Shown one piece after another: positions 1 through 64,000 of a stretch of 64,000 bases of DNA (positions within the stretch are counted from its first letter, which is position 1; each line of letters opens with the position of its first letter). The DNA is from Psychrobacter cibarius (lineage in GTDB: Bacteria > Pseudomonadota > Gammaproteobacteria > Pseudomonadales > Moraxellaceae). Below the pieces are notes generated by a model, which was not told the DNA's origin, did not search any database, and saw only the letters and a program-made list of their open reading frames with translations. Location of the stretch: NCBI GenBank assembly GCA_030686115.1, contig CP131612.1, positions 682,001-746,000 on the forward strand. The letters run 5' to 3'. Made by a program: the position numbers and the translations under genes.

Positions 1-865
1 GGCCAGTAGTGCGGCAGCTGCTGAAGATAGTGATAAATCAGACGCGGAAAAAAATGATGCTACAGCACCAATAAAAAAGACTAGCGCTGCTGAGTCAGCT
101 GAAAGTGAGACAAACACTGAAGACCAGCAAAAAGCTGCCCAAGCGCAACAAGAAGCTCAAAGGCAAGCGGCGATTAAAGAGCAGGCTGCCGCAAAGAAAC
201 TAGCAGACAGTAAAAAAGAAGCGGAAGAAAAAAGACAAGCGGATGCTAAGAAACAAGCGGATGCTGCGGCTGAGAAAAAACAAGCGGCAGCAGAAGCGGC
301 TAAAAATGAGCCGCCAAAATCGCCTTCTGATTATCAAGTCAAAAGAGGAGATGGGCTGATTAAACTGGCGCGGCAGTACAATATGCCAGTAGAGGTATTG
401 GCACAAGCGAATAATCTGTCACCGTCGACATCGCTACAATTAGGTCAAAACATCACCATTCCATCACGTAAGCAAGTGGAGCGATTAGCACGTGAAGCGG
501 CAGCGGCTGAGCAGGCACGCGAAGACAAGCGTCAGAAAGAAGAGGCTTTAGCCAAAAAATCAGCGGATGCTAAGCGTGAAGCACAGCAGAAACTCAGTGA
601 AGCCCGTAAAGAAGTCAAAGAAACCGACGCCAAAGGCAGCTTTGGGGTGCAAGTAGCATTGGCAAACGATCAAGCCAAAGCGGATGAGCTGGCAAAGAAA
701 TTTAAATCCGCAGGCTACCAAGTTAAGACCAGCCCTACCAGCCGTGGGGTTCGCGTCATCGTCGGTCCTGAGCGCGGTAAAGTGGCAGCGTTAGCGTTAA
801 AAGATAAAATTAATAGCGATCCCAAGGTCAATACGACCAGTGCTTGGGTTTTATACTGGCGCTAA
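1..865 (+). CDS. LysM and SPOR domain cell-wall protein, 3' part only
   Basis: The reading frame is open from base 2, so the gene begins upstream of the window. The visible part is a long Ala/Lys/Glu/Gln-rich stretch, probably helical or coiled (about bases 2-330). It is followed by a LysM module (about 335-475, YQVKRGDGLIKLARQYN), a second charged linker, and a C-terminal SPOR-like module (about 640-862, beginning FGVQVALAND). LysM and SPOR both bind peptidoglycan, SPOR preferring denuded septal glycan, so a periplasmic role in wall remodelling or division is likely. The catalytic part, if any, lies outside the window. A strong terminator follows about 100 bp downstream. Confidence 0.8.
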   Translation, partial: ASSAAAAEDSDKSDAEKNDATAPIKKTSAAESAESETNTEDQQKAAQAQQEAQRQAAIKEQAAAKKLADSKKEAEEKRQADAKKQADAAAEKKQAAAEAAKNEPPKSPSDYQVKRGDGLIKLARQYNMPVEVLAQANNLSPSTSLQLGQNITIPSRKQVERLAREAAAAEQAREDKRQKEEALAKKSADAKREAQQKLSEARKEVKETDAKGSFGVQVALANDQAKADELAKKFKSAGYQVKTSPTSRGVRVIVGPERGKVAALALKDKINSDPKVNTTSAWVLYWR

Positions 866-960
866 AATAGCATTAAAATCACGATAATCGGATGACTGTT
901 ATTGCTAAATAAACAGCAGAGTCTTGGTTAGATTTTATTGTTTTATCTGAGTTTTATTCA

Positions 961-987
961 AACACGACATTTATTGTCGTGTTTTTT
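961..987 (+). terminator. Rho-independent terminator after the LysM/SPOR gene
   Basis: A perfect 9-bp stem (AACACGACA / TGTCGTGTT) with a 5-nt loop is followed by a T run. It lies about 95 bp after the stop codon. Confidence 0.85.
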
Positions 988-1163
988 GTTTTGGTGTTTG
1001 CTGATTGGCGTAAGCTTAGCTACGATGTGCGCCGATTGCCCCTGATTTTTTCTGTATAACGGGTCAGCCTATAAGGGCTGCCCTGTCGCAGTTGAGTATA
1101 TATGTCACTTTATGGAAGTCGTCATACATATTTGGCTGCCTTAATCATGTATAAGGTAAAACC

Positions 1164-1694
1164 ATGTCATTTGGTGTTATATTTTTAATATTGGCCGTTG
1201 GGTTTTTAGGGCTGATTACTGTACCAAAGCTGTTGAAAAAACCCCCAGTTGTTGAGCCTGATCCAAAGCCAGTACGCGGTGATGAGTTGGCTATTTGGCC
1301 GTTTGCGCCGATGCCGATTATGACGGATACGGAAGTCATTTTCTTTAATAAGCTAAAAAGTGCGTTGCCGGAATATCATATTTTCGTTCAAGTTCAACTG
1401 TCACGTATTATCGAAGGCAATAGCAGTGAGGCGTCCGAGCGTAGTTTTTGGTTCAATCGTATCTGTCGTCAAAGCGTCGATTATGTGATTGTGGATATTG
1501 ATGCGCAGACCACGCTGGTTGCTATCGAGCTTGATGATTGGACACACACGAGTAAAGCGCGTCAAAAGGCGGATGACAAAAAAGACAAAGCCCTTGCTAG
1601 TGCCGGTATTGCTATTGTGCGCTTTCACGCTGAGCGCATGCCAAGCGCAGATATGCTCAGGTACGAGCTGATGCAAGTGATTGAAAATTATTGA
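1164..1694 (+). CDS. DUF2726 domain protein with N-terminal membrane anchor
   Basis: 176 aa. Residues about 3-20 form one hydrophobic segment, followed by a Pro-rich linker and a globular domain from about residue 50. The domain contains DYVIVD, AIELDDWTH and a Lys/Asp-rich helix (KADDKKDKALASAG), followed by IVRFHAERM. This arrangement matches DUF2726, a family whose fold resembles restriction-endonuclease-like nucleases. Nuclease activity here is not demonstrated. The start has an AAGG sequence 8 nt upstream. It appears monocistronic. Confidence 0.75.
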   Translation: MSFGVIFLILAVGFLGLITVPKLLKKPPVVEPDPKPVRGDELAIWPFAPMPIMTDTEVIFFNKLKSALPEYHIFVQVQLSRIIEGNSSEASERSFWFNRICRQSVDYVIVDIDAQTTLVAIELDDWTHTSKARQKADDKKDKALASAGIAIVRFHAERMPSADMLRYELMQVIENY

Positions 1695-1942
1695 TAAAGT
1701 ATCTTTGGCGGGCAGTCAAGATTAGTCGCAACAACGGCATTTATTTTTTTGTGTAACATTGCTGTTATATCCGTTTACTTTATAGATAAGTTGTTTAAAT
1801 AAGAGTATTATTATTTTATTTTAAAGCAAACTTAAGTTTTCTAAATTAAGAAGCGCTTTTCTGGATTAAGGCATTATTTGCTTAATTAGATAAAGGTTTT
1901 GGTGCTTCTAGTTTTTAAAATAACTCTATAAAGGACTGTGTT

Positions 1943-3400
1943 ATGAAATTTTTTAAATTGAGCGCATTAGCGTTAGCCAGCACGTTAGCGTTAGCAGGCT
2001 GTGGTGATGACAACAATAATAACTCTTCTGGTAATGGTACTAATACGCCAGATGTGCCAGTCAAACCACCTGTCGATAATAGTTTGTCTGAAATCGAGCA
2101 AGCGAAAGAGATGATTCGTACCGCCAAGTTATTTGTCAGTGACAATAAAGCGGTTACAGATGCTTACGAAGATGTAAGTGATATCCTTACAGAAAAGCAA
2201 GATACGCGACTTGGTTATACCTTCGATATCCCAAGTGATCTAAAATACTATATGGAAGAGAATGATGTATCACAGCTCACGGCAGCTGATATCTTAGCAT
2301 TAGCCAATGATACAAAATTTGAGGTCGCATTAGGCAATATCACTTTAACGCCCGAAAATGGTTTTGTCGCAACGCTAAGTACTGACGGTAAGTTTACCTT
2401 GAATGGTACAACCAAAGTAGATGTTGAAGAATACGATTATGTGTATAACCCACAAACAGGTTTGTACGGACCTGTTGTCGTTAATCAAGACAGTTTTAAG
2501 GTAGCATTTGATGGTTTCGAAGATGCGCTAAGCTCAAACACCAGTACAGATAACTTTAACGGCAGCTTGGGTTTCAAGAGTATTAACATTGGCACTGGCA
2601 ATGATACCGTTACCCTCAACTCAAGTACTAAAGGCGCAACAGTCAGTGGTCAATTCAGTGATAAAGTCGTGGTCAATGATGAGTTTGATATCAATGATGC
2701 AAATAGAGAAGGCATCACGCTAGAAAAGGCAGTCATCAAATTAAGCAGCCTGAAGTTGACGGCTAATGATAGCGTGATTGAAGCAAAAGATTTTGAATTT
2801 GCCGCACTGGATGTCAGCAGAAAGCTAGCAGATAACAGTCTGGTGGTTAGAACAATCCCTTATAAGTTTGCTATAACGGGCAAGATGACCAAGCAAAAAC
2901 CGATGACTGATGTAGAGATTACACTGAACGCGACTGCCAATGACGCTGATATAAAGAAATTTATCATAATCGATGAAGTTGGTGATATCGAAGAGGCCGC
3001 CAATAAATACGTAGGTATGGAAATAGTATTGGCGATTAAGGGCAAGGTCACGAAAGAGAGCACAACGACGATTCCACTTGATTTCCAAGCCAATCTTAAG
3101 CGTACTGCTCGTAATGTTATTGAGCTACAAGGTTTAACTGCTAGCGTAGAGGGTAAGAAGCTATTTGTAACCGGTAAGTCAAGCTTAGATAATAACTATG
3201 ATGTGGTTAGCACTCAGTTTACTGTTGAGCAAAATAAAGCGTCGATCAAGTTAAATGTTGATGCCAATGGTGATTTTATCAAAGATAAAATGGGTAAGCT
3301 TGGCGATATCATGGTTAACGGTAAAGACTACGGTGATTTAATGGATAATGATGGCAAAGTTACTGCCAAGTTTACTGATGATAGTTTAATTATTTTATAA
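1943..3400 (+). CDS. Putative lipoprotein, 485 aa
   Basis: It has a lipoprotein signal peptide: basic start MKFFK, a hydrophobic core and a lipobox LAGC with Cys20. A low-complexity Asp/Asn/Ser/Pro linker follows. The mature part is rich in Asp, Asn and Thr with alternating hydrophobic residues, which suggests an extended beta structure anchored to the outer membrane. I recognise no catalytic motif and no named family. The start is supported by an AAGGA sequence. A clear terminator follows the gene. Confidence 0.75.
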   Translation: MKFFKLSALALASTLALAGCGDDNNNNSSGNGTNTPDVPVKPPVDNSLSEIEQAKEMIRTAKLFVSDNKAVTDAYEDVSDILTEKQDTRLGYTFDIPSDLKYYMEENDVSQLTAADILALANDTKFEVALGNITLTPENGFVATLSTDGKFTLNGTTKVDVEEYDYVYNPQTGLYGPVVVNQDSFKVAFDGFEDALSSNTSTDNFNGSLGFKSINIGTGNDTVTLNSSTKGATVSGQFSDKVVVNDEFDINDANREGITLEKAVIKLSSLKLTANDSVIEAKDFEFAALDVSRKLADNSLVVRTIPYKFAITGKMTKQKPMTDVEITLNATANDADIKKFIIIDEVGDIEEAANKYVGMEIVLAIKGKVTKESTTTIPLDFQANLKRTARNVIELQGLTASVEGKKLFVTGKSSLDNNYDVVSTQFTVEQNKASIKLNVDANGDFIKDKMGKLGDIMVNGKDYGDLMDNDGKVTAKFTDDSLIIL

Positions 3401-3462
3401 TCAAATCATGTGTCACATCGACTCTCAACCGTTGTTAGTAGCGATTGAGGTATAGCAACAAA

Positions 3463-3491
3463 AAAAAGAGACAGATTCCTGTCTCTTTTTT
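3463..3491 (+). terminator. Terminator after the lipoprotein gene
   Basis: A-rich 5' arm, stem AGAGACAG / CTGTCTCT with a 4-nt loop, and a T run. The T run ends directly at a possible ATG (3492), which argues against that ATG as the start of the next gene. Confidence 0.85.
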
Positions 3492-3518
3492 ATGCTCTCT
3501 AATAAACGTGAGAAATTT

Positions 3519-4781
3519 ATGCCATATAACGTTTCAAGTCTCTATGGTTTTTTACCTAAAAGCTTAGCATCGCATTTATACAGCCGTACCAAGTTAATCA
3601 CTACGCCAGCGATTGCCGCTATGATGATATCCAGCGCTGCGGTTGCTGATAGTGCAGATATATCAGCTGCTGACACGAATTTTTACTTCTACCCCCAAGC
3701 GACAGGGTTGCTAGACAGTCATACTGCTCAGTCAAACGCGCAGATAGAGTGGAGTCTGATGGCAACGGCTCATAGTCCAACACAGCCTATCTCAGAATTT
3801 TTAGACGATTGGAGTGCCCCTTTGGACTCGGGTGATCATGCTTATGCCCAAGGTCGGACGTCGCTTGAGATTCGTCCTGCGGGCAGTGCGATTAGCTACG
3901 GTCTAGGTTGGCGTTATGATTATTTAATGACGTTTAGCAAAGAGACTGCCGAAGTTTATTGGCAGTATGAAAATAAACAGCCCTCAAGTACCAGTCAAGA
4001 TTATCCGTTATTTTTGGAAGCCAAGCACAATGAAAGATTCGGTGCTAATATTGGTCTGACGCAGCAGCTCCTGCCTAACTGGCAATTGACGACTCGGGCC
4101 AATCTCTGGCAAGGACTGCATGCATTAGAAGGTAAGATAGTTGGCGATTTAAGCACCAGAGTGTTACCAAATAATGAGGTGACAGACATACGAGACAGTT
4201 TGGATAAAACCAACGCTTACATCGATTATTACTATGATGAACCAGCCTTAGGGGAGGAAAACCTAAACTGGAACCCCGCGAAACCTTCGGGATATGGTTA
4301 TTCGCTCGATTTGCAGCTCACAGGTCAGTTGTCTGATAGCACGCAGTTGTCTCTGAGTGGCTACGATATCCTTGGACGTATGCGCTGGAAAGACATGCCG
4401 AGCACTCGCTATGCGTTGGATTATGACGTCAACGGCAGACCTCTCTATACGATTGAAGGGCAGCTTAGTACTGACGATGTCACACAGACATTGCCATGGC
4501 GAGTTGAAGGTAGCCTTCAGCATCAGCTAGACAGTCAGTGGCAGCTCGGTCTACATGGTCAAGTGAATGACATTCAAGACTTATATCAATTATCCGCAGG
4601 CTACCAAACGTCCAATGATGCTTTCCCCATTACGGTGACGGGCTTGATAGAGCCGCAGACGCAAGCATTGGGTCTCGCTGTAGACAGTCGTTATGCTGGC
4701 ATCAAATTGCTGACTGACAGTCTCGATTCAGAAAAAGCCAAACGCAGTGAGATTAGCTTGTATGGACGCTATGCTTGGTAG
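3519..4781 (+). CDS. Putative outer-membrane beta-barrel protein
   Basis: About 420 aa from ATG 3519. An in-frame ATG at 3492 is possible but abuts the terminator. The N-terminus is long and ends in a hydrophobic segment with a likely signal peptidase site (SSAAVADSAD). The mature chain alternates polar and aromatic residues in many short strands (for example GLGWRYDYLM, YGYSLDLQLTGQLS) and ends in YGRYAW. A terminal aromatic residue on a final beta strand is typical of outer-membrane barrels. No family name or substrate can be assigned. It lies next to a lipoprotein, but a terminator separates the two. Confidence 0.6.
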   Translation: MPYNVSSLYGFLPKSLASHLYSRTKLITTPAIAAMMISSAAVADSADISAADTNFYFYPQATGLLDSHTAQSNAQIEWSLMATAHSPTQPISEFLDDWSAPLDSGDHAYAQGRTSLEIRPAGSAISYGLGWRYDYLMTFSKETAEVYWQYENKQPSSTSQDYPLFLEAKHNERFGANIGLTQQLLPNWQLTTRANLWQGLHALEGKIVGDLSTRVLPNNEVTDIRDSLDKTNAYIDYYYDEPALGEENLNWNPAKPSGYGYSLDLQLTGQLSDSTQLSLSGYDILGRMRWKDMPSTRYALDYDVNGRPLYTIEGQLSTDDVTQTLPWRVEGSLQHQLDSQWQLGLHGQVNDIQDLYQLSAGYQTSNDAFPITVTGLIEPQTQALGLAVDSRYAGIKLLTDSLDSEKAKRSEISLYGRYAW

Positions 4782-4853
4782 CTTCATTCATTGCATTGCA
4801 TTAATAAAGCAGATGGCTAAAACGTCGATGTGCATATAATGCGGTGGATGTTA

Positions 4854-5810
4854 CTAAAATTTGTCATGCGTTTTGTCGCGCTGTTCAGGATAAATGACGA
4901 TCGGACTATAACCTTCGAAGTATAGTCCTGTCGTAGGCAGTGCGTCGTTTGACCAAGCTACCTGCGGCTGTCTTCCATCATAGCAGTCGCGCCTAGTAAA
5001 CCATTCGATATAATGGGCGGCTCGTAATGCCCTTATATCAAGCGTCGCAAGATTCGTCATATCAGTGCTATCGCACCATTTATGTATAGGAAAGCTTGGT
5101 GCTAACCAAGGCGGATAAGTAAAATTACAGGTATTAATTGGCAAAAAGAATCGTCCCTTTATAACGCCATAACGCTTATCAATTTTGACTTTTTCATGAT
5201 TTTGAGTATCTACCCATACGGTACGAAACTGCTTGGTTTGCATATGGGTCATTTTACGCTGTAAATTGTCATTGGAGTTGATGCCAACCCAGTTCTCAGG
5301 AGCAAAAGGCGCTGATCCCATAAAAAACTTAATCGCCAGCTCCCAATGCTCGACCAGATTTTCTCCATGATTATATAAGATTAAATCCAGCTCACCAGTC
5401 GTCTGCTTGCCGTTAAATAACTGTATGTTATTAGCGATTGTCTCGTATAGATGCAACTTACGCGCAAACCCATCTTCTAACCAAAAAGAAATTAACCCTT
5501 CAAAATGAAACCCCAATCGATTGGGACTTGGACGCTTGAGTAAATAACGGGTCAGCACCTGATAAGCATTGGTGCTATCTAGCTCTTCTAAACGCTGCTG
5601 ATACGCTGCAAACTGCTGTTGCCAAAAGTGTGCGCTATGTACCGACACGGTATGTGTATTCTGATGCGGTGCAACATCGAGCCATTCCGTTAGGACGTTA
5701 GGGCATGCAAGCACATACGCCAAATCGCGCACATAAGGTCGCTGGTATACGTCCCAAGGTGCGTCATCTATAAGGTAAGTCGAGAGGGGCTGAGCGATAG
5801 CCTCAGACAT
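4854..5810 (-). CDS. DUF1853 family protein
   Basis: 318 aa from ATG 5810, which has AAGG 8 nt upstream. A start at 5837 would add 9 residues. The central region GFHFEGLISFWLED, a GELDLILYN segment and HWELAIKFF are characteristic of DUF1853, a family of unknown function. The acidic ELDL...E.A.K pattern loosely recalls a PD-(D/E)XK nuclease core; that is inference only. It is divergent from the ydhR-like gene and has no visible operon partner. Confidence 0.8.
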   Translation of the reverse strand: MSEAIAQPLSTYLIDDAPWDVYQRPYVRDLAYVLACPNVLTEWLDVAPHQNTHTVSVHSAHFWQQQFAAYQQRLEELDSTNAYQVLTRYLLKRPSPNRLGFHFEGLISFWLEDGFARKLHLYETIANNIQLFNGKQTTGELDLILYNHGENLVEHWELAIKFFMGSAPFAPENWVGINSNDNLQRKMTHMQTKQFRTVWVDTQNHEKVKIDKRYGVIKGRFFLPINTCNFTYPPWLAPSFPIHKWCDSTDMTNLATLDIRALRAAHYIEWFTRRDCYDGRQPQVAWSNDALPTTGLYFEGYSPIVIYPEQRDKTHDKF

Positions 5811-5950
5811 GGGTTGAACCTTCATAAAGTGGTACATTTACCCTAGCTGCTCGCTTGCCAAAAGTCTATAGTCAATCGTACTATGTTAAGATTGAAAGTA
5901 TCTGGCAGCATATATTTTGCCGATTATTTAATAATAATGAGGATTCAATA

Positions 5951-6253
5951 ATGAAATATCTTTTGCAAATCGACTTTCCTTATAGCGGACCTTTTGGCGA
6001 TCAATTCTTTGAGTCTATGAAAGAGTTGGCTGAAGACATCGCAAACGAGAACGGTCTGGTCTACAAGCTATGGACAGAAAACGAAGCAACGCAAGAAGCG
6101 GGCGGTATTTATGTGTTTGATAACTTAGAGGATGCCAACAGATACTTAGAGAAGCATACTCAAAGACTGACCTCATTTGGCTTTACTGATATTAAGTCTA
6201 AAGTATTTATCCTCAATGAAGCGCTGAGTGCGATTACTAAAGCGTCTCTGTAA
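5951..6253 (+). CDS. YdhR-type small mono-oxygenase-like protein
   Basis: 100 aa. The start at 5951 is chosen because GAGG lies just upstream and the protein then begins MKYLLQIDFP as in the family. A longer open frame from 5855 lacks support. The ferredoxin-like alpha/beta domain (GPFGDQFFESMKELAEDIAN, KLWTENEATQEAGGIYVFD) resembles YdhR, a dimeric protein of the ABM mono-oxygenase fold. Its substrate is unknown. A terminator follows directly. Confidence 0.75.
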   Translation: MKYLLQIDFPYSGPFGDQFFESMKELAEDIANENGLVYKLWTENEATQEAGGIYVFDNLEDANRYLEKHTQRLTSFGFTDIKSKVFILNEALSAITKASL

Positions 6254-6280
6254 TACTTGATCAAGAGTAATAAACAGAAA

Positions 6281-6316
6281 AAAACCAGTCATTGGATGCA
6301 ATGGCTGGTTTTTTTC
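6281..6316 (+). terminator. Terminator after the ydhR-like gene
   Basis: A 12-bp stem (AACCAGTCATTG with CAATGGCTGGTT, one G-U pair) and 4-nt loop, A-rich before and T-rich after. It can work in both directions and would also serve the minus-strand peptide gene that ends at 6331. Confidence 0.85.
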
Positions 6317-6330
6317 TGTGTGTTTTCAAC

Positions 6331-6513
6331 TTAAAATAGGATGTTAACGGTATAAAAATTAAGCTGAATATCTGGTGCATTTGATAATAGCGGTACTATG
6401 ATAACGATCAAAAGTTTCAATATGGCAAACGACCATTTGGTTGGTTTGTTGAATAGCTTTTGGAATGATGATTTTGTACTGGTTAAGACTCTAGCTTTTT
6501 CTAAGTGTTTCAT
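6331..6513 (-). CDS. Small hypothetical membrane peptide, 60 aa
   Basis: 60 aa with a basic N-terminus and one hydrophobic segment (WSFAILKLLIVIIVPLL). Support comes from a GGAG ribosome-binding site about 8 nt before the ATG and a terminator just past the stop. I recognise no family. It lies in the accessory stretch between the backbone and the integrated element, and it could be a small membrane protein or a chance frame. Confidence 0.4.
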   Translation of the reverse strand: MKHLEKARVLTSTKSSFQKLFNKPTKWSFAILKLLIVIIVPLLSNAPDIQLNFYTVNILF

Positions 6514-6642
6514 GTGATAGCTCCATATTTGCTGTAGCTTGATTGCTACGGCTTATGGTTGCTAGTTTATGAGGTAGAGTTGTTTAGGTCATTGCATTTG
6601 CAATTTGTAGCTTGCATTTGCAATCTGGATAATATGAGAGCA

Positions 6643-7476
6643 TTAGTTCTTTCGAGCATCATTTAACAAGCGATTAGCATCTGAAAATATACCGTTTATA
6701 TTTCTCGATTTTAGACCTTTAATATTCATTGCATCAATATATTCTGCAAGCCCTGCTTGTGTTGGTTGGTTTGTACTTTTACTAATGTCTGTTTTAAAGT
6801 GATAAGCATTAGTATCAGGATTAAGCAGTAAATCTTTTAAGACTGATATCAAGTGATAGGCGCTATCTTTGAGGTTTAACTCTTTATCATCGGATGGGCT
6901 GTCCTTCTTATCATCAGCTGAATAATAGCCATTTTTTTCAAGCATATTTATAATATCTAAAATATAGAACTTAATATCATTTTCGCTAAAATACGGGTCT
7001 ATAATTTCATCTTTTGGATTTTCAGTTGATAATAAAATGTGGTCGGTCACATGTAAAGGAGTTCTCCTAAATATATCTCCCTTTGGGTTTGATTCTCGAT
7101 TTGGTAAAGAGTGGTTAGGTATTATTTGATAATCTACTAGGTTTTGGATAATGAAACGTCTGTGTTCAATTGGATTTTTAGAATTTACGATAGCTTCACC
7201 ATGTAAAATATAAAAATATCCTTTAACATGATTTGATTGTGCTGAATAATCTATATCTCCTGACCATTCATTCATGTCTTTAAAGTCTTCGGGGTATGGT
7301 GAATACAGTTTGTTTGTCCATGTTGCGCCATAACCATCAAAATAGATTATTGGCTGTAGTTCTTTTTTCACCACAAGATCAAACAAGTTGCCCTTATTAA
7401 AAAAAGGTACTTTCGTAAACTCTTTAATTAGTTTGACGGTATCTTCAATACCTAAATAATCACTAAGACTTCTCAC
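6643..7476 (-). CDS. Hypothetical protein with structured leader, related to 15554-16792
   Basis: 277 aa, GTG start at 7476 with GAGGTG just upstream. The function is unknown. The C-terminus (HLISVLKDLL ... IFSDANRLLNDARKN) aligns with that of the 412-aa protein at 15554-16792 (TIGLLLELM ... RFSDANSILSDAKKK). The N-termini also share a YLxI start and a PxxxxxGY element. The middle parts differ. Both genes have the same conserved leader. This copy lies outside the 24-bp repeats that bound the element, so it may be left from an earlier insertion. No signal peptide or membrane segment is seen. A defence or regulatory role is speculation. Confidence 0.7.
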   Translation of the reverse strand: MRSLSDYLGIEDTVKLIKEFTKVPFFNKGNLFDLVVKKELQPIIYFDGYGATWTNKLYSPYPEDFKDMNEWSGDIDYSAQSNHVKGYFYILHGEAIVNSKNPIEHRRFIIQNLVDYQIIPNHSLPNRESNPKGDIFRRTPLHVTDHILLSTENPKDEIIDPYFSENDIKFYILDIINMLEKNGYYSADDKKDSPSDDKELNLKDSAYHLISVLKDLLLNPDTNAYHFKTDISKSTNQPTQAGLAEYIDAMNIKGLKSRNINGIFSDANRLLNDARKN

Positions 7477-7490
7477 GCTTACACCTCTAC

Positions 7491-7575
7491 ACCTTTAAAT
7501 CAAAGTAGGTGCAAGGCAGTACCAGCCTAAAGGTTTGTGAACGACTGGCTTTAGTTACTCATCGTGCCTTGCAAG
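7491..7575 (-). ncRNA. Conserved structured leader RNA, copy 1
   Basis: On the minus strand, the coding sense of the gene at 6643-7476, an outer stem TGCAAGGCA (7565-7573) / TGCCTTGCA (7510-7518) encloses an inner stem GCCAGTC (7543-7549) / GGCTGGT (7521-7527). About 55 bases (7495-7550) match copy 2 at about 16810-16897 with four differences. Two of these change G-U pairs here to G-C pairs there. It ends about 34 nt before the start codon. It may be a regulatory leader or a separate small RNA; no known family is recognised. Confidence 0.6.
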
Positions 7576-7632
7576 ATCTTCATTATTTTTTACTATATCA
7601 CCCATCATACAATCACCAGCCAAATTTAGCAC

Positions 7633-7669
7633 AAAAAAAGCCAACCATTGAAAACAATGATTGGCTTTT
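7633..7669 (-). terminator. Probable original terminator of tRNA-Pro
   Basis: Perfect or near-perfect 12-bp stem (AGCCAACCATTG / CAATGATTGGCT on the plus strand) with a 4-nt loop. On the minus strand it ends in a run of seven T. It lies just outside the left 24-bp repeat. Before insertion of the element it would have been directly downstream of tRNA-Pro, so it is probably that gene's native terminator. Confidence 0.75.
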
Positions 7670-7680
7670 CTCTTTAACTA

Positions 7681-7704
7681 CTATGTTTGGTCGGAACGGC
7701 AGGA
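7681..7704. repeat. Left attachment site core of the island
   Basis: 24 bp identical to 18314-18337, including the sequence of the tRNA-Pro T-arm and acceptor 3' side (GGTCGGAACGGCAGGA). Identity ends exactly after AGGA, and here only the tRNA fragment is present. This is the displaced copy expected at the distal end of an element integrated in a tRNA gene. Confidence 0.88.
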
Positions 7705-7757
7705 AGTAAAGTAAAGGCTGTATGCCTTGAAATATATAGGTTGTATATTTTTATATT

Positions 7758-8024
7758 TTAACGATACCAACAATAATACCAACAATCGTTTTTAATATCT
7801 CTTATTTCTTCTATCTTGATTGGCACAGCATATAACCATTGCATACCACCATCACAACGAAAACAGCCATTCTCAAACGCTACGATATAAGCTGTAAAGT
7901 CGTTACCTTCATGATCCATCATTGCTTGCTCGTCGCTGTCATCGCAAACTGCACACCATATTCTTTTATAGCCATGTTTTAACATTGCGCGAGTTAACTC
8001 ACTACCTCTCAACTCTTTATCCAT
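7758..8024 (-). CDS. Hypothetical 88-aa protein at the left end of the island
   Basis: The start has a perfect AGGAGG about 5 nt upstream. Four Cys occur in the body (WCAVCDD, GCFRCDGG) and more in the aromatic tail (CWYYCWYR). The two CxxC pairs could bind a metal. The last codons overlap the integrase arm-type repeat at 7764-7784, so the odd Trp/Tyr/Cys tail may simply be encoded by that DNA site. Family not recognised. Confidence 0.6.
   Translation of the reverse strand: MDKELRGSELTRAMLKHGYKRIWCAVCDDSDEQAMMDHEGNDFTAYIVAFENGCFRCDGGMQWLYAVPIKIEEIRDIKNDCWYYCWYR
7764..7784. repeat. Integrase arm-type site, left arm
   Basis: A 21-bp stretch identical to 18200-18220 in the same orientation. 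It contains two ATACCAACA units about 11 bp apart. It lies about 60 bp inside the left core repeat, as expected for arm-type sites bound by the integrase N-terminal domain. Confidence 0.65.
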
Positions 8025-8972
8025 AACGCCTCCTAACGGTAAGTCATAAGGTTATGTGTTTAAATTTAGCAAAAAAAATATTAGGCGTAATACTAATTTC
8101 AGATAAGCGGTAAAGTAAATTTCAATTAAAGCATTCTGGACGATAGAAATATTTATGACATTTAATCCGCGTACAACATGATAGGGCGGTGTGCACTTGC
8201 AATTCGTTTGCATGGGGTTGTTTTGCTAATGTCTGCACACGCTCAATAATGGCACTTAAATGCGTGCGTATTTCGTGCGTTTTCTTTGCCTCTGCTAATT
8301 CACGCCATTGGCGGTTATCTGCTCAATAGGTTTTTACACATTATAAAAAAGGCGTTCACTTGTCGCAAAATTAGCTTTAACCTGCTTTAACCTCTTTCTG
8401 AAACGGTTTTTTTCTTGTGCGTGTGAATAGGGGCGCTCTTATGTGTTTTGCCTGTTTAATCTCGATTGATAGCCCCCCTCGATACCTGTGCGAAAACTAC
8501 CCCTTTTATGGACTCAAGAAAGTCCCCTCACGATGTCCAAAAACCTACCCAAGTCCTTTTTAAAACAGTCCGAAAAACTATCCCTTTTTATGGACTCCAA
8601 AAACTAGGCAACGGCAAGGTTCAAGCCAACATTGCGCGGTGTGTGATTTGGTTTTCAATGACAGGTTTTGACAGGTTCTACTATGTCAGGGTTCAGGTTT
8701 TCTCAGGTTCTCAATGTTAAGTTTTATTAAGTCGGCATAGGCTGCCAACGTTAACAAATGTTAACAGGCAAAGCGGTGCTGTTCACTTTTCGATGTTAGG
8801 TTTTGTTAGGTTCTTAATTCCGCATTTGGGGTGCGGAACGTTGGGTTTTATTGGGTTCTAACGTGTCCGAAAACCAACCGTAATCTTGCCGTTATTCTTA
8901 TCCTTTGATATGCGAGATAACCAAAATAGGATTTATCTATAATCCGTTACAGCCCTCCTATAATTCAACCCT

Positions 8973-9036
8973 AAAACTGCCTTGTAATCCATGCCTAGCA
9001 ATCGTTTGCGCCTCATTCGCTTTTTGGCAATCCGTA
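8973..9036. repeat. 64-bp diverged repeat, copy 1
   Basis: Begins AAAACTGCCTTGTAATCCAT and ends TTTTGGCAATCCGTA. The second copy at 9246-9309 has the same length and the same ends with substitutions between. The copies are 273 bp apart. Confidence 0.6.
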
Positions 9037-9245
9037 TCTAAATAGTTAATTTAAACCACGGTTAATACGCTCAATTTTGAGCCTATCTATCTTTTAATAC
9101 GGCTATTGCGGTGCATATCAGCTATAAGCCTTGCATGGGCTGCCATTGGGTCATTTCGTATCATGTGGTATAACAAAATCACGTTTAATACGCGCAAAAC
9201 TGCTCATATCAATTTAGGTTTACAGCCCCATGCTGATTTGCCGTT

Positions 9246-9309
9246 AAAACTGCCTTATAGCCCATGACTAGCCAGCGGTTGCTCTCCATTGGAGTTTTGG
9301 CAATCCGTA
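9246..9309. repeat. 64-bp diverged repeat, copy 2
   Basis: Begins AAAACTGCCTTATAGCCCAT and ends TTTTGGCAATCCGTA; partner of 8973-9036. Weaker relatives are discernible near 9110-9180 and 9390-9480, which suggests an old tandem array. Confidence 0.6.
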
Positions 9310-9620
9310 AACACTGGTAAACCTAAATCATGCTTAATGCGTCCAAAAATGGACTTATCTATTTTGTTTGACGGCTCTATGCTGTTTTAGTGAGGCTGCC
9401 ACGCTGTAGGCTAATGATGGTCATGCTTTGCGGTAGCACTTGCCCCATTGGGGGTTATGCAATCGGTAAAACGTGGTAAAAAGAATTATGCTTTTAAACC
9501 TTAACATAACTTAACATGCTGCCAGTCATCAAACTGGTTTGAATGTCAACAAATGACAACATGCTGCCCGTGAGTATTGAGCGCTTAACCTTAGGTTTCC
9601 CCTAGGTTTTTGCAGCCCAT

Positions 9621-9650
9621 AAAAAAGGGCGTACCAAACGGTACACCTTT
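9621..9650 (-). terminator. Terminator after the toxin-antitoxin pair
   Basis: On the minus strand, stem GGTGTACC / GGTACGCC (one G-U pair) with loop GTTT, then a six-T run. It lies about 35 bp past the antitoxin stop codon. Confidence 0.75.
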
Positions 9651-9683
9651 TGATTAACTCATAATTTAATACCTAATAAGCAG

Positions 9684-9989
9684 TTAAGCCTCTAAAAAAG
9701 GTTCGGCTTTAGGGGTTAGGGTAACTTGTAAGCCCATGCCGTCAATAATCTTTAACATGGTGTCAAAACGTGGCTTCTCTGATCGCAATGTCTTGTAAAG
9801 GCTTTCGCGTCTTATGCCTGTCTTTGCTGCCAGCTCGTTCATGCCCTTTGCTTTTGCTACGTCATTTAATGCTTCGATAAATTCGCTAGGTGCGCCATCG
9901 GTCAATATTTCGTTCAAGTAAGCATTGATAAGGGTTTCATCTGTCAGGTATTCCGCTACGTCAAAACGGCTAGTTTTAATATTAGTCAT
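9684..9989 (-). CDS. Antitoxin, HigA-like (XRE-type) of a type II TA pair
   Basis: 101 aa from ATG 9989, which has AGGA upstream. The C-terminal half holds a helix-turn-helix (MNELAAKTGIRRESLYKTL) and ends LQVTLTP as in 'addiction module antidote' proteins. Its start overlaps the end of the toxin gene by 8 bp, so the order is toxin first, as in higBA systems. It should neutralise the toxin and repress the shared promoter. The terminator at 9621-9650 closes the unit. Confidence 0.85.
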   Translation of the reverse strand: MTNIKTSRFDVAEYLTDETLINAYLNEILTDGAPSEFIEALNDVAKAKGMNELAAKTGIRRESLYKTLRSEKPRFDTMLKIIDGMGLQVTLTPKAEPFLEA

Positions 9990-10308
9990 TGGGGTGTTCC
10001 TTTTCTTGATCCTTAACTTGCTGCCATAAGGTGCAAGCCTTAGAAATGTCGTTTGTTTGGCTGTCTTTACTGCCACCTATCAACAATAGATAGAGGGTAT
10101 TGCCTTGCTGGGCATAATAGACACGGTAACCATTGCCTTTAAATATTCGCATCTCATAGATACCGTTTGTATTGGCTAATGGTTTATGGTCACCAAAGTT
10201 ACCGCCTTGCGCTCGCTTGATACGTGCCAATATGCCAACTTTGCCTAACGGGTCTTTAAGCTTATGCAACCAACGTTCAAACTGTTCTGTTTGGTCAATA
10301 TTAATCAT
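9982..10308 (-). CDS. RelE/ParE-superfamily toxin (HigB/Gp49-like)
   Basis: 108 aa. Features include a compact start (TEQFERWLHKLKD), ARIKRAQGGNFGDHKPL, YEMRIFKGNGYRVYY and LLLIGGSKDSQ followed by a basic tail. This is the pattern of phage-derived Gp49-like/HigB toxins, which cleave mRNA on the ribosome. The gene precedes and overlaps its antitoxin. It probably stabilises the island. No good ribosome-binding site is seen before the ATG, consistent with weak toxin translation. Confidence 0.85.
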   Translation of the reverse strand: MINIDQTEQFERWLHKLKDPLGKVGILARIKRAQGGNFGDHKPLANTNGIYEMRIFKGNGYRVYYAQQGNTLYLLLIGGSKDSQTNDISKACTLWQQVKDQEKEHPND

Positions 10309-10323
10309 AGGGGTAGATTATTA

Positions 10324-10348
10324 GTAAACTTATAATTTATTGTAAACT
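10324..10348 (-). promoter_or_regulatory. Possible operator of the toxin-antitoxin pair
   Basis: Two direct GTAAACT repeats (10324-10330 and 10342-10348) are 18 bp apart in AT-rich DNA just upstream of the toxin start. Spacing of nearly two helical turns suits a dimeric HTH antitoxin. The promoter itself is not clear-cut. Confidence 0.4.
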
Positions 10349-10470
10349 TTTGGATAATATATAACAAGCTATGACTGTGCTTGCTGTGTTGTTTATTGTT
10401 GATCCACAAAAAAAGGCAGACGGTAAACGCCTACCTTTGATTATTTTTGTCTGCATCTACTTTTTTGCTT

Positions 10471-10669
10471 GGGACACTTGGGACAACGGGACAACGCCCG
10501 TACTTACTGGCTTTCAGCTGTCCCAGCCCTTTTTTAGCCTTTGGGACACTTGGGACAGATTAACAAATTGAGCTATTTTGTCCCAGCTGTCCCAGTGGTG
10601 TTTTAACGCTTGGGACAGGTTCTAGCCCTTGCTGTGTATGGGTTGTCCCAGTTGTCCCAGCTGTCCCAG
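10471..10669. repeat. Array of a 9-bp repeat in both orientations
   Basis: Twelve copies of TGGGACA or its complement TGTCCCA occur: 10471, 10480, 10489 (first base changed), 10518, 10542, 10551, 10579, 10588, 10611, 10644, 10653 and 10662. Within clusters the period is exactly 9 bp. The array starts in the last codons of the DUF927 gene, encoding GTAGTTGTT, and continues past its stop codon, so coding alone does not explain it. It may be protein-binding iterons or a structured 3' end. Confidence 0.7.
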
Positions 10670-13103
10670 TGCTTTTAGTAGTTTCATAACTTAATATGTC
10701 GCTTTTGACTGCATAAACGCGCGAACGGTTCTTTTTAAACGGTAAAGCAACTTTACACGTTTTGCGGTCGCTTTCTGTCACGTTTAATAGTCCAGCCTCA
10801 TCTAATACTTGTAAGACTTTGCTTTTGTTAAAGGGCGAACAGACTTCATCAAACGTACTGGTAGAGAAATAATATTCCCCTGTGTCGTAGTTATGATAGC
10901 CAGCACGGTTGGTTATCTTGGGTTCAAAATCTTGGTATGTGTGAATGTGGCAAGGCTGAAAGCGACTTGATCCGTGCTGTTCAATAAACGCCTTGATATG
11001 CTCTATGGTTTGGCGCTGCTCATGCTCACCATCACGCCCATAGTTATCAAGCCAATTATCTAAGCATGTCATAACGGCTGTGGTTGCTTGTCCTGCTTGC
11101 CAGCCTGTAATACCTGCCAGTGTTGCCATCTCACCAGCAGCAGCCACAATAGCGAACCTTTTAGCCACTCTATGCGCTTGTGGTGCAAGGTCGCTGTATT
11201 GACTCATAAAGTCACTTACAAGCTGCCTAGCGGTGGCTGTGGTCGCTGCTTTGTCATTGGTGATATGTTCTAGCCATACGATACCAGCTGCACCATAGTA
11301 AGTGTGTGATAACTCCTTGATCTTATCGGCTTGTGCTGCGCCTGTGTCTGCCAGTACCAAACTATCAAACGTCTTTAAACCTTGACCAGCATCAGCATCA
11401 ATATGCGCTACTCGAACCTCAATACCTGCATTGGTTTTTTGTCCTGCTTGCGCCATAAAGTTCTGTAGTGACTCTTCACCATTAGATAGGAAAATAATGC
11501 GCCATGTCTTAGCAGTGCGATTATGTCCTGTGGTAGTGCTACGTCCTTTGCCTTTGCCATTAGCCAGCATGTAAACGCTGTTACCTACTATCCGTGGATC
11601 ACATTCGCTGATTTCATCAAGTGGTAGGAAACTGTCGTTATGCTCGCTTGCTGTGCCCTCTAAGGCGTTATCAGTGCTGCGCCATGTCTTAGTATAGCTG
11701 TCAGGCTTGCCCCATACGCTAGACGCTGTTTTAAGTGATAATGACTTACCCATGCTTGATGATCCTAAAAGGTGAAAGCCGCCCCCATCATCATCTAACA
11801 GTTCAAGTAATTGACCAGCAAACGCGCAAGCAATAGAGAAAACAAAACGGCTCTGTTCTGCTAGCTTTTTACATAGTTCATCACGCCATTGGTCTAGTGT
11901 ACCTTGCTGGGCTATGGTGCTGTTGATTGCATGGGCAGACTGATAGACGATTAACTGCCTACCATCGCTGCCTATTGCGCCATCAGGTAATATATATTGC
12001 TCATCATGCCAGCCCAACCTATCTACGCATAACGCCCGTTTGTGAATAGGGTAGTTTTGAATATAGGTGTCTAAGTAGCTGCGCTGTTTGCTATTGGTGG
12101 TAATGTTCAATCCTTGACTAGCAAGCTCCTTGCGGTATTCCCTTGCATCACCTTGTAGCAGTGATAACGGCATTGACCATGTATGTGGCACGTTATCATC
12201 ATCACGCCATTGCAATAACCGCCCCCATGTTCCGCTGCTTGTGTCCCTAGTCTTAGCGATAACCTCAATCGGTGAACAAACAAACGCCTTAAACTTAAAG
12301 GTTATGTTTGCTGGGTCGTCATCGTTATATTTCACAAAAAATAGCCCGTCATGGTATAGCTCAAAACGCCCATCACTGTAGGTCATAGGTTCATTCAGCT
12401 GTGGATCATCGCGCCATTCAGGATAGTAAGCGGTATCTTTTAAATTGATTAGCTGGGTGTCATCAGCTGCCAGTATTGCCTCATAGCTATGGTTAGCATG
12501 TAGCATCGTGACAATATCAGCCATAGTAACCAATGCCCTAGCATTCACACCTGCCAATAGATTTATCATGCCTTTGTTATCTATGGTCATTGGTACGGTT
12601 AGCAGTGATCCGCTGCTCCAGTGCTGCACCATCTTTTTAAAGCATTGCTTTGTCTTTTGAGGGCTAATAATAAAGGTTGTTTTGTCGTCTGCCATACACT
12701 GATACGCATCAATGCCATATTCTGCATCATCAAAAGCAATTATCTCATTAGCTTTGTTTAAGTCACCAATGACGATAGCGCCATAACCTGTAGGATCAAT
12801 AACAATGGGCTTGGCTTTGCTGTTTGGTGTGTAGAATATCGCGCCTACAATATCGCCTTGTTTATCGGTGATTGCTATAGCTATCGTGCCAGCTGTCGGT
12901 ACTAATGCCGCGTCATCTGTAGTAAGATTGTCGGTGACGTTGAGCAAGCTATTAGGCGGTAGTAGGTCAAATAGTTTAAGTAATAGCTTATCGTTTGCCA
13001 GTCCTTGCCGTGTGACTGCATCAAAACTATTCATTACCACTGTAAAGCCTGTGCTAAATGCACGGGCTTTTTCATGAGTGGCTGTTTGTGGTGTGGTGGT
13101 CAT
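10560..13103 (-). CDS. DUF927 family P-loop ATPase, probable replication helicase
   Basis: 847 aa. DUF927 spans about residues 230-560. It has a Walker A motif GSSSMGKS near residue 447 and an acidic LPLDEIS (Walker B-like) near 495. The segment IIFLSNGEESL near 537 could be a sensor. The N-terminal 200 residues are not recognised and could hold a primase/toprim-like part; that is speculative. Such proteins are commonly the replication ATPase of satellites and integrative elements. It ends the alpA-led operon, with a 4-bp overlap with the 37-aa gene. The C-terminus is Gly/Thr repetitive because of the 9-bp repeats. Confidence 0.8.
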   Translation of the reverse strand: MTTTPQTATHEKARAFSTGFTVVMNSFDAVTRQGLANDKLLLKLFDLLPPNSLLNVTDNLTTDDAALVPTAGTIAIAITDKQGDIVGAIFYTPNSKAKPIVIDPTGYGAIVIGDLNKANEIIAFDDAEYGIDAYQCMADDKTTFIISPQKTKQCFKKMVQHWSSGSLLTVPMTIDNKGMINLLAGVNARALVTMADIVTMLHANHSYEAILAADDTQLINLKDTAYYPEWRDDPQLNEPMTYSDGRFELYHDGLFFVKYNDDDPANITFKFKAFVCSPIEVIAKTRDTSSGTWGRLLQWRDDDNVPHTWSMPLSLLQGDAREYRKELASQGLNITTNSKQRSYLDTYIQNYPIHKRALCVDRLGWHDEQYILPDGAIGSDGRQLIVYQSAHAINSTIAQQGTLDQWRDELCKKLAEQSRFVFSIACAFAGQLLELLDDDGGGFHLLGSSSMGKSLSLKTASSVWGKPDSYTKTWRSTDNALEGTASEHNDSFLPLDEISECDPRIVGNSVYMLANGKGKGRSTTTGHNRTAKTWRIIFLSNGEESLQNFMAQAGQKTNAGIEVRVAHIDADAGQGLKTFDSLVLADTGAAQADKIKELSHTYYGAAGIVWLEHITNDKAATTATARQLVSDFMSQYSDLAPQAHRVAKRFAIVAAAGEMATLAGITGWQAGQATTAVMTCLDNWLDNYGRDGEHEQRQTIEHIKAFIEQHGSSRFQPCHIHTYQDFEPKITNRAGYHNYDTGEYYFSTSTFDEVCSPFNKSKVLQVLDEAGLLNVTESDRKTCKVALPFKKNRSRVYAVKSDILSYETTKSTGTAGTTGTTHTQQGLEPVPSVKTPLGQLGQNSSIC

Positions 13104-13213
13104 CTATTCCCCCTTACTTGCGACTGGTTCGGCTTGCGCTGCTCTCTATACTTCTTGTAGTAGCTTTTGCGCTTGGCGTGCTTACGGCTTTGCTTTGGTG
13201 GGTAGGTTTTCAT
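13100..13213 (-). CDS. Small very basic peptide, 37 aa
   Basis: Starts MKTYPPKQSRKHAKRKSYYK and ends QSQVRGNR; about 14 of 37 residues are Lys or Arg. Its ATG shares one base with the stop codon of the gene upstream, and its stop overlaps the DUF927 start (ATGA). It therefore fills an otherwise unexplained 110-bp gap with translational coupling on both sides. It could bind nucleic acid or assist replication. It is too short for family assignment. Confidence 0.6.
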   Translation of the reverse strand: MKTYPPKQSRKHAKRKSYYKKYREQRKPNQSQVRGNR

Positions 13214-13794
13214 TATTTGCCCACCTTGCTATAGCCAGTCATTGCTAGGGTGTCGTTAATGCCCTCTAATTTTTCATATAGTAGGCTTGCCCATGTGTCG
13301 GTAGCATCATGTGCTAGGCGTGCCAGTGCTGGGGCTGTGTGCGCTTCTATCTTGTCATAGTGAATGAGTGCCAGTAATTGACCAACATCATACAAGGCAG
13401 TAGCAGCCCCGTTAATGTCACAAGCAATATCTGATAAATCATGTGACGACATTAAAATCACTTCGTCATCATCGGCGGCAGTAGTGTCTATAACTGTACG
13501 CTGGCTTGATTGGTTGCCACTGTATAGCGTGGCTATTGCTTGGCGGTTTGCTGGCGTGTCATGGAATAGTGAGGGCAATACATAGCAGTCATCATGATAT
13601 GCCCTGCCATCAGCGCGATATAAGCACTCAACATTGCCAATATTGATAGTTAGGCAGTCGTTTGACTTTTTGACTAGGGTATAAGTGCCATTGCCTACAG
13701 ACGGGCATAGCACGCTATCACCTGCCTTGAATATGGCTGGTGTGCTGTTAGTAGTGGTTTGAGTGTTTGAGGTCGTACGGATTGATTTAGGCAT
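13213..13794 (-). CDS. Hypothetical protein, 193 aa, island operon
   Basis: Start ATG 13794 with a strong GGAGG just upstream, overlapping the previous gene by 8 bp. The N-terminal half resembles a small beta domain (GDSVLCPSVGNGTYTLVKK ... CLTINIGNVECLY) and the C-terminal half looks helical (ATALYDVGQLLALIHYDKIE, LARLAHDATDTWASLLYEKL). No catalytic motif or family is recognised. Its position before the DUF927 gene suggests a replication or regulatory accessory. Confidence 0.65.
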   Translation of the reverse strand: MPKSIRTTSNTQTTTNSTPAIFKAGDSVLCPSVGNGTYTLVKKSNDCLTINIGNVECLYRADGRAYHDDCYVLPSLFHDTPANRQAIATLYSGNQSSQRTVIDTTAADDDEVILMSSHDLSDIACDINGAATALYDVGQLLALIHYDKIEAHTAPALARLAHDATDTWASLLYEKLEGINDTLAMTGYSKVGK

Positions 13795-14314
13795 GATAGC
13801 CTCCTAACGTTTTTTGAGTTAATGCCACGCTATACGGTAAAAGTATAGGGTGACGGGTCTTACTCTCGGTAACGTTAGTAACCGCCCTGCATATTCGCCT
13901 TACGGCTATTTTATTTTGCAGCGTCAACCCGTCATAGTCGGTCAGCAAGTGACTTGCTGTAGATATGAGGGAATGCCCCCTTGTTACGCTTAAGTGCGTG
14001 TTTGGGGCTATGCTTGATGGTATAGAGACAGCTTGAGAGGCTGCGCTATTATCAGGCACAAAAAAAGCCAATAATGTACGACTTGGCAAGTCGCTAACGT
14101 TTTTCGAGAGGTCTATATAGTAACCATTGTTGGTATTGGTTGCAATCGGTTTTGGTTGTACTGGCTGGCACGCGATTAGTGACAGTAACAAGCCAATACC
14201 TGCCACCCATGCCATAAAAATAGTAAACCTAAGTAGTAAGCTACGTTTGTGGGGCTGGTTGTCGCTGTGCTGCCCGTGGTCGGCTTTTAGGTCATTTCTG
14301 TTATCGTTGGTCAT
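13787..14314 (-). CDS. Hypothetical membrane-anchored or lipoprotein-like protein, 175 aa
   Basis: A polar N-terminus of about 25 residues precedes one hydrophobic segment (FTIFMAWVAGIGLLLSLIAC). LSLIAC could be a lipobox with Cys at about residue 49, though the long N-terminal tail is unusual for a signal peptide. The remainder is soluble and unrecognised. It overlaps the upstream gene by 14 bp and the downstream gene by 8 bp in the alpA-led operon. Confidence 0.6.
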   Translation of the reverse strand: MTNDNRNDLKADHGQHSDNQPHKRSLLLRFTIFMAWVAGIGLLLSLIACQPVQPKPIATNTNNGYYIDLSKNVSDLPSRTLLAFFVPDNSAASQAVSIPSSIAPNTHLSVTRGHSLISTASHLLTDYDGLTLQNKIAVRRICRAVTNVTESKTRHPILLPYSVALTQKTLGGYHA

Positions 14315-14588
14315 TTCTTACGTCCTCCACGTTAAAGGCGATTTCTGCTATGCGTTTGGATAGCTCTTTTAGTGACTCCACTTGTCGGCTGCCTGTTGGT
14401 ATTACACAGCGTAAAGCTAGCATCTGATTTTCTACTTCTACTATCTCCATCAGGCTGTTAATGGCAGTCACATTGGCGTGTAAAGTAATGATTAACTGGT
14501 CGATAAAGTCATCAGGTATCATCAGCACGCCCTTGTCTTTTAGCCTGTCCATGACTTCATTTATAAAAGTGTCATCACTCATAGTCAT
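14301..14588 (-). CDS. Hypothetical protein, 95 aa, island operon
   Basis: Acidic, mainly helical protein (FINEVMDRLKDKG, FIDQLIITLHANVTAINSLMEIVEVENQMLALR). It overlaps both neighbours by 14 bp, so it is translationally coupled. The next gene upstream is also a 95-aa acidic helical protein of similar size, but I see no clear homology between the two. Function unknown. Confidence 0.6.
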   Translation of the reverse strand: MTMSDDTFINEVMDRLKDKGVLMIPDDFIDQLIITLHANVTAINSLMEIVEVENQMLALRCVIPTGSRQVESLKELSKRIAEIAFNVEDVRNDQR

Positions 14589-14862
14589 TCACCTTGATTT
14601 CAGGCGCTAATATAAGCTGCTCCATGATGTCCTCGCTTATTTCCTCAGCGTGTTGGCTTATTCTAAATAAAGCGGACTGTACGGCTGTTAAAACGCCTTT
14701 GCTGGTGGGGTCGTCTGCTAATGCCTTGTTTAGTGCATTGAGTGCATAACCTAAGCTCTCACATTCGCTTGAATAGCTTTGAATGTAGTCATCTACTACG
14801 CTAAGCGTATGGCTATCGACTGCCACTAGGCACGGTTCTAATATGTCGTTTGATTGGCTCAT
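14575..14862 (-). CDS. Hypothetical protein, 95 aa, island operon
   Basis: Acidic and mostly helical (CESLGYALNALNKALADD, VLTAVQSALFRISQHAEEISEDIMEQL). The start overlaps the stop of the winged-helix gene by ATGA, and the end overlaps the next gene by 14 bp. No family is recognised. The tight coupling indicates a genuine gene. Confidence 0.6.
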   Translation of the reverse strand: MSQSNDILEPCLVAVDSHTLSVVDDYIQSYSSECESLGYALNALNKALADDPTSKGVLTAVQSALFRISQHAEEISEDIMEQLILAPEIKVNDYE

Positions 14863-15107
14863 GATTGCACCTCGTTAGCGTTATTATCTGTTGGCTGGTC
14901 TATCCAGTAGCGTTTGAAGCGTTTGCCGTTGTTCTTTACCCATTCATCTTGAATGGTTACGCCTTGATCTCTTAGCTCACTGACACGCTGTAAAAAGCAC
15001 GTTATGTTGTAGAGGTCGTACGCTTCATAAGTGGATAGAGTCTTACCTGCTAACAGGTGATTAAGAATGATTTGCTTGTACTTCTGCTTTGTTTGCCGTG
15101 TGTTCAT
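14859..15107 (-). CDS. Winged-helix DNA-binding protein (HTH_39-like)
   Basis: 82 aa. The pattern ILNHLLAGKTLSTYEAYDLY ... FLQRVSELRDQGVTIQDEW ... RYWI fits the small winged-helix domain common in prophages and satellites (HTH_39-like). It begins 3 bp after alpA, with GAGGTG in the end of alpA as ribosome-binding site. It probably acts with AlpA in element control, or as an excision or replication accessory. Confidence 0.65.
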   Translation of the reverse strand: MNTRQTKQKYKQIILNHLLAGKTLSTYEAYDLYNITCFLQRVSELRDQGVTIQDEWVKNNGKRFKRYWIDQPTDNNANEVQS

Positions 15108-15110
15108 GGG

Positions 15111-15401
15111 TTACACCTCGCTAGTGGTTGAGGTGTGAGAGTTAAGCCATTCGTGAACGTCTGCATAGCTCCACGCTGTCATGGTAGGGCTTAGCTTTCT
15201 GCCAGCTGGGAAACGCCCATCTTTTGACCATTCAAACAAAGTGGTTTTGCTAAAAGGTAAGAACGGCAAAATGTCCTTTGCTCTGCCCATGCCAGTAGTA
15301 GGCAGTTGCATAGCTGGGCTGTTTGCGGTGGTTGGTTCGGTGTCGTGAGGGGTGTTATCAGTAAAAGGAATTACTGGGGTGTTTTGGGTTGGGTGTGTCA
15401 T
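15111..15401 (-). CDS. AlpA-family / MerR-like HTH regulator
   Basis: 96 aa from ATG 15401, with GGAG 9 nt upstream. A GTG at 15416 in the same frame is less likely. The C-terminal half LPFSKTTLFEWSKDGRFPAG ... WSYADVHEWLNSH is the AlpA HTH pattern. AlpA proteins in P4-like elements activate integrase or excision functions. It heads the operon running to the DUF927 gene. Two CCCTANNTGGGG motifs lie in the upstream region and may be its operator. Confidence 0.85.
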   Translation of the reverse strand: MTHPTQNTPVIPFTDNTPHDTEPTTANSPAMQLPTTGMGRAKDILPFLPFSKTTLFEWSKDGRFPAGRKLSPTMTAWSYADVHEWLNSHTSTTSEV

Positions 15402-15480
15402 TGTGTGTAGCTCCACTAAATGACGCTACGGTATGTAACGTCCAGTGGTTCTACTTTAGGGGGTAGGGTTATTTGCAGCA

Positions 15481-15514
15481 CCCTAGCTGGGGTGAAGTCA
15501 CGCCCTAAATGGGG
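15481..15514 (-). promoter_or_regulatory. Possible operator upstream of the alpA operon
   Basis: Two near-palindromic motifs CCCTAGCTGGGG (15481-15492) and CCCTAAATGGGG (15503-15514) are 22 bp apart, about two helical turns. They are in the 150-bp gap before alpA. They could bind AlpA or a phage/host regulator. Confidence 0.45.
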
Positions 15515-15553
15515 TATGAGTTTATTTTGGGGTGGTGTCTCATCATGGTTATA

Positions 15554-16792
15554 TTATTTCTTTTTTGCATCACTCAAAATAGAATTAGCATCACTAAAGC
15601 GAGTTTCTAAAGTGCTTTTACCTTGTCCGTATATTCCTTTATCTGTAATTTCACTAATAATGACTGCTTGGCTTGAAAATGGTTGTTTATGGTCAATTCC
15701 TTTAGGCGTGACCATCAATTCTAATAATAAGCCTATGGTAGTCTGATAGCTTTTTTCGGTACGTTCACTCAATTGTTGATAGTCATCAGCTGGCTTGTCT
15801 GCCAGTGCTGCATTAGCTTGTGCTAATTGGTTCTCAAGGTCTGATATTTTGGCGTTTGCTGCTGTTAATCTTTTAATAATTTGCTCATTATTCGGGGGTT
15901 CAGTTTGCGTTACTGTGGGCGCTGGTATCTTGTCGGTATCGTTTGGCAGATTGTCATTAAAACCCCTAATAATGAAGTTGTAACGAGCAAGCCATAATTT
16001 TACTTGTTCAGCTGGTATCTGTTCTTTATCGTTAATAGGATTTAATGCTTTTGCCTCTATTGCGTTGCTTACCATATCTTTGTAAGCGTTATATTTATCA
16101 TCATTATGGCTATATGCTGGGTTATCGTTAGATAATAAGCAAGTGACTTGGTGGGGAGTGAATAGAACATAACTAACAAGCAGTCTTTGGCTGCCAGTCG
16201 GCTCTATTAGGTCATTTCTTGCATTCATGTCCGCTGTAACACTATCTCTTATTGTTTTAGCAGCATTCATATAAAATTCAAACTCATTTTGTGCGTTATC
16301 GTATGATTTTTTGACGTTAAATAAATTGATTAACTCATTTCTTGAAAAACGCACCTCATCAAAATCAATATTTGAATATTTAAGGTCATCGAGCTTATCA
16401 ACTTCTCCAATAGGGGGATTTTTAAACAAAAAAACTTCATCAAAAACACTATATGCCTTACTTTGCTGTTTAATAATTTTCTGAATAGTAAAAGGCGAAT
16501 GTATTTCTATCCATTCGGGCACGTCAGCATCACCAAATGTTGAGTAACTCTCATAATTCCTAGTTTGGTGCATAAAAAAATCATCATGTGTGAAATAGGC
16601 TTTCATTTTGTCATAACGAATTGTTTTATAATTAATATCAGGATAGCTAACGTAACCACTGAACAAAAATACTGGGGTAAGCTTTTCAATATTGCTTAAT
16701 TCCTCAAGGGTTGAACCATCTATTTTTTCGCCCGTTAATTCAAAAACAAAGTCAATGGCTTGCCGTATAGATAGATATTCTTGCACTAACAT
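15554..16792 (-). CDS. Hypothetical cargo protein with structured leader, 412 aa
   Basis: Function unknown. The N-terminal about 280 residues form a globular, mixed-charge region with no motif I recognise. A polar linker follows (about 285-305), then a coiled-coil-like helix (IIKRLTAANAKISDLENQLA) and a C-terminal module (TIGLLLELM ... RFSDANSILSDAKKK). That module is shared with the protein at 6643-7476. The start ATG 16792 has AAGGTG upstream. The gene lies between int and alpA and carries the conserved leader at 16810-16897. In P4-like satellites the DNA beside int is often cargo, frequently anti-phage; that context is the only hint of function. Confidence 0.75.
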   Translation of the reverse strand: MLVQEYLSIRQAIDFVFELTGEKIDGSTLEELSNIEKLTPVFLFSGYVSYPDINYKTIRYDKMKAYFTHDDFFMHQTRNYESYSTFGDADVPEWIEIHSPFTIQKIIKQQSKAYSVFDEVFLFKNPPIGEVDKLDDLKYSNIDFDEVRFSRNELINLFNVKKSYDNAQNEFEFYMNAAKTIRDSVTADMNARNDLIEPTGSQRLLVSYVLFTPHQVTCLLSNDNPAYSHNDDKYNAYKDMVSNAIEAKALNPINDKEQIPAEQVKLWLARYNFIIRGFNDNLPNDTDKIPAPTVTQTEPPNNEQIIKRLTAANAKISDLENQLAQANAALADKPADDYQQLSERTEKSYQTTIGLLLELMVTPKGIDHKQPFSSQAVIISEITDKGIYGQGKSTLETRFSDANSILSDAKKK

Positions 16793-16809
16793 AACTCACA
16801 CCTTTACAC

Positions 16810-16897
16810 ACCCTTAATTCAAAGTAGGTGCAAGGCAGTGCCAGCCTAAAGGTGTGTGAACGGCTGGCTTTCGGGTAATTAGTCCTAGCCTTGCATA
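16810..16897 (-). ncRNA. Conserved structured leader RNA, copy 2
   Basis: Minus-strand outer stem TGCAAGGC (16888-16895) / GCCTTGCA (16829-16836) encloses inner stem GCCAGCC / GGCTGGC, fully Watson-Crick. The inner loop GTTCACACACCTTTA matches copy 1 (7491-7575) except for one base. It ends about 35 nt before the start codon, as in copy 1. It may be a cis-acting leader or a small RNA partner of the protein. Confidence 0.6.
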
Positions 16898-16914
16898 GTC
16901 GTTACAGCATGATG

Positions 16915-18156
16915 TTAGCCATGCTTTTGTGTCTGTTGTTTGAAGTCTGCACGGATCACGTTGTCCAGCTTGCCAGCGTAAGCGTTATCAATGAAGTTTG
17001 CCCACTCATTCATCATCTTGGTTCTGTATGGTAGGTGCTGCGCTCCATTGTATGCCTTGCTGATCTTGTTTTCTTTTTCATGTGCCAGCTGTAGCTCTAT
17101 CGCTTCGTGCATGTATTCCTGTTCGTGTAGGGTAGTGCTGGCAAGTCCACGGAAACCGTGCCCTGTCATACGTCCTTTATAACCCATTCGCCATAGGGCA
17201 GTGATAAAAGCGTTTGTACTGTATGGCTTACGGGTTGAGGGGTTAAAGAAAACGTACTGATCTGAAAAACCTAGCGCCTTGATCTGCTCCAGTAGTGCCA
17301 TTGTTTGCGGTGCAAGTGGTACTAGGTGTGGTCTATCCATTTTCATTTTATCGGCTGGTATGCGCCATACCTTAGCTTTGTAGTCTATCTCTGACCACTC
17401 CATGAACCTAAGTTCTTGAGTACGCACAAACGTATAGCATAAAAACCATAAGCCTAGCTTCACCAGTAGATCACCATCATAAGCATTAATGTCTTGAAGT
17501 AGTTTAGGTAGTTGCTGGCTGGTCACACGGCTGTGGTGCTTCACCTTATGCGGTTTTAGTGCTTCGGTTAGGTCGGTGGCTGGGTTGAGGTTGGTTAAGC
17601 CCTCACGTATAGCTTGTTTGAATATCTGCCCCGTTTGACGCATTGCACGCCTTGCCATATCACTAGCGCCCCTCGCTTCGATAGCTTTACCGATAGCCAA
17701 AACATCAGGCGCGGTTATGTCCTCTATATTCATGTGACCAATGACGGGTTTAATATCGCGCTGGTACTGTGAATAGTCACGGCTATAGGTAGTAGGGGCA
17801 ATATGTGCTTTGCGGTCATCGTGCCAACGCTGGGCTATGGTATCGAACGCCCTTGATCCGTCATTGTCTGCTTGTGTCTTTTTCTTATCGTCTTTTGGGT
17901 TGATACCATCAGCTATTAATCTTTTGATCTCAATATTGCGCTGACGTGCGTTTTGAAGGCTCATTACTGGATAAGTGCCAATAGTGAGGGTTTGCTGCTT
18001 ACCTTGCCAGCGATAGGCGCTGATCCATGACTTAACGCCCGTATAACGCACCCATAATTGCAGCCCGTTACCGTCACTGTGTTTATCAGGTCGCTTTGTA
18101 TCAATCGAGATGGGGCTAGGTGATAGCTTGTTGATACTGGTATGGGTTAGGGGCAT
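16915..18156 (-). CDS. int: Tyrosine-type site-specific integrase
   Basis: 413 aa, the usual length of P4-type integrases. The N-terminal DUF4102-like arm-binding domain covers about residues 1-90 (GLQLWVRYTGVKSWISAYRW), then a core-binding domain, then the catalytic domain. Visible catalytic residues are Arg245 (RTQELRFMEW), His333-x-x-Arg336 (HGFRG), His359 and Tyr369 (KAYNG). The start has AAGGA 8 nt upstream. It integrates and excises the island at tRNA-Pro and sits next to the right attachment site. It appears intact. Confidence 0.95.
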   Translation of the reverse strand: MPLTHTSINKLSPSPISIDTKRPDKHSDGNGLQLWVRYTGVKSWISAYRWQGKQQTLTIGTYPVMSLQNARQRNIEIKRLIADGINPKDDKKKTQADNDGSRAFDTIAQRWHDDRKAHIAPTTYSRDYSQYQRDIKPVIGHMNIEDITAPDVLAIGKAIEARGASDMARRAMRQTGQIFKQAIREGLTNLNPATDLTEALKPHKVKHHSRVTSQQLPKLLQDINAYDGDLLVKLGLWFLCYTFVRTQELRFMEWSEIDYKAKVWRIPADKMKMDRPHLVPLAPQTMALLEQIKALGFSDQYVFFNPSTRKPYSTNAFITALWRMGYKGRMTGHGFRGLASTTLHEQEYMHEAIELQLAHEKENKISKAYNGAQHLPYRTKMMNEWANFIDNAYAGKLDNVIRADFKQQTQKHG

Positions 18157-18170
18157 GGGGTCTATCCTTT

Positions 18171-18220
18171 GTTGGTATTGTCCATGTTGGTATTGCTCAA
18201 TACCAACAATAATACCAACA
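18171..18220. repeat. Integrase arm-type sites, right arm
   Basis: Two GTTGGTATTG decamers (18171 and 18186) face inverted copies CAATACCAAC (18198-18207) and TAATACCAAC (18210-18219). The part 18200-18220 is identical to 7764-7784 at the other end of the element. It lies between the int start and the core repeat, so Int bound here could also repress its own promoter. Confidence 0.65.
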
Positions 18221-18273
18221 TTCTATATGGAACGCCATACACCTACAAAGTGGTGAAAATCCAAAAAACGCCC

Positions 18274-18309
18274 AAAATAAAGGGCAGACGGTCTATGACG
18301 GTCTGCCCT
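18274..18309 (-). terminator. Element-borne terminator downstream of tRNA-Pro
   Basis: Long hairpin (AGGGCAGAC / GTCTGCCCT plus a further GTC/GAC pairing, one mismatch) ending on the minus strand in TTTATTTT. It lies directly past the tRNA 3' end inside the island. It appears to replace the native terminator (7633-7669) displaced by the insertion. Confidence 0.7.
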
Positions 18310-18313
18310 AAAT

Positions 18314-18337
18314 CTATGTTTGGTCGGAACGGCAGGA
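18314..18337. repeat. Right attachment site core of the island
   Basis: 24 bp identical to 7681-7704, overlapping the last 17 bases of tRNA-Pro. Insertion keeps the tRNA gene complete because the element carries the 3' end sequence. Confidence 0.88.
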
Positions 18338-18397
18338 TTTGAACCTGCGACCACTACACCCCCAGTGTAGTGCGCTACCAGACTGCGCTACGCCCCG
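18321..18397 (-). tRNA. tRNA-Pro (anticodon GGG)
   Basis: 77 nt including an encoded CCA end. The acceptor stem CGGGGCG / CGTTCCG pairs with two G-U pairs. The anticodon stem CTACA / TGTAG carries loop CTGGGGG with anticodon GGG. The T arm is GCAGG-TTCGAAT-CCTGC. Its 3' end is the integration target of the adjacent island. Confidence 0.97.
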
Positions 18398-18515
18398 AAT
18401 GACTGACTATTTTACGCAAAATTATGCATATTGCAAGGGCTATTTATAGTAGCCAAAATCTATCACATTATTTTGCCTATTACAGTCAGCTGAACCAACC
18501 AGTAGCTTGCCTTAC

Positions 18516-20042
18516 TTAACCCAAAAGCTCTCTTAAGATTTGGTTCACTTGCTGCGGGTTGGCACTACCGCGGCTGGCTTTCATGACTTGACCGACCAGA
18601 CCGTTAAAGGCTTTTTCTTTACCGCCACGATATTCTTCAACCATCGCTTCATTTTTTGCGATGACTTCTTCTACCATTGCTTTGATAGCGCCAGTATCGG
18701 TTTCTTGCTTTAGACCTTTTTCTTTGATGATTTTATCTGCTGCATCATCATCGTTGCCGCCTTCGCGCTCATATAGAGCACTAAAGACTTTTTTGGCCAA
18801 TTTGCCAGATAGCGTGTCATCTTTGATACGTTTTAGCATGCCAGCCAATTGCTTGGCGCTGATAGGGGAATCGACGATGTCTGTGTCATCTTTATTCAGT
18901 GCGCCGAGCAAGTCACCCATGACCCAGTTGCCCGCCATTTTGGCATCTGATTGACCCACTTCAGCAACGACTGCTTCGAAGTAATCAGCAATTTGACGAC
19001 TACCAGTCAAGATGCGAGCATCATATTCTGACAGACCAAGTGCTTCCTCAAAACGAGCACGACGGGCTACAGGTAGCTCAGGCATAGCGGCTTTAATCGC
19101 GTCAACCGTATGTTGCTCAATGCGTACAGGTAGCAAGTCTGGATCAGGGAAGTAGCGATAATCGTTGGCGTCTTCTTTGGTACGCATGGTACGAGTTTCA
19201 TCACGCTCTGGATCATACAGCATCGTCGCTTGAACGACTTTACCACCATCCTCTAGGATGTCAATTTGACGCTCGATTTCACGATTGATGGCACGTTCAA
19301 TGAAGCGGAACGAGTTTAAGTTTTTGAGCTCAGTACGCGTACCAAGCTCATCACCTGGTCTGCGCACAGAGACGTTGCAATCGCAGCGGAACGACCCTTC
19401 TGCCATGATAGCGTCTGAGATACCTAACCAAGTGACCAGCTGATGAATCGCTTTGATGTAGGCAAGCGCTTCGTGAGCCGAGCGCATATCAGGCTCAGAG
19501 ACGATTTCAATCAGTGGCGTACCAGCACGGTTGAGATCGACACCAGTCATACCATCGACAGCGTCATGCACTGATTTACCCGCATCTTCTTCCAAATGCG
19601 CGCGGGTGATACCCATGCGTTTAGGGTATTCATTCTTATCCCCTTCATTGACCACGACATCGATGTAGCCTTCGCCCACGATAGGGTTGGCCATCTGAGT
19701 GATTTGATAGCCTTTCGGCAAGTCAGGGTAAAAGTAGTTTTTACGGTCAAAGGTGTTGAATAGACCCAGTTCCGCATTGACACCGATGCCAAACTTTAAC
19801 GCGCGATCGACCACGCCAGCATTTAGCACTGGCAATACGCCAGGTAAACCCAAGTCGACGATACTGGCTTGGCTGTTTGGCTCATGACCGAAGTCAGTCG
19901 GCGCACTTGAAAATATCTTACTTTCCGTATTTAGCTGGCAGTGAATCTCAATGCCGATGACCACTTCATAACCATCGACGAAAAGCTCTTTACGCACGGC
20001 ATGCTCGCGGACGGCATTGTTATCAGTAGTAGTTGTACTCAT
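18516..20042 (-). CDS. gatB: Asp/Glu-tRNA amidotransferase subunit B
   Basis: 508 aa from ATG 20042, whose A is the last base of the gatA stop codon. A longer open frame upstream lies inside gatA. GatB binds misacylated tRNA and phosphorylates the Glu/Asp carboxyl group before amidation. Hallmarks are [28 protein letters not shown] and [16 protein letters not shown], with the C-terminal YqeY-like tail ending [11 protein letters not shown]. It is the last gene of gatCAB, in the order C-A-B on the minus strand. Confidence 0.97.
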
Positions 20043-21538
20043 TATACCGTCTCCTTTGCGATGGTAGAGTGTTGTAGATGATGGTCGGTATGCTGCTGGA
20101 ATAGATGAGCAGTCGTGAGCAGTTGACTCTCTTGCCAATGTTGACCGATTAATTGTAAGCCAACAGGCAAACCTTCTGAGGTTAGACCAACTGGCTGACT
20201 AAGCGCAGGTAGACCCGCTAAGTTGACCGCGATGGTATAAACGTCACCCAAGTACATGGTCGCAGGATCAAGGTTGTCAGTAAGCTTATAAGCAGCGGTT
20301 GGTGCTGTTGGGCTAGCAATCACATCACAGCTAGCAAACGCTTCATCGAAGTCTTTGACGATTAAGCGGCGGATTTTTTGTGCTTTGGTATAGTAAGCAT
20401 CAAAGTAGCCAGCCGATAGCGCATAAGTACCTGTCAAAATACGGCGCTGTACTTCAGGACCAAAGCCTTCAGAGCGTGAACGCGTGTATAGATCGAGCAG
20501 ATCGGTTGGATTCTCACAGCGATAGCCAAAGCGTACGCCATCGAAGCGTGACAGGTTGGATGAGGCTTCGGCAGGGGCGAGCATGTAGTAAGTGGCAAGA
20601 GTAATCTCAGGGTCAGTGATATTCACCTCCACAATCGTCGCACCTAGCTCTTCATATTTTTTCAGAGCAGCACGTACGGTCGTTTCTATCTCAGCGTCTA
20701 ATCCAGCACTAAAGTATTCTTTCGCAACACCGATACGCAAGCCAGCAAATGGTTTATCACCAGCCGCGGCTTCAGCATCATTGATGTCTTGTACGTAGTC
20801 AGGCATATCGTATTTGATAGAAGTCGCATCGCGTGGATCGTGACCAATCATTGGCTGTAGCAGATAGGCACAATCTTTAGCGCTGCGACCCATGCTACCA
20901 GCTTGGTCAAGGCTTGAGGCATAGGCAATCATACCAAAGCGAGAGACGCGACCATAGGTTGGCTTGATACCGGTTAAACCACAAAATGAGGCAGGCTGAC
21001 GGATAGAGCCGCCAGTGTCACTGCCTGTTGCGACTGGGACAAAGCCAGCGGCAACGGCGGCAGCACTACCGCCTGATGAACCACCAGGGACGCGCTCTAG
21101 GTTCCAAGGGTTCTGCACAGTGCCGTAGTAAGAGCTACTGTTGTCCGAGCCCATCGCAAACTCATCCATATTGAGCTTGCCTAAACTAATCATGCCCGCT
21201 TTGTCGATATTAGAGACGATGGTAGCGTCATAAGGCGAGACAAAGTTATGCAGCATCTTAGAGCCACAAGTCGTCAGTACACCTTGAGTACAAAAGATGT
21301 CTTTGTGCGCCATCGGTACACCAAGTAATGGACGCTGATCGCCCTGTGCGCGCATTTCGTCTGCTGCCTTTGCTTGCGCGCGTGCTGTCTCAGAAGTATG
21401 AGTGATAAAGCTGTTAATCTTATTGTCTAGCGCATCTATACGCTTGATGTAGTGTTCTGTCAGCTCAAGGCTGCTAAATTGTTTGTCTTGCAAGCCCGTA
21501 ATAAGCTGCTGGGTACTTAATAAATGAAGTTCTGACAT
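20042..21538 (-). CDS. gatA: Asp/Glu-tRNA amidotransferase subunit A (amidase)
   Basis: 498 aa. GatA hydrolyses glutamine and channels ammonia to GatB. The amidase-signature triad is visible: Lys79 (MAHKDIF), Ser154 in [10 protein letters not shown] and Ser178 in GSDTGGS. The presence of gatCAB suggests that Gln-tRNA and/or Asn-tRNA is formed by transamidation in this organism. It overlaps gatB by one base and lies about 70 bp after gatC. Confidence 0.97.
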
Positions 21539-21606
21539 AAGGTGTCGTCCGTCAAAATGTGAGTAGCATAAAGTAAAATAGGGTAGCGATTAAAGCAGCA
21601 CGCTGC

Positions 21607-21921
21607 TTATTCAATCACTTGTGGAACCAAATATAAGCCATCTTCAACAGCTGGGGCGACTGACTGATTGCGCGCGCGGTTGATATCGTGTTTGGCCACA
21701 TCAGCCCGCAATTCTTGGCAAGCTTCATGAATGTTTGCTAAGGGTTTGATGCCTGTGGTATCCACGTTAGATAGCGTATTCATAAGTTTTAATACTTTAC
21801 TAATATCGTCGGCATAGCTATCGGCTGTGCTTTCATCGACACCCAAACGTGCAAGGTTGGCAACTTCTAGGATTTCTTCACGGCTGACGTTGCTGTCAGA
21901 CGTTGCTGGTTGCTGTGACAT
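21607..21921 (-). CDS. gatC: Asp/Glu-tRNA amidotransferase subunit C
   Basis: 104 aa, usual for GatC, the small subunit that wraps around and stabilises GatA. Signature elements are SREEILEVANLARLGVDE and the C-terminal LRADVA ... VAPAVEDGLYLVPQVIE. First gene of the gatCAB operon, divergent from mreB. The promoter must lie in the 640-bp intergenic region. Confidence 0.95.
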   Translation of the reverse strand: MSQQPATSDSNVSREEILEVANLARLGVDESTADSYADDISKVLKLMNTLSNVDTTGIKPLANIHEACQELRADVAKHDINRARNQSVAPAVEDGLYLVPQVIE

Positions 21922-22563
21922 AGTTTCTCCAGTGAACGACAGTTTTTGTTAGAGTAGAATGCGGCTAAAATAGACAAGCATTAGATATAGATAATTATTA
22001 ACACAAACTAAAACAAAGGGTTTATCTTAAGATGTATATATAGTGGCTTTATTATAAAGCATCTGGCTTAAGTTTACAGAGCATGACGCTTGATTGATGC
22101 ACAATATCAACCAAGATGGCGTGATTTGCAAAATTGACCGTATAATTCACGATTGATTCTCAATTGCTTACCCATTACGTTCTGAAATACGTTACAGTAT
22201 GCACCTGTGCTGCTAAGCAAAATTATCATTTGCCTGTAGAGCCTTGTTAGTTATTGAATTAAATGATGTTTCATTAAGTCGAATGGTGTTTACTGCTATT
22301 TTAAACTTTGTAACAACTTTTAGCGTTTAAGACCAAAATCCTGACTTACTGATGCAAATATCTGTGTTTTTTTTGAGCCAAATCGGTATAATTTAGCTCA
22401 GTTTTTCCATTGCATCATTATTGCTTAGGTTTGACTTGTTGCGAGGTTCAAATTTCGCCATAAGTAATGTCTAACGACGACCTGCTCAACGCTGACGAGT
22501 AACGCCTCAGTCAATCTCATTCGCCTCATTCGCCTCATTTGTAATACGCTGGAAATATTAGTC
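21922..22563. other. Intergenic region between gatC and mreB
   Basis: About 640 bp, AT-rich and non-coding between divergent operons. A TATAAT hexamer at 22387-22392 could be the mreB -10 box, but no good -35 lies at proper distance. Three short ATTCGCCTC-like units lie at about 22518-22540. Minus-strand frames here are interrupted or run into mreB, so I call no gene. Confidence 0.5.
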
Positions 22564-23592
22564 ATGAACCTGTTTGGATTTTTATCAAATAATATCGCTA
22601 TCGACCTCGGTACTGCGAACACTCTCATTTTTATTCCTAATAAAGGCGTCGTACTTGACGAGCCTACGGTGGTTGCGTTACGAAGTAATCGTACCCAAAA
22701 CCCTACCGTTGCGGCTGTTGGTATTGATGCCAAGCAGATGCTTGGTCGTACACCTGCTAACATTACAGCGATTCGCCCATTAAAAGACGGCGTGATTGCT
22801 GACTTTGAAGTGACGCAAAAAATGCTCAAGCATTTCATAACGAAGGTAAAAGCCAAGCGTTTTATGGCGCAGCCTAACGTGGTGGTTTGTGTGCCTTGTA
22901 AGTCTACTCTGGTTGAGCGTAAAGCGATTCGTGAAGCGGTATCTTCAGCAGGTGCGAGTAAAGTACTATTGTTAGAAGAGCCAATGGCAGCTGCCATCGG
23001 TGCTGGCTTGCCAGTTCATGAGGCCAGCGGTTCGATGGTGGTTGATATTGGTGGCGGCACGACGGAGATTGCCGTTATCGCTTTATCTGGTTGCGTTTAT
23101 GCTGAGTCGATTCGTATCGGTGGCGATATGTTTGATGACGCGATTATCACCCACGTACGCCGTACCCATGGTTGCGTGATTGGTGAGACGACAGCTGAGC
23201 GTATTAAGCACGAAGTTGGCTCTGCTTTGAATGAAGACAGTCAGCTAGAAGTCGAAGTTCGCGGTCGTAGCATGGCAGAAGGCGTGCCAAAAACCTTTAC
23301 TGTTAATTCAGAAGAAGTACAAAAAGCCCTGAGTGATCCGCTGAGCGGCATCGTTAGCGCGGTAAAAGCGGCACTTGAACAGACGCCACCTGAGCTGTCA
23401 TCAGACATCGCAGAGCGTGGTATTGTCTTGACGGGCGGCGGTGCGCTATTACGTGATTTGGACAAATTAATTTCAAGAGAGACAGGTCTACCTGTGACCG
23501 TTGCCGAAGATCCGCTGACTTGTGTTAGCCGCGGCGGTGGTATTGCGCTTGACTTTATCAATAACAAAAGCTTGAACATGATTTTTGTTTAG
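22564..23592 (+). CDS. mreB: Rod-shape-determining actin homologue MreB
   Basis: 342 aa. MreB polymerises under the inner membrane and guides lateral wall synthesis. Actin-fold phosphate loops are visible: [13 protein letters not shown] at the start, [18 protein letters not shown] near residue 160 and [14 protein letters not shown] near 285. The amphipathic N-terminus MNLFGFLSN suits membrane binding. First gene of mreBCD; the gap to mreC is about 190 bp. Presence suggests a rod or coccobacillus. Confidence 0.97.
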
Positions 23593-23781
23593 ATTGCTTT
23601 AGTGAAGCACTGCGGTATTGATAAATCATCTTCGTAGTGCTTGATGATAGCTTGCGTAAAAATAGTGGGTCAAAACAGTATAAAATTAAAGGTAGCCAGT
23701 TGCGCTGCCTTTAATTGCATTAATCAACTAGAACCCAGTACTGGCTACTGCTTATTTTATAACTCCTGAGTTAGACGACTT

Positions 23782-24642
23782 ATGAACCCAAGTATTTTTG
23801 CGCGCCAGCCGTTAGCACTTCGTAAGACTGCCATTGTATTAATAGCAGCTCTAATATTGATGTGGTTCGATAGCAAAAATTCAGAATGGTTTAATCCAGT
23901 ACGCAGTACCAGTCATGCCGCGATGCAGCCTATTTATGAGCTATCACTGTTACCGAGTTATGCCAAGCATTGGGCAGGTGGCAGCTTACAGTCTAAAGAA
24001 GCGCTGCGCCGCGAAAACATGCAATTGAAGTCTCAGCTTATCCATGCGCAAGCCAAGTTGCAGCAGCAAGATTATATTTTGGCACAAAATGCGCGCCTGC
24101 AAGGTATTTTATCAACGACCAAGCCTGAACAATTTGATCTTAATTTGGCACAGGTAATCGGTACAGACACCAACTTACTCAGACAAATCGTGGTGCTCAA
24201 TAAAGGCGTTCAAGACGGGGTTCAAGTTGGACAGACAGTGATTGATGAAGACGGTATTTTAGGGCAGATTATTAATGTCTATCCCAATACCAGTCGCCTG
24301 CTATTGATTACTGATGAGCAGCAATCGGTTGCAGTTACAGTCAAGCGCACAGGTCAACGCGCTATCGTGACAGGGCAAGGTATACCAACCTCATTAAGCC
24401 TTGATTATGTGTTCAAAACCTCAGACGTGCGTGTGGGTGATGAGCTGGTGTCATCAGGATTGGGTGGGCGTATTCCAGCAGGATATCGTGTCGGGCGTAT
24501 CGCCCATGTTAAAGATACTCAAGCCGATAACTTTAGAAGTATAGAAGTGACCCCAGCGGCGAACTTTATCGATAATGCATATGTATTAGTTCTGCAAGAT
24601 AAGCTGGTGAATAAAAATAATATGACTCTTAATGACCGTTAA
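23782..24642 (+). CDS. mreC: Rod-shape-determining protein MreC
   Basis: 286 aa. One N-terminal membrane segment (about residues 12-28), a coiled-coil (ALRRENMQLKSQLIHAQAKLQQQ) and the periplasmic beta-barrel domain (LAQVIGTDTNLLRQIVVLNKG ... VSSGLGGRIPAGYRVGRI). MreC scaffolds the elongasome, linking MreB to PBP2. The Shine-Dalgarno sequence is weak. Confidence 0.95.
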   Translation: MNPSIFARQPLALRKTAIVLIAALILMWFDSKNSEWFNPVRSTSHAAMQPIYELSLLPSYAKHWAGGSLQSKEALRRENMQLKSQLIHAQAKLQQQDYILAQNARLQGILSTTKPEQFDLNLAQVIGTDTNLLRQIVVLNKGVQDGVQVGQTVIDEDGILGQIINVYPNTSRLLLITDEQQSVAVTVKRTGQRAIVTGQGIPTSLSLDYVFKTSDVRVGDELVSSGLGGRIPAGYRVGRIAHVKDTQADNFRSIEVTPAANFIDNAYVLVLQDKLVNKNNMTLNDR

Positions 24643-24803
24643 GAAGTTAGGCGCTCAATACGTAAGCATCAATCAGATAATGGCTGGCATCTATTTATTA
24701 ACTGGTCTTTTTGTCGATACATTTTTAGCCATGGTTTTTACCCCATCAATGCCCACTCATGCTTTAACAGCAGCCATCAATACATTCGTTAAGGTAAGTA
24801 CCC

Positions 24804-25289
24804 ATGTCGTATCCTGATTCTGAGAATGCAACGGTACTACTGATTGCTACCATCATTCTAAGTTTTGTTATTGCGTCATCGCTTAATGTCTATCCGTTAA
24901 GTCCTAGTATGGCTACCTTACGCCCTATGGTCATGATCATGGTGCTGATTTTTTGGTTATTATTTCAGCCACGCTATGTTGGTATTTTTACAGCATTTAC
25001 CATCGGTCTCATTGCTGACTTACTCATGGATACCCATTTGGGACAGCAAGCCTTTGCCGCCGTGGCAGTCGCCTTCTTCATAAAAATAACCAGTATATAT
25101 ATTAGGCAACTAAATACCATCAGTGCATGGTTATTAGCAAGCTTAGGATTGTTTGTTTTTCAATTATGTTTATGGATATTGCAGATGTTTATCCAGAATG
25201 TCTTTGTCGCACAATCTACCTTATCACTGTTGATGAGTATAATCAGCTGGCCATTGGTACTACTGGCTTTGCGTAAATTTGCGTCATAA
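24804..25289 (+). CDS. mreD: Rod-shape-determining protein MreD
   Basis: 161 aa, typical MreD length, with about five hydrophobic segments (for example LLIATIILSFVIASSL, MVMIMVLIFWLLF, FTIGLIADLLMDTHLGQQ). LIADLLMDTHLGQQAF is the most characteristic part. The start ATG 24804 has AAGG upstream. It is 161 bp after mreC; a 61-codon frame in that gap has no ribosome-binding site and is not called. Confidence 0.92.
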   Translation: MSYPDSENATVLLIATIILSFVIASSLNVYPLSPSMATLRPMVMIMVLIFWLLFQPRYVGIFTAFTIGLIADLLMDTHLGQQAFAAVAVAFFIKITSIYIRQLNTISAWLLASLGLFVFQLCLWILQMFIQNVFVAQSTLSLLMSIISWPLVLLALRKFAS

Positions 25290-25420
25290 GAAAAATTCTG
25301 CTAATAACCAATAAGATTGTAGCGCTGGTGTTTATTAATCATGACTAACTAATATTAATGCACTAACAGGCAGCAGTTTTCGGTAGTAGGTAGATAAATT
25401 CAGATATAAAGAGAGTAGCG

Positions 25421-26086
25421 ATGGATATTATTTTAGCTTCTGGTTCGCCGCGCCGTCGTGAGCTGTTAGAAAGAGCACAACAAGAATTTAGCACATTGAG
25501 TGTAGATGTCGATGAAACAAAGCATGATGAGGAGTCACCCACAGACTATATCGAGCGCATGGTTGCCACTAAAGCTGAGGCTGCCATACAGCAACTAGTA
25601 TCACGCTTGAAAACGGATAAAAGCTGTTTTTCTGACTCACTTATCATTCTAACGTCTGATACCATCGGTGTGCTGGCAGATGGTCAAACAGTGCTGGTCA
25701 AGCCAGTTGATCGTGAGCACGCTTATAGCATGTGGCAACAGATGTCTGATAATGTCCATGAAGTATGGACAGCGGTTCAAGCAACTTATGTATCATTATC
25801 TTCTAAAGCGGCTAACAGCCCAACTCATGAGCCAGTATTTCAAATCATTAATCAGCAACAAATCACTGAGCGTACCGAAGTGACCTTTATAGCGCTCACT
25901 GCAGAGATGATGAGTAACTATTGGGAAAGTGGCGAGCCTGCTGATAAAGCGGGTGGTTATGGTATACAAGGTTTGGGTGCTATTTGGGTCAGCCGTATCA
26001 ATGGTAGCTATACCAATGTCGTGGGTTTACCGCTTCCACAAACGCTGGCGTTAATTAAAAACGTCACAGATATTAGTATCAAATAA
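25421..26086 (+). CDS. maf: Maf/YhdE family nucleotide pyrophosphatase
   Basis: 221 aa. The N-terminal signature ILASGSPRRRELLERA is diagnostic for Maf/YhdE enzymes, which hydrolyse dTTP/UTP or modified nucleotides. TSDTIGVL, the VKPVDREHA segment and the late motif GEPADKAGGYGIQGLG follow the family. A GAGAG sequence lies just before the ATG. Genes for Maf and RNase G commonly follow mreBCD, as here. Confidence 0.93.
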   Translation: MDIILASGSPRRRELLERAQQEFSTLSVDVDETKHDEESPTDYIERMVATKAEAAIQQLVSRLKTDKSCFSDSLIILTSDTIGVLADGQTVLVKPVDREHAYSMWQQMSDNVHEVWTAVQATYVSLSSKAANSPTHEPVFQIINQQQITERTEVTFIALTAEMMSNYWESGEPADKAGGYGIQGLGAIWVSRINGSYTNVVGLPLPQTLALIKNVTDISIK

Positions 26087-26264
26087 AATACGAGACAGAA
26101 CCTGATGGAGATTATTGGTCTCTCAGAGATTGGTTGTCACTCCAACCTGCTGCACATAATAACACGCGAGAGTAATGGGCGAGAGCCAGCTGCATTTGTT
26201 ACACTATAAAGATAATAGACGATGAACGTCTAACAAGAAAGCTGAGAGATAAGAGAAAAACATT

Positions 26265-27875
26265 ATGTCCGAAGAGCTGCTGATTAATATTAGTCCAATG
26301 GAATCCCGTGTCGCAGTCTTAGACAATGGCATCTTGGGCGAAATTTATATTGAACGTCATCATAAATTGGGTCTGGTCGGCAATATCTATCTGGGTACAG
26401 TCGTACGCGTTTTACCTGGTATGCAGGCAGCATTCGTTGATATCGGGCAGTCGCGGACAGCATTTTTACATGTCAATGATATGCAGCGTGAGCCGCGTCC
26501 AGTAGCAGAAAATAAAAGTAAAGCGGCTGACAATGGCGATAAAAATTCGGATAGCAATATAGAAGATGTTGTGGTAGAAAATAGTACTGATAACTTGGCT
26601 GTCACGCCACCGGTGATTAGTATACAAAATACCGAAGTCATCCCTGTGTCTAAAACGTTGATTCAACATCGCTTGCATGAAAGCCAACGTATTTTAGTGC
26701 AAGTGACCAAAGATCAGTTGGGCAGTAAAGGCGCTCGCTTGACCACCAATATATCCTTGCCATCTCGCTATTTGGTGTATCTGCCCTCAAGCGAACACAT
26801 TGGTATCTCTCAGCGCATTGATGGCGAAGAAGAACGCACTCGTCTGAAGACTGAGCTATCTAGTTTGATGCAAACGGTCAATCTAAAAGGCGGTCTCATC
26901 GCTCGTACCGCTGCTGAACGTGTCCCTGTCGATAAGCTTGAAGAAGACATTTATTATTTACTGCAGCTGTGGCGTACCATCTGCGCGCGTCGCCAAGAGA
27001 TGAAACAACATCAAAGTTCTGAGCTTATTTATCAAGAGCTATCATTACCGCTGCGCTCTATCCGTGATTTGGTACACGCGGATACCGAGAAAGTCATCAT
27101 TGATAATGCACAAATTTATGAACAAGTCAGATCCTTTGCTCAAGAGTTTGTACCTTTTGTCTATGACCGCATTGTCCATTATACCGCTGAGCCATCCTTG
27201 TTTGATGTCCATCGCGTCGAAGATGATTTGCGTGATGCTTTAAAACGCCGCGTAGATTTAAAATCAGGTGGCTATCTCATTATCGACCAAACAGAAGCGA
27301 TGACCACAATCGATGTCAATACGGGATCATTCGTAGGCGGGCGTTCGTTAGAAGATACGGTTTATAAGACCAATCTTGAGGCAACTCATGCAATTGCCCG
27401 TCAGCTGCGTTTGCGTAATCTAGGCGGTATTATCATCCTAGACTTTATTGACATGCTTGAGCAGCAGCATAAAGATGATGTGTTAGAGAGCCTGCAATCA
27501 CAGCTAGTACAAGACTATGCCAAAACTAAGATTACTCAGGTCAGTGAGCTTGGGTTAGTAGAGATGACGCGTAAACGTACGCGTGAGTCGCTCGGGCAGC
27601 AGCTATGTGAGCCGTGCTCGACCTGTCAAGGACGCGGCTTTGTCAAAACGGCTGAGACAGTGTGCTTTGAGATATTCCGTGAAATCATGCGTTGTGCTCG
27701 TACTTATAACTCTCCCAAGAAATTTACGGTCGTTGCTCATGCCGCAGTCATTGATTTACTTCTCACTTCAGAGTCAGACACGGTGGCAGATTTAGAGTAT
27801 TTACTTGGTAGAGTGATTACCTTTGATGTCGAAAATCTCTATACTCAAGAGCAATATGACATTGTTTTGGATTGA
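26265..27875 (+). CDS. rng: Ribonuclease G
   Basis: 536 aa, somewhat longer than E. coli RNase G. It is an endonuclease that matures the 16S rRNA 5' end and turns over mRNA. The S1 domain (residues about 36-175) is split by an extra, Asp/Asn-rich stretch of about 55 residues after FLHVNDMQ. The DNase I-like catalytic part has TTIDVNTGSFVGG and IIILDFIDM, carrying the metal-binding Asp residues. The zinc-link-like CEPCSTCQGRG comes near residue 445. Promoter not clear. Confidence 0.95.
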   Translation: MSEELLINISPMESRVAVLDNGILGEIYIERHHKLGLVGNIYLGTVVRVLPGMQAAFVDIGQSRTAFLHVNDMQREPRPVAENKSKAADNGDKNSDSNIEDVVVENSTDNLAVTPPVISIQNTEVIPVSKTLIQHRLHESQRILVQVTKDQLGSKGARLTTNISLPSRYLVYLPSSEHIGISQRIDGEEERTRLKTELSSLMQTVNLKGGLIARTAAERVPVDKLEEDIYYLLQLWRTICARRQEMKQHQSSELIYQELSLPLRSIRDLVHADTEKVIIDNAQIYEQVRSFAQEFVPFVYDRIVHYTAEPSLFDVHRVEDDLRDALKRRVDLKSGGYLIIDQTEAMTTIDVNTGSFVGGRSLEDTVYKTNLEATHAIARQLRLRNLGGIIILDFIDMLEQQHKDDVLESLQSQLVQDYAKTKITQVSELGLVEMTRKRTRESLGQQLCEPCSTCQGRGFVKTAETVCFEIFREIMRCARTYNSPKKFTVVAHAAVIDLLLTSESDTVADLEYLLGRVITFDVENLYTQEQYDIVLD

Positions 27876-28316
27876 TGTTTCATCGCTTTAGATTAACAGT
27901 GCATAGTTATCGATTCATATAAGCGTGATTGTTAAGCACAGATACTGTTGTTTACATATTACTGTTTATAAAGGGTAATATCCTAATTCGCTACAGATAT
28001 TACCCTTGCAATGATTGAAATACTATGTATAATATACACCACTGAATTATATATGCGCCGCCAATCAAACAGCGGGCGCTATGACAGCTAGAGCATCGTT
28101 TCTAGCACTATTTCATTATGCCTTTGCTGACATCCTATAATGGAAGGGTCGGCGGGGCTTTAAACTATTTTGCTTTTGGCACGCTACAAGTTCGGATAAA
28201 GAACTCATTCTGGTTAAGAACAGAAGGCCGCTTTAAGTGAATATTTAACCAAACGGCTTTTGATCATATCTTTGCAAAGCAAAAATGACAAAAGCACATA
28301 TTAGGAGCTTGCTGGC
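27876..28316 (+). promoter_or_regulatory. Leader and promoter region of the S10 operon
   Basis: 440 bp without a gene. A good promoter candidate is TTGCAA (28006-28011), a 16-bp spacer and TATAAT (28028-28033). Overlapping its -35 box is a perfect 12-bp inverted repeat, AAGGGTAATATC (27971-27982) / GATATTACCCTT (27996-28007). The remaining leader of about 280 nt contains G/C-rich inverted segments. In E. coli the S10 leader is the L4 control site; a similar role here is inferred. Confidence 0.6.
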
Positions 28317-28628
28317 ATGGCTAACCAGAGAATCCGTATCCGTCTTAAGTCTTTTGATCATCGTCTGATTGATCAATCTGCACAAGAGATTGTTGATACT
28401 GCAAAGCGCACCGGTGCGCAAGTTTGTGGTCCTGTACCGTTGCCGACTCGCATTGAGCGCTTCAACGTTCTAACTTCACCACACGTAAACAAAGACGCTC
28501 GTGATCAGTACGAAATCCGTACTCATAAGCGTATGGTTGACATCGTTCAACCTACCGACAAAACTGTGGATGCGCTAATGAAGCTTGACTTGGCGGCGGG
28601 TGTTGACGTTCAAATTGCTTTGGGTTAA
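28317..28628 (+). CDS. rpsJ: 30S ribosomal protein S10
   Basis: 103 aa, same length as E. coli S10. Begins [19 protein letters not shown] and contains [20 protein letters not shown]. Besides its ribosomal role, S10 is NusE in transcription antitermination. First gene of the S10 operon, with AGGAG upstream. Confidence 0.98.
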
Positions 28629-28676
28629 TGCACATAAACACCCAACCCATTAATATAAGATATAAAGAGGTCTAAA

Positions 28677-29315
28677 ATGGCGATCGGTTTAGTCGGTAAA
28701 AAATGCGGCATGACCCGTGTCTTCACTGAAGCAGGCGCATCTATCCCTGTAACAGTGGTTGAGATCAGTGCTAATCGCATTACTCAAGTAAAAAATACTG
28801 ATGTAGATGGCTATCAAGCCATCCAAGTTACCACAGGTACCCGTCGTGACAGCCGCGTAGCAGCAGCTCAAAAAGGTCACTTCGCTAAAGCTGGCGTTGC
28901 CGCTGGTCGTGGTGTTTGGGAATTTCGTGCCAATGATAGCGATCTTGAAGGTCGTGAAATTGGTGGTGAGATCCTAGCTGACTTGTTCGAACAAGGTCAG
29001 ATGGTTGATGTCACAGGTAACAGTAAAGGTAAAGGCTTTCAAGGCGGCGTGAAGCGTCACAACTTCAGCATGCAAGATGCCACTCATGGTAACTCAGTAT
29101 CTCACCGTGCCATTGGTTCAACTGGTCAAAACCAGTCACCAGGTAAAGTCTTCAAAGGCAAAAAAATGCCAGGTCAGATGGGTAACAAACGCGTTACCGT
29201 TCAGGGCCTAGAAGTGATATCGGTTGATGTTGAAAAAGGGTTACTTGTCATCAAGGGTGCTATCCCAGGTGCCACCGGTGGCGATGTCATCGTACGTCCG
29301 TCAGTCAAAGCCTAA
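28677..29315 (+). CDS. rplC: 50S ribosomal protein L3
   Basis: 212 aa (E. coli 209). L3 nucleates large-subunit assembly and reaches toward the peptidyl-transferase centre. Characteristic parts are [17 protein letters not shown] and [20 protein letters not shown]. The Gln methylated by PrmB in E. coli lies in the latter segment. AGAGG precedes the start. Confidence 0.98.
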
Positions 29316-29329
29316 GCAAGGGGATTAAC

Positions 29330-29932
29330 GTGGATTTAAAAACAGTTACAGGGGCGGCAGTTGAGCTTTCTGATACGGCTTTCGGTCGTGAATTCAACGA
29401 AGCACTAGTGCATCAAGTCGTCACCGCATATCTTGCTGGTGCTCGTCAAGGTACACGCGCTCAAAAAACCCGTGCCGAAGTTTCTGGTGGTGGCATTAAG
29501 CCATGGCGCCAAAAAGGTACTGGTCGCGCTCGTGCAGGTTCTATTCGTAGCCCAATCTGGCGTGGGGGCGGTCGTGCATTCGCGGCTAAACCACAAGATT
29601 GGTCACAGAAAGTTAACCGTAAAATGTATCGCGGTGCTATGCAGTGTATCTTAGCCGAATTGATTCGCCAAGAGCGTTTGATTTTGGTCGAAGAGCTAAG
29701 CGTTTCTGGACCTAAGACTAAAGAGTTGATTGCAAAGTTAGGTGAGTTAAATGCATCACGTGCATTAATCGTCACTAAAGAAGTTGACGAAAACTTGTAC
29801 TTAGCTGCTCGCAACATCCCACATGTCAATGTACTTGATACAAGTGAAGTGGATCCAGTGAGTTTGATCGCTTTTGATAAAGTGATCATGACAGTCGAAG
29901 CTGCGAAACAATTTGAGGAAGCACTAGCATGA
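29330..29932 (+). CDS. rplD: 50S ribosomal protein L4, GTG start
   Basis: 200 aa (E. coli 201). L4 lines the exit tunnel and, in E. coli, represses its own operon. The tunnel loop with [20 protein letters not shown] is clear. GTG start at 29330, preceded by AAGGGG. It overlaps rplW by 4 bp. Confidence 0.97.
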
Positions 29933-30279
29933 ATAACGCAAGACTTTATCAGATCCTAAGAGGACCTGTATTCTCAGAAAAATCTCAAATGCTTGGCGAC
30001 TCACTTGGTGTGCAGGTATTTAAAATTGACTCTAACGCTACTAAGCTTGAAGTCAAAAAAGCGGTTGAGATGATGTTTGAAGGTGTTGAAGTTTTAAAAG
30101 TAAACACTTTGAATGTTAAAGGTAAGACAAAGCGTTTTGGTAAAAGTATCGGCCGTCGTAATGACTACAAAAAAGCCTACGTTACCTTAAAAGCTGGTCA
30201 AGATGTACAAATGGCTGATGCTGGTGAAGAGGTCGCGAATACGACTGCTTCTACTAGTGAAACAGCGAACAACGAATAA
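29929..30279 (+). CDS. rplW: 50S ribosomal protein L23 with acidic tail
   Basis: 116 aa against about 100 in E. coli. The usual fold ([47 protein letters not shown]) is followed by an extra acidic, Ser/Thr-rich tail of about 20 residues. L23 sits at the tunnel exit and docks trigger factor and SRP. Overlaps rplD by 4 bp. Confidence 0.97.
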
Positions 30280-30290
30280 GGATTACACTC

Positions 30291-31118
30291 ATGCCTATCG
30301 TAAAAGCAAAGCCAACATCACCAGGCCGTCGTTTTGTTGAAAAAGTGGTGCATCCACACCTTTATAAAGGTCGTCCGTTTGCAGCGCTTCTCGAATCAAA
30401 AAGTAAAACTGGTGGTCGTAACAATAATGGTCGCATAACGACTCGTCATATTGGCGGTGGTCATAAGCAGCATTATCGTATTATCGATTTCAAACGTACT
30501 AAAGACAATATCCCAGCAACGGTAGAGCGTATTGAATACGATCCTAACCGTACTGCGCACATTGCTTTACTTAAGTACGCTGATGGCGAACGTCGCTATA
30601 TCATTGCTGCTAAAAAACAAGCAGTTGGCGATACAGTAATGTCAGGTGAGCTATCACCAATTCGTCCAGGTAACTGTTTACCGCTGAAAAACATTCCATT
30701 GGGTACTGTGATCCATAATATCGAACTTAAAATCGGTAAAGGCGCACAGATGGCTCGTTCTGCGGGTGCTAGCGTTCAGTTGTTAGGTCGTGAAGGTATT
30801 TATGCTATTCTACGTATGCGCTCTGGCGAAACTCGCCGTGTACACGTGAACTGCCGTGCCGTTATTGGTGAAGTTTCTAACACTGAAAACAACTTGAAAT
30901 CACTTGGTAAAGCCGGTGCTTCACGTTGGCGTGGTGTTCGTCCTTCTGTTCGTGGTGTTGCTATGAACCCGGTTGATCACCCACATGGTGGTGGTGAAGG
31001 TCGTAATAAAGGTCGCCATCCAACCAGCCCTTGGGGTCAGAAGTCTAAAGGACTTAAAACGCGTAGTAATAAGCGTACTGACAATATGATCATCCGCCGT
31101 CGCGCCAAGAAGAAATAA
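30291..31118 (+). CDS. rplB: 50S ribosomal protein L2
   Basis: 275 aa (E. coli 273). L2 supports subunit joining and the peptidyl-transferase centre. The conserved [16 protein letters not shown] with its essential His is intact, followed by the basic C-terminus. AAGG precedes the start; 11 bp after rplW. Confidence 0.98.
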
Positions 31119-31130
31119 AGGAAGAATTTC

Positions 31131-31406
31131 ATGCCTCGTTCATTGAAAAAAGGTCCATTCATAGACGCGCATTTGTTTGCTAAAGTTGAGAATGCATTAG
31201 ACACCAACTCACGCAAGCCAATTAAGACTTGGTCGCGCCGCTCGATGATCCTACCACAAATGGTTGGCTTAACCTTGTCTGTTCACAATGGCCGTACTCA
31301 TGTACCGGTTATCGTGAGTGAACAGATGGTTGGTCATAAACTAGGTGAATTTGCCCCGACTCGTACGTATCGTGGTCATGGCATTGACAAAAAAGCTAAG
31401 AGATAA
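31131..31406 (+). CDS. rpsS: 30S ribosomal protein S19
   Basis: 91 aa (E. coli 92). Begins [15 protein letters not shown] and ends with [12 protein letters not shown] and a basic tail. S19 is in the 30S head and binds near S13 and the A-site finger. 12 bp after rplB. Confidence 0.98.
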
Positions 31407-31416
31407 GGTGCTTACC

Positions 31417-31746
31417 ATGGAAGTAACTGCAAAATTACGCGGTGCCGCCATATCGGCACAAAAAGTTAGACTCGTTGCCGATGAAGTTCGTGGCAAATCT
31501 ATCGAGCGTGCTTTGGATATCCTAACGTATAGTAATAAAAAAGGCGCTGTATTTGTTAAGAAATGTCTTAACTCAGCCATCGCCAATGCCGAACACAACA
31601 ACGGTCTAGATATTGATACCCTTAAAGTATCAACCATCTACGTTGATGAAGGCATTACGCTAAAACGTATCCTACCACGTGCTAAAGGTCGCGCTGATCG
31701 TATCAGTAAGCGTACCTGTCACATCACTATAAAGGTAGGAGAATAA
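31417..31746 (+). CDS. rplV: 50S ribosomal protein L22
   Basis: 109 aa (E. coli 110). The start ATG 31417 gives the canonical [20 protein letters not shown]. An earlier in-frame start would overlap rpsS out of frame. The long beta hairpin ([19 protein letters not shown]) lines the exit tunnel. Confidence 0.97.
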
Positions 31747-31749
31747 GTT

Positions 31750-32478
31750 ATGGGTCAAAAAGTACATCCAATCGGAATTCGTCTTGGTGTTGTAAAGAAG
31801 CATAACGCAAACTGGTATGCTAACCCTAAACAATACTCAGAATACCTAATCAACGACATTCAAGTTCGTGAATATCTGCGCCAAAAGCTTGATAGTGCTA
31901 TGATTAGCAAAATCATGATTGAGCGTCCTACAGGTGCTGCTAAGATTACCATCGCCACTGCGCGTCCTGGTATCGTTATCGGTAAGAAAGGCGAAGACAT
32001 CGAAAGACTTCAAAAAGAATTGACCAAAATTATGGGCGTACCTGCTCAGGTCAACATTGAAGAAATCACCTCGCCTGATCTTGATGCTCATTTAGTAGCG
32101 GAAGGTATCGCAAGTCAGCTTGAGCGTCGTGTTATGTTCCGCCGTGCTATGAAGCGCGCCGTACAGAACAGCATGCGTTCTGGTGCTAAAGGTATTAAAG
32201 TTGAGCTGTCTGGCCGTCTTGGCGGTGCTGAGATTGCTCGTACTGAATGGTACCGTGAAGGTCGTGTGCCATTGCATACACTACGCGCTGATATCGACTA
32301 TTCGTCAGTACGTGCGGAAACTACTTACGGCACCATCGGTGTAAAAGTTTGGATCTTCCGTGGCGAAATCCTTGACGGTATGAACAGTGTATACAATCCC
32401 GTTAAAGAAGAGCAGACTCGTGCGCCAAAACGCCGTGGTCGTGGAAACGGAAACCGTCGAAACACAGACAGAGGTTAA
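31750..32478 (+). CDS. rpsC: 30S ribosomal protein S3
   Basis: 242 aa (E. coli 233). The N-terminal KH domain has [16 protein letters not shown], the GxxG loop at the mRNA entry. The C-terminal tail is basic ([19 protein letters not shown]) and slightly longer than in E. coli. 3 bp after rplV. Confidence 0.98.
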
Positions 32479-32481
32479 ACT

Positions 32482-32895
32482 ATGTTACAGCCAAAACGTA
32501 CCAAGTTTCGTAAAATGCACAAAGGTCGTAACACTGGGCTAGCTCATCGTGGAAGCACCGTTGCATTCGGACAAATTGGTCTAAAATCGTTGACTCGTGG
32601 TCGTATGACTGCCCGTCAAATTGAAGCAGCACGTCGTACCATCACTCGTAAAATTAAGCGTGGTGGTAAGATTTGGATTCGTGTATTCCCAGACAAACCA
32701 ATTACCAATAAACCACTAGAAGTACGTATGGGTAAAGGTAAAGGTCCTGTAGAATATTGGGTATGCGAAATCAAACCTGGTAAAGTGCTATATGAACTCG
32801 AAGGGGTTTCAGAAGAACTTGCTCGCGAAGCGTTTACGCTTGCTGCAGCAAAACTGCCCTTTAAAACTACCATTGTTAAGCGGACGATAATGTAA
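32482..32895 (+). CDS. rplP: 50S ribosomal protein L16
   Basis: 137 aa (E. coli 136). Begins [37 protein letters not shown] is conserved and includes the Arg hydroxylated by YcfD in E. coli. Its stop shares a base with the rpmC start. Confidence 0.98.
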
Positions 32896-33092
32896 TGAAG
32901 ATCAGTGAATTACGTGATAAATCATTAGAAGAACTGACTCAGTTACTTGATGAAAAGCAACTTGATGCTTTCCGTATTCGTATGGCTAAAGCAACTGGTC
33001 AGTTGGGTAATACCCATGAAGTACGTGTTAATCGTCGTGCGATTGCTCAGCTTCAGACTTTGATTAACGAGAAACAACGAGGCGACTCATGA
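32895..33092 (+). CDS. rpmC: 50S ribosomal protein L29
   Basis: 65 aa (E. coli 63). Helical hairpin protein near the tunnel exit beside L23. Begins [20 protein letters not shown]. Overlaps rpsQ by 4 bp. Confidence 0.97.
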
Positions 33093-33361
33093 GCGATAAC
33101 AATCAAACAGCTAATGCTAGCGTATTGACAGGACGAGTTGTCAGTGACAAGATGGACAAGTCCATCACAGTTTTGATTGAGCGTCTGGTTCGTCATCCTT
33201 TGTATGGCAAGCAGCTTCGTCGTTCTACAAAAATCAAAGCCCATGATGAGAATAACGTTTGCCAACAAGGCGACCTTGTCCGCATCAAAGAAACGCGTCC
33301 AATCTCTAAAACCAAGTCTTGGACTTTGGTTGAAGTGGTTGAAAAAGTAGAAAAAATCTAA
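33089..33361 (+). CDS. rpsQ: 30S ribosomal protein S17
   Basis: 90 aa (E. coli 84). OB-fold protein; [20 protein letters not shown] and [25 protein letters not shown] are conserved. It is the last gene of the S10 operon, and a 181-bp gap follows, as at the E. coli S10/spc boundary. Confidence 0.97.
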
Positions 33362-33542
33362 GTAAATTGCATTAAAAGCCAGAAGCTGTTAAAATAGCCG
33401 CCTTTTTAAGGATGCTGATTGCGCCGAGCGTATATCACTCACATTAAGAGTAGCAGCGGTTATTATTATTAAAATGCCGACTACTCATACTGTGCTAGCG
33501 GCAGCAACTGGTTTTTATTGCTCATACGTGTGGAGTAACGCT

Positions 33543-33911
33543 ATGATTCAGGTTGAATCGATGCTGGAAGTTGCAGATAATAGCGGTGCAAGACGAGTTC
33601 AGTGCATTAAAGTACTGGGTGGCTCTCATCGTCGTTATGCATCAGTTGGCGACATTATTAAAGTAACGGTTAAAGAAGCCATTCCTCGCGGTCGTGTTAA
33701 AAAAGGCGACGTGATGAATGCTGTAGTTGTACGTACCAAAAAAGGCGTTCGTCGTCCTGATGGTTCTGTTCTGCGTTTTGACGACAATGCTGCGGTATTG
33801 TTGAACCAAAATAAAGCACCGATTGCAACTCGTATTTTTGGACCGGTAACTCGTGAACTACGTGGTGATCAGTTTATGAAAATTGTATCACTAGCACCAG
33901 AAGTATTGTGA
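33543..33911 (+). CDS. rplN: 50S ribosomal protein L14
   Basis: 122 aa (E. coli 123). The start ATG 33543 gives the canonical [20 protein letters not shown]. The extension from 33474 has no family counterpart. L14 is at the subunit interface. It heads the spc operon; the 181-bp gap before it should hold a promoter, but I see no strong match. Confidence 0.97.
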
Positions 33912-33919
33912 GGTAATCC

Positions 33920-34237
33920 ATGTCAAAATTACGTAAAGGCGATACAGTTATCGTGATTGCTGGGAAAGACAAAGGCAAGCAAGGTACTGTACAAGCTGTA
34001 AAAAATGATCGTATTAAAGTTGAAGGCATTAATATTGTCACTAAACATCAGAAGCCAAATCAGGCAACTGGCGTTGAAGGTGGCATTCTTAAGAAAGAAG
34101 CTTTTCTACATATCTCAAATGTCGCAATATTAAATGCGCAAACCCAAAAAGCTGATCGTATTACTTATCAGTTCGGCGAAGACGGCAAGAAACAACGCGT
34201 CTATCGTTCGAACGGTGAAGTAGTGGCGACTGCGTAA
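33920..34237 (+). CDS. rplX: 50S ribosomal protein L24
   Basis: 105 aa (E. coli 104). KOW motif near the N-terminus (KLRKGDTVIVIAGKDKGKQG) and NIVTKHQKP downstream. L24 initiates 50S assembly. 8 bp after rplN. Confidence 0.97.
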   Translation: MSKLRKGDTVIVIAGKDKGKQGTVQAVKNDRIKVEGINIVTKHQKPNQATGVEGGILKKEAFLHISNVAILNAQTQKADRITYQFGEDGKKQRVYRSNGEVVATA

Positions 34238-34258
34238 GACACTAAGGGTGTAATGGTA

Positions 34259-34795
34259 ATGGCAAGATTAAAATCTTTATATAACGAAGAATTAAAGCAG
34301 CAAATCAAAGAAGAGCTTGGTTTGGCTAATGTGATGCAAGTGCCTAAAATCACTAAAATCACACTTAACATGGGTGTAGGCGGCGCGTCTCAAGACAAGA
34401 AATTGCTTGAAGGTGCAGTAGCTGACATGACCGCTATCGCTGGTCAAAAACCTGTCGTCACCAAAGCGCGTAAATCAGTTGCTGGCTTTAAAATTCGTGA
34501 AGAATGGCCAATTGGCTGCAAAGTAACGCTACGCGGTGAGCAAATGTACGAATTTTTAGATCGTCTCATTGCCATTGCAATTCCTCGTATTCGTGATTTC
34601 CGCGGTTTTTCACCTAAAGCCTTTGACGGACGTGGTAACTACTCATTGGGTATCAAAGAACAGATCGTATTCCCAGAAGTAGATTTTGACAAGATTGATC
34701 GTATCCGCGGTATGGATGTGACAATCACCACGTCAGCTCAATCTGATGAAGAAGGTCGCGCGTTGCTTAAAGCATTCGGCTTCCCATTTAAATAA
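34259..34795 (+). CDS. rplE: 50S ribosomal protein L5
   Basis: 178 aa (E. coli 179) from ATG 34259, which gives [12 protein letters not shown] and has AAGGG 10 nt upstream. ATG 34253 in the same frame adds two residues. L5 binds 5S r[22 protein letters not shown] and [20 protein letters not shown] are conserved. Confidence 0.97.
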
Positions 34796-34807
34796 GGTAA
34801 AGACGTT

Positions 34808-35113
34808 ATGGCAAAGAAGAGCATGATTAACCGCGAATTAAAGCGCGAAAAAATGGTTGCTAAGTACGCTGATAAGCGTATCAAGCTAAAAGAAACTATC
34901 AGTGATATGACTGCAAGTGACGAAACTCGTATGGAAGCGATGCTAGAGCTACAAGCTCTTCCACGCAATTCATCGCCAGTACGTCTGCGCAATCGTTGTG
35001 CTATCACCGGTCGTCCTCACGGTTACTTCCGCAAGTTTGGCTTATCACGCAATATGCTGCGTGAGCGTGTCATGCAAGGCGATGTGCCTGGTGTTCGTAA
35101 AGCAAGCTGGTAA
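34808..35113 (+). CDS. rpsN: 30S ribosomal protein S14 (zinc-independent type)
   Basis: 101 aa, the long form without the CxxC zinc knuckle. [20 protein letters not shown] is conserved. It lies in the 30S head. 12 bp after rplE. Confidence 0.97.
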
Positions 35114-35124
35114 GGGGTAACTAT

Positions 35125-35523
35125 ATGAGTATGCAAGATACCGTTGGGGATATGCTAACCCGTATTCGTAACGCACAAATGGCTAACAAAGTATCGGTAG
35201 CAATGCCGAGCTCTAAATTGCGTAAATCAATTGCTGATTTGCTAGTTAGCGAAGGTTATGTGGCGAGCGCTGTTGTTACTGAAGAAGCAAACAATAAAGC
35301 AACCCTATCTATCGAATTGAAATACTTCGAAGGCCGTGCTGTCATCGAAACGATTCAACGTTTTAGCCGTCCTGGTTTGCGCCAGTTCCGCGGTAAAGAC
35401 GCTATCCCTACTGTTAAGCAAGGTATGGGTGTTGCTATCGTATCAACTAGCCAAGGCATCATGAGTGATCGTGCTGCACGCGCTGCTGGTATCGGTGGTG
35501 AAATCGTCGCATTTGTAGCGTAA
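35125..35523 (+). CDS. rpsH: 30S ribosomal protein S8
   Basis: 132 aa (E. coli 130). Begins [19 protein letters not shown] and ends [10 protein letters not shown]. In E. coli, S8 represses the spc operon by binding mRNA near rplE. A 175-bp gap with a hairpin follows, unusual within this operon. Confidence 0.97.
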
Positions 35524-35626
35524 GCTACACGACGATAAAGTCTATTTGATGATTGTTAGACTTCTATTGATTGAGTAATAATGAATTATTTCAAATTGAT
35601 AGGTGTCTAACGCAGTCAACTATGCT

Positions 35627-35659
35627 AAACTAACACGCTTTTTAGCCTGTTAGTTTTTT
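35627..35659 (+). terminator. Terminator/attenuator-like hairpin between rpsH and rplF
   Basis: Perfect 9-bp inverted repeat AAACTAACA (35627-35635) / TGTTAGTTT (35648-35656) followed by TTT. The stem is AT-rich, so termination may be partial. A weak promoter-like pair TTGATA/TATGCT lies just upstream at 35596-35626. Together these suggest an internal adjustment point in the spc operon. Confidence 0.5.
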
Positions 35660-35698
35660 CGCTAATATAAAGAAGTTAATTTTTTAAGGAATATTCCT

Positions 35699-36232
35699 AT
35701 GTCTCGTGTGGCTAAAGCCCCAGTGACACTGCCAAACGGCGTAAGTGTTACTTTGAACGATCGGCAGGTCGAAGTGAAAGGCAAGAACGGCATTTTGTCT
35801 TTACGCCTGCATGAATTGGTCGAGCTGAAACAGGAAGATGATGCGATCATTTTCTCACCTACAGTCGATTCAAAAGAAGCTATGATGCACACTGGCACCA
35901 TGCGCGCTCTTGTTAACAACTATGTTAAAGGCGTGAATGAAGGCTTTGAAAAGCGTCTTCAGTTAATTGGTGTTGGTTATCGCGCACAAGTTGCTGGTAA
36001 TAAGGTAACTTTGAACGTTGGTTACTCTCATCCAGTAGAATATACGTTGCCTGAAGGTGTGTCAGCTGAAACCCCAACGCAAACTGAAATTGTTTTGAAA
36101 TCAAACAATAAACAGCAGCTTGGTCAAGCAGCGGCTAATATCCGCGGTTTCCGCCCACCTGAGCCTTATAAAGGTAAAGGTATTCGTTATAGTGACGAGC
36201 ATGTGATTCGCAAAGAAGCCAAGAAAAAATAA
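35699..36232 (+). CDS. rplF: 50S ribosomal protein L6
   Basis: 177 aa, as in E. coli. Begins [39 protein letters not shown] near the end is the conserved L6 signature. L6 lies near the GTPase-associated region. AAGGAA precedes the start. Confidence 0.98.
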
Positions 36233-36243
36233 GGTGAGTTGAA

Positions 36244-36594
36244 ATGTTTGATAAAAAAGCAGCTCGTCTGCGTCGAGCTAAGAAAACCCGCGCGCATATC
36301 CGTTTCTTAGGCGTTCATCGCTTAACGGTTACTCGCACGCCAAAACATATTTATGCCCAGATTATCTCTCCTACCGGTGGTGAAGTGATTGCTCAGGCAT
36401 CTACCTTAGACGGCAGCTTGCGCTCAGGCGCGACTGGTAATGCTGATGCAGCAACGTCTGTGGGCCAAATGATCGCAGAACGCGCAAAAGCAGCTGGTAT
36501 CACTAAAGTTGCCTTTGACCGTAGTGGTTTTAAATATCATGGTCGAGTTAAAGCTTTAGCAGAAGCAGCTCGCGAAAACGGATTGGAGTTTTAA
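36244..36594 (+). CDS. rplR: 50S ribosomal protein L18
   Basis: 116 aa (E. coli 117). 5S rRNA-binding protein with basic N-terminus; ends [20 protein letters not shown]. 11 bp after rplF. Confidence 0.97.
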
Positions 36595-36596
36595 TC

Positions 36597-37112
36597 ATGG
36601 CTAGAAATGATAAAAATGATAAAAATGAACAGACTGACGGTCTAGTAGAACGCTTAGTTACCGTTGATCGCGTTGCAAAAGTTGTTAAAGGTGGTCGTAT
36701 TTTCTCTTTCACTGCATTGACTGTAGTGGGCGATGGCAATGGTCGTGTTGGTTTTGGTCGCGGTAAAGCACGTGAAGTGCCAGCTGCTATCCAAAAAGCA
36801 CTAGAAGCTGCCAAACGTAATATGATTACTGTTGAGCTTAATGATGCAACTTTGTATCATCCGATCAAAGCACGTCATGGTGCTAGTAAAGTTTATATGC
36901 AGCCTGCATCTGAAGGTACTGGCGTAATCGCTGGTGGCGCAATGCGTGCTGTATTAGAAGTTGCTGGTGTCAAAGATGTTTTGACTAAATGTTATGGTTC
37001 TACCAATACTGCTAACGTTGTTCGCGCAACGTTTAACGGTTTACGTGATATGTCAACTCCAGAGAAGATGGCAGCAAAACGTGGTAAATCTGTAGACGAA
37101 ATCTTGGGTTAA
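36597..37112 (+). CDS. rpsE: 30S ribosomal protein S5
   Basis: 171 aa (E. coli 167). The S5 N-terminal domain ([38 protein letters not shown]) takes part in decoding fidelity. The C-terminal domain includes [15 protein letters not shown]. 2 bp after rplR. Confidence 0.98.
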
Positions 37113-37132
37113 CTTAGACTAGGTGAGTTACG

Positions 37133-37312
37133 ATGAAAAAAATGAAAGTCACTCAATTTAAATCGGGTGCCCATCGCCTAAAGAGCCACAAAGCGAGCTT
37201 GAAAGGATTGGGTTTACGCCGTATTAATCATACTGTTGAAGTAGAAGATACACCTTCAACACGTGGTATGGTCAATCGCGTTAACTACATGGTAAAAGTG
37301 GAGGAAGCGTAA
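37133..37312 (+). CDS. rpmD: 50S ribosomal protein L30
   Basis: 59 aa. Begins [20 protein letters not shown], then [20 protein letters not shown] and a MVKVEE end, matching L30. The start has AGGTGAG upstream. Its stop overlaps the rplO start by one base (TAATG). Confidence 0.97.
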
Positions 37313-37752
37313 TGGGTCTTAGATTAAATGAATTATCACCAGGTGTTGGCGCAAAGAAAACTGCCCAACGTCGTGGTCGTGGTATCGGTTCAGGTCTTGG
37401 TAAGACTGGTGGTCGTGGTGTAAAAGGTCAGAAATCTCGTTCAGGTTCTAGCATTCGCTCAGGATTTGAGGGTGGTCAAATGCCTTTATATCGTCGCCTA
37501 CCGAAATTTGGTTTTACCAGTAAAATGGCAATGAAGACGGCTGAAGTACGTCTTTCTGAACTAAATAAAATTGATGGCGATGTGGTTAGCCTTGAAACAC
37601 TTAAAGCTGCTAACCTAATCCGTCACGACATGAAGCGTGCCCGTATTATGTTGTCAGGCGAAGTCACTAAGGCTTATACCTTTAAAGGTATCAAAGTGAC
37701 TAAAGGCGCTAAGCTAGCAATCGAAGCTGCTGGTGGTAGCATCGAGGAGTAG
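37312..37752 (+). CDS. rplO: 50S ribosomal protein L15
   Basis: 146 aa (E. coli 144). Gly/Arg-rich N-terminus ([38 protein letters not shown]), typical of L15. Ends with the ATP-like fold segment [11 protein letters not shown]. Coupled to rpmD and closely followed by secY. Confidence 0.98.
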
Positions 37753-37756
37753 TAAC

Positions 37757-39103
37757 GTGTCAAAACAATCAATGTCATCGACTGGTATACCGCTCAATCC
37801 ATTTGCATTCATACGCAAGTATGATGAATTGTGGACGCGTTTATTATTCTTAATCGGCGCATTGGTTGTTTATCGTTTAGGGTCACATATTCCAGTACCG
37901 GGTATCAATCCGGTCAACTTGGCTGATCTGTTTTCGCGCAACGAAAACACCATTTTGAGTATGTTTAACATGTTCTCAGGTGGTGCACTAGAGCGTATGT
38001 CCATTATGGCGCTCGGCATTATGCCGTATATTTCAGCATCGATTATTGTACAGATGATGTCTGCAGTATTGCCATCGCTTGAAGCCCTCAAAAAAGAAGG
38101 CGAAGCGGGACGACGTAAGTTGAACAAGTATACCCGTCAAGGGACACTTGCTTTAGCCCTAGTACAGTCATTAGGAATGTGTGCTGGCTTAATCAGTCAA
38201 AATCTTACCTTATCTTCTGGTCTGACCTTTTATATTCCAGCGGTTACCTCATTGGTAGCGGGCGCTATGTTCTTGATGTGGCTTGGTGAGCAGATTACAG
38301 AGCGCGGCGTAGGTAATGGTATTTCAATGCTCATTTTTGCGAGTATTGTGGCTGGTACGCCAGGTATGATTTCGCAGTCTATTGAACAGGTCAATCAAGG
38401 GCAGATGAACTTGATTGTACTGTTTATTTTTGTGCTACTAGGCATCGCGGTTACTGCTGGTATCGTTTATATTGAACGTGCTCAGCGCCGTGTTCCAGTG
38501 AACTATGCACAGAAGCAGCAACAAGGTCGTAAAATATATGCTCAGCAGCAGTCACATTTGCCGCTGAAGCTTAACATGGCAGGGGTTATTCCAGCCATTT
38601 TTGCCAGCTCGTTATTGTTGTTTCCAGCAAGTTTAGGGCAGTGGGTCGGTCAATCAACTGATCCTACCCTTACACAAAAGATACTACAGAATATGGCATT
38701 GGTGTTGTCTCCAGGACAGCCGCTATATTTGGTTCTGTTTGGCGCGATGATTATTTTCTTCTGTTACTTCTATACGGCATTGGTATTTAGTCCACGTGAA
38801 GTAGCTGAAAACCTTAAACGTAGTGGTGCGTATATCCCAGGTATTCGCCCCGGACAACAAACTCAGCGTTACCTAGATCATGTATTAAACCGACTGACCT
38901 TTATTGGCGCGATGTATATGACGGTTATTTGTTTAATGCCAATGGTCGTCCAGTCATCGTTTGGTGTACCGTTTCAACTCGGTGGTACGTCTTTACTGAT
39001 TATGGTGGTTGTGGTAATGGACTTCATTTCGCAAATCCAGGCGCATTTGATGACCCATCAATATCATGATCAGACGTTAATTCAATCGCCCACTCAATCT
39101 TAA
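37757..39103 (+). CDS. secY: Protein translocase subunit SecY, GTG start
   Basis: 448 aa from GTG 37757, with GAGGAG 7 nt upstream. An earlier in-frame start would overlap rplO. Ten membrane segments are expected. The plug/TM2 area [16 protein letters not shown] and the cytosolic loop [20 protein letters not shown] are conserved. It forms the Sec channel with SecE and SecG. Its location between rplO and rpmJ is canonical. Confidence 0.97.
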
Positions 39104-39135
39104 ATGAGCGGTACGATATCTCAAAGGAGCATGCT

Positions 39136-39252
39136 ATGAAAGTTCAAGCATCAGTTAAAAAGATTTGTGGTAGCTGTAAAGTTGTGCGCCGTAAAGGCCG
39201 TGTACATATCATCTGTACAGCAGAACCTCGCCACAAGCAACGTCAAGGTTAA
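39136..39252 (+). CDS. rpmJ: 50S ribosomal protein L36 (zinc-binding type)
   Basis: 38 aa: [20 protein letters not shown], then [16 protein letters not shown]. The zinc ligands CxxC, Cys and His are present. AAAGGAG precedes the start. Last gene of the spc operon. Confidence 0.97.
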
Positions 39253-39505
39253 TATTTAGTATTATAAAGTCTTAGACTTTTGTTACTATCTCAATTAACA
39301 CTTGAAAAATAACGGCGGATGGGATATCATCCGCCACTTGCCGTAGTTTATGCAAAAACTTTTATAAGACCGTCAATGAATAGGCTTGTAACCAAGTCAA
39401 AGCAGCGATTATAATTATAAAAGCTTTAGTATTGACAGCAACAAATCTGAAAAATAAAGCCTTATTGATAAATAACGCTTATTTTTCTTTAATGGAGAGA
39501 AATCA
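39253..39505 (+). promoter_or_regulatory. spc/alpha operon boundary with candidate promoter
   Basis: 253 bp. An inverted repeat GGCGGATG (39314-39321) / CATCCGCC (39328-39335) has no T run. A promoter candidate for the alpha operon is TTGTAA (39386-39391), an 18-bp spacer and TATAAT (39410-39415). The leader of about 90 nt could hold an S4 control site as in E. coli; that is inferred. Confidence 0.5.
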
Positions 39506-39862
39506 ATGGCTCGTATTGCCGGCGTAAACATTCCGGATAATAAGCATGCTGTTATTTCACTAACTTACATCTTTGGTGTAGGTCGTACCACTGCTCAGAA
39601 AATCTTAGAAGCAGTTGGCATTGCCCCTACTACTAAAGTTAGTCAGTTAGATGATACACAGTTAGATGCTATCCGTGCACAAGTTGCAAATTACATGACT
39701 GAAGGTGATCTTCGTCGTGAAGTGTCAATGAATATCAAGCGTTTAGTTGATCTTGGTTGTTACCGTGGCATCCGTCATCGTCGTAACCTACCAGTTAGAG
39801 GTCAGAATACTAAGAACAACGCTCGTACTCGTAAGGGTCCGACACGCCCTCTCAAAAGATAA
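39506..39862 (+). CDS. rpsM: 30S ribosomal protein S13
   Basis: 118 aa, as in E. coli. Begins [36 protein letters not shown] and the basic tail contact the P-site tRNA. First gene of the alpha operon. GGAGAG precedes the ATG. Confidence 0.98.
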
Positions 39863-39882
39863 TTAACTTAGGAAGCTAAAAG

Positions 39883-40272
39883 ATGGCTAAAGACACTCGT
39901 AGTCGCAAGAAAGTGACTCGTCGTTCAGTATCGGAGGGCATTGCCCATATCCATGCGTCTTTTAATAACACCATTGTTACGATTACCGATCGTCAAGGTA
40001 ATGCACTGGCTTGGGCCACTTCAGGTGGACAAGGCTTCCGTGGTTCACGTAAATCTACACCATTTGCAGCTCAGGTTGCAGCTGAAGTCGCTGGTAAAGC
40101 GGCTCAAGAATATGGTGTTAAGAATATCGACGTTTTGGTCAAAGGACCAGGACCGGGTCGTGAGTCTGCGGTAAGAGCACTAGGTGCATTGGGTTATAAA
40201 GTTAACAGCATCTCTGATGTAACCCCAATCCCACACAATGGTTGCCGTGCGCCGAAAAAGCGCCGCGTCTAA
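39883..40272 (+). CDS. rpsK: 30S ribosomal protein S11
   Basis: 129 aa, as in E. coli. [19 protein letters not shown] and [18 protein letters not shown] are conserved. Platform protein near the mRNA exit. 20 bp after rpsM. Confidence 0.98.
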
Positions 40273-40320
40273 TATTAAAGACGAAGCTTTTTATCCCAAA
40301 AGCTTATAGGAGACATAACA

Positions 40321-40962
40321 ATGGCCCGCTATATTGGACCAAAACTCAAATTATCACGTCGTGAAGGCACGGACTTAGGTCTTAAGTCTGGCGTTAAACC
40401 ATACGACGTAAAAACGAAAAAAGCTGGTCGTCCACCAGGTCAACACGGTGTAAGCCGTAACAAGACCTCAGAATATGCTTTACAGCTGCGTGAAAAGCAG
40501 AAAGTTAAGCGTATTTATGGTGTACTAGAGCGTCAGTTTGCTAATTACTATAAAGAAGCTGCTCGTAAGCGCGGTGCTACTGGTGAAAACCTCTTAGCCA
40601 TGCTTGAGAGCCGTCTAGATAACGTTGTTTATCGCATGGGCTTTGGCTCAACTCGCGCCGAAGCACGTCAGCTAGTCAGTCATCGTACTGTTATGGTAAA
40701 AAAAGCTGGCCGTGATGAGTTTGTTCGTGTGAACATTCCATCAATTCAGTTGCAAGATGGTGATGTCATCGCTATCCAAGAGAAGTCTCGCGAGCAATTA
40801 CGTATTAAAAACGCAATTGAGCTGGCTACCCAACGTGGTATTCCAGAATGGCTAGATGTTGACCACAGCAAATTACAAGGCACGTTTAAACAAGCGCCTG
40901 ATCGTATTGATCTACCTGCTGAAATCAACGAAAGCTTGATCGTTGAGCTATACTCTAAGTAA
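40321..40962 (+). CDS. rpsD: 30S ribosomal protein S4
   Basis: 213 aa (E. coli 206), without the N-terminal zinc Cys cluster. The S4 RNA-binding domain has [22 protein letters not shown] split by usual variation. In E. coli, S4 represses the alpha operon. AGGAG precedes the start. Confidence 0.98.
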
Positions 40963-41042
40963 TGACGTACTGCTCGATGTCGTGAAAACGGCATTGAGCA
41001 ATCAACGTTAATTAAACCAGTTTAATAAATCGAGGTGACATC

Positions 41043-42050
41043 ATGATGCTAAATGCAACTGAGTTTCTAACGCCGAATGCCATTAATGTGGATACGGTTA
41101 ATGAAACGATTGCGAAAGTCACGCTCGAACCGTTAGAACGCGGCTTTGGGCATACCCTTGGTAATGCCTTACGTCGCATCTTGTTATCTTCATTACCTGG
41201 TGCTGCAGTCATTGAAGCTGAGATTGATGGTGTTGACCATGAATACTCAACGCTTGAAGGGCTACAAGAAGATGTACTTGACTTGCTTTTGAATCTAAAA
41301 GGCTTGGCTATTACGCTTCATGACCAAAATGAAGTATTTTTGACCTTGGATAAACAAGGTCCAGGCACTATTACTGCTGCAGACATCGCGTTACCGCATA
41401 ATGTAGACATCGTCAATCCAGAATTGGTGTTGGGTACATTGAGTGATCGTGGTCATCTTAAGATGCGTTTGCGTGTAGTAATGGGTCGTGGATATGAGCC
41501 AGCAAACCAGCGCCGTGAAGATGGTGATACTAAAGCAATCGGACGTTTAAAACTTGATGCAAGTTTTAGTCCTGTGCTTCGTGTTGCTTATCAGGTTGAG
41601 AACGCTCGTGTAGAGCAGCGTACTGATCTTGATCGTCTTATCATTGAGCTTGAAACTAATGGCACTATAGATCCAGAAGAAGCAATTCGTAAAGCAGCCA
41701 CTATTTTACAACAACAGATTTCTATCTTTGTTGACCTAGAAGCTGAAGAAGCGCCTGAGCCTGTGAAAGAGAAAGAAGAGGTTGATCCGGTGCTATTACG
41801 CCCTGTGGACGATCTTGAACTAACGGTTCGCTCAGCCAACTGCTTGAAAGCTGAAAACATTTACTATATCGGTGATTTGGTACAACGTTCAGAGACTGAA
41901 CTTCTAAAAACCCCAAATCTTGGTAAGAAATCATTAACGGAAATCAAAGACGTACTAGCGTCTAAAGATTTAGAGCTCGGTATGCGCCTAGATAACTGGC
42001 CACCAGCTGACCTTCGTGTTGATGATCGCTTTTCTTATCGTAGCCGTTAA
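41043..42050 (+). CDS. rpoA: RNA polymerase alpha subunit
   Basis: 335 aa (E. coli 329). The N-terminal assembly domain contains [20 protein letters not shown]; the C-terminal domain (after an acidic linker [11 protein letters not shown]) contains [20 protein letters not shown] and [13 protein letters not shown] for UP-element and activator binding. Either of two adjacent ATGs may start it. Confidence 0.98.
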
Positions 42051-42069
42051 ACTTTAAGGATTTTTGACT

Positions 42070-42429
42070 ATGCGCCATCGTAAGAGTGGAGTCAAGCTGG
42101 GTCGTACCGGCAGTCATCGTAAGGCAATGTTTCAGAACATGACTAACTCATTATTTGAGCATGAACTGATCAAAACAACTTTACCAAAAGCAAAAGAGTT
42201 ACGTCGCGTTGCTGAGCCATTAATCACTATGGCTAAAGAAGACAGCGTTGCTAACCGTCGCTTGGCATTTAGCCGTATGCGTAGCAAAGCTATGGTAGGC
42301 AAACTATTTGGCACGTTAGGTCCTCGTTACCAGACCCGCCCAGGTGGATATTTGCGTATCGTAAAATGTGGTTACCGTGATGGTGACAATGCGCCAATGG
42401 CATATGTAGAATTGGTTGATCGCGACTAA
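42070..42429 (+). CDS. rplQ: 50S ribosomal protein L17
   Basis: 119 aa from ATG 42070 (E. coli 127). Begins [20 protein letters not shown]; the short C-terminus ends YVELVDRD. L17 lies near the tunnel exit. Last gene of the alpha operon, followed by a strong terminator. Confidence 0.97.
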
Positions 42430-42454
42430 TTTTATAATAAGCAAAAAATGTATA

Positions 42455-42487
42455 TAAAAAAGCTCCAATTCAATTGGAGCTTTTTTT
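42455..42487. terminator. Bidirectional terminator after rplQ
   Basis: Stem AGCTCCA..TGGAGCT (palindromic AATT centre) flanked by six A before and seven T after. It sits between convergent rplQ and the yciO-like gene and can serve both. Confidence 0.88.
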
Positions 42488-42507
42488 GTGTCTGATGCTT
42501 TAGTCTA

Positions 42508-43128
42508 TTAGCGTAGTAGTGAATCTACATCCGCGGCACCTTGTCTGATAATTTCAGGCTGGCTACCAGTCATATCAACGATAGTAGTTAGTTTAGTGGT
42601 CTTTACACCTGCATTTATCAAACCGTCGATTTGATTGCCTAATAAATCCTCAATCTCAAAGGGATCATCTAGTATGTCATCACGGTTAGGAAGTATTAAT
42701 GAACTGGTTAAGATAGGTTCATCCATGGCCTCTAAAAGCGCTTGCGCAATAGGGTTGCTAGGTACTCGAATACCGATGGTTTTTTTCTTCGCATGTGCCA
42801 ATTTTTTTGGTACGTCTTTTGTGGCATTGAGGATAAAGGTGATGGGCGCAGGAGTAAGTGCTTTGAGCTGTTTAAATTGTATATTGTCTACTACAGCATA
42901 GTTGGCAATTTCGCTTAAGTCACGGCACAGTAAGGTAAACTGGTGTTTATCATCAAGTTCACGAATTTGTTTGAGCTTATCGAGTGCATCCTTTGCTCCT
43001 AAGCGACAACCAAAAGCATAGCTGGTATCGGTAGGGTAGATAATGAGCTGGTCTTTACGTAACAGATCCGCCACTTGCTCAATCAGACGTGGCTGTGGAT
43101 TTTCTGGATGAATATAAAATACTTGCAT
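42508..43128 (-). CDS. YciO/TsaC/Sua5-family protein
   Basis: 206 aa, as in E. coli YciO. LIIYPTDTSYAFGCRLGAKD, KHQFTLLCRDLSEIANYAVV, KTIGIRVPSNPIAQALLEAM and a late VDMTGSQPEIIRQGAADVD follow the YrdC fold. TsaC/Sua5 make threonylcarbamoyl-AMP for tRNA t6A; YciO is a paralogue of less certain role. AAGGA precedes the start. Confidence 0.88.
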   Translation of the reverse strand: MQVFYIHPENPQPRLIEQVADLLRKDQLIIYPTDTSYAFGCRLGAKDALDKLKQIRELDDKHQFTLLCRDLSEIANYAVVDNIQFKQLKALTPAPITFILNATKDVPKKLAHAKKKTIGIRVPSNPIAQALLEAMDEPILTSSLILPNRDDILDDPFEIEDLLGNQIDGLINAGVKTTKLTTIVDMTGSQPEIIRQGAADVDSLLR

Positions 43129-43346
43129 AGCAGTTCCTTATTTTATAATTATGGGTTTTTAAATGTGAGGTTTTCGACTAAGTAGAACATTTATGGCGCG
43201 TACGCTTCTTTCACTAAGTTTACTAAAAAAGCATCACTGCCTTCCTAGTATAGCGCAAAGCCAATATAAGTTTGATTGCAAGCCGTTACTATGCGTAGAC
43301 AATCGTTAACGCAAAAATGCCACACTTCTAAGCTGATATGCTGCTG

Positions 43347-44078
43347 TTACTCTAGATCAGCTATAGAGACACTGAGTAAAGCGTGTAATAAAGTCTTAGC
43401 ATCAGGTGGCAATATATTGGGCTTAGCGATGTATTGTTGCACTTGTCGGTAGACGTCGTTTGCGAATGTACTATTGCTCGTATCAAAGTCAGCAAACAAA
43501 TTATCTTGTGACACCTCAAATGATCGTTCGCAAGCGAGAGTAAATAAACACTCTAACGCTTGTGGTTTAATCTCTACGCGCTCAAATGCTTGCTGCTGAG
43601 CGGCGGTACGCCCATCTGGTGCGTACCAGTAGCCAAAGTCAGGCAAACGTCTACGAGCCTCTCCAGCCACACACCAATGGCTTAGCTCATGCAACGCACT
43701 AGCAAAAAATCCATGAGCGAATTCAATTCTTGCGGGTTCGTTATTTTGTGCTGGAAAGTACTCTGGTTCTCCTTGTCCACGAACCAATGTAACGTTTTGA
43801 TGAGCGAATAAATTATTGAATAATTGGATGAGCCAATCAGTAGCCGCTTGCTCGTATTTATCAACCAATGATGGAGTGCCTTTGATAGCAGCTAACCTTT
43901 CTAACATTTGCCATTCACTTTTTACATCCTCTAAGCACTGATTGTTGTTAAGGTTCCACGAGTCAGTGGAAGAGGTATTCACACTACTGGTTAAAGTAGT
44001 GAGACGTTGCAATAGTATCTTTGCTTCAAGTGGAGAAAGTAGGTTCGAGAAGTTAGGTTTATCATTAAACACATTCAT
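43347..44078 (-). CDS. epmC: Elongation factor P hydroxylase
   Basis: 243 aa from ATG 44078. EpmC hydroxylates the beta-lysylated Lys of EF-P. Metal-site pattern HELSHW in IEFAHGFFASALHELSHW, then FGYWYAPDGRTAAQQQAFE and VEIKPQALECLF match YfcM/EpmC closely. The N-terminal about 60 residues are longer than in E. coli and poorly conserved. EpmA and EpmB are not in this window. Confidence 0.88.
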   Translation of the reverse strand: MNVFNDKPNFSNLLSPLEAKILLQRLTTLTSSVNTSSTDSWNLNNNQCLEDVKSEWQMLERLAAIKGTPSLVDKYEQAATDWLIQLFNNLFAHQNVTLVRGQGEPEYFPAQNNEPARIEFAHGFFASALHELSHWCVAGEARRRLPDFGYWYAPDGRTAAQQQAFERVEIKPQALECLFTLACERSFEVSQDNLFADFDTSNSTFANDVYRQVQQYIAKPNILPPDAKTLLHALLSVSIADLE

Positions 44079-44263
44079 AGGTAAAACACTGGTCAAATAA
44101 AAGATAAAAAGAAGAACTATCTTTGAATATAAATAGGAGAAATAAAGAGATGAAAATAGAGCTCATATCAAACAAATTTAACATACTAGCGCTAGCGTCG
44201 CTCAATGCTTTCCGTTAGTATGGCAGGCAATATTATACACCGTTTTGATGAATGAGGTCGCGC

Positions 44264-44857
44264 ATGTCAAGCACTCCAGAAAGTAAACCGTCAGCAGGTT
44301 ATGCTGATAATAAAAAAGCGCCTTTATCTACTAGTATGCCTGAATCTATTTCTTTGGATAAATGGGCAGATACTGGATATGAATGGACAGGAGAGGTAGA
44401 GCCAAGCGCTTTCAAACGTCTTGCTGCTATCTTAGCCACCGAACATGAACAAGCAAATATCTCGCTTAATGCCAATCTGTATCGACGCAATAATGTCTTA
44501 CATTTGGCATTTACACTGACGGGTGAAGTTTGGTTAACCTGTCAGCGTTGCCTACAGCCAGTGGCTATCGATTTGTCTGATGATTATAATATTGTGCTAC
44601 TAGAAGATGAGAGCCAAGCACGTTCAATCAATGATGAACAAGACTATTTATTACTTGATGAAATTATTACTGAGCCTGCACCAGAGCTTTTATTGCCATT
44701 CAAAAAATTGGTAGAAGATGAGATATTACTGAAGACGCCAATGTCGCCAAAACATGACGACTGTGAAATGACGGTAGAGCAATTTGGTGAGATTCCAGAA
44801 GAGGAAGAAAGCGAAAATCCTTTTGCTGCTTTAGCCTCGCTAAAAGGCAAGTTGTAA
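44264..44857 (+). CDS. YceD/DUF177 family protein
   Basis: 197 aa from ATG 44264, with GAGG 6 nt upstream. A CxxC motif (VWLTCQRCLQPV) and an acidic C-terminus are typical. YceD genes normally precede rpmF and have been linked to 23S rRNA/ribosome metabolism; the exact role is uncertain. Order yceD-rpmF-fab genes as in other gamma-proteobacteria. Confidence 0.88.
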   Translation: MSSTPESKPSAGYADNKKAPLSTSMPESISLDKWADTGYEWTGEVEPSAFKRLAAILATEHEQANISLNANLYRRNNVLHLAFTLTGEVWLTCQRCLQPVAIDLSDDYNIVLLEDESQARSINDEQDYLLLDEIITEPAPELLLPFKKLVEDEILLKTPMSPKHDDCEMTVEQFGEIPEEEESENPFAALASLKGKL

Positions 44858-45194
44858 TCTTATTAAGAGACAAGTCATATATCAATGTACTACTTAATAA
44901 ATTTATGATACCTTTCATCAGCTTTCTACCAAAGAGTGAGAAGCAGGGCTTTATTAATCCGCTAAACATGCGTATAATGTCCCGTTTATTGCATTCTAGC
45001 AATCTGCTACTGGCAGATAGATGCTGATCTTGCAGACTAACTATAGATTTTAGACGTAATCAACACTTTAATACGTGGCAATCTATTTAACTAATGATGC
45101 GTAAGACTTAGGTTGTTGTGATTATATAGCCTCTGTCAGTGTCGATTAAAGCTGAATTTCAAGCTTATCCCCTTTTAAGTATAGGAGCTATATC
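44858..45194 (+). promoter_or_regulatory. yceD-rpmF spacer with candidate promoter
   Basis: 337 bp without a gene. A promoter candidate is TTTATT (44950-44955), a 17-bp spacer and TATAAT (44973-44978), leaving a leader of about 210 nt before rpmF. In many relatives the two genes are only a few bases apart, so this spacer is long. Confidence 0.45.
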
Positions 45195-45377
45195 ATGGCC
45201 GTTCAAAAAAGTCGTAAAAGTCGTTCTCGTCGTGACATGCGCCGTTCACATCATCGTATGGAAATCGCTGAGATAAGCGTAGATGCTACCACTGGTGAAA
45301 AACATCGTCGTCATCACATGACTAAAGATGGTTTCTACCGTGGTCGCCAGTTGTTTAAAGTTAGTCAAGACGCTTAA
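45195..45377 (+). CDS. rpmF: 50S ribosomal protein L32
   Basis: 60 aa. Begins [37 protein letters not shown] near the end. AGGAG precedes the ATG. No zinc Cys pair. Confidence 0.97.
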
Positions 45378-45404
45378 ATTGTTGGCTATTCAATAGCTGA
45401 TTGT

Positions 45405-45442
45405 AAAAATAATGATAGTACTGGTGACTGTCATTATTTTTG
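45405..45442 (+). terminator. Terminator after rpmF
   Basis: Stem AATAATGA/TCATTATT extended by AGT/ACT across a one-base mismatch, then a T run. About 30 bp past the rpmF stop. Confidence 0.7.
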
Positions 45443-45477
45443 CAACGCTGTTATTAGGTAATATGCTTTGAGCTGAA

Positions 45478-45542
45478 GAAAGCCAAGTTATTTCGCTATC
45501 ATATATTATGTGGCTAGATAACTTGGCTTTTTGCTATTGGCT
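45478..45542 (+). terminator. Second hairpin between rpmF and fabD
   Basis: Perfect 11-bp arms AGCCAAGTTAT (45481-45491) / ATAACTTGGCT (45528-45538) with a 36-nt loop, then TTTTT. It may be a back-up terminator. The rest of the 430-bp gap up to fabD (45815) holds no gene and must contain the fabD promoter. Confidence 0.55.
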
Positions 45543-45814
45543 TTTATGGTAGGTATTTGAACAACCTTTTACCATGTGCCTTTAGCAAATATGAAAATGA
45601 ACCGATATACTCTACCATTTTAATTTGAGTGGTATCTTTTACTATACGTGTTTCAGTAGCATCCGCTATGATAATAGTGTGCGTCAGTGTATAGTTTATC
45701 GATAATCCGTTTTTTTAGACAAATACTAAAGCAACGGCTTTATATCGCCTCTAATAATATAATAAACCCCAATTGTTTTTAGGGATATTTCCAATTAAAT
45801 AAGGAATATTGGTT

Positions 45815-46783
45815 ATGGCCTCTGTACCCGATATGGTAAAAAAGCCGCCGACACGTATTGCGGTAATTTTTCCTGGTCAAGGATCGCAAGTAGTCGGGAT
45901 GACTAGTGAGCTTGCTGAAATCTATCCAGAGATTCTCGATACCTTTACTGAAGCTAGCGCCGCGCTTGGTGAAGACTTATGGGCAATCTGTCAAAATGAA
46001 GAAAAACTCAACCAAACACAGTATACTCAGCCAGCATTACTGACGGCCAGCATCGCCATTTGGCGTATCTTAAAACAAAAAATAACCACAGCGCCTTGTT
46101 ATTTAGCGGGTCATTCTCTAGGTGAGTACAGTGCGCTTTGTGCGGCTGAAGTCATATCGCTTGCTGATGCGGTTAAATTGGTACATAAGCGTGGTCAGTT
46201 GATGCAAGAAGCCGTTGTAGGTGTCGATACTGCCATGGCAGCAGTGTTAGGGCTTGAGGACAATCGAGTAGAAAACTTGTGTGAGCAAGCGACTGAACAT
46301 GTCGAGGGTGCCATTGTAGGTGCAGCCAACTTTAATAGCCCAGGACAAGTAGTGATATCGGGTAATGCTGCTGGTGTGAATGCCGTTATTGATAAAGTGC
46401 AAAACACCGGCAAAAAATCCATCCCGCTAAAGGTCAGCGTACCATCACATTGCGCGCTTATGGAGCCAGCCAGTAGTGCATTGGCTGAAATTCTGGCAGA
46501 AATAAAATTTGATCAAGCGACGATTCCTGTTATCCAAAATCGACATGCGCGTGTCGAGAGCAGTGCGGTCGGTATCAAGCAGGCATTAACAGAGCAATTA
46601 AGCCAACCAGTATTATGGTCAAAAACCATGCAAGAGCTGGCTGACAAACAAATTAATATTTTAATCGAATGCGGCAGTGGTAATGTATTGAGCAACTTGG
46701 CGAAGCGCCAAGCACAGCCAATTACGAGCTATCCTACTGACAAGCCCGCTCGTCTTGATAAATTAATGGAGGTGTTATCATGA
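45815..46783 (+). CDS. fabD: Malonyl-CoA:ACP transacylase
   Basis: 322 aa from ATG 45815, with AAGGA 9 nt upstream. It loads malonyl groups onto ACP. IAVIFPGQGSQVVGM at the start, the active-site LAGHSLGEYSALCAA (Ser in GHSLG) and PVIQNRHARV are canonical; E. coli FabD is 309 aa. Overlaps fabG by 4 bp. Confidence 0.97.
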   Translation: MASVPDMVKKPPTRIAVIFPGQGSQVVGMTSELAEIYPEILDTFTEASAALGEDLWAICQNEEKLNQTQYTQPALLTASIAIWRILKQKITTAPCYLAGHSLGEYSALCAAEVISLADAVKLVHKRGQLMQEAVVGVDTAMAAVLGLEDNRVENLCEQATEHVEGAIVGAANFNSPGQVVISGNAAGVNAVIDKVQNTGKKSIPLKVSVPSHCALMEPASSALAEILAEIKFDQATIPVIQNRHARVESSAVGIKQALTEQLSQPVLWSKTMQELADKQINILIECGSGNVLSNLAKRQAQPITSYPTDKPARLDKLMEVLS

Positions 46784-47508
46784 GTCGTACGATTACTCTA
46801 GTGACAGGTGCTAGCCGTGGTATTGGTAAAGCCGTTGCCAAACGTTTCGCCAAAGAAGGACATTTTGTTATTGGTACAGCCACTACGGAAAAAGGTGCCG
46901 AGCTGATTGATGGTTATCTCCACGATAGTGGCGGTATTGGACGTGTTTTAGACGTGCGTGATACCGCACAAATTGATAAGCTGTTTGAAGAGATTGAGAG
47001 CGTCTACGGCGCAGTACAAGTCTTGGTCAATAATGCAGGTATCACCCAAGATGGTCTGCTGATGCGTATGAAAGATGACGACTGGGAAAATGTCATCGAT
47101 ACCAATTTGACGTCGGTATACCGTATGAGTAAACGTGCTGTGCGCGGTATGATGAAAGCACGCCGTGGTCGTATCATCAATATAACCTCTGTCGTTGCTC
47201 AAATGGGTAATGCAGGTCAGTCTAACTATGCGGCGACCAAAGCAGGCGTCGAAGGGTTCAGCCGTACGCTCGCGCGTGAAATTGGCTCACGACAAGTGAC
47301 GATCAATTGCGTAGCCCCTGGTTTGATCGAAACGGATATGACGGACGAGCTTGATGAGCGCCTATTGAACTCTATGCTAGACGCTGTACCTATCAGTCGC
47401 CTTGGACAGCCAGAAGACATTGCAGCAGCCGTACATTTCTTAGCCAGCGATGAGGCCAGTTATATCACAGGCGCTGTTATCCCTGTCAATGGCGGTATGT
47501 ATATGTAG
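46780..47508 (+). CDS. fabG: 3-oxoacyl-ACP reductase
   Basis: 242 aa (E. coli 244). SDR enzyme reducing beta-ketoacyl-ACP with NADPH. VTGASRGIGKAVA binds the cofactor; NNAG, Ser (NITSVVAQMG) and YAATKAG (Tyr and Lys) form the active site. Coupled to fabD. Confidence 0.98.
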   Translation: MSRTITLVTGASRGIGKAVAKRFAKEGHFVIGTATTEKGAELIDGYLHDSGGIGRVLDVRDTAQIDKLFEEIESVYGAVQVLVNNAGITQDGLLMRMKDDDWENVIDTNLTSVYRMSKRAVRGMMKARRGRIINITSVVAQMGNAGQSNYAATKAGVEGFSRTLAREIGSRQVTINCVAPGLIETDMTDELDERLLNSMLDAVPISRLGQPEDIAAAVHFLASDEASYITGAVIPVNGGMYM

Positions 47509-47602
47509 GGGATAAATAAGTGTTACACAGTTATAATAAAAAACTCTGTGCACGAGTGTAAACTATAATAAAGGGTGTTATAATGACGGATACTTTTATG
47601 TC

Positions 47603-47628
47603 AAAGCCCTGTATTATAGCAGGGCTTT
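47603..47628 (+). terminator. Hairpin between fabG and acpP
   Basis: Perfect 9-bp stem AAAGCCCTG / CAGGGCTTT with an 8-nt loop, but only three T follow. It may terminate partially, with acpP expressed from its own promoter in the 160 bp downstream. Confidence 0.5.
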
Positions 47629-47789
47629 ACTAGACATCAGTCAAAACGTATAACCAGCTATAAAACAAGTTACAAAGTACTCAGATAGCTGTGCTAATCT
47701 GAAGATATGATTTTATATACAATGCTGTAGAGCCTAATGATAGGCCTATGGTGACTTGCCAAATAATAGATCAAAAAGGAGAAATCTAC

Positions 47790-48026
47790 ATGAGTAATGA
47801 TACCGAGCTAAGAGTTAAAGCTGCAGTAGCTGAGCAATTGGGTATGAATGTTGAAGATATCAACAATGATGCATCATTTATGGAAGACTTAGGTGCAGAT
47901 TCGTTAGACCTAGTCGAATTGGTTATGTCATTTGAAAGTGACTTTGGCATTACCATTCCTGATGAAGATTCAGCAGAATTAACGACTGTTCAAAAAGCGA
48001 TTGATTATGTACAAGCGCAGCTATAA
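47790..48026 (+). CDS. acpP: Acyl carrier protein
   Basis: 78 aa from ATG 47790, with AAGGAG 8 nt upstream. The phosphopantetheine Ser lies in [14 protein letters not shown]. Very acidic, as usual. The longer open frame upstream adds non-homologous residues. A strong terminator follows. Confidence 0.98.
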
Positions 48027-48054
48027 TTAGCTAGTGGCTTAGCGAGTTATTTTA

Positions 48055-48087
48055 GCCGCCTATCTGTAGAGATAGGCGGTTTTTTTA
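48055..48087 (+). terminator. Terminator after acpP
   Basis: Perfect 9-bp stem CCGCCTATC / GATAGGCGG, 6-nt loop, then seven or more T. Confidence 0.92.
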
Positions 48088-48328
48088 TGTTATTAATTTA
48101 CCATGGCAACGGACAGTTATGTGACTAATCAATACGTTAACATAAGCTACGCCAAATCAACATTACTCAACATACTATTACTATCTACCTTACCTATCTT
48201 TGTCTATACTCATAATGGTAAGCAGTAACAAAGTGTAGTTATATATAAAGTGTGGTTATATATGAAAGTATATGCCATTAAAAAAATAATGATGAATAAT
48301 AAATAACAATATTTAAAGGAGTATATAA

Positions 48329-48838
48329 ATGGGTATGTTCAGTTTTGCAAAAGATATCGGTGATAAAATTTTCAATCGTGATGACGCCAAACACGATGCC
48401 AAGTCAGAGACAAAAGCAGACGCTAATACGCCAGTACAGAGTAGCGAGCCTTCTGCGCAATCAGTTGCCAATATTTTACTTCGTCGTATTCAGCAGCAGA
48501 ATCTTAATATCAGCGATTTGAAAATCAAGTATAACGGCTCAACAGATACTGCAGAAATCAGCGGTAAAGCTAAAACGCAAGCAGACCGCGAAAAAGCGAT
48601 TATCGCTATCGGTAACGTGCAAAACGTTGCGAAAGTTATCGATAACATCGATATTGAAGAAGATGCGCCTGAGTCAACGATGTATACAGTGAAATCTGGT
48701 GATAGCTTGTCTAAGATTGCAAAAGAGGTTTATGGTTCAGCGGATGATTATATGAAAATCTTTGAAGCCAATAAGCCGATGTTATCTAGCCCTGATAAGA
48801 TTTATCCTGGTCAAGTACTACGCATTCCTAAGCCATAA
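48329..48838 (+). CDS. kbp: BON and LysM domain protein, Kbp/YgaU-like
   Basis: 169 aa (E. coli Kbp 149). N-terminal MGMFSFAKDIGDKIF, a BON domain (about 45-110) and a C-terminal LysM domain (YTVKSGDSLSKIAKEVYGSA ... ANKPMLSSPDKIYPGQVLRI) match Kbp, a cytoplasmic K+-binding stress protein in E. coli. AAGGAG precedes the start. The extra polar linker after residue 20 makes it longer. Confidence 0.88.
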   Translation: MGMFSFAKDIGDKIFNRDDAKHDAKSETKADANTPVQSSEPSAQSVANILLRRIQQQNLNISDLKIKYNGSTDTAEISGKAKTQADREKAIIAIGNVQNVAKVIDNIDIEEDAPESTMYTVKSGDSLSKIAKEVYGSADDYMKIFEANKPMLSSPDKIYPGQVLRIPKP

Positions 48839-48880
48839 TATGGTTTTGAACTGTCAGAGATATGTGTGAATAAAATAAAG

Positions 48881-48913
48881 AATGCCTCTTATTATAATAA
48901 GAGGCATTTTTCT
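48881..48913. terminator. Bidirectional terminator between kbp and queG
   Basis: 12-bp stem AATGCCTCTTAT / ATAAGAGGCATT followed by T. It separates two convergent genes. Confidence 0.85.
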
Positions 48914-48939
48914 TGCGTATAGAAATATAAACTTAAGAT

Positions 48940-50172
48940 TTAGAGGTTTTTTAACTTCTCATACTGTTCCGCTATGGCCCAATTGATATGTACATCGAGC
49001 ATTTCGTTATGTACGCCCAACTTTGATTGTAACTGAGTAATGGTTTCTTCATTACCATTAGCATTTCCAAGACCAATCGCGATATTACGCAAAAAGTTCA
49101 TATAGCCTGTGCGTCTAAGCGGGCTGCCTTCAGTTTTTTTCATAAAGTCAGCTTCTTGCCATTGCCACAGCTCAAGCAGACTGCTGCTATCAAGGTTATG
49201 CCGTGGTGCGAAATCCTCTACAGGTGTAAGATTGGCGTAGCGATTCCAAGGACAGATAAGTTGACAGTCGTCACAGCCAAAGATGCGATTACCAATCGCG
49301 CGGCGGTATTTTATATCAATAATACCGTCGTGCTCGATAGTGAGGTAGGAGATACAAGCTGCAGCATTGAGCTCATAGGGCGCGACAATCGCTTGAGTGG
49401 GGCAGATGTCGATACAAGCGCTACAACTGCCGCAATGCTCTTTGACGGGTTTGTCATCAGGTAACTCGAGGCTAATAAATAGCTCACCCAATACAAAAAA
49501 TGAACCCGCTTGCTTGTTGATTAATAAGGTATGCTTTCCTGTCCAGCCAAGACCAGCAGCATCGGCAATGGGTCGCTCGAAAATAGGAGCAGAGTCGCTA
49601 AAAGGCCTAAAAATAAAATCTTGCTCTGAACCTATATTGAGGTGTTGCCACTCAGGAAGCATGGCTTCTATCTTTAGTGCCAATTGTTTCAAACGACTGC
49701 GCATCGTTTTATGATAGTCGCGTCCTCTGGCATAACGAGCGATGATGCCTTGATTGGGGTAGTCATTGTCAGTGATCGTACGTGGGGTTGGTGCTTGAGT
49801 CAGATAATCCATACGGACACTGATGATGGTTTTTGCCCCTTCTACCAGTTGGTCAGGATTTGCCCGCAGTTCATGGTTGTTATGCATAAACTGCAGTTGT
49901 CCCTCATAGCCTTTTTCGAGCCATTGTTGCAATTGTACAATCTGCTTAGCAAATAAAGGATGATGCACCGATAAAAAACCACAGTCGGCAAACCCTAAAG
50001 CCTGTGCTTGGTCTTTAATCCATTGTTTGACATCCGCTGTGGTGGTAAATGTTGGGCTATTATTCACCTTAATCTTTTTTTCGGACGCAGGCTTAGGTTC
50101 AGCAGAGATTTTCTTAGCTGATTTCTGCTGGGTTGAAGAGATAGGCAAGTTTACTTTAGGAAGGTTATTCAT
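48940..50172 (-). CDS. queG: Epoxyqueuosine reductase
   Basis: 410 aa (E. coli 379). Cobalamin-dependent enzyme of the last step of queuosine synthesis in tRNA. Two 4Fe-4S motifs are visible, CGSCSACIDICPTQAI and CDDCQLICPWN. GRDYHKTMRSRLKQLA and ADAAGLGWTGKHTLLI are family signatures. The first about 45 residues are a Lys/Ser/Pro-rich extension absent from E. coli; a later start is possible. Confidence 0.93.
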   Translation of the reverse strand: MNNLPKVNLPISSTQQKSAKKISAEPKPASEKKIKVNNSPTFTTTADVKQWIKDQAQALGFADCGFLSVHHPLFAKQIVQLQQWLEKGYEGQLQFMHNNHELRANPDQLVEGAKTIISVRMDYLTQAPTPRTITDNDYPNQGIIARYARGRDYHKTMRSRLKQLALKIEAMLPEWQHLNIGSEQDFIFRPFSDSAPIFERPIADAAGLGWTGKHTLLINKQAGSFFVLGELFISLELPDDKPVKEHCGSCSACIDICPTQAIVAPYELNAAACISYLTIEHDGIIDIKYRRAIGNRIFGCDDCQLICPWNRYANLTPVEDFAPRHNLDSSSLLELWQWQEADFMKKTEGSPLRRTGYMNFLRNIAIGLGNANGNEETITQLQSKLGVHNEMLDVHINWAIAEQYEKLKNL

Positions 50173-50363
50173 GTGTGACAGTAGGTGATAGAGTGAATAC
50201 CGCTATGATAAGCCAGTGAGCTAAGAGCGCAAGTATAAAAGCAAATAATTTCACATTCATATCGATACATACGTTGATGTAAGCGTTTGCTAAGCTGATG
50301 CTAAATGATAGTAATCATATCTCAATAAAATAAAAATCAGCAAAAAATACTCAAGGATTAGCT

Positions 50364-52103
50364 ATGAAAAATCAGACCAATTTATCACCTATAAAAAGTA
50401 CAAAACCTATCCCGTTATATAGCAGTGAACAACTCTATGCGATGGAGCAAGCATGGTTTGTCGAAGGGCATGATAGTTTTGGGTTGATGAAACAAGCAGC
50501 TTGGCAAATGGTGCAACACATAGAGCAATTATATGAACAAAGACAATTAAACATATATCCATCAGCCACTACTTATGTGCCTCGTCGTCATATGCGTCAG
50601 CATCGAGTGAGCATTTGGGTTGGAAAGGGTAATAATGGTGGCGACGGTTGGCTCATTGCTTATTACTTACAGCAAATGGGTTGGCAGGTACAAGTGGTAA
50701 CAGTGGGTTTTGAGAGTGATGATTTTGATACCAGTAACACAACAGCATTTTCCGACGCACAAAAAGCCCTAAAAGAGGCGCTATGGGCCAATTGCCCTTA
50801 TCGACGCTTTGAAAATAGTGCTTGTGAGCTAGAAGAAGGAGTAGATGGTAATCTGCAAGCCGATGTTTATATTGATGCACTGTTTGGTATTGGACTGGAT
50901 CGTGCGCCTACAGGTATTTATAAAACAGCCATTAGCACTTTTAATGAATTATCTAAACGAAATAACACCTTGGCCATTGCGGTTGATATTCCAAGTGGTT
51001 TGGTGGCTTCGACTGGAGAGGTGTTTGAGCAGGTGGCTATACAGGCTGATATAACGCTATGTTTAATTGCACGGAAATTCGGTTTGCATACCAAAGATGG
51101 TATGGATTGTAGCGGCAAGGTAATTGATATACCGCTGATACCTTACCCAATAAATGACAAAAGTTTCATGCCAGTAGCAACACTAATTACTACTGCATAT
51201 GGTCTAAGTCCTCGCCGTCAAAATAGCTACAAAGGCAGCTATGGTCATATACTGATTATTGGCGGTAATCGTATCGATGGCTCACAAGGTATGGGCGGCG
51301 CTGCGATACTGTCTGCTTCGAGCTCGATGGCGGCAGGAGCGGGTAAAATTACAGTTGCTTGCCATGAGGCTTTTCATAGCGCCCTATTAACTTCGCTACC
51401 AGATGCAATGACGATTAATTTGCATGATGTGGATGGAGTGCAGGAGTTAATTAAGTCAGCCACTGTGATTGCGATTGGTATGGGGCTTGGTCGTGATGAA
51501 AAAGCAAAAGTGTTATTTATAAAGTATCTACAAACTGCGATGACAGCTAAAAAGGCAATAGTGATTGATGCTGATGGACTTTATCATTTGGCATCATTGC
51601 AATTAGAGCATCATGAATTGGTCAGTCAGCTGCGAGAATATAGCGTTAATTATCAAGTTTGTTTGACACCGCACAGTGGCGAAACTGCTAGATTACTGAA
51701 TAAGAGAATCAGTGAAGTGGAAAGCAATAGACTACAAGCGATAAAACAGTGCGCTACAACTTATGGTGGTGAATGGGTGCTAAAAGGCGCAGGTTCTTTG
51801 ATATTAGAGCAGGGCTTAGATGAGCACCACGTTTATGTTTGTGCTGTCGGTAATGCTGGGATGGCGACGGCTGGCATGGGTGATGTGTTATCCGGTGTCA
51901 TTGCTGGTCTGCTAGCACAACAAGATTTATCATCAGGAATGCGAAGCTTGCATCAAACGGTTGTTATACATGGATTAGCAGGGGATACGCTGGTTAATCA
52001 AAGTAATAATACGTTGTTGGTTGGACAACGAGGACTACAAGCTCAGGATATGCCAGCAGCCATTTGTCATGTGATGCAGCTATTGATTAACGTCTATAAT
52101 TAG
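50364..52103 (+). CDS. nnr: Bifunctional NAD(P)HX epimerase/dehydratase
   Basis: 579 aa, longer than E. coli Nnr (515). Repairs hydrated NAD(P)H. The N-terminal YjeF_N epimerase half (about 20-260) has VGKGNNGGDGWLIAYYL and VDIPSGL. The C-terminal ribokinase-like dehydratase half has SYGHILIIGGN, LTPHSGE and GMATAGMGDVLSGVIAGLLA. Divergent from queG, its usual neighbour. AAGGA precedes the start. Confidence 0.95.
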   Translation: MKNQTNLSPIKSTKPIPLYSSEQLYAMEQAWFVEGHDSFGLMKQAAWQMVQHIEQLYEQRQLNIYPSATTYVPRRHMRQHRVSIWVGKGNNGGDGWLIAYYLQQMGWQVQVVTVGFESDDFDTSNTTAFSDAQKALKEALWANCPYRRFENSACELEEGVDGNLQADVYIDALFGIGLDRAPTGIYKTAISTFNELSKRNNTLAIAVDIPSGLVASTGEVFEQVAIQADITLCLIARKFGLHTKDGMDCSGKVIDIPLIPYPINDKSFMPVATLITTAYGLSPRRQNSYKGSYGHILIIGGNRIDGSQGMGGAAILSASSSMAAGAGKITVACHEAFHSALLTSLPDAMTINLHDVDGVQELIKSATVIAIGMGLGRDEKAKVLFIKYLQTAMTAKKAIVIDADGLYHLASLQLEHHELVSQLREYSVNYQVCLTPHSGETARLLNKRISEVESNRLQAIKQCATTYGGEWVLKGAGSLILEQGLDEHHVYVCAVGNAGMATAGMGDVLSGVIAGLLAQQDLSSGMRSLHQTVVIHGLAGDTLVNQSNNTLLVGQRGLQAQDMPAAICHVMQLLINVYN

Positions 52104-52111
52104 CATTAAGC

Positions 52112-52609
52112 CTAGGTAGTTGAATTGCCACAATACTGATCAATTGCCTGCTGTACGCGTTCACGTTTGAGCTCAATTTCACGACCGTCTAAATATTGAC
52201 GCTTGCCATTTGCATCCATCTCATAAATACGTCCGCCGACATTCAAGTTGGTCAAATTATTGCGGAGTGACTGGCAACGCTGTGCATTGGCTTGTGCTTC
52301 TTGTTCTTTAATCCGTGCTTCAAGCGCTGCAACTCTTTGCTCTTCTACGCTTTGAGTATTAGTACTTTGATTGGCATCTGTTTTGCCAGCCAATTGTCCT
52401 GCATTGCTTTGTCTGCCATCACTACGAAATTCAATCAGCTCAATGTTTTTACCATTTTGAGGCGCATGTTGGCTGTATTTGACTTCACCATGTGCACCGA
52501 CAGATTTATAAACTTGAATAGCATGACTGGCATTCATCGACAGCATTAGCACATACGCAGTACTCATAAGCAGTTTGGTAGCAGTATTTATTTTAGACGC
52601 ATATGCCAT
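52112..52609 (-). CDS. DUF4124 domain secreted protein
   Basis: 165 aa from ATG 52609, with GAGGA upstream; a longer frame from 52717 is not supported. Signal peptide ends near MNASHA. DUF4124 follows (IQVYKSVGAHGEVKYSQHAP), then a Gln/Ala coiled-coil (VEEQRVAALEARIKEQEAQA) and a short C-terminal domain with Cys (QRCQSLRNNL, IDQYCGN). Periplasmic; function unknown. Confidence 0.8.
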   Translation of the reverse strand: MAYASKINTATKLLMSTAYVLMLSMNASHAIQVYKSVGAHGEVKYSQHAPQNGKNIELIEFRSDGRQSNAGQLAGKTDANQSTNTQSVEEQRVAALEARIKEQEAQANAQRCQSLRNNLTNLNVGGRIYEMDANGKRQYLDGREIELKRERVQQAIDQYCGNSTT

Positions 52610-53472
52610 AGTAGCAATCCTCTCAAGGGGTAAAAAAACAGATGTGTATATATGTGTCAATATAACATTTAAGTGTTGGAATGGTACTAAAAATGTACCA
52701 GCTTTCGATTCTAACAAATAATCCTTATGAATGTATATTATTTAATAACTAATAGTTAGGGATGGGCTTTAGAAGTTTTTCTTGACAATAGCTCACAAAC
52801 CATCGAATATAATAGCAGTTGATTGGTCAGTGAGCGGCTTTTATGATATTGCCGTGGCACTTGAAAATGAGGACGATAGGTTACTTATCAGTGGCTTACG
52901 CAGTTTTCGTTTCTTTGTGACAATGATATTGCAAAGATAGTAATCATAACGATTGTTATCGATGACTTTATGTATTGTCTCCGGACTTATCTGTCTACAA
53001 TGACTAAGATAAACTTATTATTTGAAATGCGCTAAGCGTGACTCTAGCGGTTGTATTAAACATGGAAAAATATTCAGCAATTCAATCTTTTTAATAAGCC
53101 TGTCGTAAAATCTAACCATTTTACAAATTAGTATTGGCTGTGAGAGTGATTTAAATTGTGAATATTGATGCCTCTGTATAAATCAACCTGTTGTAAATGC
53201 TGTCTGCTATTTATCAATAATAAGCTTCTTTTATAGATGCACGCGCATCTTGTCACTGTACATCGATAGACTCCTGCCATAAAACTGACCCTACATATAT
53301 TGCTGTGTTTGAGTAGCCTGCTGTCTTATAAAACAGCGTTACTTAGAGATAGTGGGCACACATTCTTGATATGGATAAGGATTCGCAGCCATTTCTATAA
53401 GACGAACCATCTTGTGTAAATAGCGTGGTTTTCTCTTATAAATGAACGCCAATTCTTGACAAAAAAAAGGTG
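52610..53472 (+). other. Long leader region upstream of ilvB
   Basis: About 860 bp. TTGACA (52782-52787) and TATAAT (52808-52813) are visible, but the 20-bp spacer is long. A small frame at 53168-53236 encodes MPLYKSTCCKCCLLFINNKL plus LL, with four of its last five codons or so being Leu/Lys; it could be an attenuation leader peptide, with low confidence. No strong terminator hairpin was found after it. No other gene is seen. Confidence 0.4.
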
Positions 53473-55305
53473 ATGACAGTGACGCAAACCACGCAAAGTC
53501 CGAATATGACGGGACATACCCAAACGGGGAATGCCGCCAAAAATTTTGAAGAAAAGCAACAACGCCTCGCTGAGGGTAATGAGCAACCTATAATGCTATC
53601 TGGTGCTGAGATGTTGGTGCAATCACTGACTGATGAGGGCGTCAAATATATTTTTGGCTATCCAGGTGGTGCGGTTCTTCATATCTATGATGCTTTGTTT
53701 CAACAAGAGAATATCGAGCATGTTTTAGTACGTCATGAGCAAGCAGCCGGTCACATGGCAGATGCTTATTCGCGAGTCACAGGGCAGACAGGTGTAGTAT
53801 TAGCGACGTCAGGTCCAGGTGCTACTAATACCGTAACGGCTATCGCAACAGCGTTTATGGATTCTGTGCCGATGGTGGTTATCGCAGGTCAGGTACCTAG
53901 CAGCCTAATTGGGGAAGATGCCTTCCAAGAAACAGATATGGTCGGTGTATCACGTCCTATCGTGAAGCATAGCTTTCAAGTGCGCCACGCTAGCGAAATC
54001 CCAATGATTGTCAAAAAAGCCTTTTATATTGCTCAGTCTGGACGCCCAGGTCCTGTAGTGATTGATGTGCCAAAAGATATGACTGCGCCAAGTGAAAAGT
54101 TTGCTTACGCTTATCCAGAAGAAGTGTTTATACGTTCGTATCAGCCGTCATTAAAAGGTCATAGTGGTCAGATTAAAAAAGCGGTTGAAACGCTGCTTGC
54201 TGCAAAGCGTCCGATTATTTACTCTGGTGGCGGTGTTGTTTTAGGCAATGCGCATAAAGAGCTTACTAATCTTGCGCACCGTTTAAATTTACCAGTAACC
54301 AATACCTTAATGGGCTTGGGTGCGTTCCCTGGTTCTGATAGTCAGTTCTTGGGTATGCTCGGTATGCATGGCACGTATGAAGCCAATATGACCATGCATC
54401 ATGCCGACGTCATCTTGGCAGTTGGCGCACGTTTTGATGACCGTGTCACTAATAATGTCAAAAAATTCTGTCCAAATGCGACGATTATTCATATTGATAT
54501 TGATCCTACCTCTATTTCAAAAACGATTAATGCGCATATTCCGATCGTGGGTGATGTTAAATCTGTCCTGACCGATATACTAGAGATTGTTGGTGAAGAT
54601 AAAGAATTAGATCAACCAGCATTGTTGGATTGGTGGTCACAGATTAATGAGTGGCGTAAGCGTCATGGCCTGCGTTATGACACCAGCACTGATAATGGCA
54701 TTAAGCCCCAAGCGGTCGTTCAAGCCTTAGATAAAGTGACGAATAGTAACGCTATTATCACCAGTGACGTCGGTCAGCATCAGATGTTTGCAGCGCTTTA
54801 TTATACCTATAATGAGCCGCGCCAATGGCTAAACTCAGGTGGTTTAGGGACGATGGGTGTTGGCTTGCCGTATGCGATGGCAGCCAAACTAGCTAACCCT
54901 GAGCGTGACGTGGTTTGTATCACGGGTGAAGGCTCTATTCAGATGAATATTCAAGAGCTCTCAACCTGCTTACAATATAATTTGCCGGTTAAAATCCTAA
55001 ACCTAAATAACGCCCAATTAGGCATGGTGAAGCAATGGCAAGATATGCTGTATGAAGGTCGTCACGCCCATTCTTATATGAATTCACTACCAGACTTTGT
55101 CAAACTCGCTGAAAGCTATGGTCACGTCGGTATCAAGATTACTGATCCTGCGACCATGGAAGCACAATTGGCGGAAGCCATGGCAATAACAGATAGATTG
55201 GTATTTATTGACGTTTATGTCGATCGTAACGAGCATGTATATCCGATGCAAATCGCTGGGCAAGCAATGCGTGATATGTGGTTAACAAAAGGGGAGCGTA
55301 CCTAA
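53473..55305 (+). CDS. ilvB: Acetolactate synthase large subunit
   Basis: 610 aa from ATG 53473. ThDP-dependent first step of branched-chain amino-acid synthesis. [20 protein letters not shown] starts the conserved part at about residue 40, preceded by a non-conserved extension; a later start is possible. [28 protein letters not shown] (catalytic Glu) and [14 protein letters not shown] (ThDP/Mg) are intact. Its stop overlaps the ilvH start by one base. Confidence 0.97.
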
Positions 55306-55802
55306 TGCAACAACAACATCTGATTTCGGTATTGATGGAAAACGAAGCGGGTTCGTTGTCGCGAGTGGTCGGTTTGTTCTCTCAACGTGGCTACAACATT
55401 GAAACTTTGAACGTTGCGCCAACAGACGATTCGAGTATTTCTCGCTTAACATTGACCACTATTACATCACCTGAAAAAATAGAACAAATCACCAAGCAAT
55501 TGCATAAATTGATTGAAGTGGTTAAAGTGCTTAATCTATCAGATACCGTACACGTCGAACGTGAGTTGATGCTCATAAAAGTACGGGCGACGGGTGGCGT
55601 ACGTGAAGAGATTAAACGCAGTGCCGATATTTTCCGTGCACAAATCGTTGATGTAAACGCCAATCTATATACCATTCAAATCGTTGGTGACAAAGCCAAA
55701 CTTGACGGCTTTATTGATGTGATTGGTCGTGAACGTATTATGGAAGTGGTGCGTTCGGGTGTGATTGGTATTGCACGCGGCGAAAAAACGCTCAGTTTAT
55801 AA
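55305..55802 (+). CDS. ilvH: Acetolactate synthase small (regulatory) subunit
   Basis: 165 aa from ATG 55305 (E. coli IlvH 163). ACT domain (ISVLMENEAGSLSRVVGLFS, GYNIETLNVAPTDD) that binds valine for feedback inhibition. GGGGAG lies upstream inside ilvB. Followed after about 150 bp by ilvC. Confidence 0.97.
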   Translation: MQQQHLISVLMENEAGSLSRVVGLFSQRGYNIETLNVAPTDDSSISRLTLTTITSPEKIEQITKQLHKLIEVVKVLNLSDTVHVERELMLIKVRATGGVREEIKRSADIFRAQIVDVNANLYTIQIVGDKAKLDGFIDVIGRERIMEVVRSGVIGIARGEKTLSL

Positions 55803-55928
55803 TGAGCGCTTACTGTACCTATTGTAGGTCAAATTATTTATTCAAACATTAACATAGCGCTTATCTCACCCATCACTTCGATAAGGTGATTATAATTTAA
55901 GTGTTTATTTATCCATGGCAAGCCATGA

Positions 55929-56966
<1,038 letters not shown>

Positions 56967-57011
56967 TTCAGTATTAAGCTATTAAGAGATTCATCGCTGA
57001 TATAGAACTAA

Positions 57012-57047
57012 GAGCCCATGCTATTACTTAATAGTGTGGGCTTTTTT
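57012..57047 (+). terminator. Terminator after ilvC
   Basis: Stem AGCCCATGCTATT / AATAGTGTGGGCT (with G-U pairs) and six T. About 45 bp past the ilvC stop. Confidence 0.88.
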
Positions 57048-57236
57048 AGTTTGCACTACTTTAGTGAATTTTAACCACAATCGCTTTGGTGTTGGTTGAA
57101 AACGACCAATCGATGCCTCATATATCTAGCCTTCATTGATTTTTTTGAATATTCTTAGTGCAACCAATTGCTGGTTAATTATCAAGACGATTGAGTTGCG
57201 CGTTCTTACTTTTTTATAGATTATAGGTTGTGTGTT

Positions 57237-57662
57237 GTGCAAATATCTTATCCAGACTGGCTAACGCCGCAATTCGTATATATTACTCTTAGCGCTGTGG
57301 TAGCTGTTTTAATATGGATAGAAGGGGAGATGCTCAAAAAAACCGATGGCAAATTGCCGAAGTCTAAGTTTTTTCAAATCAGCTCACTCTTGGATACTTT
57401 GTGGTTCTTTATTTCCGTTGTCATATTATATGTGATTGATTTGACGCCACTAGCCATTACGGTACCTGCTGCTTATGGCATCTATACTACCTTTGGATGG
57501 ATATACGGGACGCGTTTACTAAAACGTAAAGGTATTCCTGATTCTCCTAAAGACTTGGTGATACCTGCTAAATATATCGCCTATAGTCAGTCATTTTCGC
57601 TGATATTTTTTGCGCTTTGTTTGTTAGTATTAAGTTCACCGTGGTTACCGATATCTCAATGA
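57237..57662 (+). CDS. Hypothetical inner-membrane protein, about 141 aa
   Basis: Likely GTG start at 57237, giving VQISYPDWL; the ribosome-binding site is weak. Four hydrophobic segments: FVYITLSAVVAVLIWI, SLLDTLWFFISVVILYV, ITVPAAYGIYTTFGWIYG and FSLIFFALCLLVL. I recognise no family. Monocistronic, in about 1 kb of otherwise non-coding DNA between ilvC and the csp gene. Confidence 0.6.
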   Translation: MQISYPDWLTPQFVYITLSAVVAVLIWIEGEMLKKTDGKLPKSKFFQISSLLDTLWFFISVVILYVIDLTPLAITVPAAYGIYTTFGWIYGTRLLKRKGIPDSPKDLVIPAKYIAYSQSFSLIFFALCLLVLSSPWLPISQ

Positions 57663-58042
57663 AGCATATGCTGACTTATCACCTATTTATTATTTGAGAT
57701 AATGCTGTCATCAACTTAAATGACACCTTTAAGTTAGAATGGTAGATAGTAAATGATATAAAATATCTTTCTTATCAATGTATTAGATAGTATTTTATTG
57801 GCTGTTGTGACTTTTCAAAACGGATTATCGTTATTTACAAAAATCATCAATTTAACCTGTTGCGATTATAAAAAGCTGCTATAATCAGCCTGTACTCAAA
57901 AGATTTTAGGTCGTAATTTCAAGCTATCTAACGATATTTTGATCGTATTGACTGTTGCATTTAGCAGAAAATAGTTTGGGTATATATCAATTAATCGGTG
58001 ATGACACACGTCTCGCCAACAGTTAAAGAGTTAGGAAAATTT
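57663..58042 (+). promoter_or_regulatory. Upstream region of the cold-shock gene
   Basis: About 380 bp, strongly AT-rich, no gene. Cold-shock genes often have long regulated 5' leaders, and this space could hold one. I could not identify a reliable promoter or cold box by eye. Confidence 0.3.
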
Positions 58043-58255
58043 ATGTCAGATAAAGTTGAAGGCACTGTAAAGTGGTTTAATGAAGCTAAAGGTTTTGGTT
58101 TTATCGCTCAAGACAATGGCGGACAAGACGTATTCGCTCACTACAGCGCTATCCAAGGTGGTGGTTTCAAAACTCTAGCCGAAGGCCAAAAAGTGTCTTT
58201 CATCTTAGGTGATGGCAAAAAAGGCCCACAAGCCGAGCAAATCGAAGCTATCTAA
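58043..58255 (+). CDS. CspA-family cold-shock protein
   Basis: 70 aa from ATG 58043, with AGGA upstream. RNP1 KGFGFI (in [17 protein letters not shown]) and RNP2 DVFAHYSAI are intact. Such OB-fold proteins bind single-stranded RNA/DNA and keep mRNA unfolded in the cold. The upstream in-frame extension is not homologous. A terminator follows. Confidence 0.95.
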
Positions 58256-58370
58256 TCTCATTTGACATCTGGTAAGCTGATTAGTCAGTAAGCTTGATGA
58301 CAGTAAGATTATCAATATGCATTGATGCCTTTGTTTGTTAAAACAATAAAAATACTGTTTCAACTCTAAA

Positions 58371-58402
58371 AAAAAGCAACCTCTTATCAGGTTGCTTTTT
58401 TT
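58371..58402 (+). terminator. Terminator after the cold-shock gene
   Basis: 8-bp stem AGCAACCT / AGGTTGCT with A-rich and T-rich flanks. Confidence 0.85.
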
Positions 58403-58508
58403 ATGCCATTTTTCTCGCTAAAAACGTAAAATCATCAAAAGCATACTGATATTAGTTGTCAGTCATCAGCACTGACTCAAAAAAAATCTAACAAAATAAG
58501 GTTGTTTT

Positions 58509-59072
58509 ATGAAGTGGGAGGCATGGTTTTCAATCGATTGGCAGCAAGTGCTGGGTATTTCTCTATCTGCAATCGGTTTTTATTTAGGGTTAATGTTGTT
58601 TACAAGATTGATGGGATTGCGAAGTTTCTCCAAGCTCTCAAGCCATGATTTTGCGATGACTGTCGGTATTGGCAGTATACTTGCTTCAACGGTGCTATCA
58701 GACACACCGTCATTAATGCAAGGGCTGTTTGCTGTCGCAGTATTGTTTGTGATTCAAGGGGTTATCTCATTTATCAGGCGTAAATTCAAACCGTTAAAAT
58801 CTCTGATAGACAATCGAGCCATTATATTAATGGCGCATGGCGAGTATTTTAGTGGAAATTTAAAAGAGGCCAATCTTAGTACTAGTGATGTTCAACAGGT
58901 TTTGCGCAAGAATGGAATCAAGTCTAAAACGGAAGTATTTGCTGTCATTATGGAAACCACAGGGGATATGAGTGTCATCAAAAATAATGCAGTCACGCCT
59001 GACTGGTCATTATTCGATGATATACGCGACAGTGAGTTGCTGATTGGTTCCAGTAAAAACAGTAAGTCGTAG
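58509..59072 (+). CDS. DUF421 family membrane protein (YetF-like)
   Basis: 187 aa. Three hydrophobic segments in the first 90 residues (ISLSAIGFYLGLMLFTRLMG, FAMTVGIGSILASTVL, GLFAVAVLFVIQGVISFI), then the cytosolic YetF-like domain (KPLKSLIDNRAIILMAHGEY, VQQVLRKNGIKS, VFAVIMETTGDMSVIK). Function unknown in the family. AAGG precedes the start. Confidence 0.85.
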   Translation: MKWEAWFSIDWQQVLGISLSAIGFYLGLMLFTRLMGLRSFSKLSSHDFAMTVGIGSILASTVLSDTPSLMQGLFAVAVLFVIQGVISFIRRKFKPLKSLIDNRAIILMAHGEYFSGNLKEANLSTSDVQQVLRKNGIKSKTEVFAVIMETTGDMSVIKNNAVTPDWSLFDDIRDSELLIGSSKNSKS

Positions 59073-59525
59073 ATTTTGAGTTTTTGATTGTTGTTCTCGA
59101 TGGATACCAATGACATAGATCACAACAATCCATTAAGTAACTATCGTGTTGACAGTGCTAAAAACAGGTGAAATATTGAGAATGTAGGTTAAAGAAGACT
59201 GTAAAATTGTGCACTTATAAACTATTTATTATAAAATGGTGACAAATTTATGACGCATTATTCACGGCGTTGTCTTGACCTTATGCCTGTGCTCACGCAA
59301 GATACAGGGGTCTGATAATAATGGTTGGCTTAGCTTTAGCAGATTTTATCAATGAGTAGTGTGATACTAATACCATTTTCGGTATTGTTTCTTCTTGCTT
59401 AATTAACTACTATCTGTTGACGCAGTAATAACCCTAAGTAGTATTTTGAATGACAGTTTAAAAAAATGAACCTTTGGTTCTTAACTGACAATTTTTAATT
59501 CATAACATTAATAAACGAGGAACGT
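59073..59525 (+). other. Intergenic region upstream of etfBA
   Basis: About 450 bp without a gene. TTGACA occurs at about 59149 with a poor -10 (AATATT) after 17 bp. Nothing else stands out. Confidence 0.35.
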
Positions 59526-60275
59526 ATGAAAGCATTAGTAGCGGTCAAGCGTGTCATTGATTACAACGTAAAAGTTCGTGTAAAAGCTGACAACTCTGGC
59601 GTTGATTTATCAAACACTAAGATGTCAATCAACCCTTTTGATGAGATTGCAGTAGAAGAAGCGGTTCGTCTAAAAGAAGCGGGTGTGATTGATGAAATCA
59701 TTGTTGCTTCAATCGGTCCAAAAGAATCACAAGAGCAAATTCGTGCAGCGTTAGCATTGGGCGCTGATCGTGGTGTTTTAGTGTTGACTGATGACAAGCC
59801 GTATCCATTACAAATTGCTAAGATCCTCAAAAATATCGCCGAGAGTGAAGGCACTGATATTATCTTATTGGGTAAGCAAGCCATTGATGATGATAACAAC
59901 CAGACTGGTCAGATGCTAGCGGCATTGATGGGTATCGGTCAGGGTACGTTTGCATCAGAAGTGAAGGTTGAAGGCGATAAAGTAAACGTGACTCGTGAAA
60001 TCGACGGTGGTTTACAGACGTTAGCACTTGAGCTACCAGCGGTTATTACCACTGATTTGCGTTTGAATGAGCCTCGTTATGCTAAATTGCCTAACATCAT
60101 GAAAGCGAAGAAAAAGCCACTTGACGAAAAAACGCCTGCTGATTTTGGTGTTGATATGGCCTCTAAGCAAGAGATCATTAAAGTTGTGCCACCTGCTGAA
60201 CGTAAAGCTGGCATCAAAGTGGGTTCAGTGGATGAGTTGGTCGATAAGCTAAGAAACGAAGCAAAAGTCATTTAA
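59526..60275 (+). CDS. etfB: Electron transfer flavoprotein beta subunit
   Basis: 249 aa. [20 protein letters not shown] at the start, then [19 protein letters not shown] and ALALGADRG, as in EtfB. With EtfA it carries electrons from acyl-CoA and other dehydrogenases to ETF-QO. AGGAA precedes the start; etfA follows after 151 bp. Confidence 0.97.
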
Positions 60276-60426
60276 TGTTTCAATGATTGGATACTTCGCT
60301 ACGGCATATCCTGTACAAGGCTATAGATTTAACTGATTTATTTTATATAAAATAATAGTTGCTCAAACAGCTTTGTACACAAACAACCGCATGAATAGAT
60401 GATATGAACAAAAAAGGATTAAAATC

Positions 60427-61359
60427 ATGGCAATTTTGGTATATGCAGAACATGACAATGCCAGTCTAAAAAAGGCAACTTTGAATACCATCGCTGCTGC
60501 TAAGCAAATGGGTGATGATATCCATGTGTTGGTTGCAGGTAGTGGTGCTCAAGCTGTCGCTGACCAAGCAGCTAAAGCAGAAGGCGTGACTAAAGTATTA
60601 TTAGCAGACAACGCTGCTTATGAGCATCAATTGGCGGGTAACGTCGCGCTATTGGTTGCTGATATCGCGGGTGATTACAGCCATATCCTTGCACCTGCTA
60701 CCACTACTGGTAAGAACTTTATGCCACGCGTTGCCGCTTTACTTGACGTAAGCATGCTATCAGAAATCTCAGCCGTCGTAGATGCGCAAACATTTGAGCG
60801 TCCTATCTATGCTGGTAACGCCACAGCAACTGTTAAGACCACAGAAGATAAAGTTGTTATGACAGTACGTACCACGGCTTTTGACCCAGTAGCAAGCGAA
60901 GGTGGTTCAGCTACTGTTGAGACAATCGACAACGTGCAAGAAACTGGCAAAGCAAGCTTCGTTAATGAAGAGATGGCGAAATCTGACCGTCCTGAATTGA
61001 CTTCAGCAGGCATTGTGGTTTCTGGTGGTCGTGCATTGGCAAATGGTGAAAACTTCACCAAATATATCGAACCATTGGCTGATAAACTTGGCGCTGCCGT
61101 TGGTGCATCACGTGCCGCTGTTGATGCAGGGTATGTACCAAACGATATGCAGGTCGGTCAAACGGGTAAAATCGTTGCACCAGACTTATATATCGCAGCG
61201 GGCATTTCAGGCGCGATTCAGCATTTAGCGGGTATGAAAGATTCTAAAGTTATTGTTGCTATCAACAATGACCCAGAAGCACCTATCGCTAGCGTTGCTG
61301 ATTACTTCTTAGAAGCTGATTTATTTACAGCATTACCTGAGCTTACTAGCAAGGTTTAA
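60427..61359 (+). CDS. etfA: Electron transfer flavoprotein alpha subunit
   Basis: 310 aa. N-terminal AILVYAEHDN; the C-terminal FAD-binding domain has VVSGGRALANGENF, GASRAAVDAGYVPNDMQVGQ, LYIAAGISGAIQHLAGM and INNDPEAPI. AAAAGGA precedes the start, followed by a strong terminator. Confidence 0.97.
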   Translation: MAILVYAEHDNASLKKATLNTIAAAKQMGDDIHVLVAGSGAQAVADQAAKAEGVTKVLLADNAAYEHQLAGNVALLVADIAGDYSHILAPATTTGKNFMPRVAALLDVSMLSEISAVVDAQTFERPIYAGNATATVKTTEDKVVMTVRTTAFDPVASEGGSATVETIDNVQETGKASFVNEEMAKSDRPELTSAGIVVSGGRALANGENFTKYIEPLADKLGAAVGASRAAVDAGYVPNDMQVGQTGKIVAPDLYIAAGISGAIQHLAGMKDSKVIVAINNDPEAPIASVADYFLEADLFTALPELTSKV

Positions 61360-61406
61360 GTTTAAACAGTTAAGCGTTTAATGTCGCTTAATATATCATA
61401 AGTCAT

Positions 61407-61440
61407 AAAGCCTTCGGTTCAATGAATCGAAGGCTTTTTT
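61407..61440 (+). terminator. Terminator after etfA
   Basis: Stem AAAGCCTTCG / CGAAGGCTTT and six T. Confidence 0.9.
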
Positions 61441-61703
61441 GTGGAGTATTGTCAATGCTGACATGATTTCGCTGTTTCTTGTATAGCTACAGTTCATCTT
61501 GTTTTTATCTGCATTTTTGAACTGCGGACATGCTCTAGTCAAATGGATAAATGTCCGCTACTATATGAATGTAAGCTATTATATTAACGTTATAGTTTAA
61601 TTTGTAGAGCAAGATTATAGTGATAATTAACTGACTATACTCAATAATAGATGATTACATGATAGACCAATTAATTAGTACATTAAGGGATTAGGAGATG
61701 CTA
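61441..61703 (+). other. Spacer between etfA terminator and the cupin-like gene
   Basis: About 260 bp, AT-rich. No gene, and no clear promoter identified by eye. Confidence 0.3.
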
Positions 61704-62912
61704 ATGAAGGCAGAATTAAACACGTCAGAACGCTTACCTCAGGAATGGAATGACTGGGTAGCGACTAATATAATTCGCGGTGTCCAAGCAGAGACAATTG
61801 TTCAAACGCTAAAGGATAATCACTTTTCAGACACTCAAATCAAAGCCGCTCTGAGTGATGATTCCAAGGTGGCGGCAAACGACAGTAAACAATCAATTCG
61901 TAGACTGCCAAATAATTGGAAAGGATGGGTCGCTACCAATTTGCTTGAAGGCACGAGTAAAAACAGTATTGCGAAAGTATTGGCTAAGCAAGGCTTTAGT
62001 CACGCAGAGATATTGCTAGAAATAGAGACGGCCTCTAAAAGCCCTTACCTACAAGCAGGCGTTAAAGCCACCAAGCTACTAAAAAAACGAGAATGGCTTC
62101 TTAATACTTGTGACGACTTAGCCAAGTTAGATCCCGGCTACAGCCAACAAATTGAGGTGATTGATACGCCGCTGTTTGAGGTATTTATCAAGGATTACTA
62201 TAGTAAGCATAAGCCTGTGGTGCTTAAAAAAGGTATCGATCATTGGCCAGCACTGAAGAAATGGAGCCCGCATTATTTTGCAGATACGATAGGCGATGCG
62301 GAAATTCAGGTGCAGTTTAATCGCGAGACTGATGCGCTTTTTGAACGTCATTCCGATAAGTATCGTAAATCAATGCTGATGTCTGAATTTGTCAATATGA
62401 TAGAAAATGACGGTGAAAGTAATAACTACTATATGACTGCTAATAACACACAACAAAACGTTGAAGCCATTAGACCAGTATTGGATGACATCGGTGATTT
62501 TGGTGAAGGCTATCGCCAGCTTTTAGATAATGATGCAGCTTTTAGTACCTATTTCTGGATGGGACCCAAAGGTACCTTTACGCCATTGCATCATGACTTA
62601 ACTAACAACATGTTGGTTCAAGTATATGGCTTTAAGAAGGTTACGTTGATTCCAGCGTGGCAAGTGCCTTGGCTCTATAATGATTTGCACGTTTATAGTG
62701 AAGTAGATTTTCCTAATTTTGATTTAAAGGAACATCCATTAATGCAACATGTGACCCCAGTTGAAGTCACTATTAAAGCTGGCGAGGCGCTATTTATTCC
62801 TATAGGGTGGTGGCATTGTGTGAATGGACTGGAGAAATCCATTAGCATTAGTTTTACTAACTTTAATGCACCAAACAACTATTCTGCAAGCTTTATGGAA
62901 GCACAAGGTTAG
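61704..62912 (+). CDS. JmjC/cupin_8-like Fe(II)/2-oxoglutarate oxygenase
   Basis: 402 aa from ATG 61704, with GGAG 6 nt upstream; ATG 61698 adds two residues. The catalytic part (about 150-400) has HxD in TPLHHDLTNNMLVQVYG and the distal His in FIPIGWWHCV, expected iron ligands. PVVLKKGIDHWPALKKW is typical of cupin_8/JmjC proteins. The N-terminus holds two copies of a 40-residue motif (LPQEWNDWVATNII and LPNNWKGWVATNLL). Substrate unknown; some relatives are protein hydroxylases. Confidence 0.82.
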   Translation: MKAELNTSERLPQEWNDWVATNIIRGVQAETIVQTLKDNHFSDTQIKAALSDDSKVAANDSKQSIRRLPNNWKGWVATNLLEGTSKNSIAKVLAKQGFSHAEILLEIETASKSPYLQAGVKATKLLKKREWLLNTCDDLAKLDPGYSQQIEVIDTPLFEVFIKDYYSKHKPVVLKKGIDHWPALKKWSPHYFADTIGDAEIQVQFNRETDALFERHSDKYRKSMLMSEFVNMIENDGESNNYYMTANNTQQNVEAIRPVLDDIGDFGEGYRQLLDNDAAFSTYFWMGPKGTFTPLHHDLTNNMLVQVYGFKKVTLIPAWQVPWLYNDLHVYSEVDFPNFDLKEHPLMQHVTPVEVTIKAGEALFIPIGWWHCVNGLEKSISISFTNFNAPNNYSASFMEAQG

Positions 62913-62976
62913 TTTCTATATGTAGTTGAGAAAATAAACTCTACCTAAAGCATTGACTGAATCACTATATTTATTC

Positions 62977-62997
62977 AGCCCATGCTTTGCATGGGCT
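62977..62997. terminator. Hairpin between convergent genes
   Basis: Perfect 9-bp stem AGCCCATGC / GCATGGGCT with 3-nt loop but no T run. It lies between the cupin-like gene and the methyltransferase gene and may act as a weak terminator. Confidence 0.4.
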
Positions 62998-63016
62998 ACA
63001 TACATGACAGAATATT

Positions 63017-63811
63017 TTAGGCATAGTTTCTTTGACGTAGTGTTTCATACAAGCATAATGAGCCTGCAATGGCGACATTCAGACTTTCTTGACCATTAGG
63101 CTGTGGTAGAGCGATAGGGGTGGCGCACTGCATCAGCTCATCACAAACGCCTTGTCCTTCATGCCCCATAATCCAAGCAATAGGTTTTTTTAAGTCATGT
63201 TGATAAATCACCGTATCAGTATGTGAGCTGGTCGCAAATAGCGGTGTTTGTACATGGTCTAAAATATCTTGCACACTTAGATCTTCATAAATAGTCAGGG
63301 CAAACTGAGCGCCCATGCCTGCTCGTAATGTCTTAGGGGACCACGCTTGTGCCGTAGCGCTGGTACAGAGTATGTTCTTAATGCCAACCGCTGCTGCGGT
63401 GCGTAATAGGGTGCCCACATTGCCGCTGTCTTGCACATCATTTAAAATCAAGCAGTCATCATTAATCATCGATAAATGAGGCGTTGGTACTTTAATAATT
63501 GCCATGATATCGATACCAGTACCTAAGCTACGAATGCTCTCATACAGCGAATTTGATAACGTTAAAATAGGCGTATAAGTAGGCAAGCGCGTCAAAATTT
63601 GCTGAACCTCGGGATGGTTGTGCGCAGACTCCGCGAGTAGGATTTGAGCAAACGGGTAGTCGCTACGCAGCGCCGCATCGATGAGATGCACGCCCTCAAT
63701 CACCGTTTGACCTTGCTTCTTCCGCTGCCGCGCTTGCGTTAACAAGGATTTGACAAGTTTAACGGTCGTATTTTTATCTGAGGTAATAAGCTCGGTGGGA
63801 TTTGCTACCAT
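63017..63811 (-). CDS. SpoU/TrmH-family RNA 2'-O-methyltransferase
   Basis: 264 aa from ATG 63811, though the Shine-Dalgarno is weak; a start at 63850 is possible. N-terminal substrate-binding domain (KLVKSLLTQARQRKKQGQTV), then SPOUT motifs LNDVQDSGNVGTLLRTAAAV, AWIMGHEGQGV and LPQPNGQESLNVAIAGSLCL, which form the SAM-binding knot. Target RNA not assignable by eye. Confidence 0.9.
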   Translation of the reverse strand: MVANPTELITSDKNTTVKLVKSLLTQARQRKKQGQTVIEGVHLIDAALRSDYPFAQILLAESAHNHPEVQQILTRLPTYTPILTLSNSLYESIRSLGTGIDIMAIIKVPTPHLSMINDDCLILNDVQDSGNVGTLLRTAAAVGIKNILCTSATAQAWSPKTLRAGMGAQFALTIYEDLSVQDILDHVQTPLFATSSHTDTVIYQHDLKKPIAWIMGHEGQGVCDELMQCATPIALPQPNGQESLNVAIAGSLCLYETLRQRNYA

Positions 63812-63915
63812 AGTAGATCGCTTAGAAAAAAATATAAAAAAATTAAACAATCAGTATAAAGTATTACAAATGCTCTGGCTTTATACTGATTATTATCAAA
63901 GTAACGTTAAAGGGC

Positions 63916-64000
63916 TTATTTATTAGCGTAAGTTACATGCAGATTTTTAACATAATCGACTTCATTTTTGCTGCCAAGTACCACTGGGACGCGTTGGTGA
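63916..64000 (-). CDS. fbp: Class 1 fructose-1,6-bisphosphatase, C-terminal end
   Basis: Only the last 28 codons lie in the window: HQRVPVVLGSKNEVDYVKN and a short tail ANK. This tail is characteristic of class 1 FBPase, a gluconeogenic enzyme. The gene continues past the window edge. Confidence 0.75.
   Translation of the reverse strand, partial: HQRVPVVLGSKNEVDYVKNLHVTYANK

Follow-up and report, generated by a model that had tools for sequence, protein, structure and literature searches.

Two genes in the 64,000-nucleotide stretch of Psychrobacter cibarius DNA analysed here (contig CP131612.1, positions 682,001 to 746,000; hereafter the window) are preceded by leaders that resemble each other more closely than do the proteins behind them, which raises the question of what the leader does. 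The two leaders agree at 92% over 64 nt (7489-7552 against 16808-16871), and the inner-stem strings GCCAGTC/GGCTGGT and GCCAGCC/GGCTGGC, with the G-U to G-C changes between them, are as a preliminary description of this sequence had them. The genes that it called divergent are so in the sense of unlike sequence (proteins 28% identical over 88 aa, E 9e-4); both lie on the minus strand. This genome has two copies according to both a pattern search (at most 3 mismatches) and a covariance model. In our view a satellite-type mobile element probably uses the leader as a C4/CI-like antisense repressor RNA.

The element and the genes behind the leader

The features to which the argument refers are as follows.

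6643-7476, minus strand: gene behind copy 1, 277 aa, no family
7480-7488 (R2) and 7489-7497 (R1), minus strand: target repeats of copy 1, with weak fit to its own loop; start GTG at 7474-7476
7506-7573, minus strand: leader RNA core, copy 1 (solo copy, outside the left attachment repeat); model match 68.0 bits
7681-7704: left attachment repeat, 24 nt, with an identical right copy at 18314-18337
10560-13103, minus strand: DUF927 protein (PF06048, E 6e-88), presumably the replication protein of the element
15111-15416, minus strand: AlpA-like regulator (PF05930, E 2e-7) behind the hypervariable gene
15554-16792, minus strand: hypervariable gene behind copy 2, 412 aa, no family
16796-16805, minus strand: target repeat R2 of copy 2, overlapping the presumed ribosome-binding site, as read from the sequence; start codon 16790-16792
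16806-16817, minus strand: target repeat R1 of copy 2, predicted to form a 12-pair helix with its own loop, 2 of the pairs being G-U
16825-16895, minus strand: leader RNA core, copy 2 (integrase-linked); model match 99.1 bits and covariation
16888-16895 with 16829-16836, minus strand: P1 of copy 2, 8 pairs
16884-16885 with 16873-16874, minus strand: P2 of copy 2, 2 pairs
16862-16868 with 16840-16846, minus strand: P3 of copy 2, 7 pairs
16847-16861, minus strand: antisense loop (P3 loop) of copy 2
16915-18156, minus strand: integrase (Pfam), directly upstream of copy 2
18321-18397: tRNA-Pro, with the right attachment repeat at its 3' end

Between the 24-nt repeats the integrase gene, copy 2, the hypervariable gene, the AlpA gene, small genes and the DUF927 gene all run leftward. 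The left end holds an addiction-module antidote-type gene (PF21716, 9684-10076) overlapped by a small frame (9982-10308), and a stretch without an assignable gene (8040-9680) containing two 90-nt copies that are 73% alike (8947-9036 and 9220-9309), which is perhaps a replication or packaging site.

Comparison of related loci shows that this gene order recurs. An integrase match lies upstream in 100 of 141 loci, within the sequence available for each; an AlpA match lies downstream in 71, a lower bound because 37 loci have at most 2.9 kb downstream; and a primase-type match occurs in 42, many loci having too little sequence, while a few have AlpA or primase upstream instead. The RNA mostly stands between the integrase gene and a hypervariable gene that heads the element's AlpA-to-primase genes. 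The next gene falls into 51 full-length similarity groups among 106 picked frames, which include six shorter than 150 aa and a few (at least one) wrongly picked. Those downstream proteins that were scanned matched no known family, apart from weak hits which we do not trust. Constant linkage of the leader to proteins ending in FSDAN...L had been expected, and the C-termini in fact differ widely. Many database relatives of the 15554-16792 protein (P0030-P0118) are highly identical to it over part of its length only, and many relatives of the 6643-7476 protein likewise match part of the query at high identity, so that protein parts seem to have been exchanged and the downstream proteins seem, from these alignments, to be mosaics with exchanged ends. 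The proteins behind the RNA are very diverse; the RNA itself is not.

Fold of the leader RNA and complementarity of its loop

Both leaders in the window can be drawn as a three-helix RNA (P1, P2, P3), and it is comparison that establishes this fold. After five weak or partial sequences and five duplicates were removed from 106 leaders, 96 distinct leaders were aligned; 93.3% of their paired cells (P1 8, P2 2 and P3 7 pairs) can pair, against 87.6% in shuffles and 27-38% with slid partners, and 91 cells are changed on both sides against 25.4 in shuffles, such changes falling at 11 of the 17 pairs. A covariance model was built from 44 of these leaders; in 39 of its hits (35 distinct; 37 new relative to the first set; two are the window copies), 94.5% of cells pair against 82.3% when shuffled, in an alignment itself fitted to the model. 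The covariation anticipated by the preliminary description is therefore present in the 96 leaders and again in the model hits. G-U cells outnumber A-C cells in P1 (28 against 8) and P3 (36 against 12), counted as cells and not as events, and this excess favours an RNA of the coding sense. Single-sequence folding of the window copies was not significant (z -0.91 and -0.82), so that the fold is invisible to that approach, and the minimum-energy fold of copy 1 is without P1. The earlier view of a structured, coding-sense regulatory RNA accordingly stands. Its author had the leader structure but overlooked the central feature, namely that two tandem repeats lie 3' of P1 to which the P3 loop is antisense, and that the second of these overlaps the ribosome-binding region.

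Comparison likewise establishes this complementarity and the co-change of loop and targets, which in every case share a transcript, some 25-45 nt from each other. Over 96 loci the duplex of each loop with its own target averages -15.4 kcal/mol against -13.1 when permuted (0 of 5000 permutations as good), and the own target beats shuffled targets in 97 of 97 integrase-linked loci. Because leaders are related, co-change was assessed on disjoint nearest pairs of integrase-linked loci with different loops (n=37): the own fit was better in 25, the swapped fit in 6, and 6 were ties (p 0.0009). Of 96 integrase-linked loci, 76 have a helix of at least 7 pairs in the 18 nt preceding the start and 20 lack one; in the upstream repeat window 79 of the 96 have it. 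Counting loci with a helix of at least 6 pairs is cruder and hardly separates own targets (93/96) from swapped ones (mean 91.7); L085, L087 and L091 have no such helix, and L147 has a poor loop fit (-4.2). The loop CACACC occurs with the target GGTGTG in 51 of 52 cases, CATGCC with GGCATG in 7 of 8, CATACC with GGTATG in 7 of 8 and YGCACC with GGTGC in 11 of 15; by this tally, loop and target types switch together. In the loop-target helices G-U pairs number 196; if A-C is admitted in their place, the figure is 90.

Within the window element, the loop's five best-scoring windows on the transcribed strand are all downstream, over R1 and R2 (-13.8 to -14.9; the next is -12.3). On the opposite strand the loop finds better-fitting windows than the targets (-16.2 at 8628-8655), so energy alone cannot single out the targets in this element. 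A search for sigma-70-like promoters found none at copy 2 and two weak sites at copy 1, where 1.2 were expected; the sequence upstream of 30 of the 97 integrase-linked loci, when read, was mostly integrase coding.

Known antisense repressors and the proposed mechanism

The fold has the topology of C4 RNA (RF01695, phages P1 and P7), with P1 enclosing a small P2 hairpin and a long-loop P3. C4 and the Acinetobacter baumannii Group 1 sRNAs, as described in PMC5320573, are similar in size to the leader RNA, are also spread over mobile elements and likewise direct an antisense loop at the ribosome-binding region of a phage-type gene, the C4 loops acting on the ribosome-binding sites of their targets. 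P1 has 8 pairs in the leader RNA and 17 in the C4 model, and what we found in the leader is a single loop whose two tandem targets follow immediately 3', whereas PMC5320573 describes C4 with two antisense segments, a' and b'. As for membership of the Rfam C4 family, the C4 model misses the leaders (copy 2 at E <=10, eight relatives at E <=1, the window at the gathering score), and over 105 genomes of the genus it gave, under strict filters, 3 hits, none at a leader. A CC follows P1 in 81 of the 96 leaders, no more than a hint of an acceptor-like end that might be compared with the RNase P-cut 5' end of C4. The small RNA isrK (RF01394) likewise belongs to phage-type elements and is partnered by a C4-like RNA, but has no match at the leaders examined; in two loci of the genus (L108, L109), away from leaders, a true Rfam C4 RNA stands next to isrK. 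No Rfam family matched at the leaders examined, whether in the searches of copy 2 and eight relatives or in the scan of the whole window.

The CI RNA of satellite phage P4, as described in PMC4825925, binds two sites by base pairing and halts transcription of the replication genes of its element. The leader RNA resembles it in having one antisense stretch with two complementary sites and in standing at the head of a satellite replication operon, AlpA being downstream at the frequency given above. It differs from that description in that its second target is the ribosome-binding site and both its targets are downstream, where CI has seqA upstream; the arrangement of one upstream and one downstream target is absent from the window element, where the five best transcribed-strand windows are all downstream. 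On its anatomy the leader would work like C4 and CI, yet it fails the C4 model and differs from CI in target placement. We found no paper naming this RNA in the open literature searched, and it appears to be an undescribed family, different from C4 and CI and absent by name from Rfam 15.

We infer the following mode of action. An RNA of about 71 nt would be processed from the leader transcript and fold into P1-P2-P3; its loop would pair with the two tandem repeats directly 3', the second of which lies where ribosomes bind for the next gene, and so block translation of that gene. Polarity would probably bring down the AlpA-to-replication genes behind it as well, and together these effects would keep the integrated element quiet. 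Acting in trans, the same RNA would make the cell immune to newcomers of the same loop type.

The leader might instead be purely cis-acting, with the P3 loop forming a pseudoknot with one of the two repeats as a switch or attenuator responding to a protein or small molecule, and with no separate RNA. The presence of loop and targets on the same transcript speaks for this, and two alternative partners would suit a switch; against it, the many loop types with matching targets resemble specificity groups, for which a cis switch has no need, and the topology is that of a trans-acting RNA. Cis action is compatible with both counterpoints, and we regard it as an unlikely reading.

Solo copies, remaining alternatives and distribution

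Copy 1 stands just outside the left attachment repeat of the element. Among 134 loci, 97 are integrase-linked (a hand-made list from the locus context table), 26 are solo, that is, 94-159 nt from the tRNA-Pro attachment core and without an integrase, and 11 are other. Comparison of the two classes establishes that solo loops fit their own targets less well (-11.4 against -15.6, p 2e-6), six solo copies still fitting at -15 or better. Loops of full elements score -13.1 on solo targets and solo loops -10.3 on element targets, so the loss is in the loop; copy 1 follows suit, with -9.6 kcal/mol for its own duplex against -14.2 with the loop of copy 2. These data fit a loop maintained while an element needs silencing; the simpler account of the solo state is that selection on a remnant has relaxed.

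Poorly fitting loops mean that the solo gene would escape its own RNA, and the solo copies might then be domesticated, the hypervariable gene being a resident guard silenced by the RNA of newcomers in an RNA-level arms race over one gene. Loops of full elements do fit solo ribosome-binding sites (mean -13.6 over 23 same-genome pairs, -13.1 over all pairs), and a frame of at least 150 aa is kept at 24 of 26 solo and 90 of 97 integrase-linked loci. Of the 26 solo copies, 21 have the hexamer TATGAT upstream, mostly at a distance of 28-31 nt from the leader, against 3 of 97 integrase-linked ones; it is a candidate hexamer, counted after the sequences had been inspected. Median dN/dS (0.234 over 8 solo pairs, 0.218 over 50 integrase-linked pairs) does not separate time spent in an element from time spent solo. 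We think domestication doubtful.

An operator at the DNA level, with loop and repeats as three binding sites of an element-specific protein, would account for three copies of one motif, one of them inverted, that change together, and such a protein could explain part of the co-change. The stems nevertheless covary like RNA, G-U exceeds A-C in stems and loop-target helices alike, and the motif is located in the P3 loop of the fold, all of which make a DNA operator quite improbable. It is very improbable that the RNA binds the protein encoded behind it as in type III toxin-antitoxin or RNA-linked defence systems, as had first been suggested: a structured RNA does stand directly ahead of a variable gene in a mobile element, and the frame survives at most solo loci, but the proteins are very diverse where the RNA is not, the loop's match to the ribosome-binding site is left unexplained, and the proteins scanned match no type III toxin family, nor any other toxin or defence family.

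A blastn search with copy 2 gave matches in 68 of 105 genomes of the genus and the covariance model in 75; at family level the model found the RNA in 92 of 348 genomes and 3 of 16 genera, and in an order-wide sample in 9 of 390 genomes, all nine within the family. Pattern-matched leader stretches came from Psychrobacter by name in 48 of 49 cases and from Moraxella in one, and Moraxella is among the other genera with the leader, one stretch being identical over 600 nt to a Moraxella sp. record. The phage records searched gave no match, and 14 stretches of viral contigs carry the leader. Three Psychrobacter plasmids share the order repM, integrase, leader, hypothetical gene, antiterminator and helix-turn-helix genes, one of them with an extra gene between integrase and leader; additional genes also occur ahead of the antiterminator. 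Plasmid pA17P3 (L034 10669-10758) has an sRNA-Xcc1 match slightly under the gathering score (48.3 against 53 bits), and at L105 3413-3616 roughly 115 nt separate the matches to the leader core and to the target part, as though something had been inserted.

If the proposal is true, Moraxellaceae elements would have in the leader a common switch for quiescence or immunity, present in 75 of 105 genomes of the genus and unnamed in Rfam 15. The RNA marks a slot of hypervariable genes, those scanned matching no known family. Its matched loop and target types, together with solo copies whose fit has been lost, would open RNA-specified immunity groups and their evolution to direct tests.
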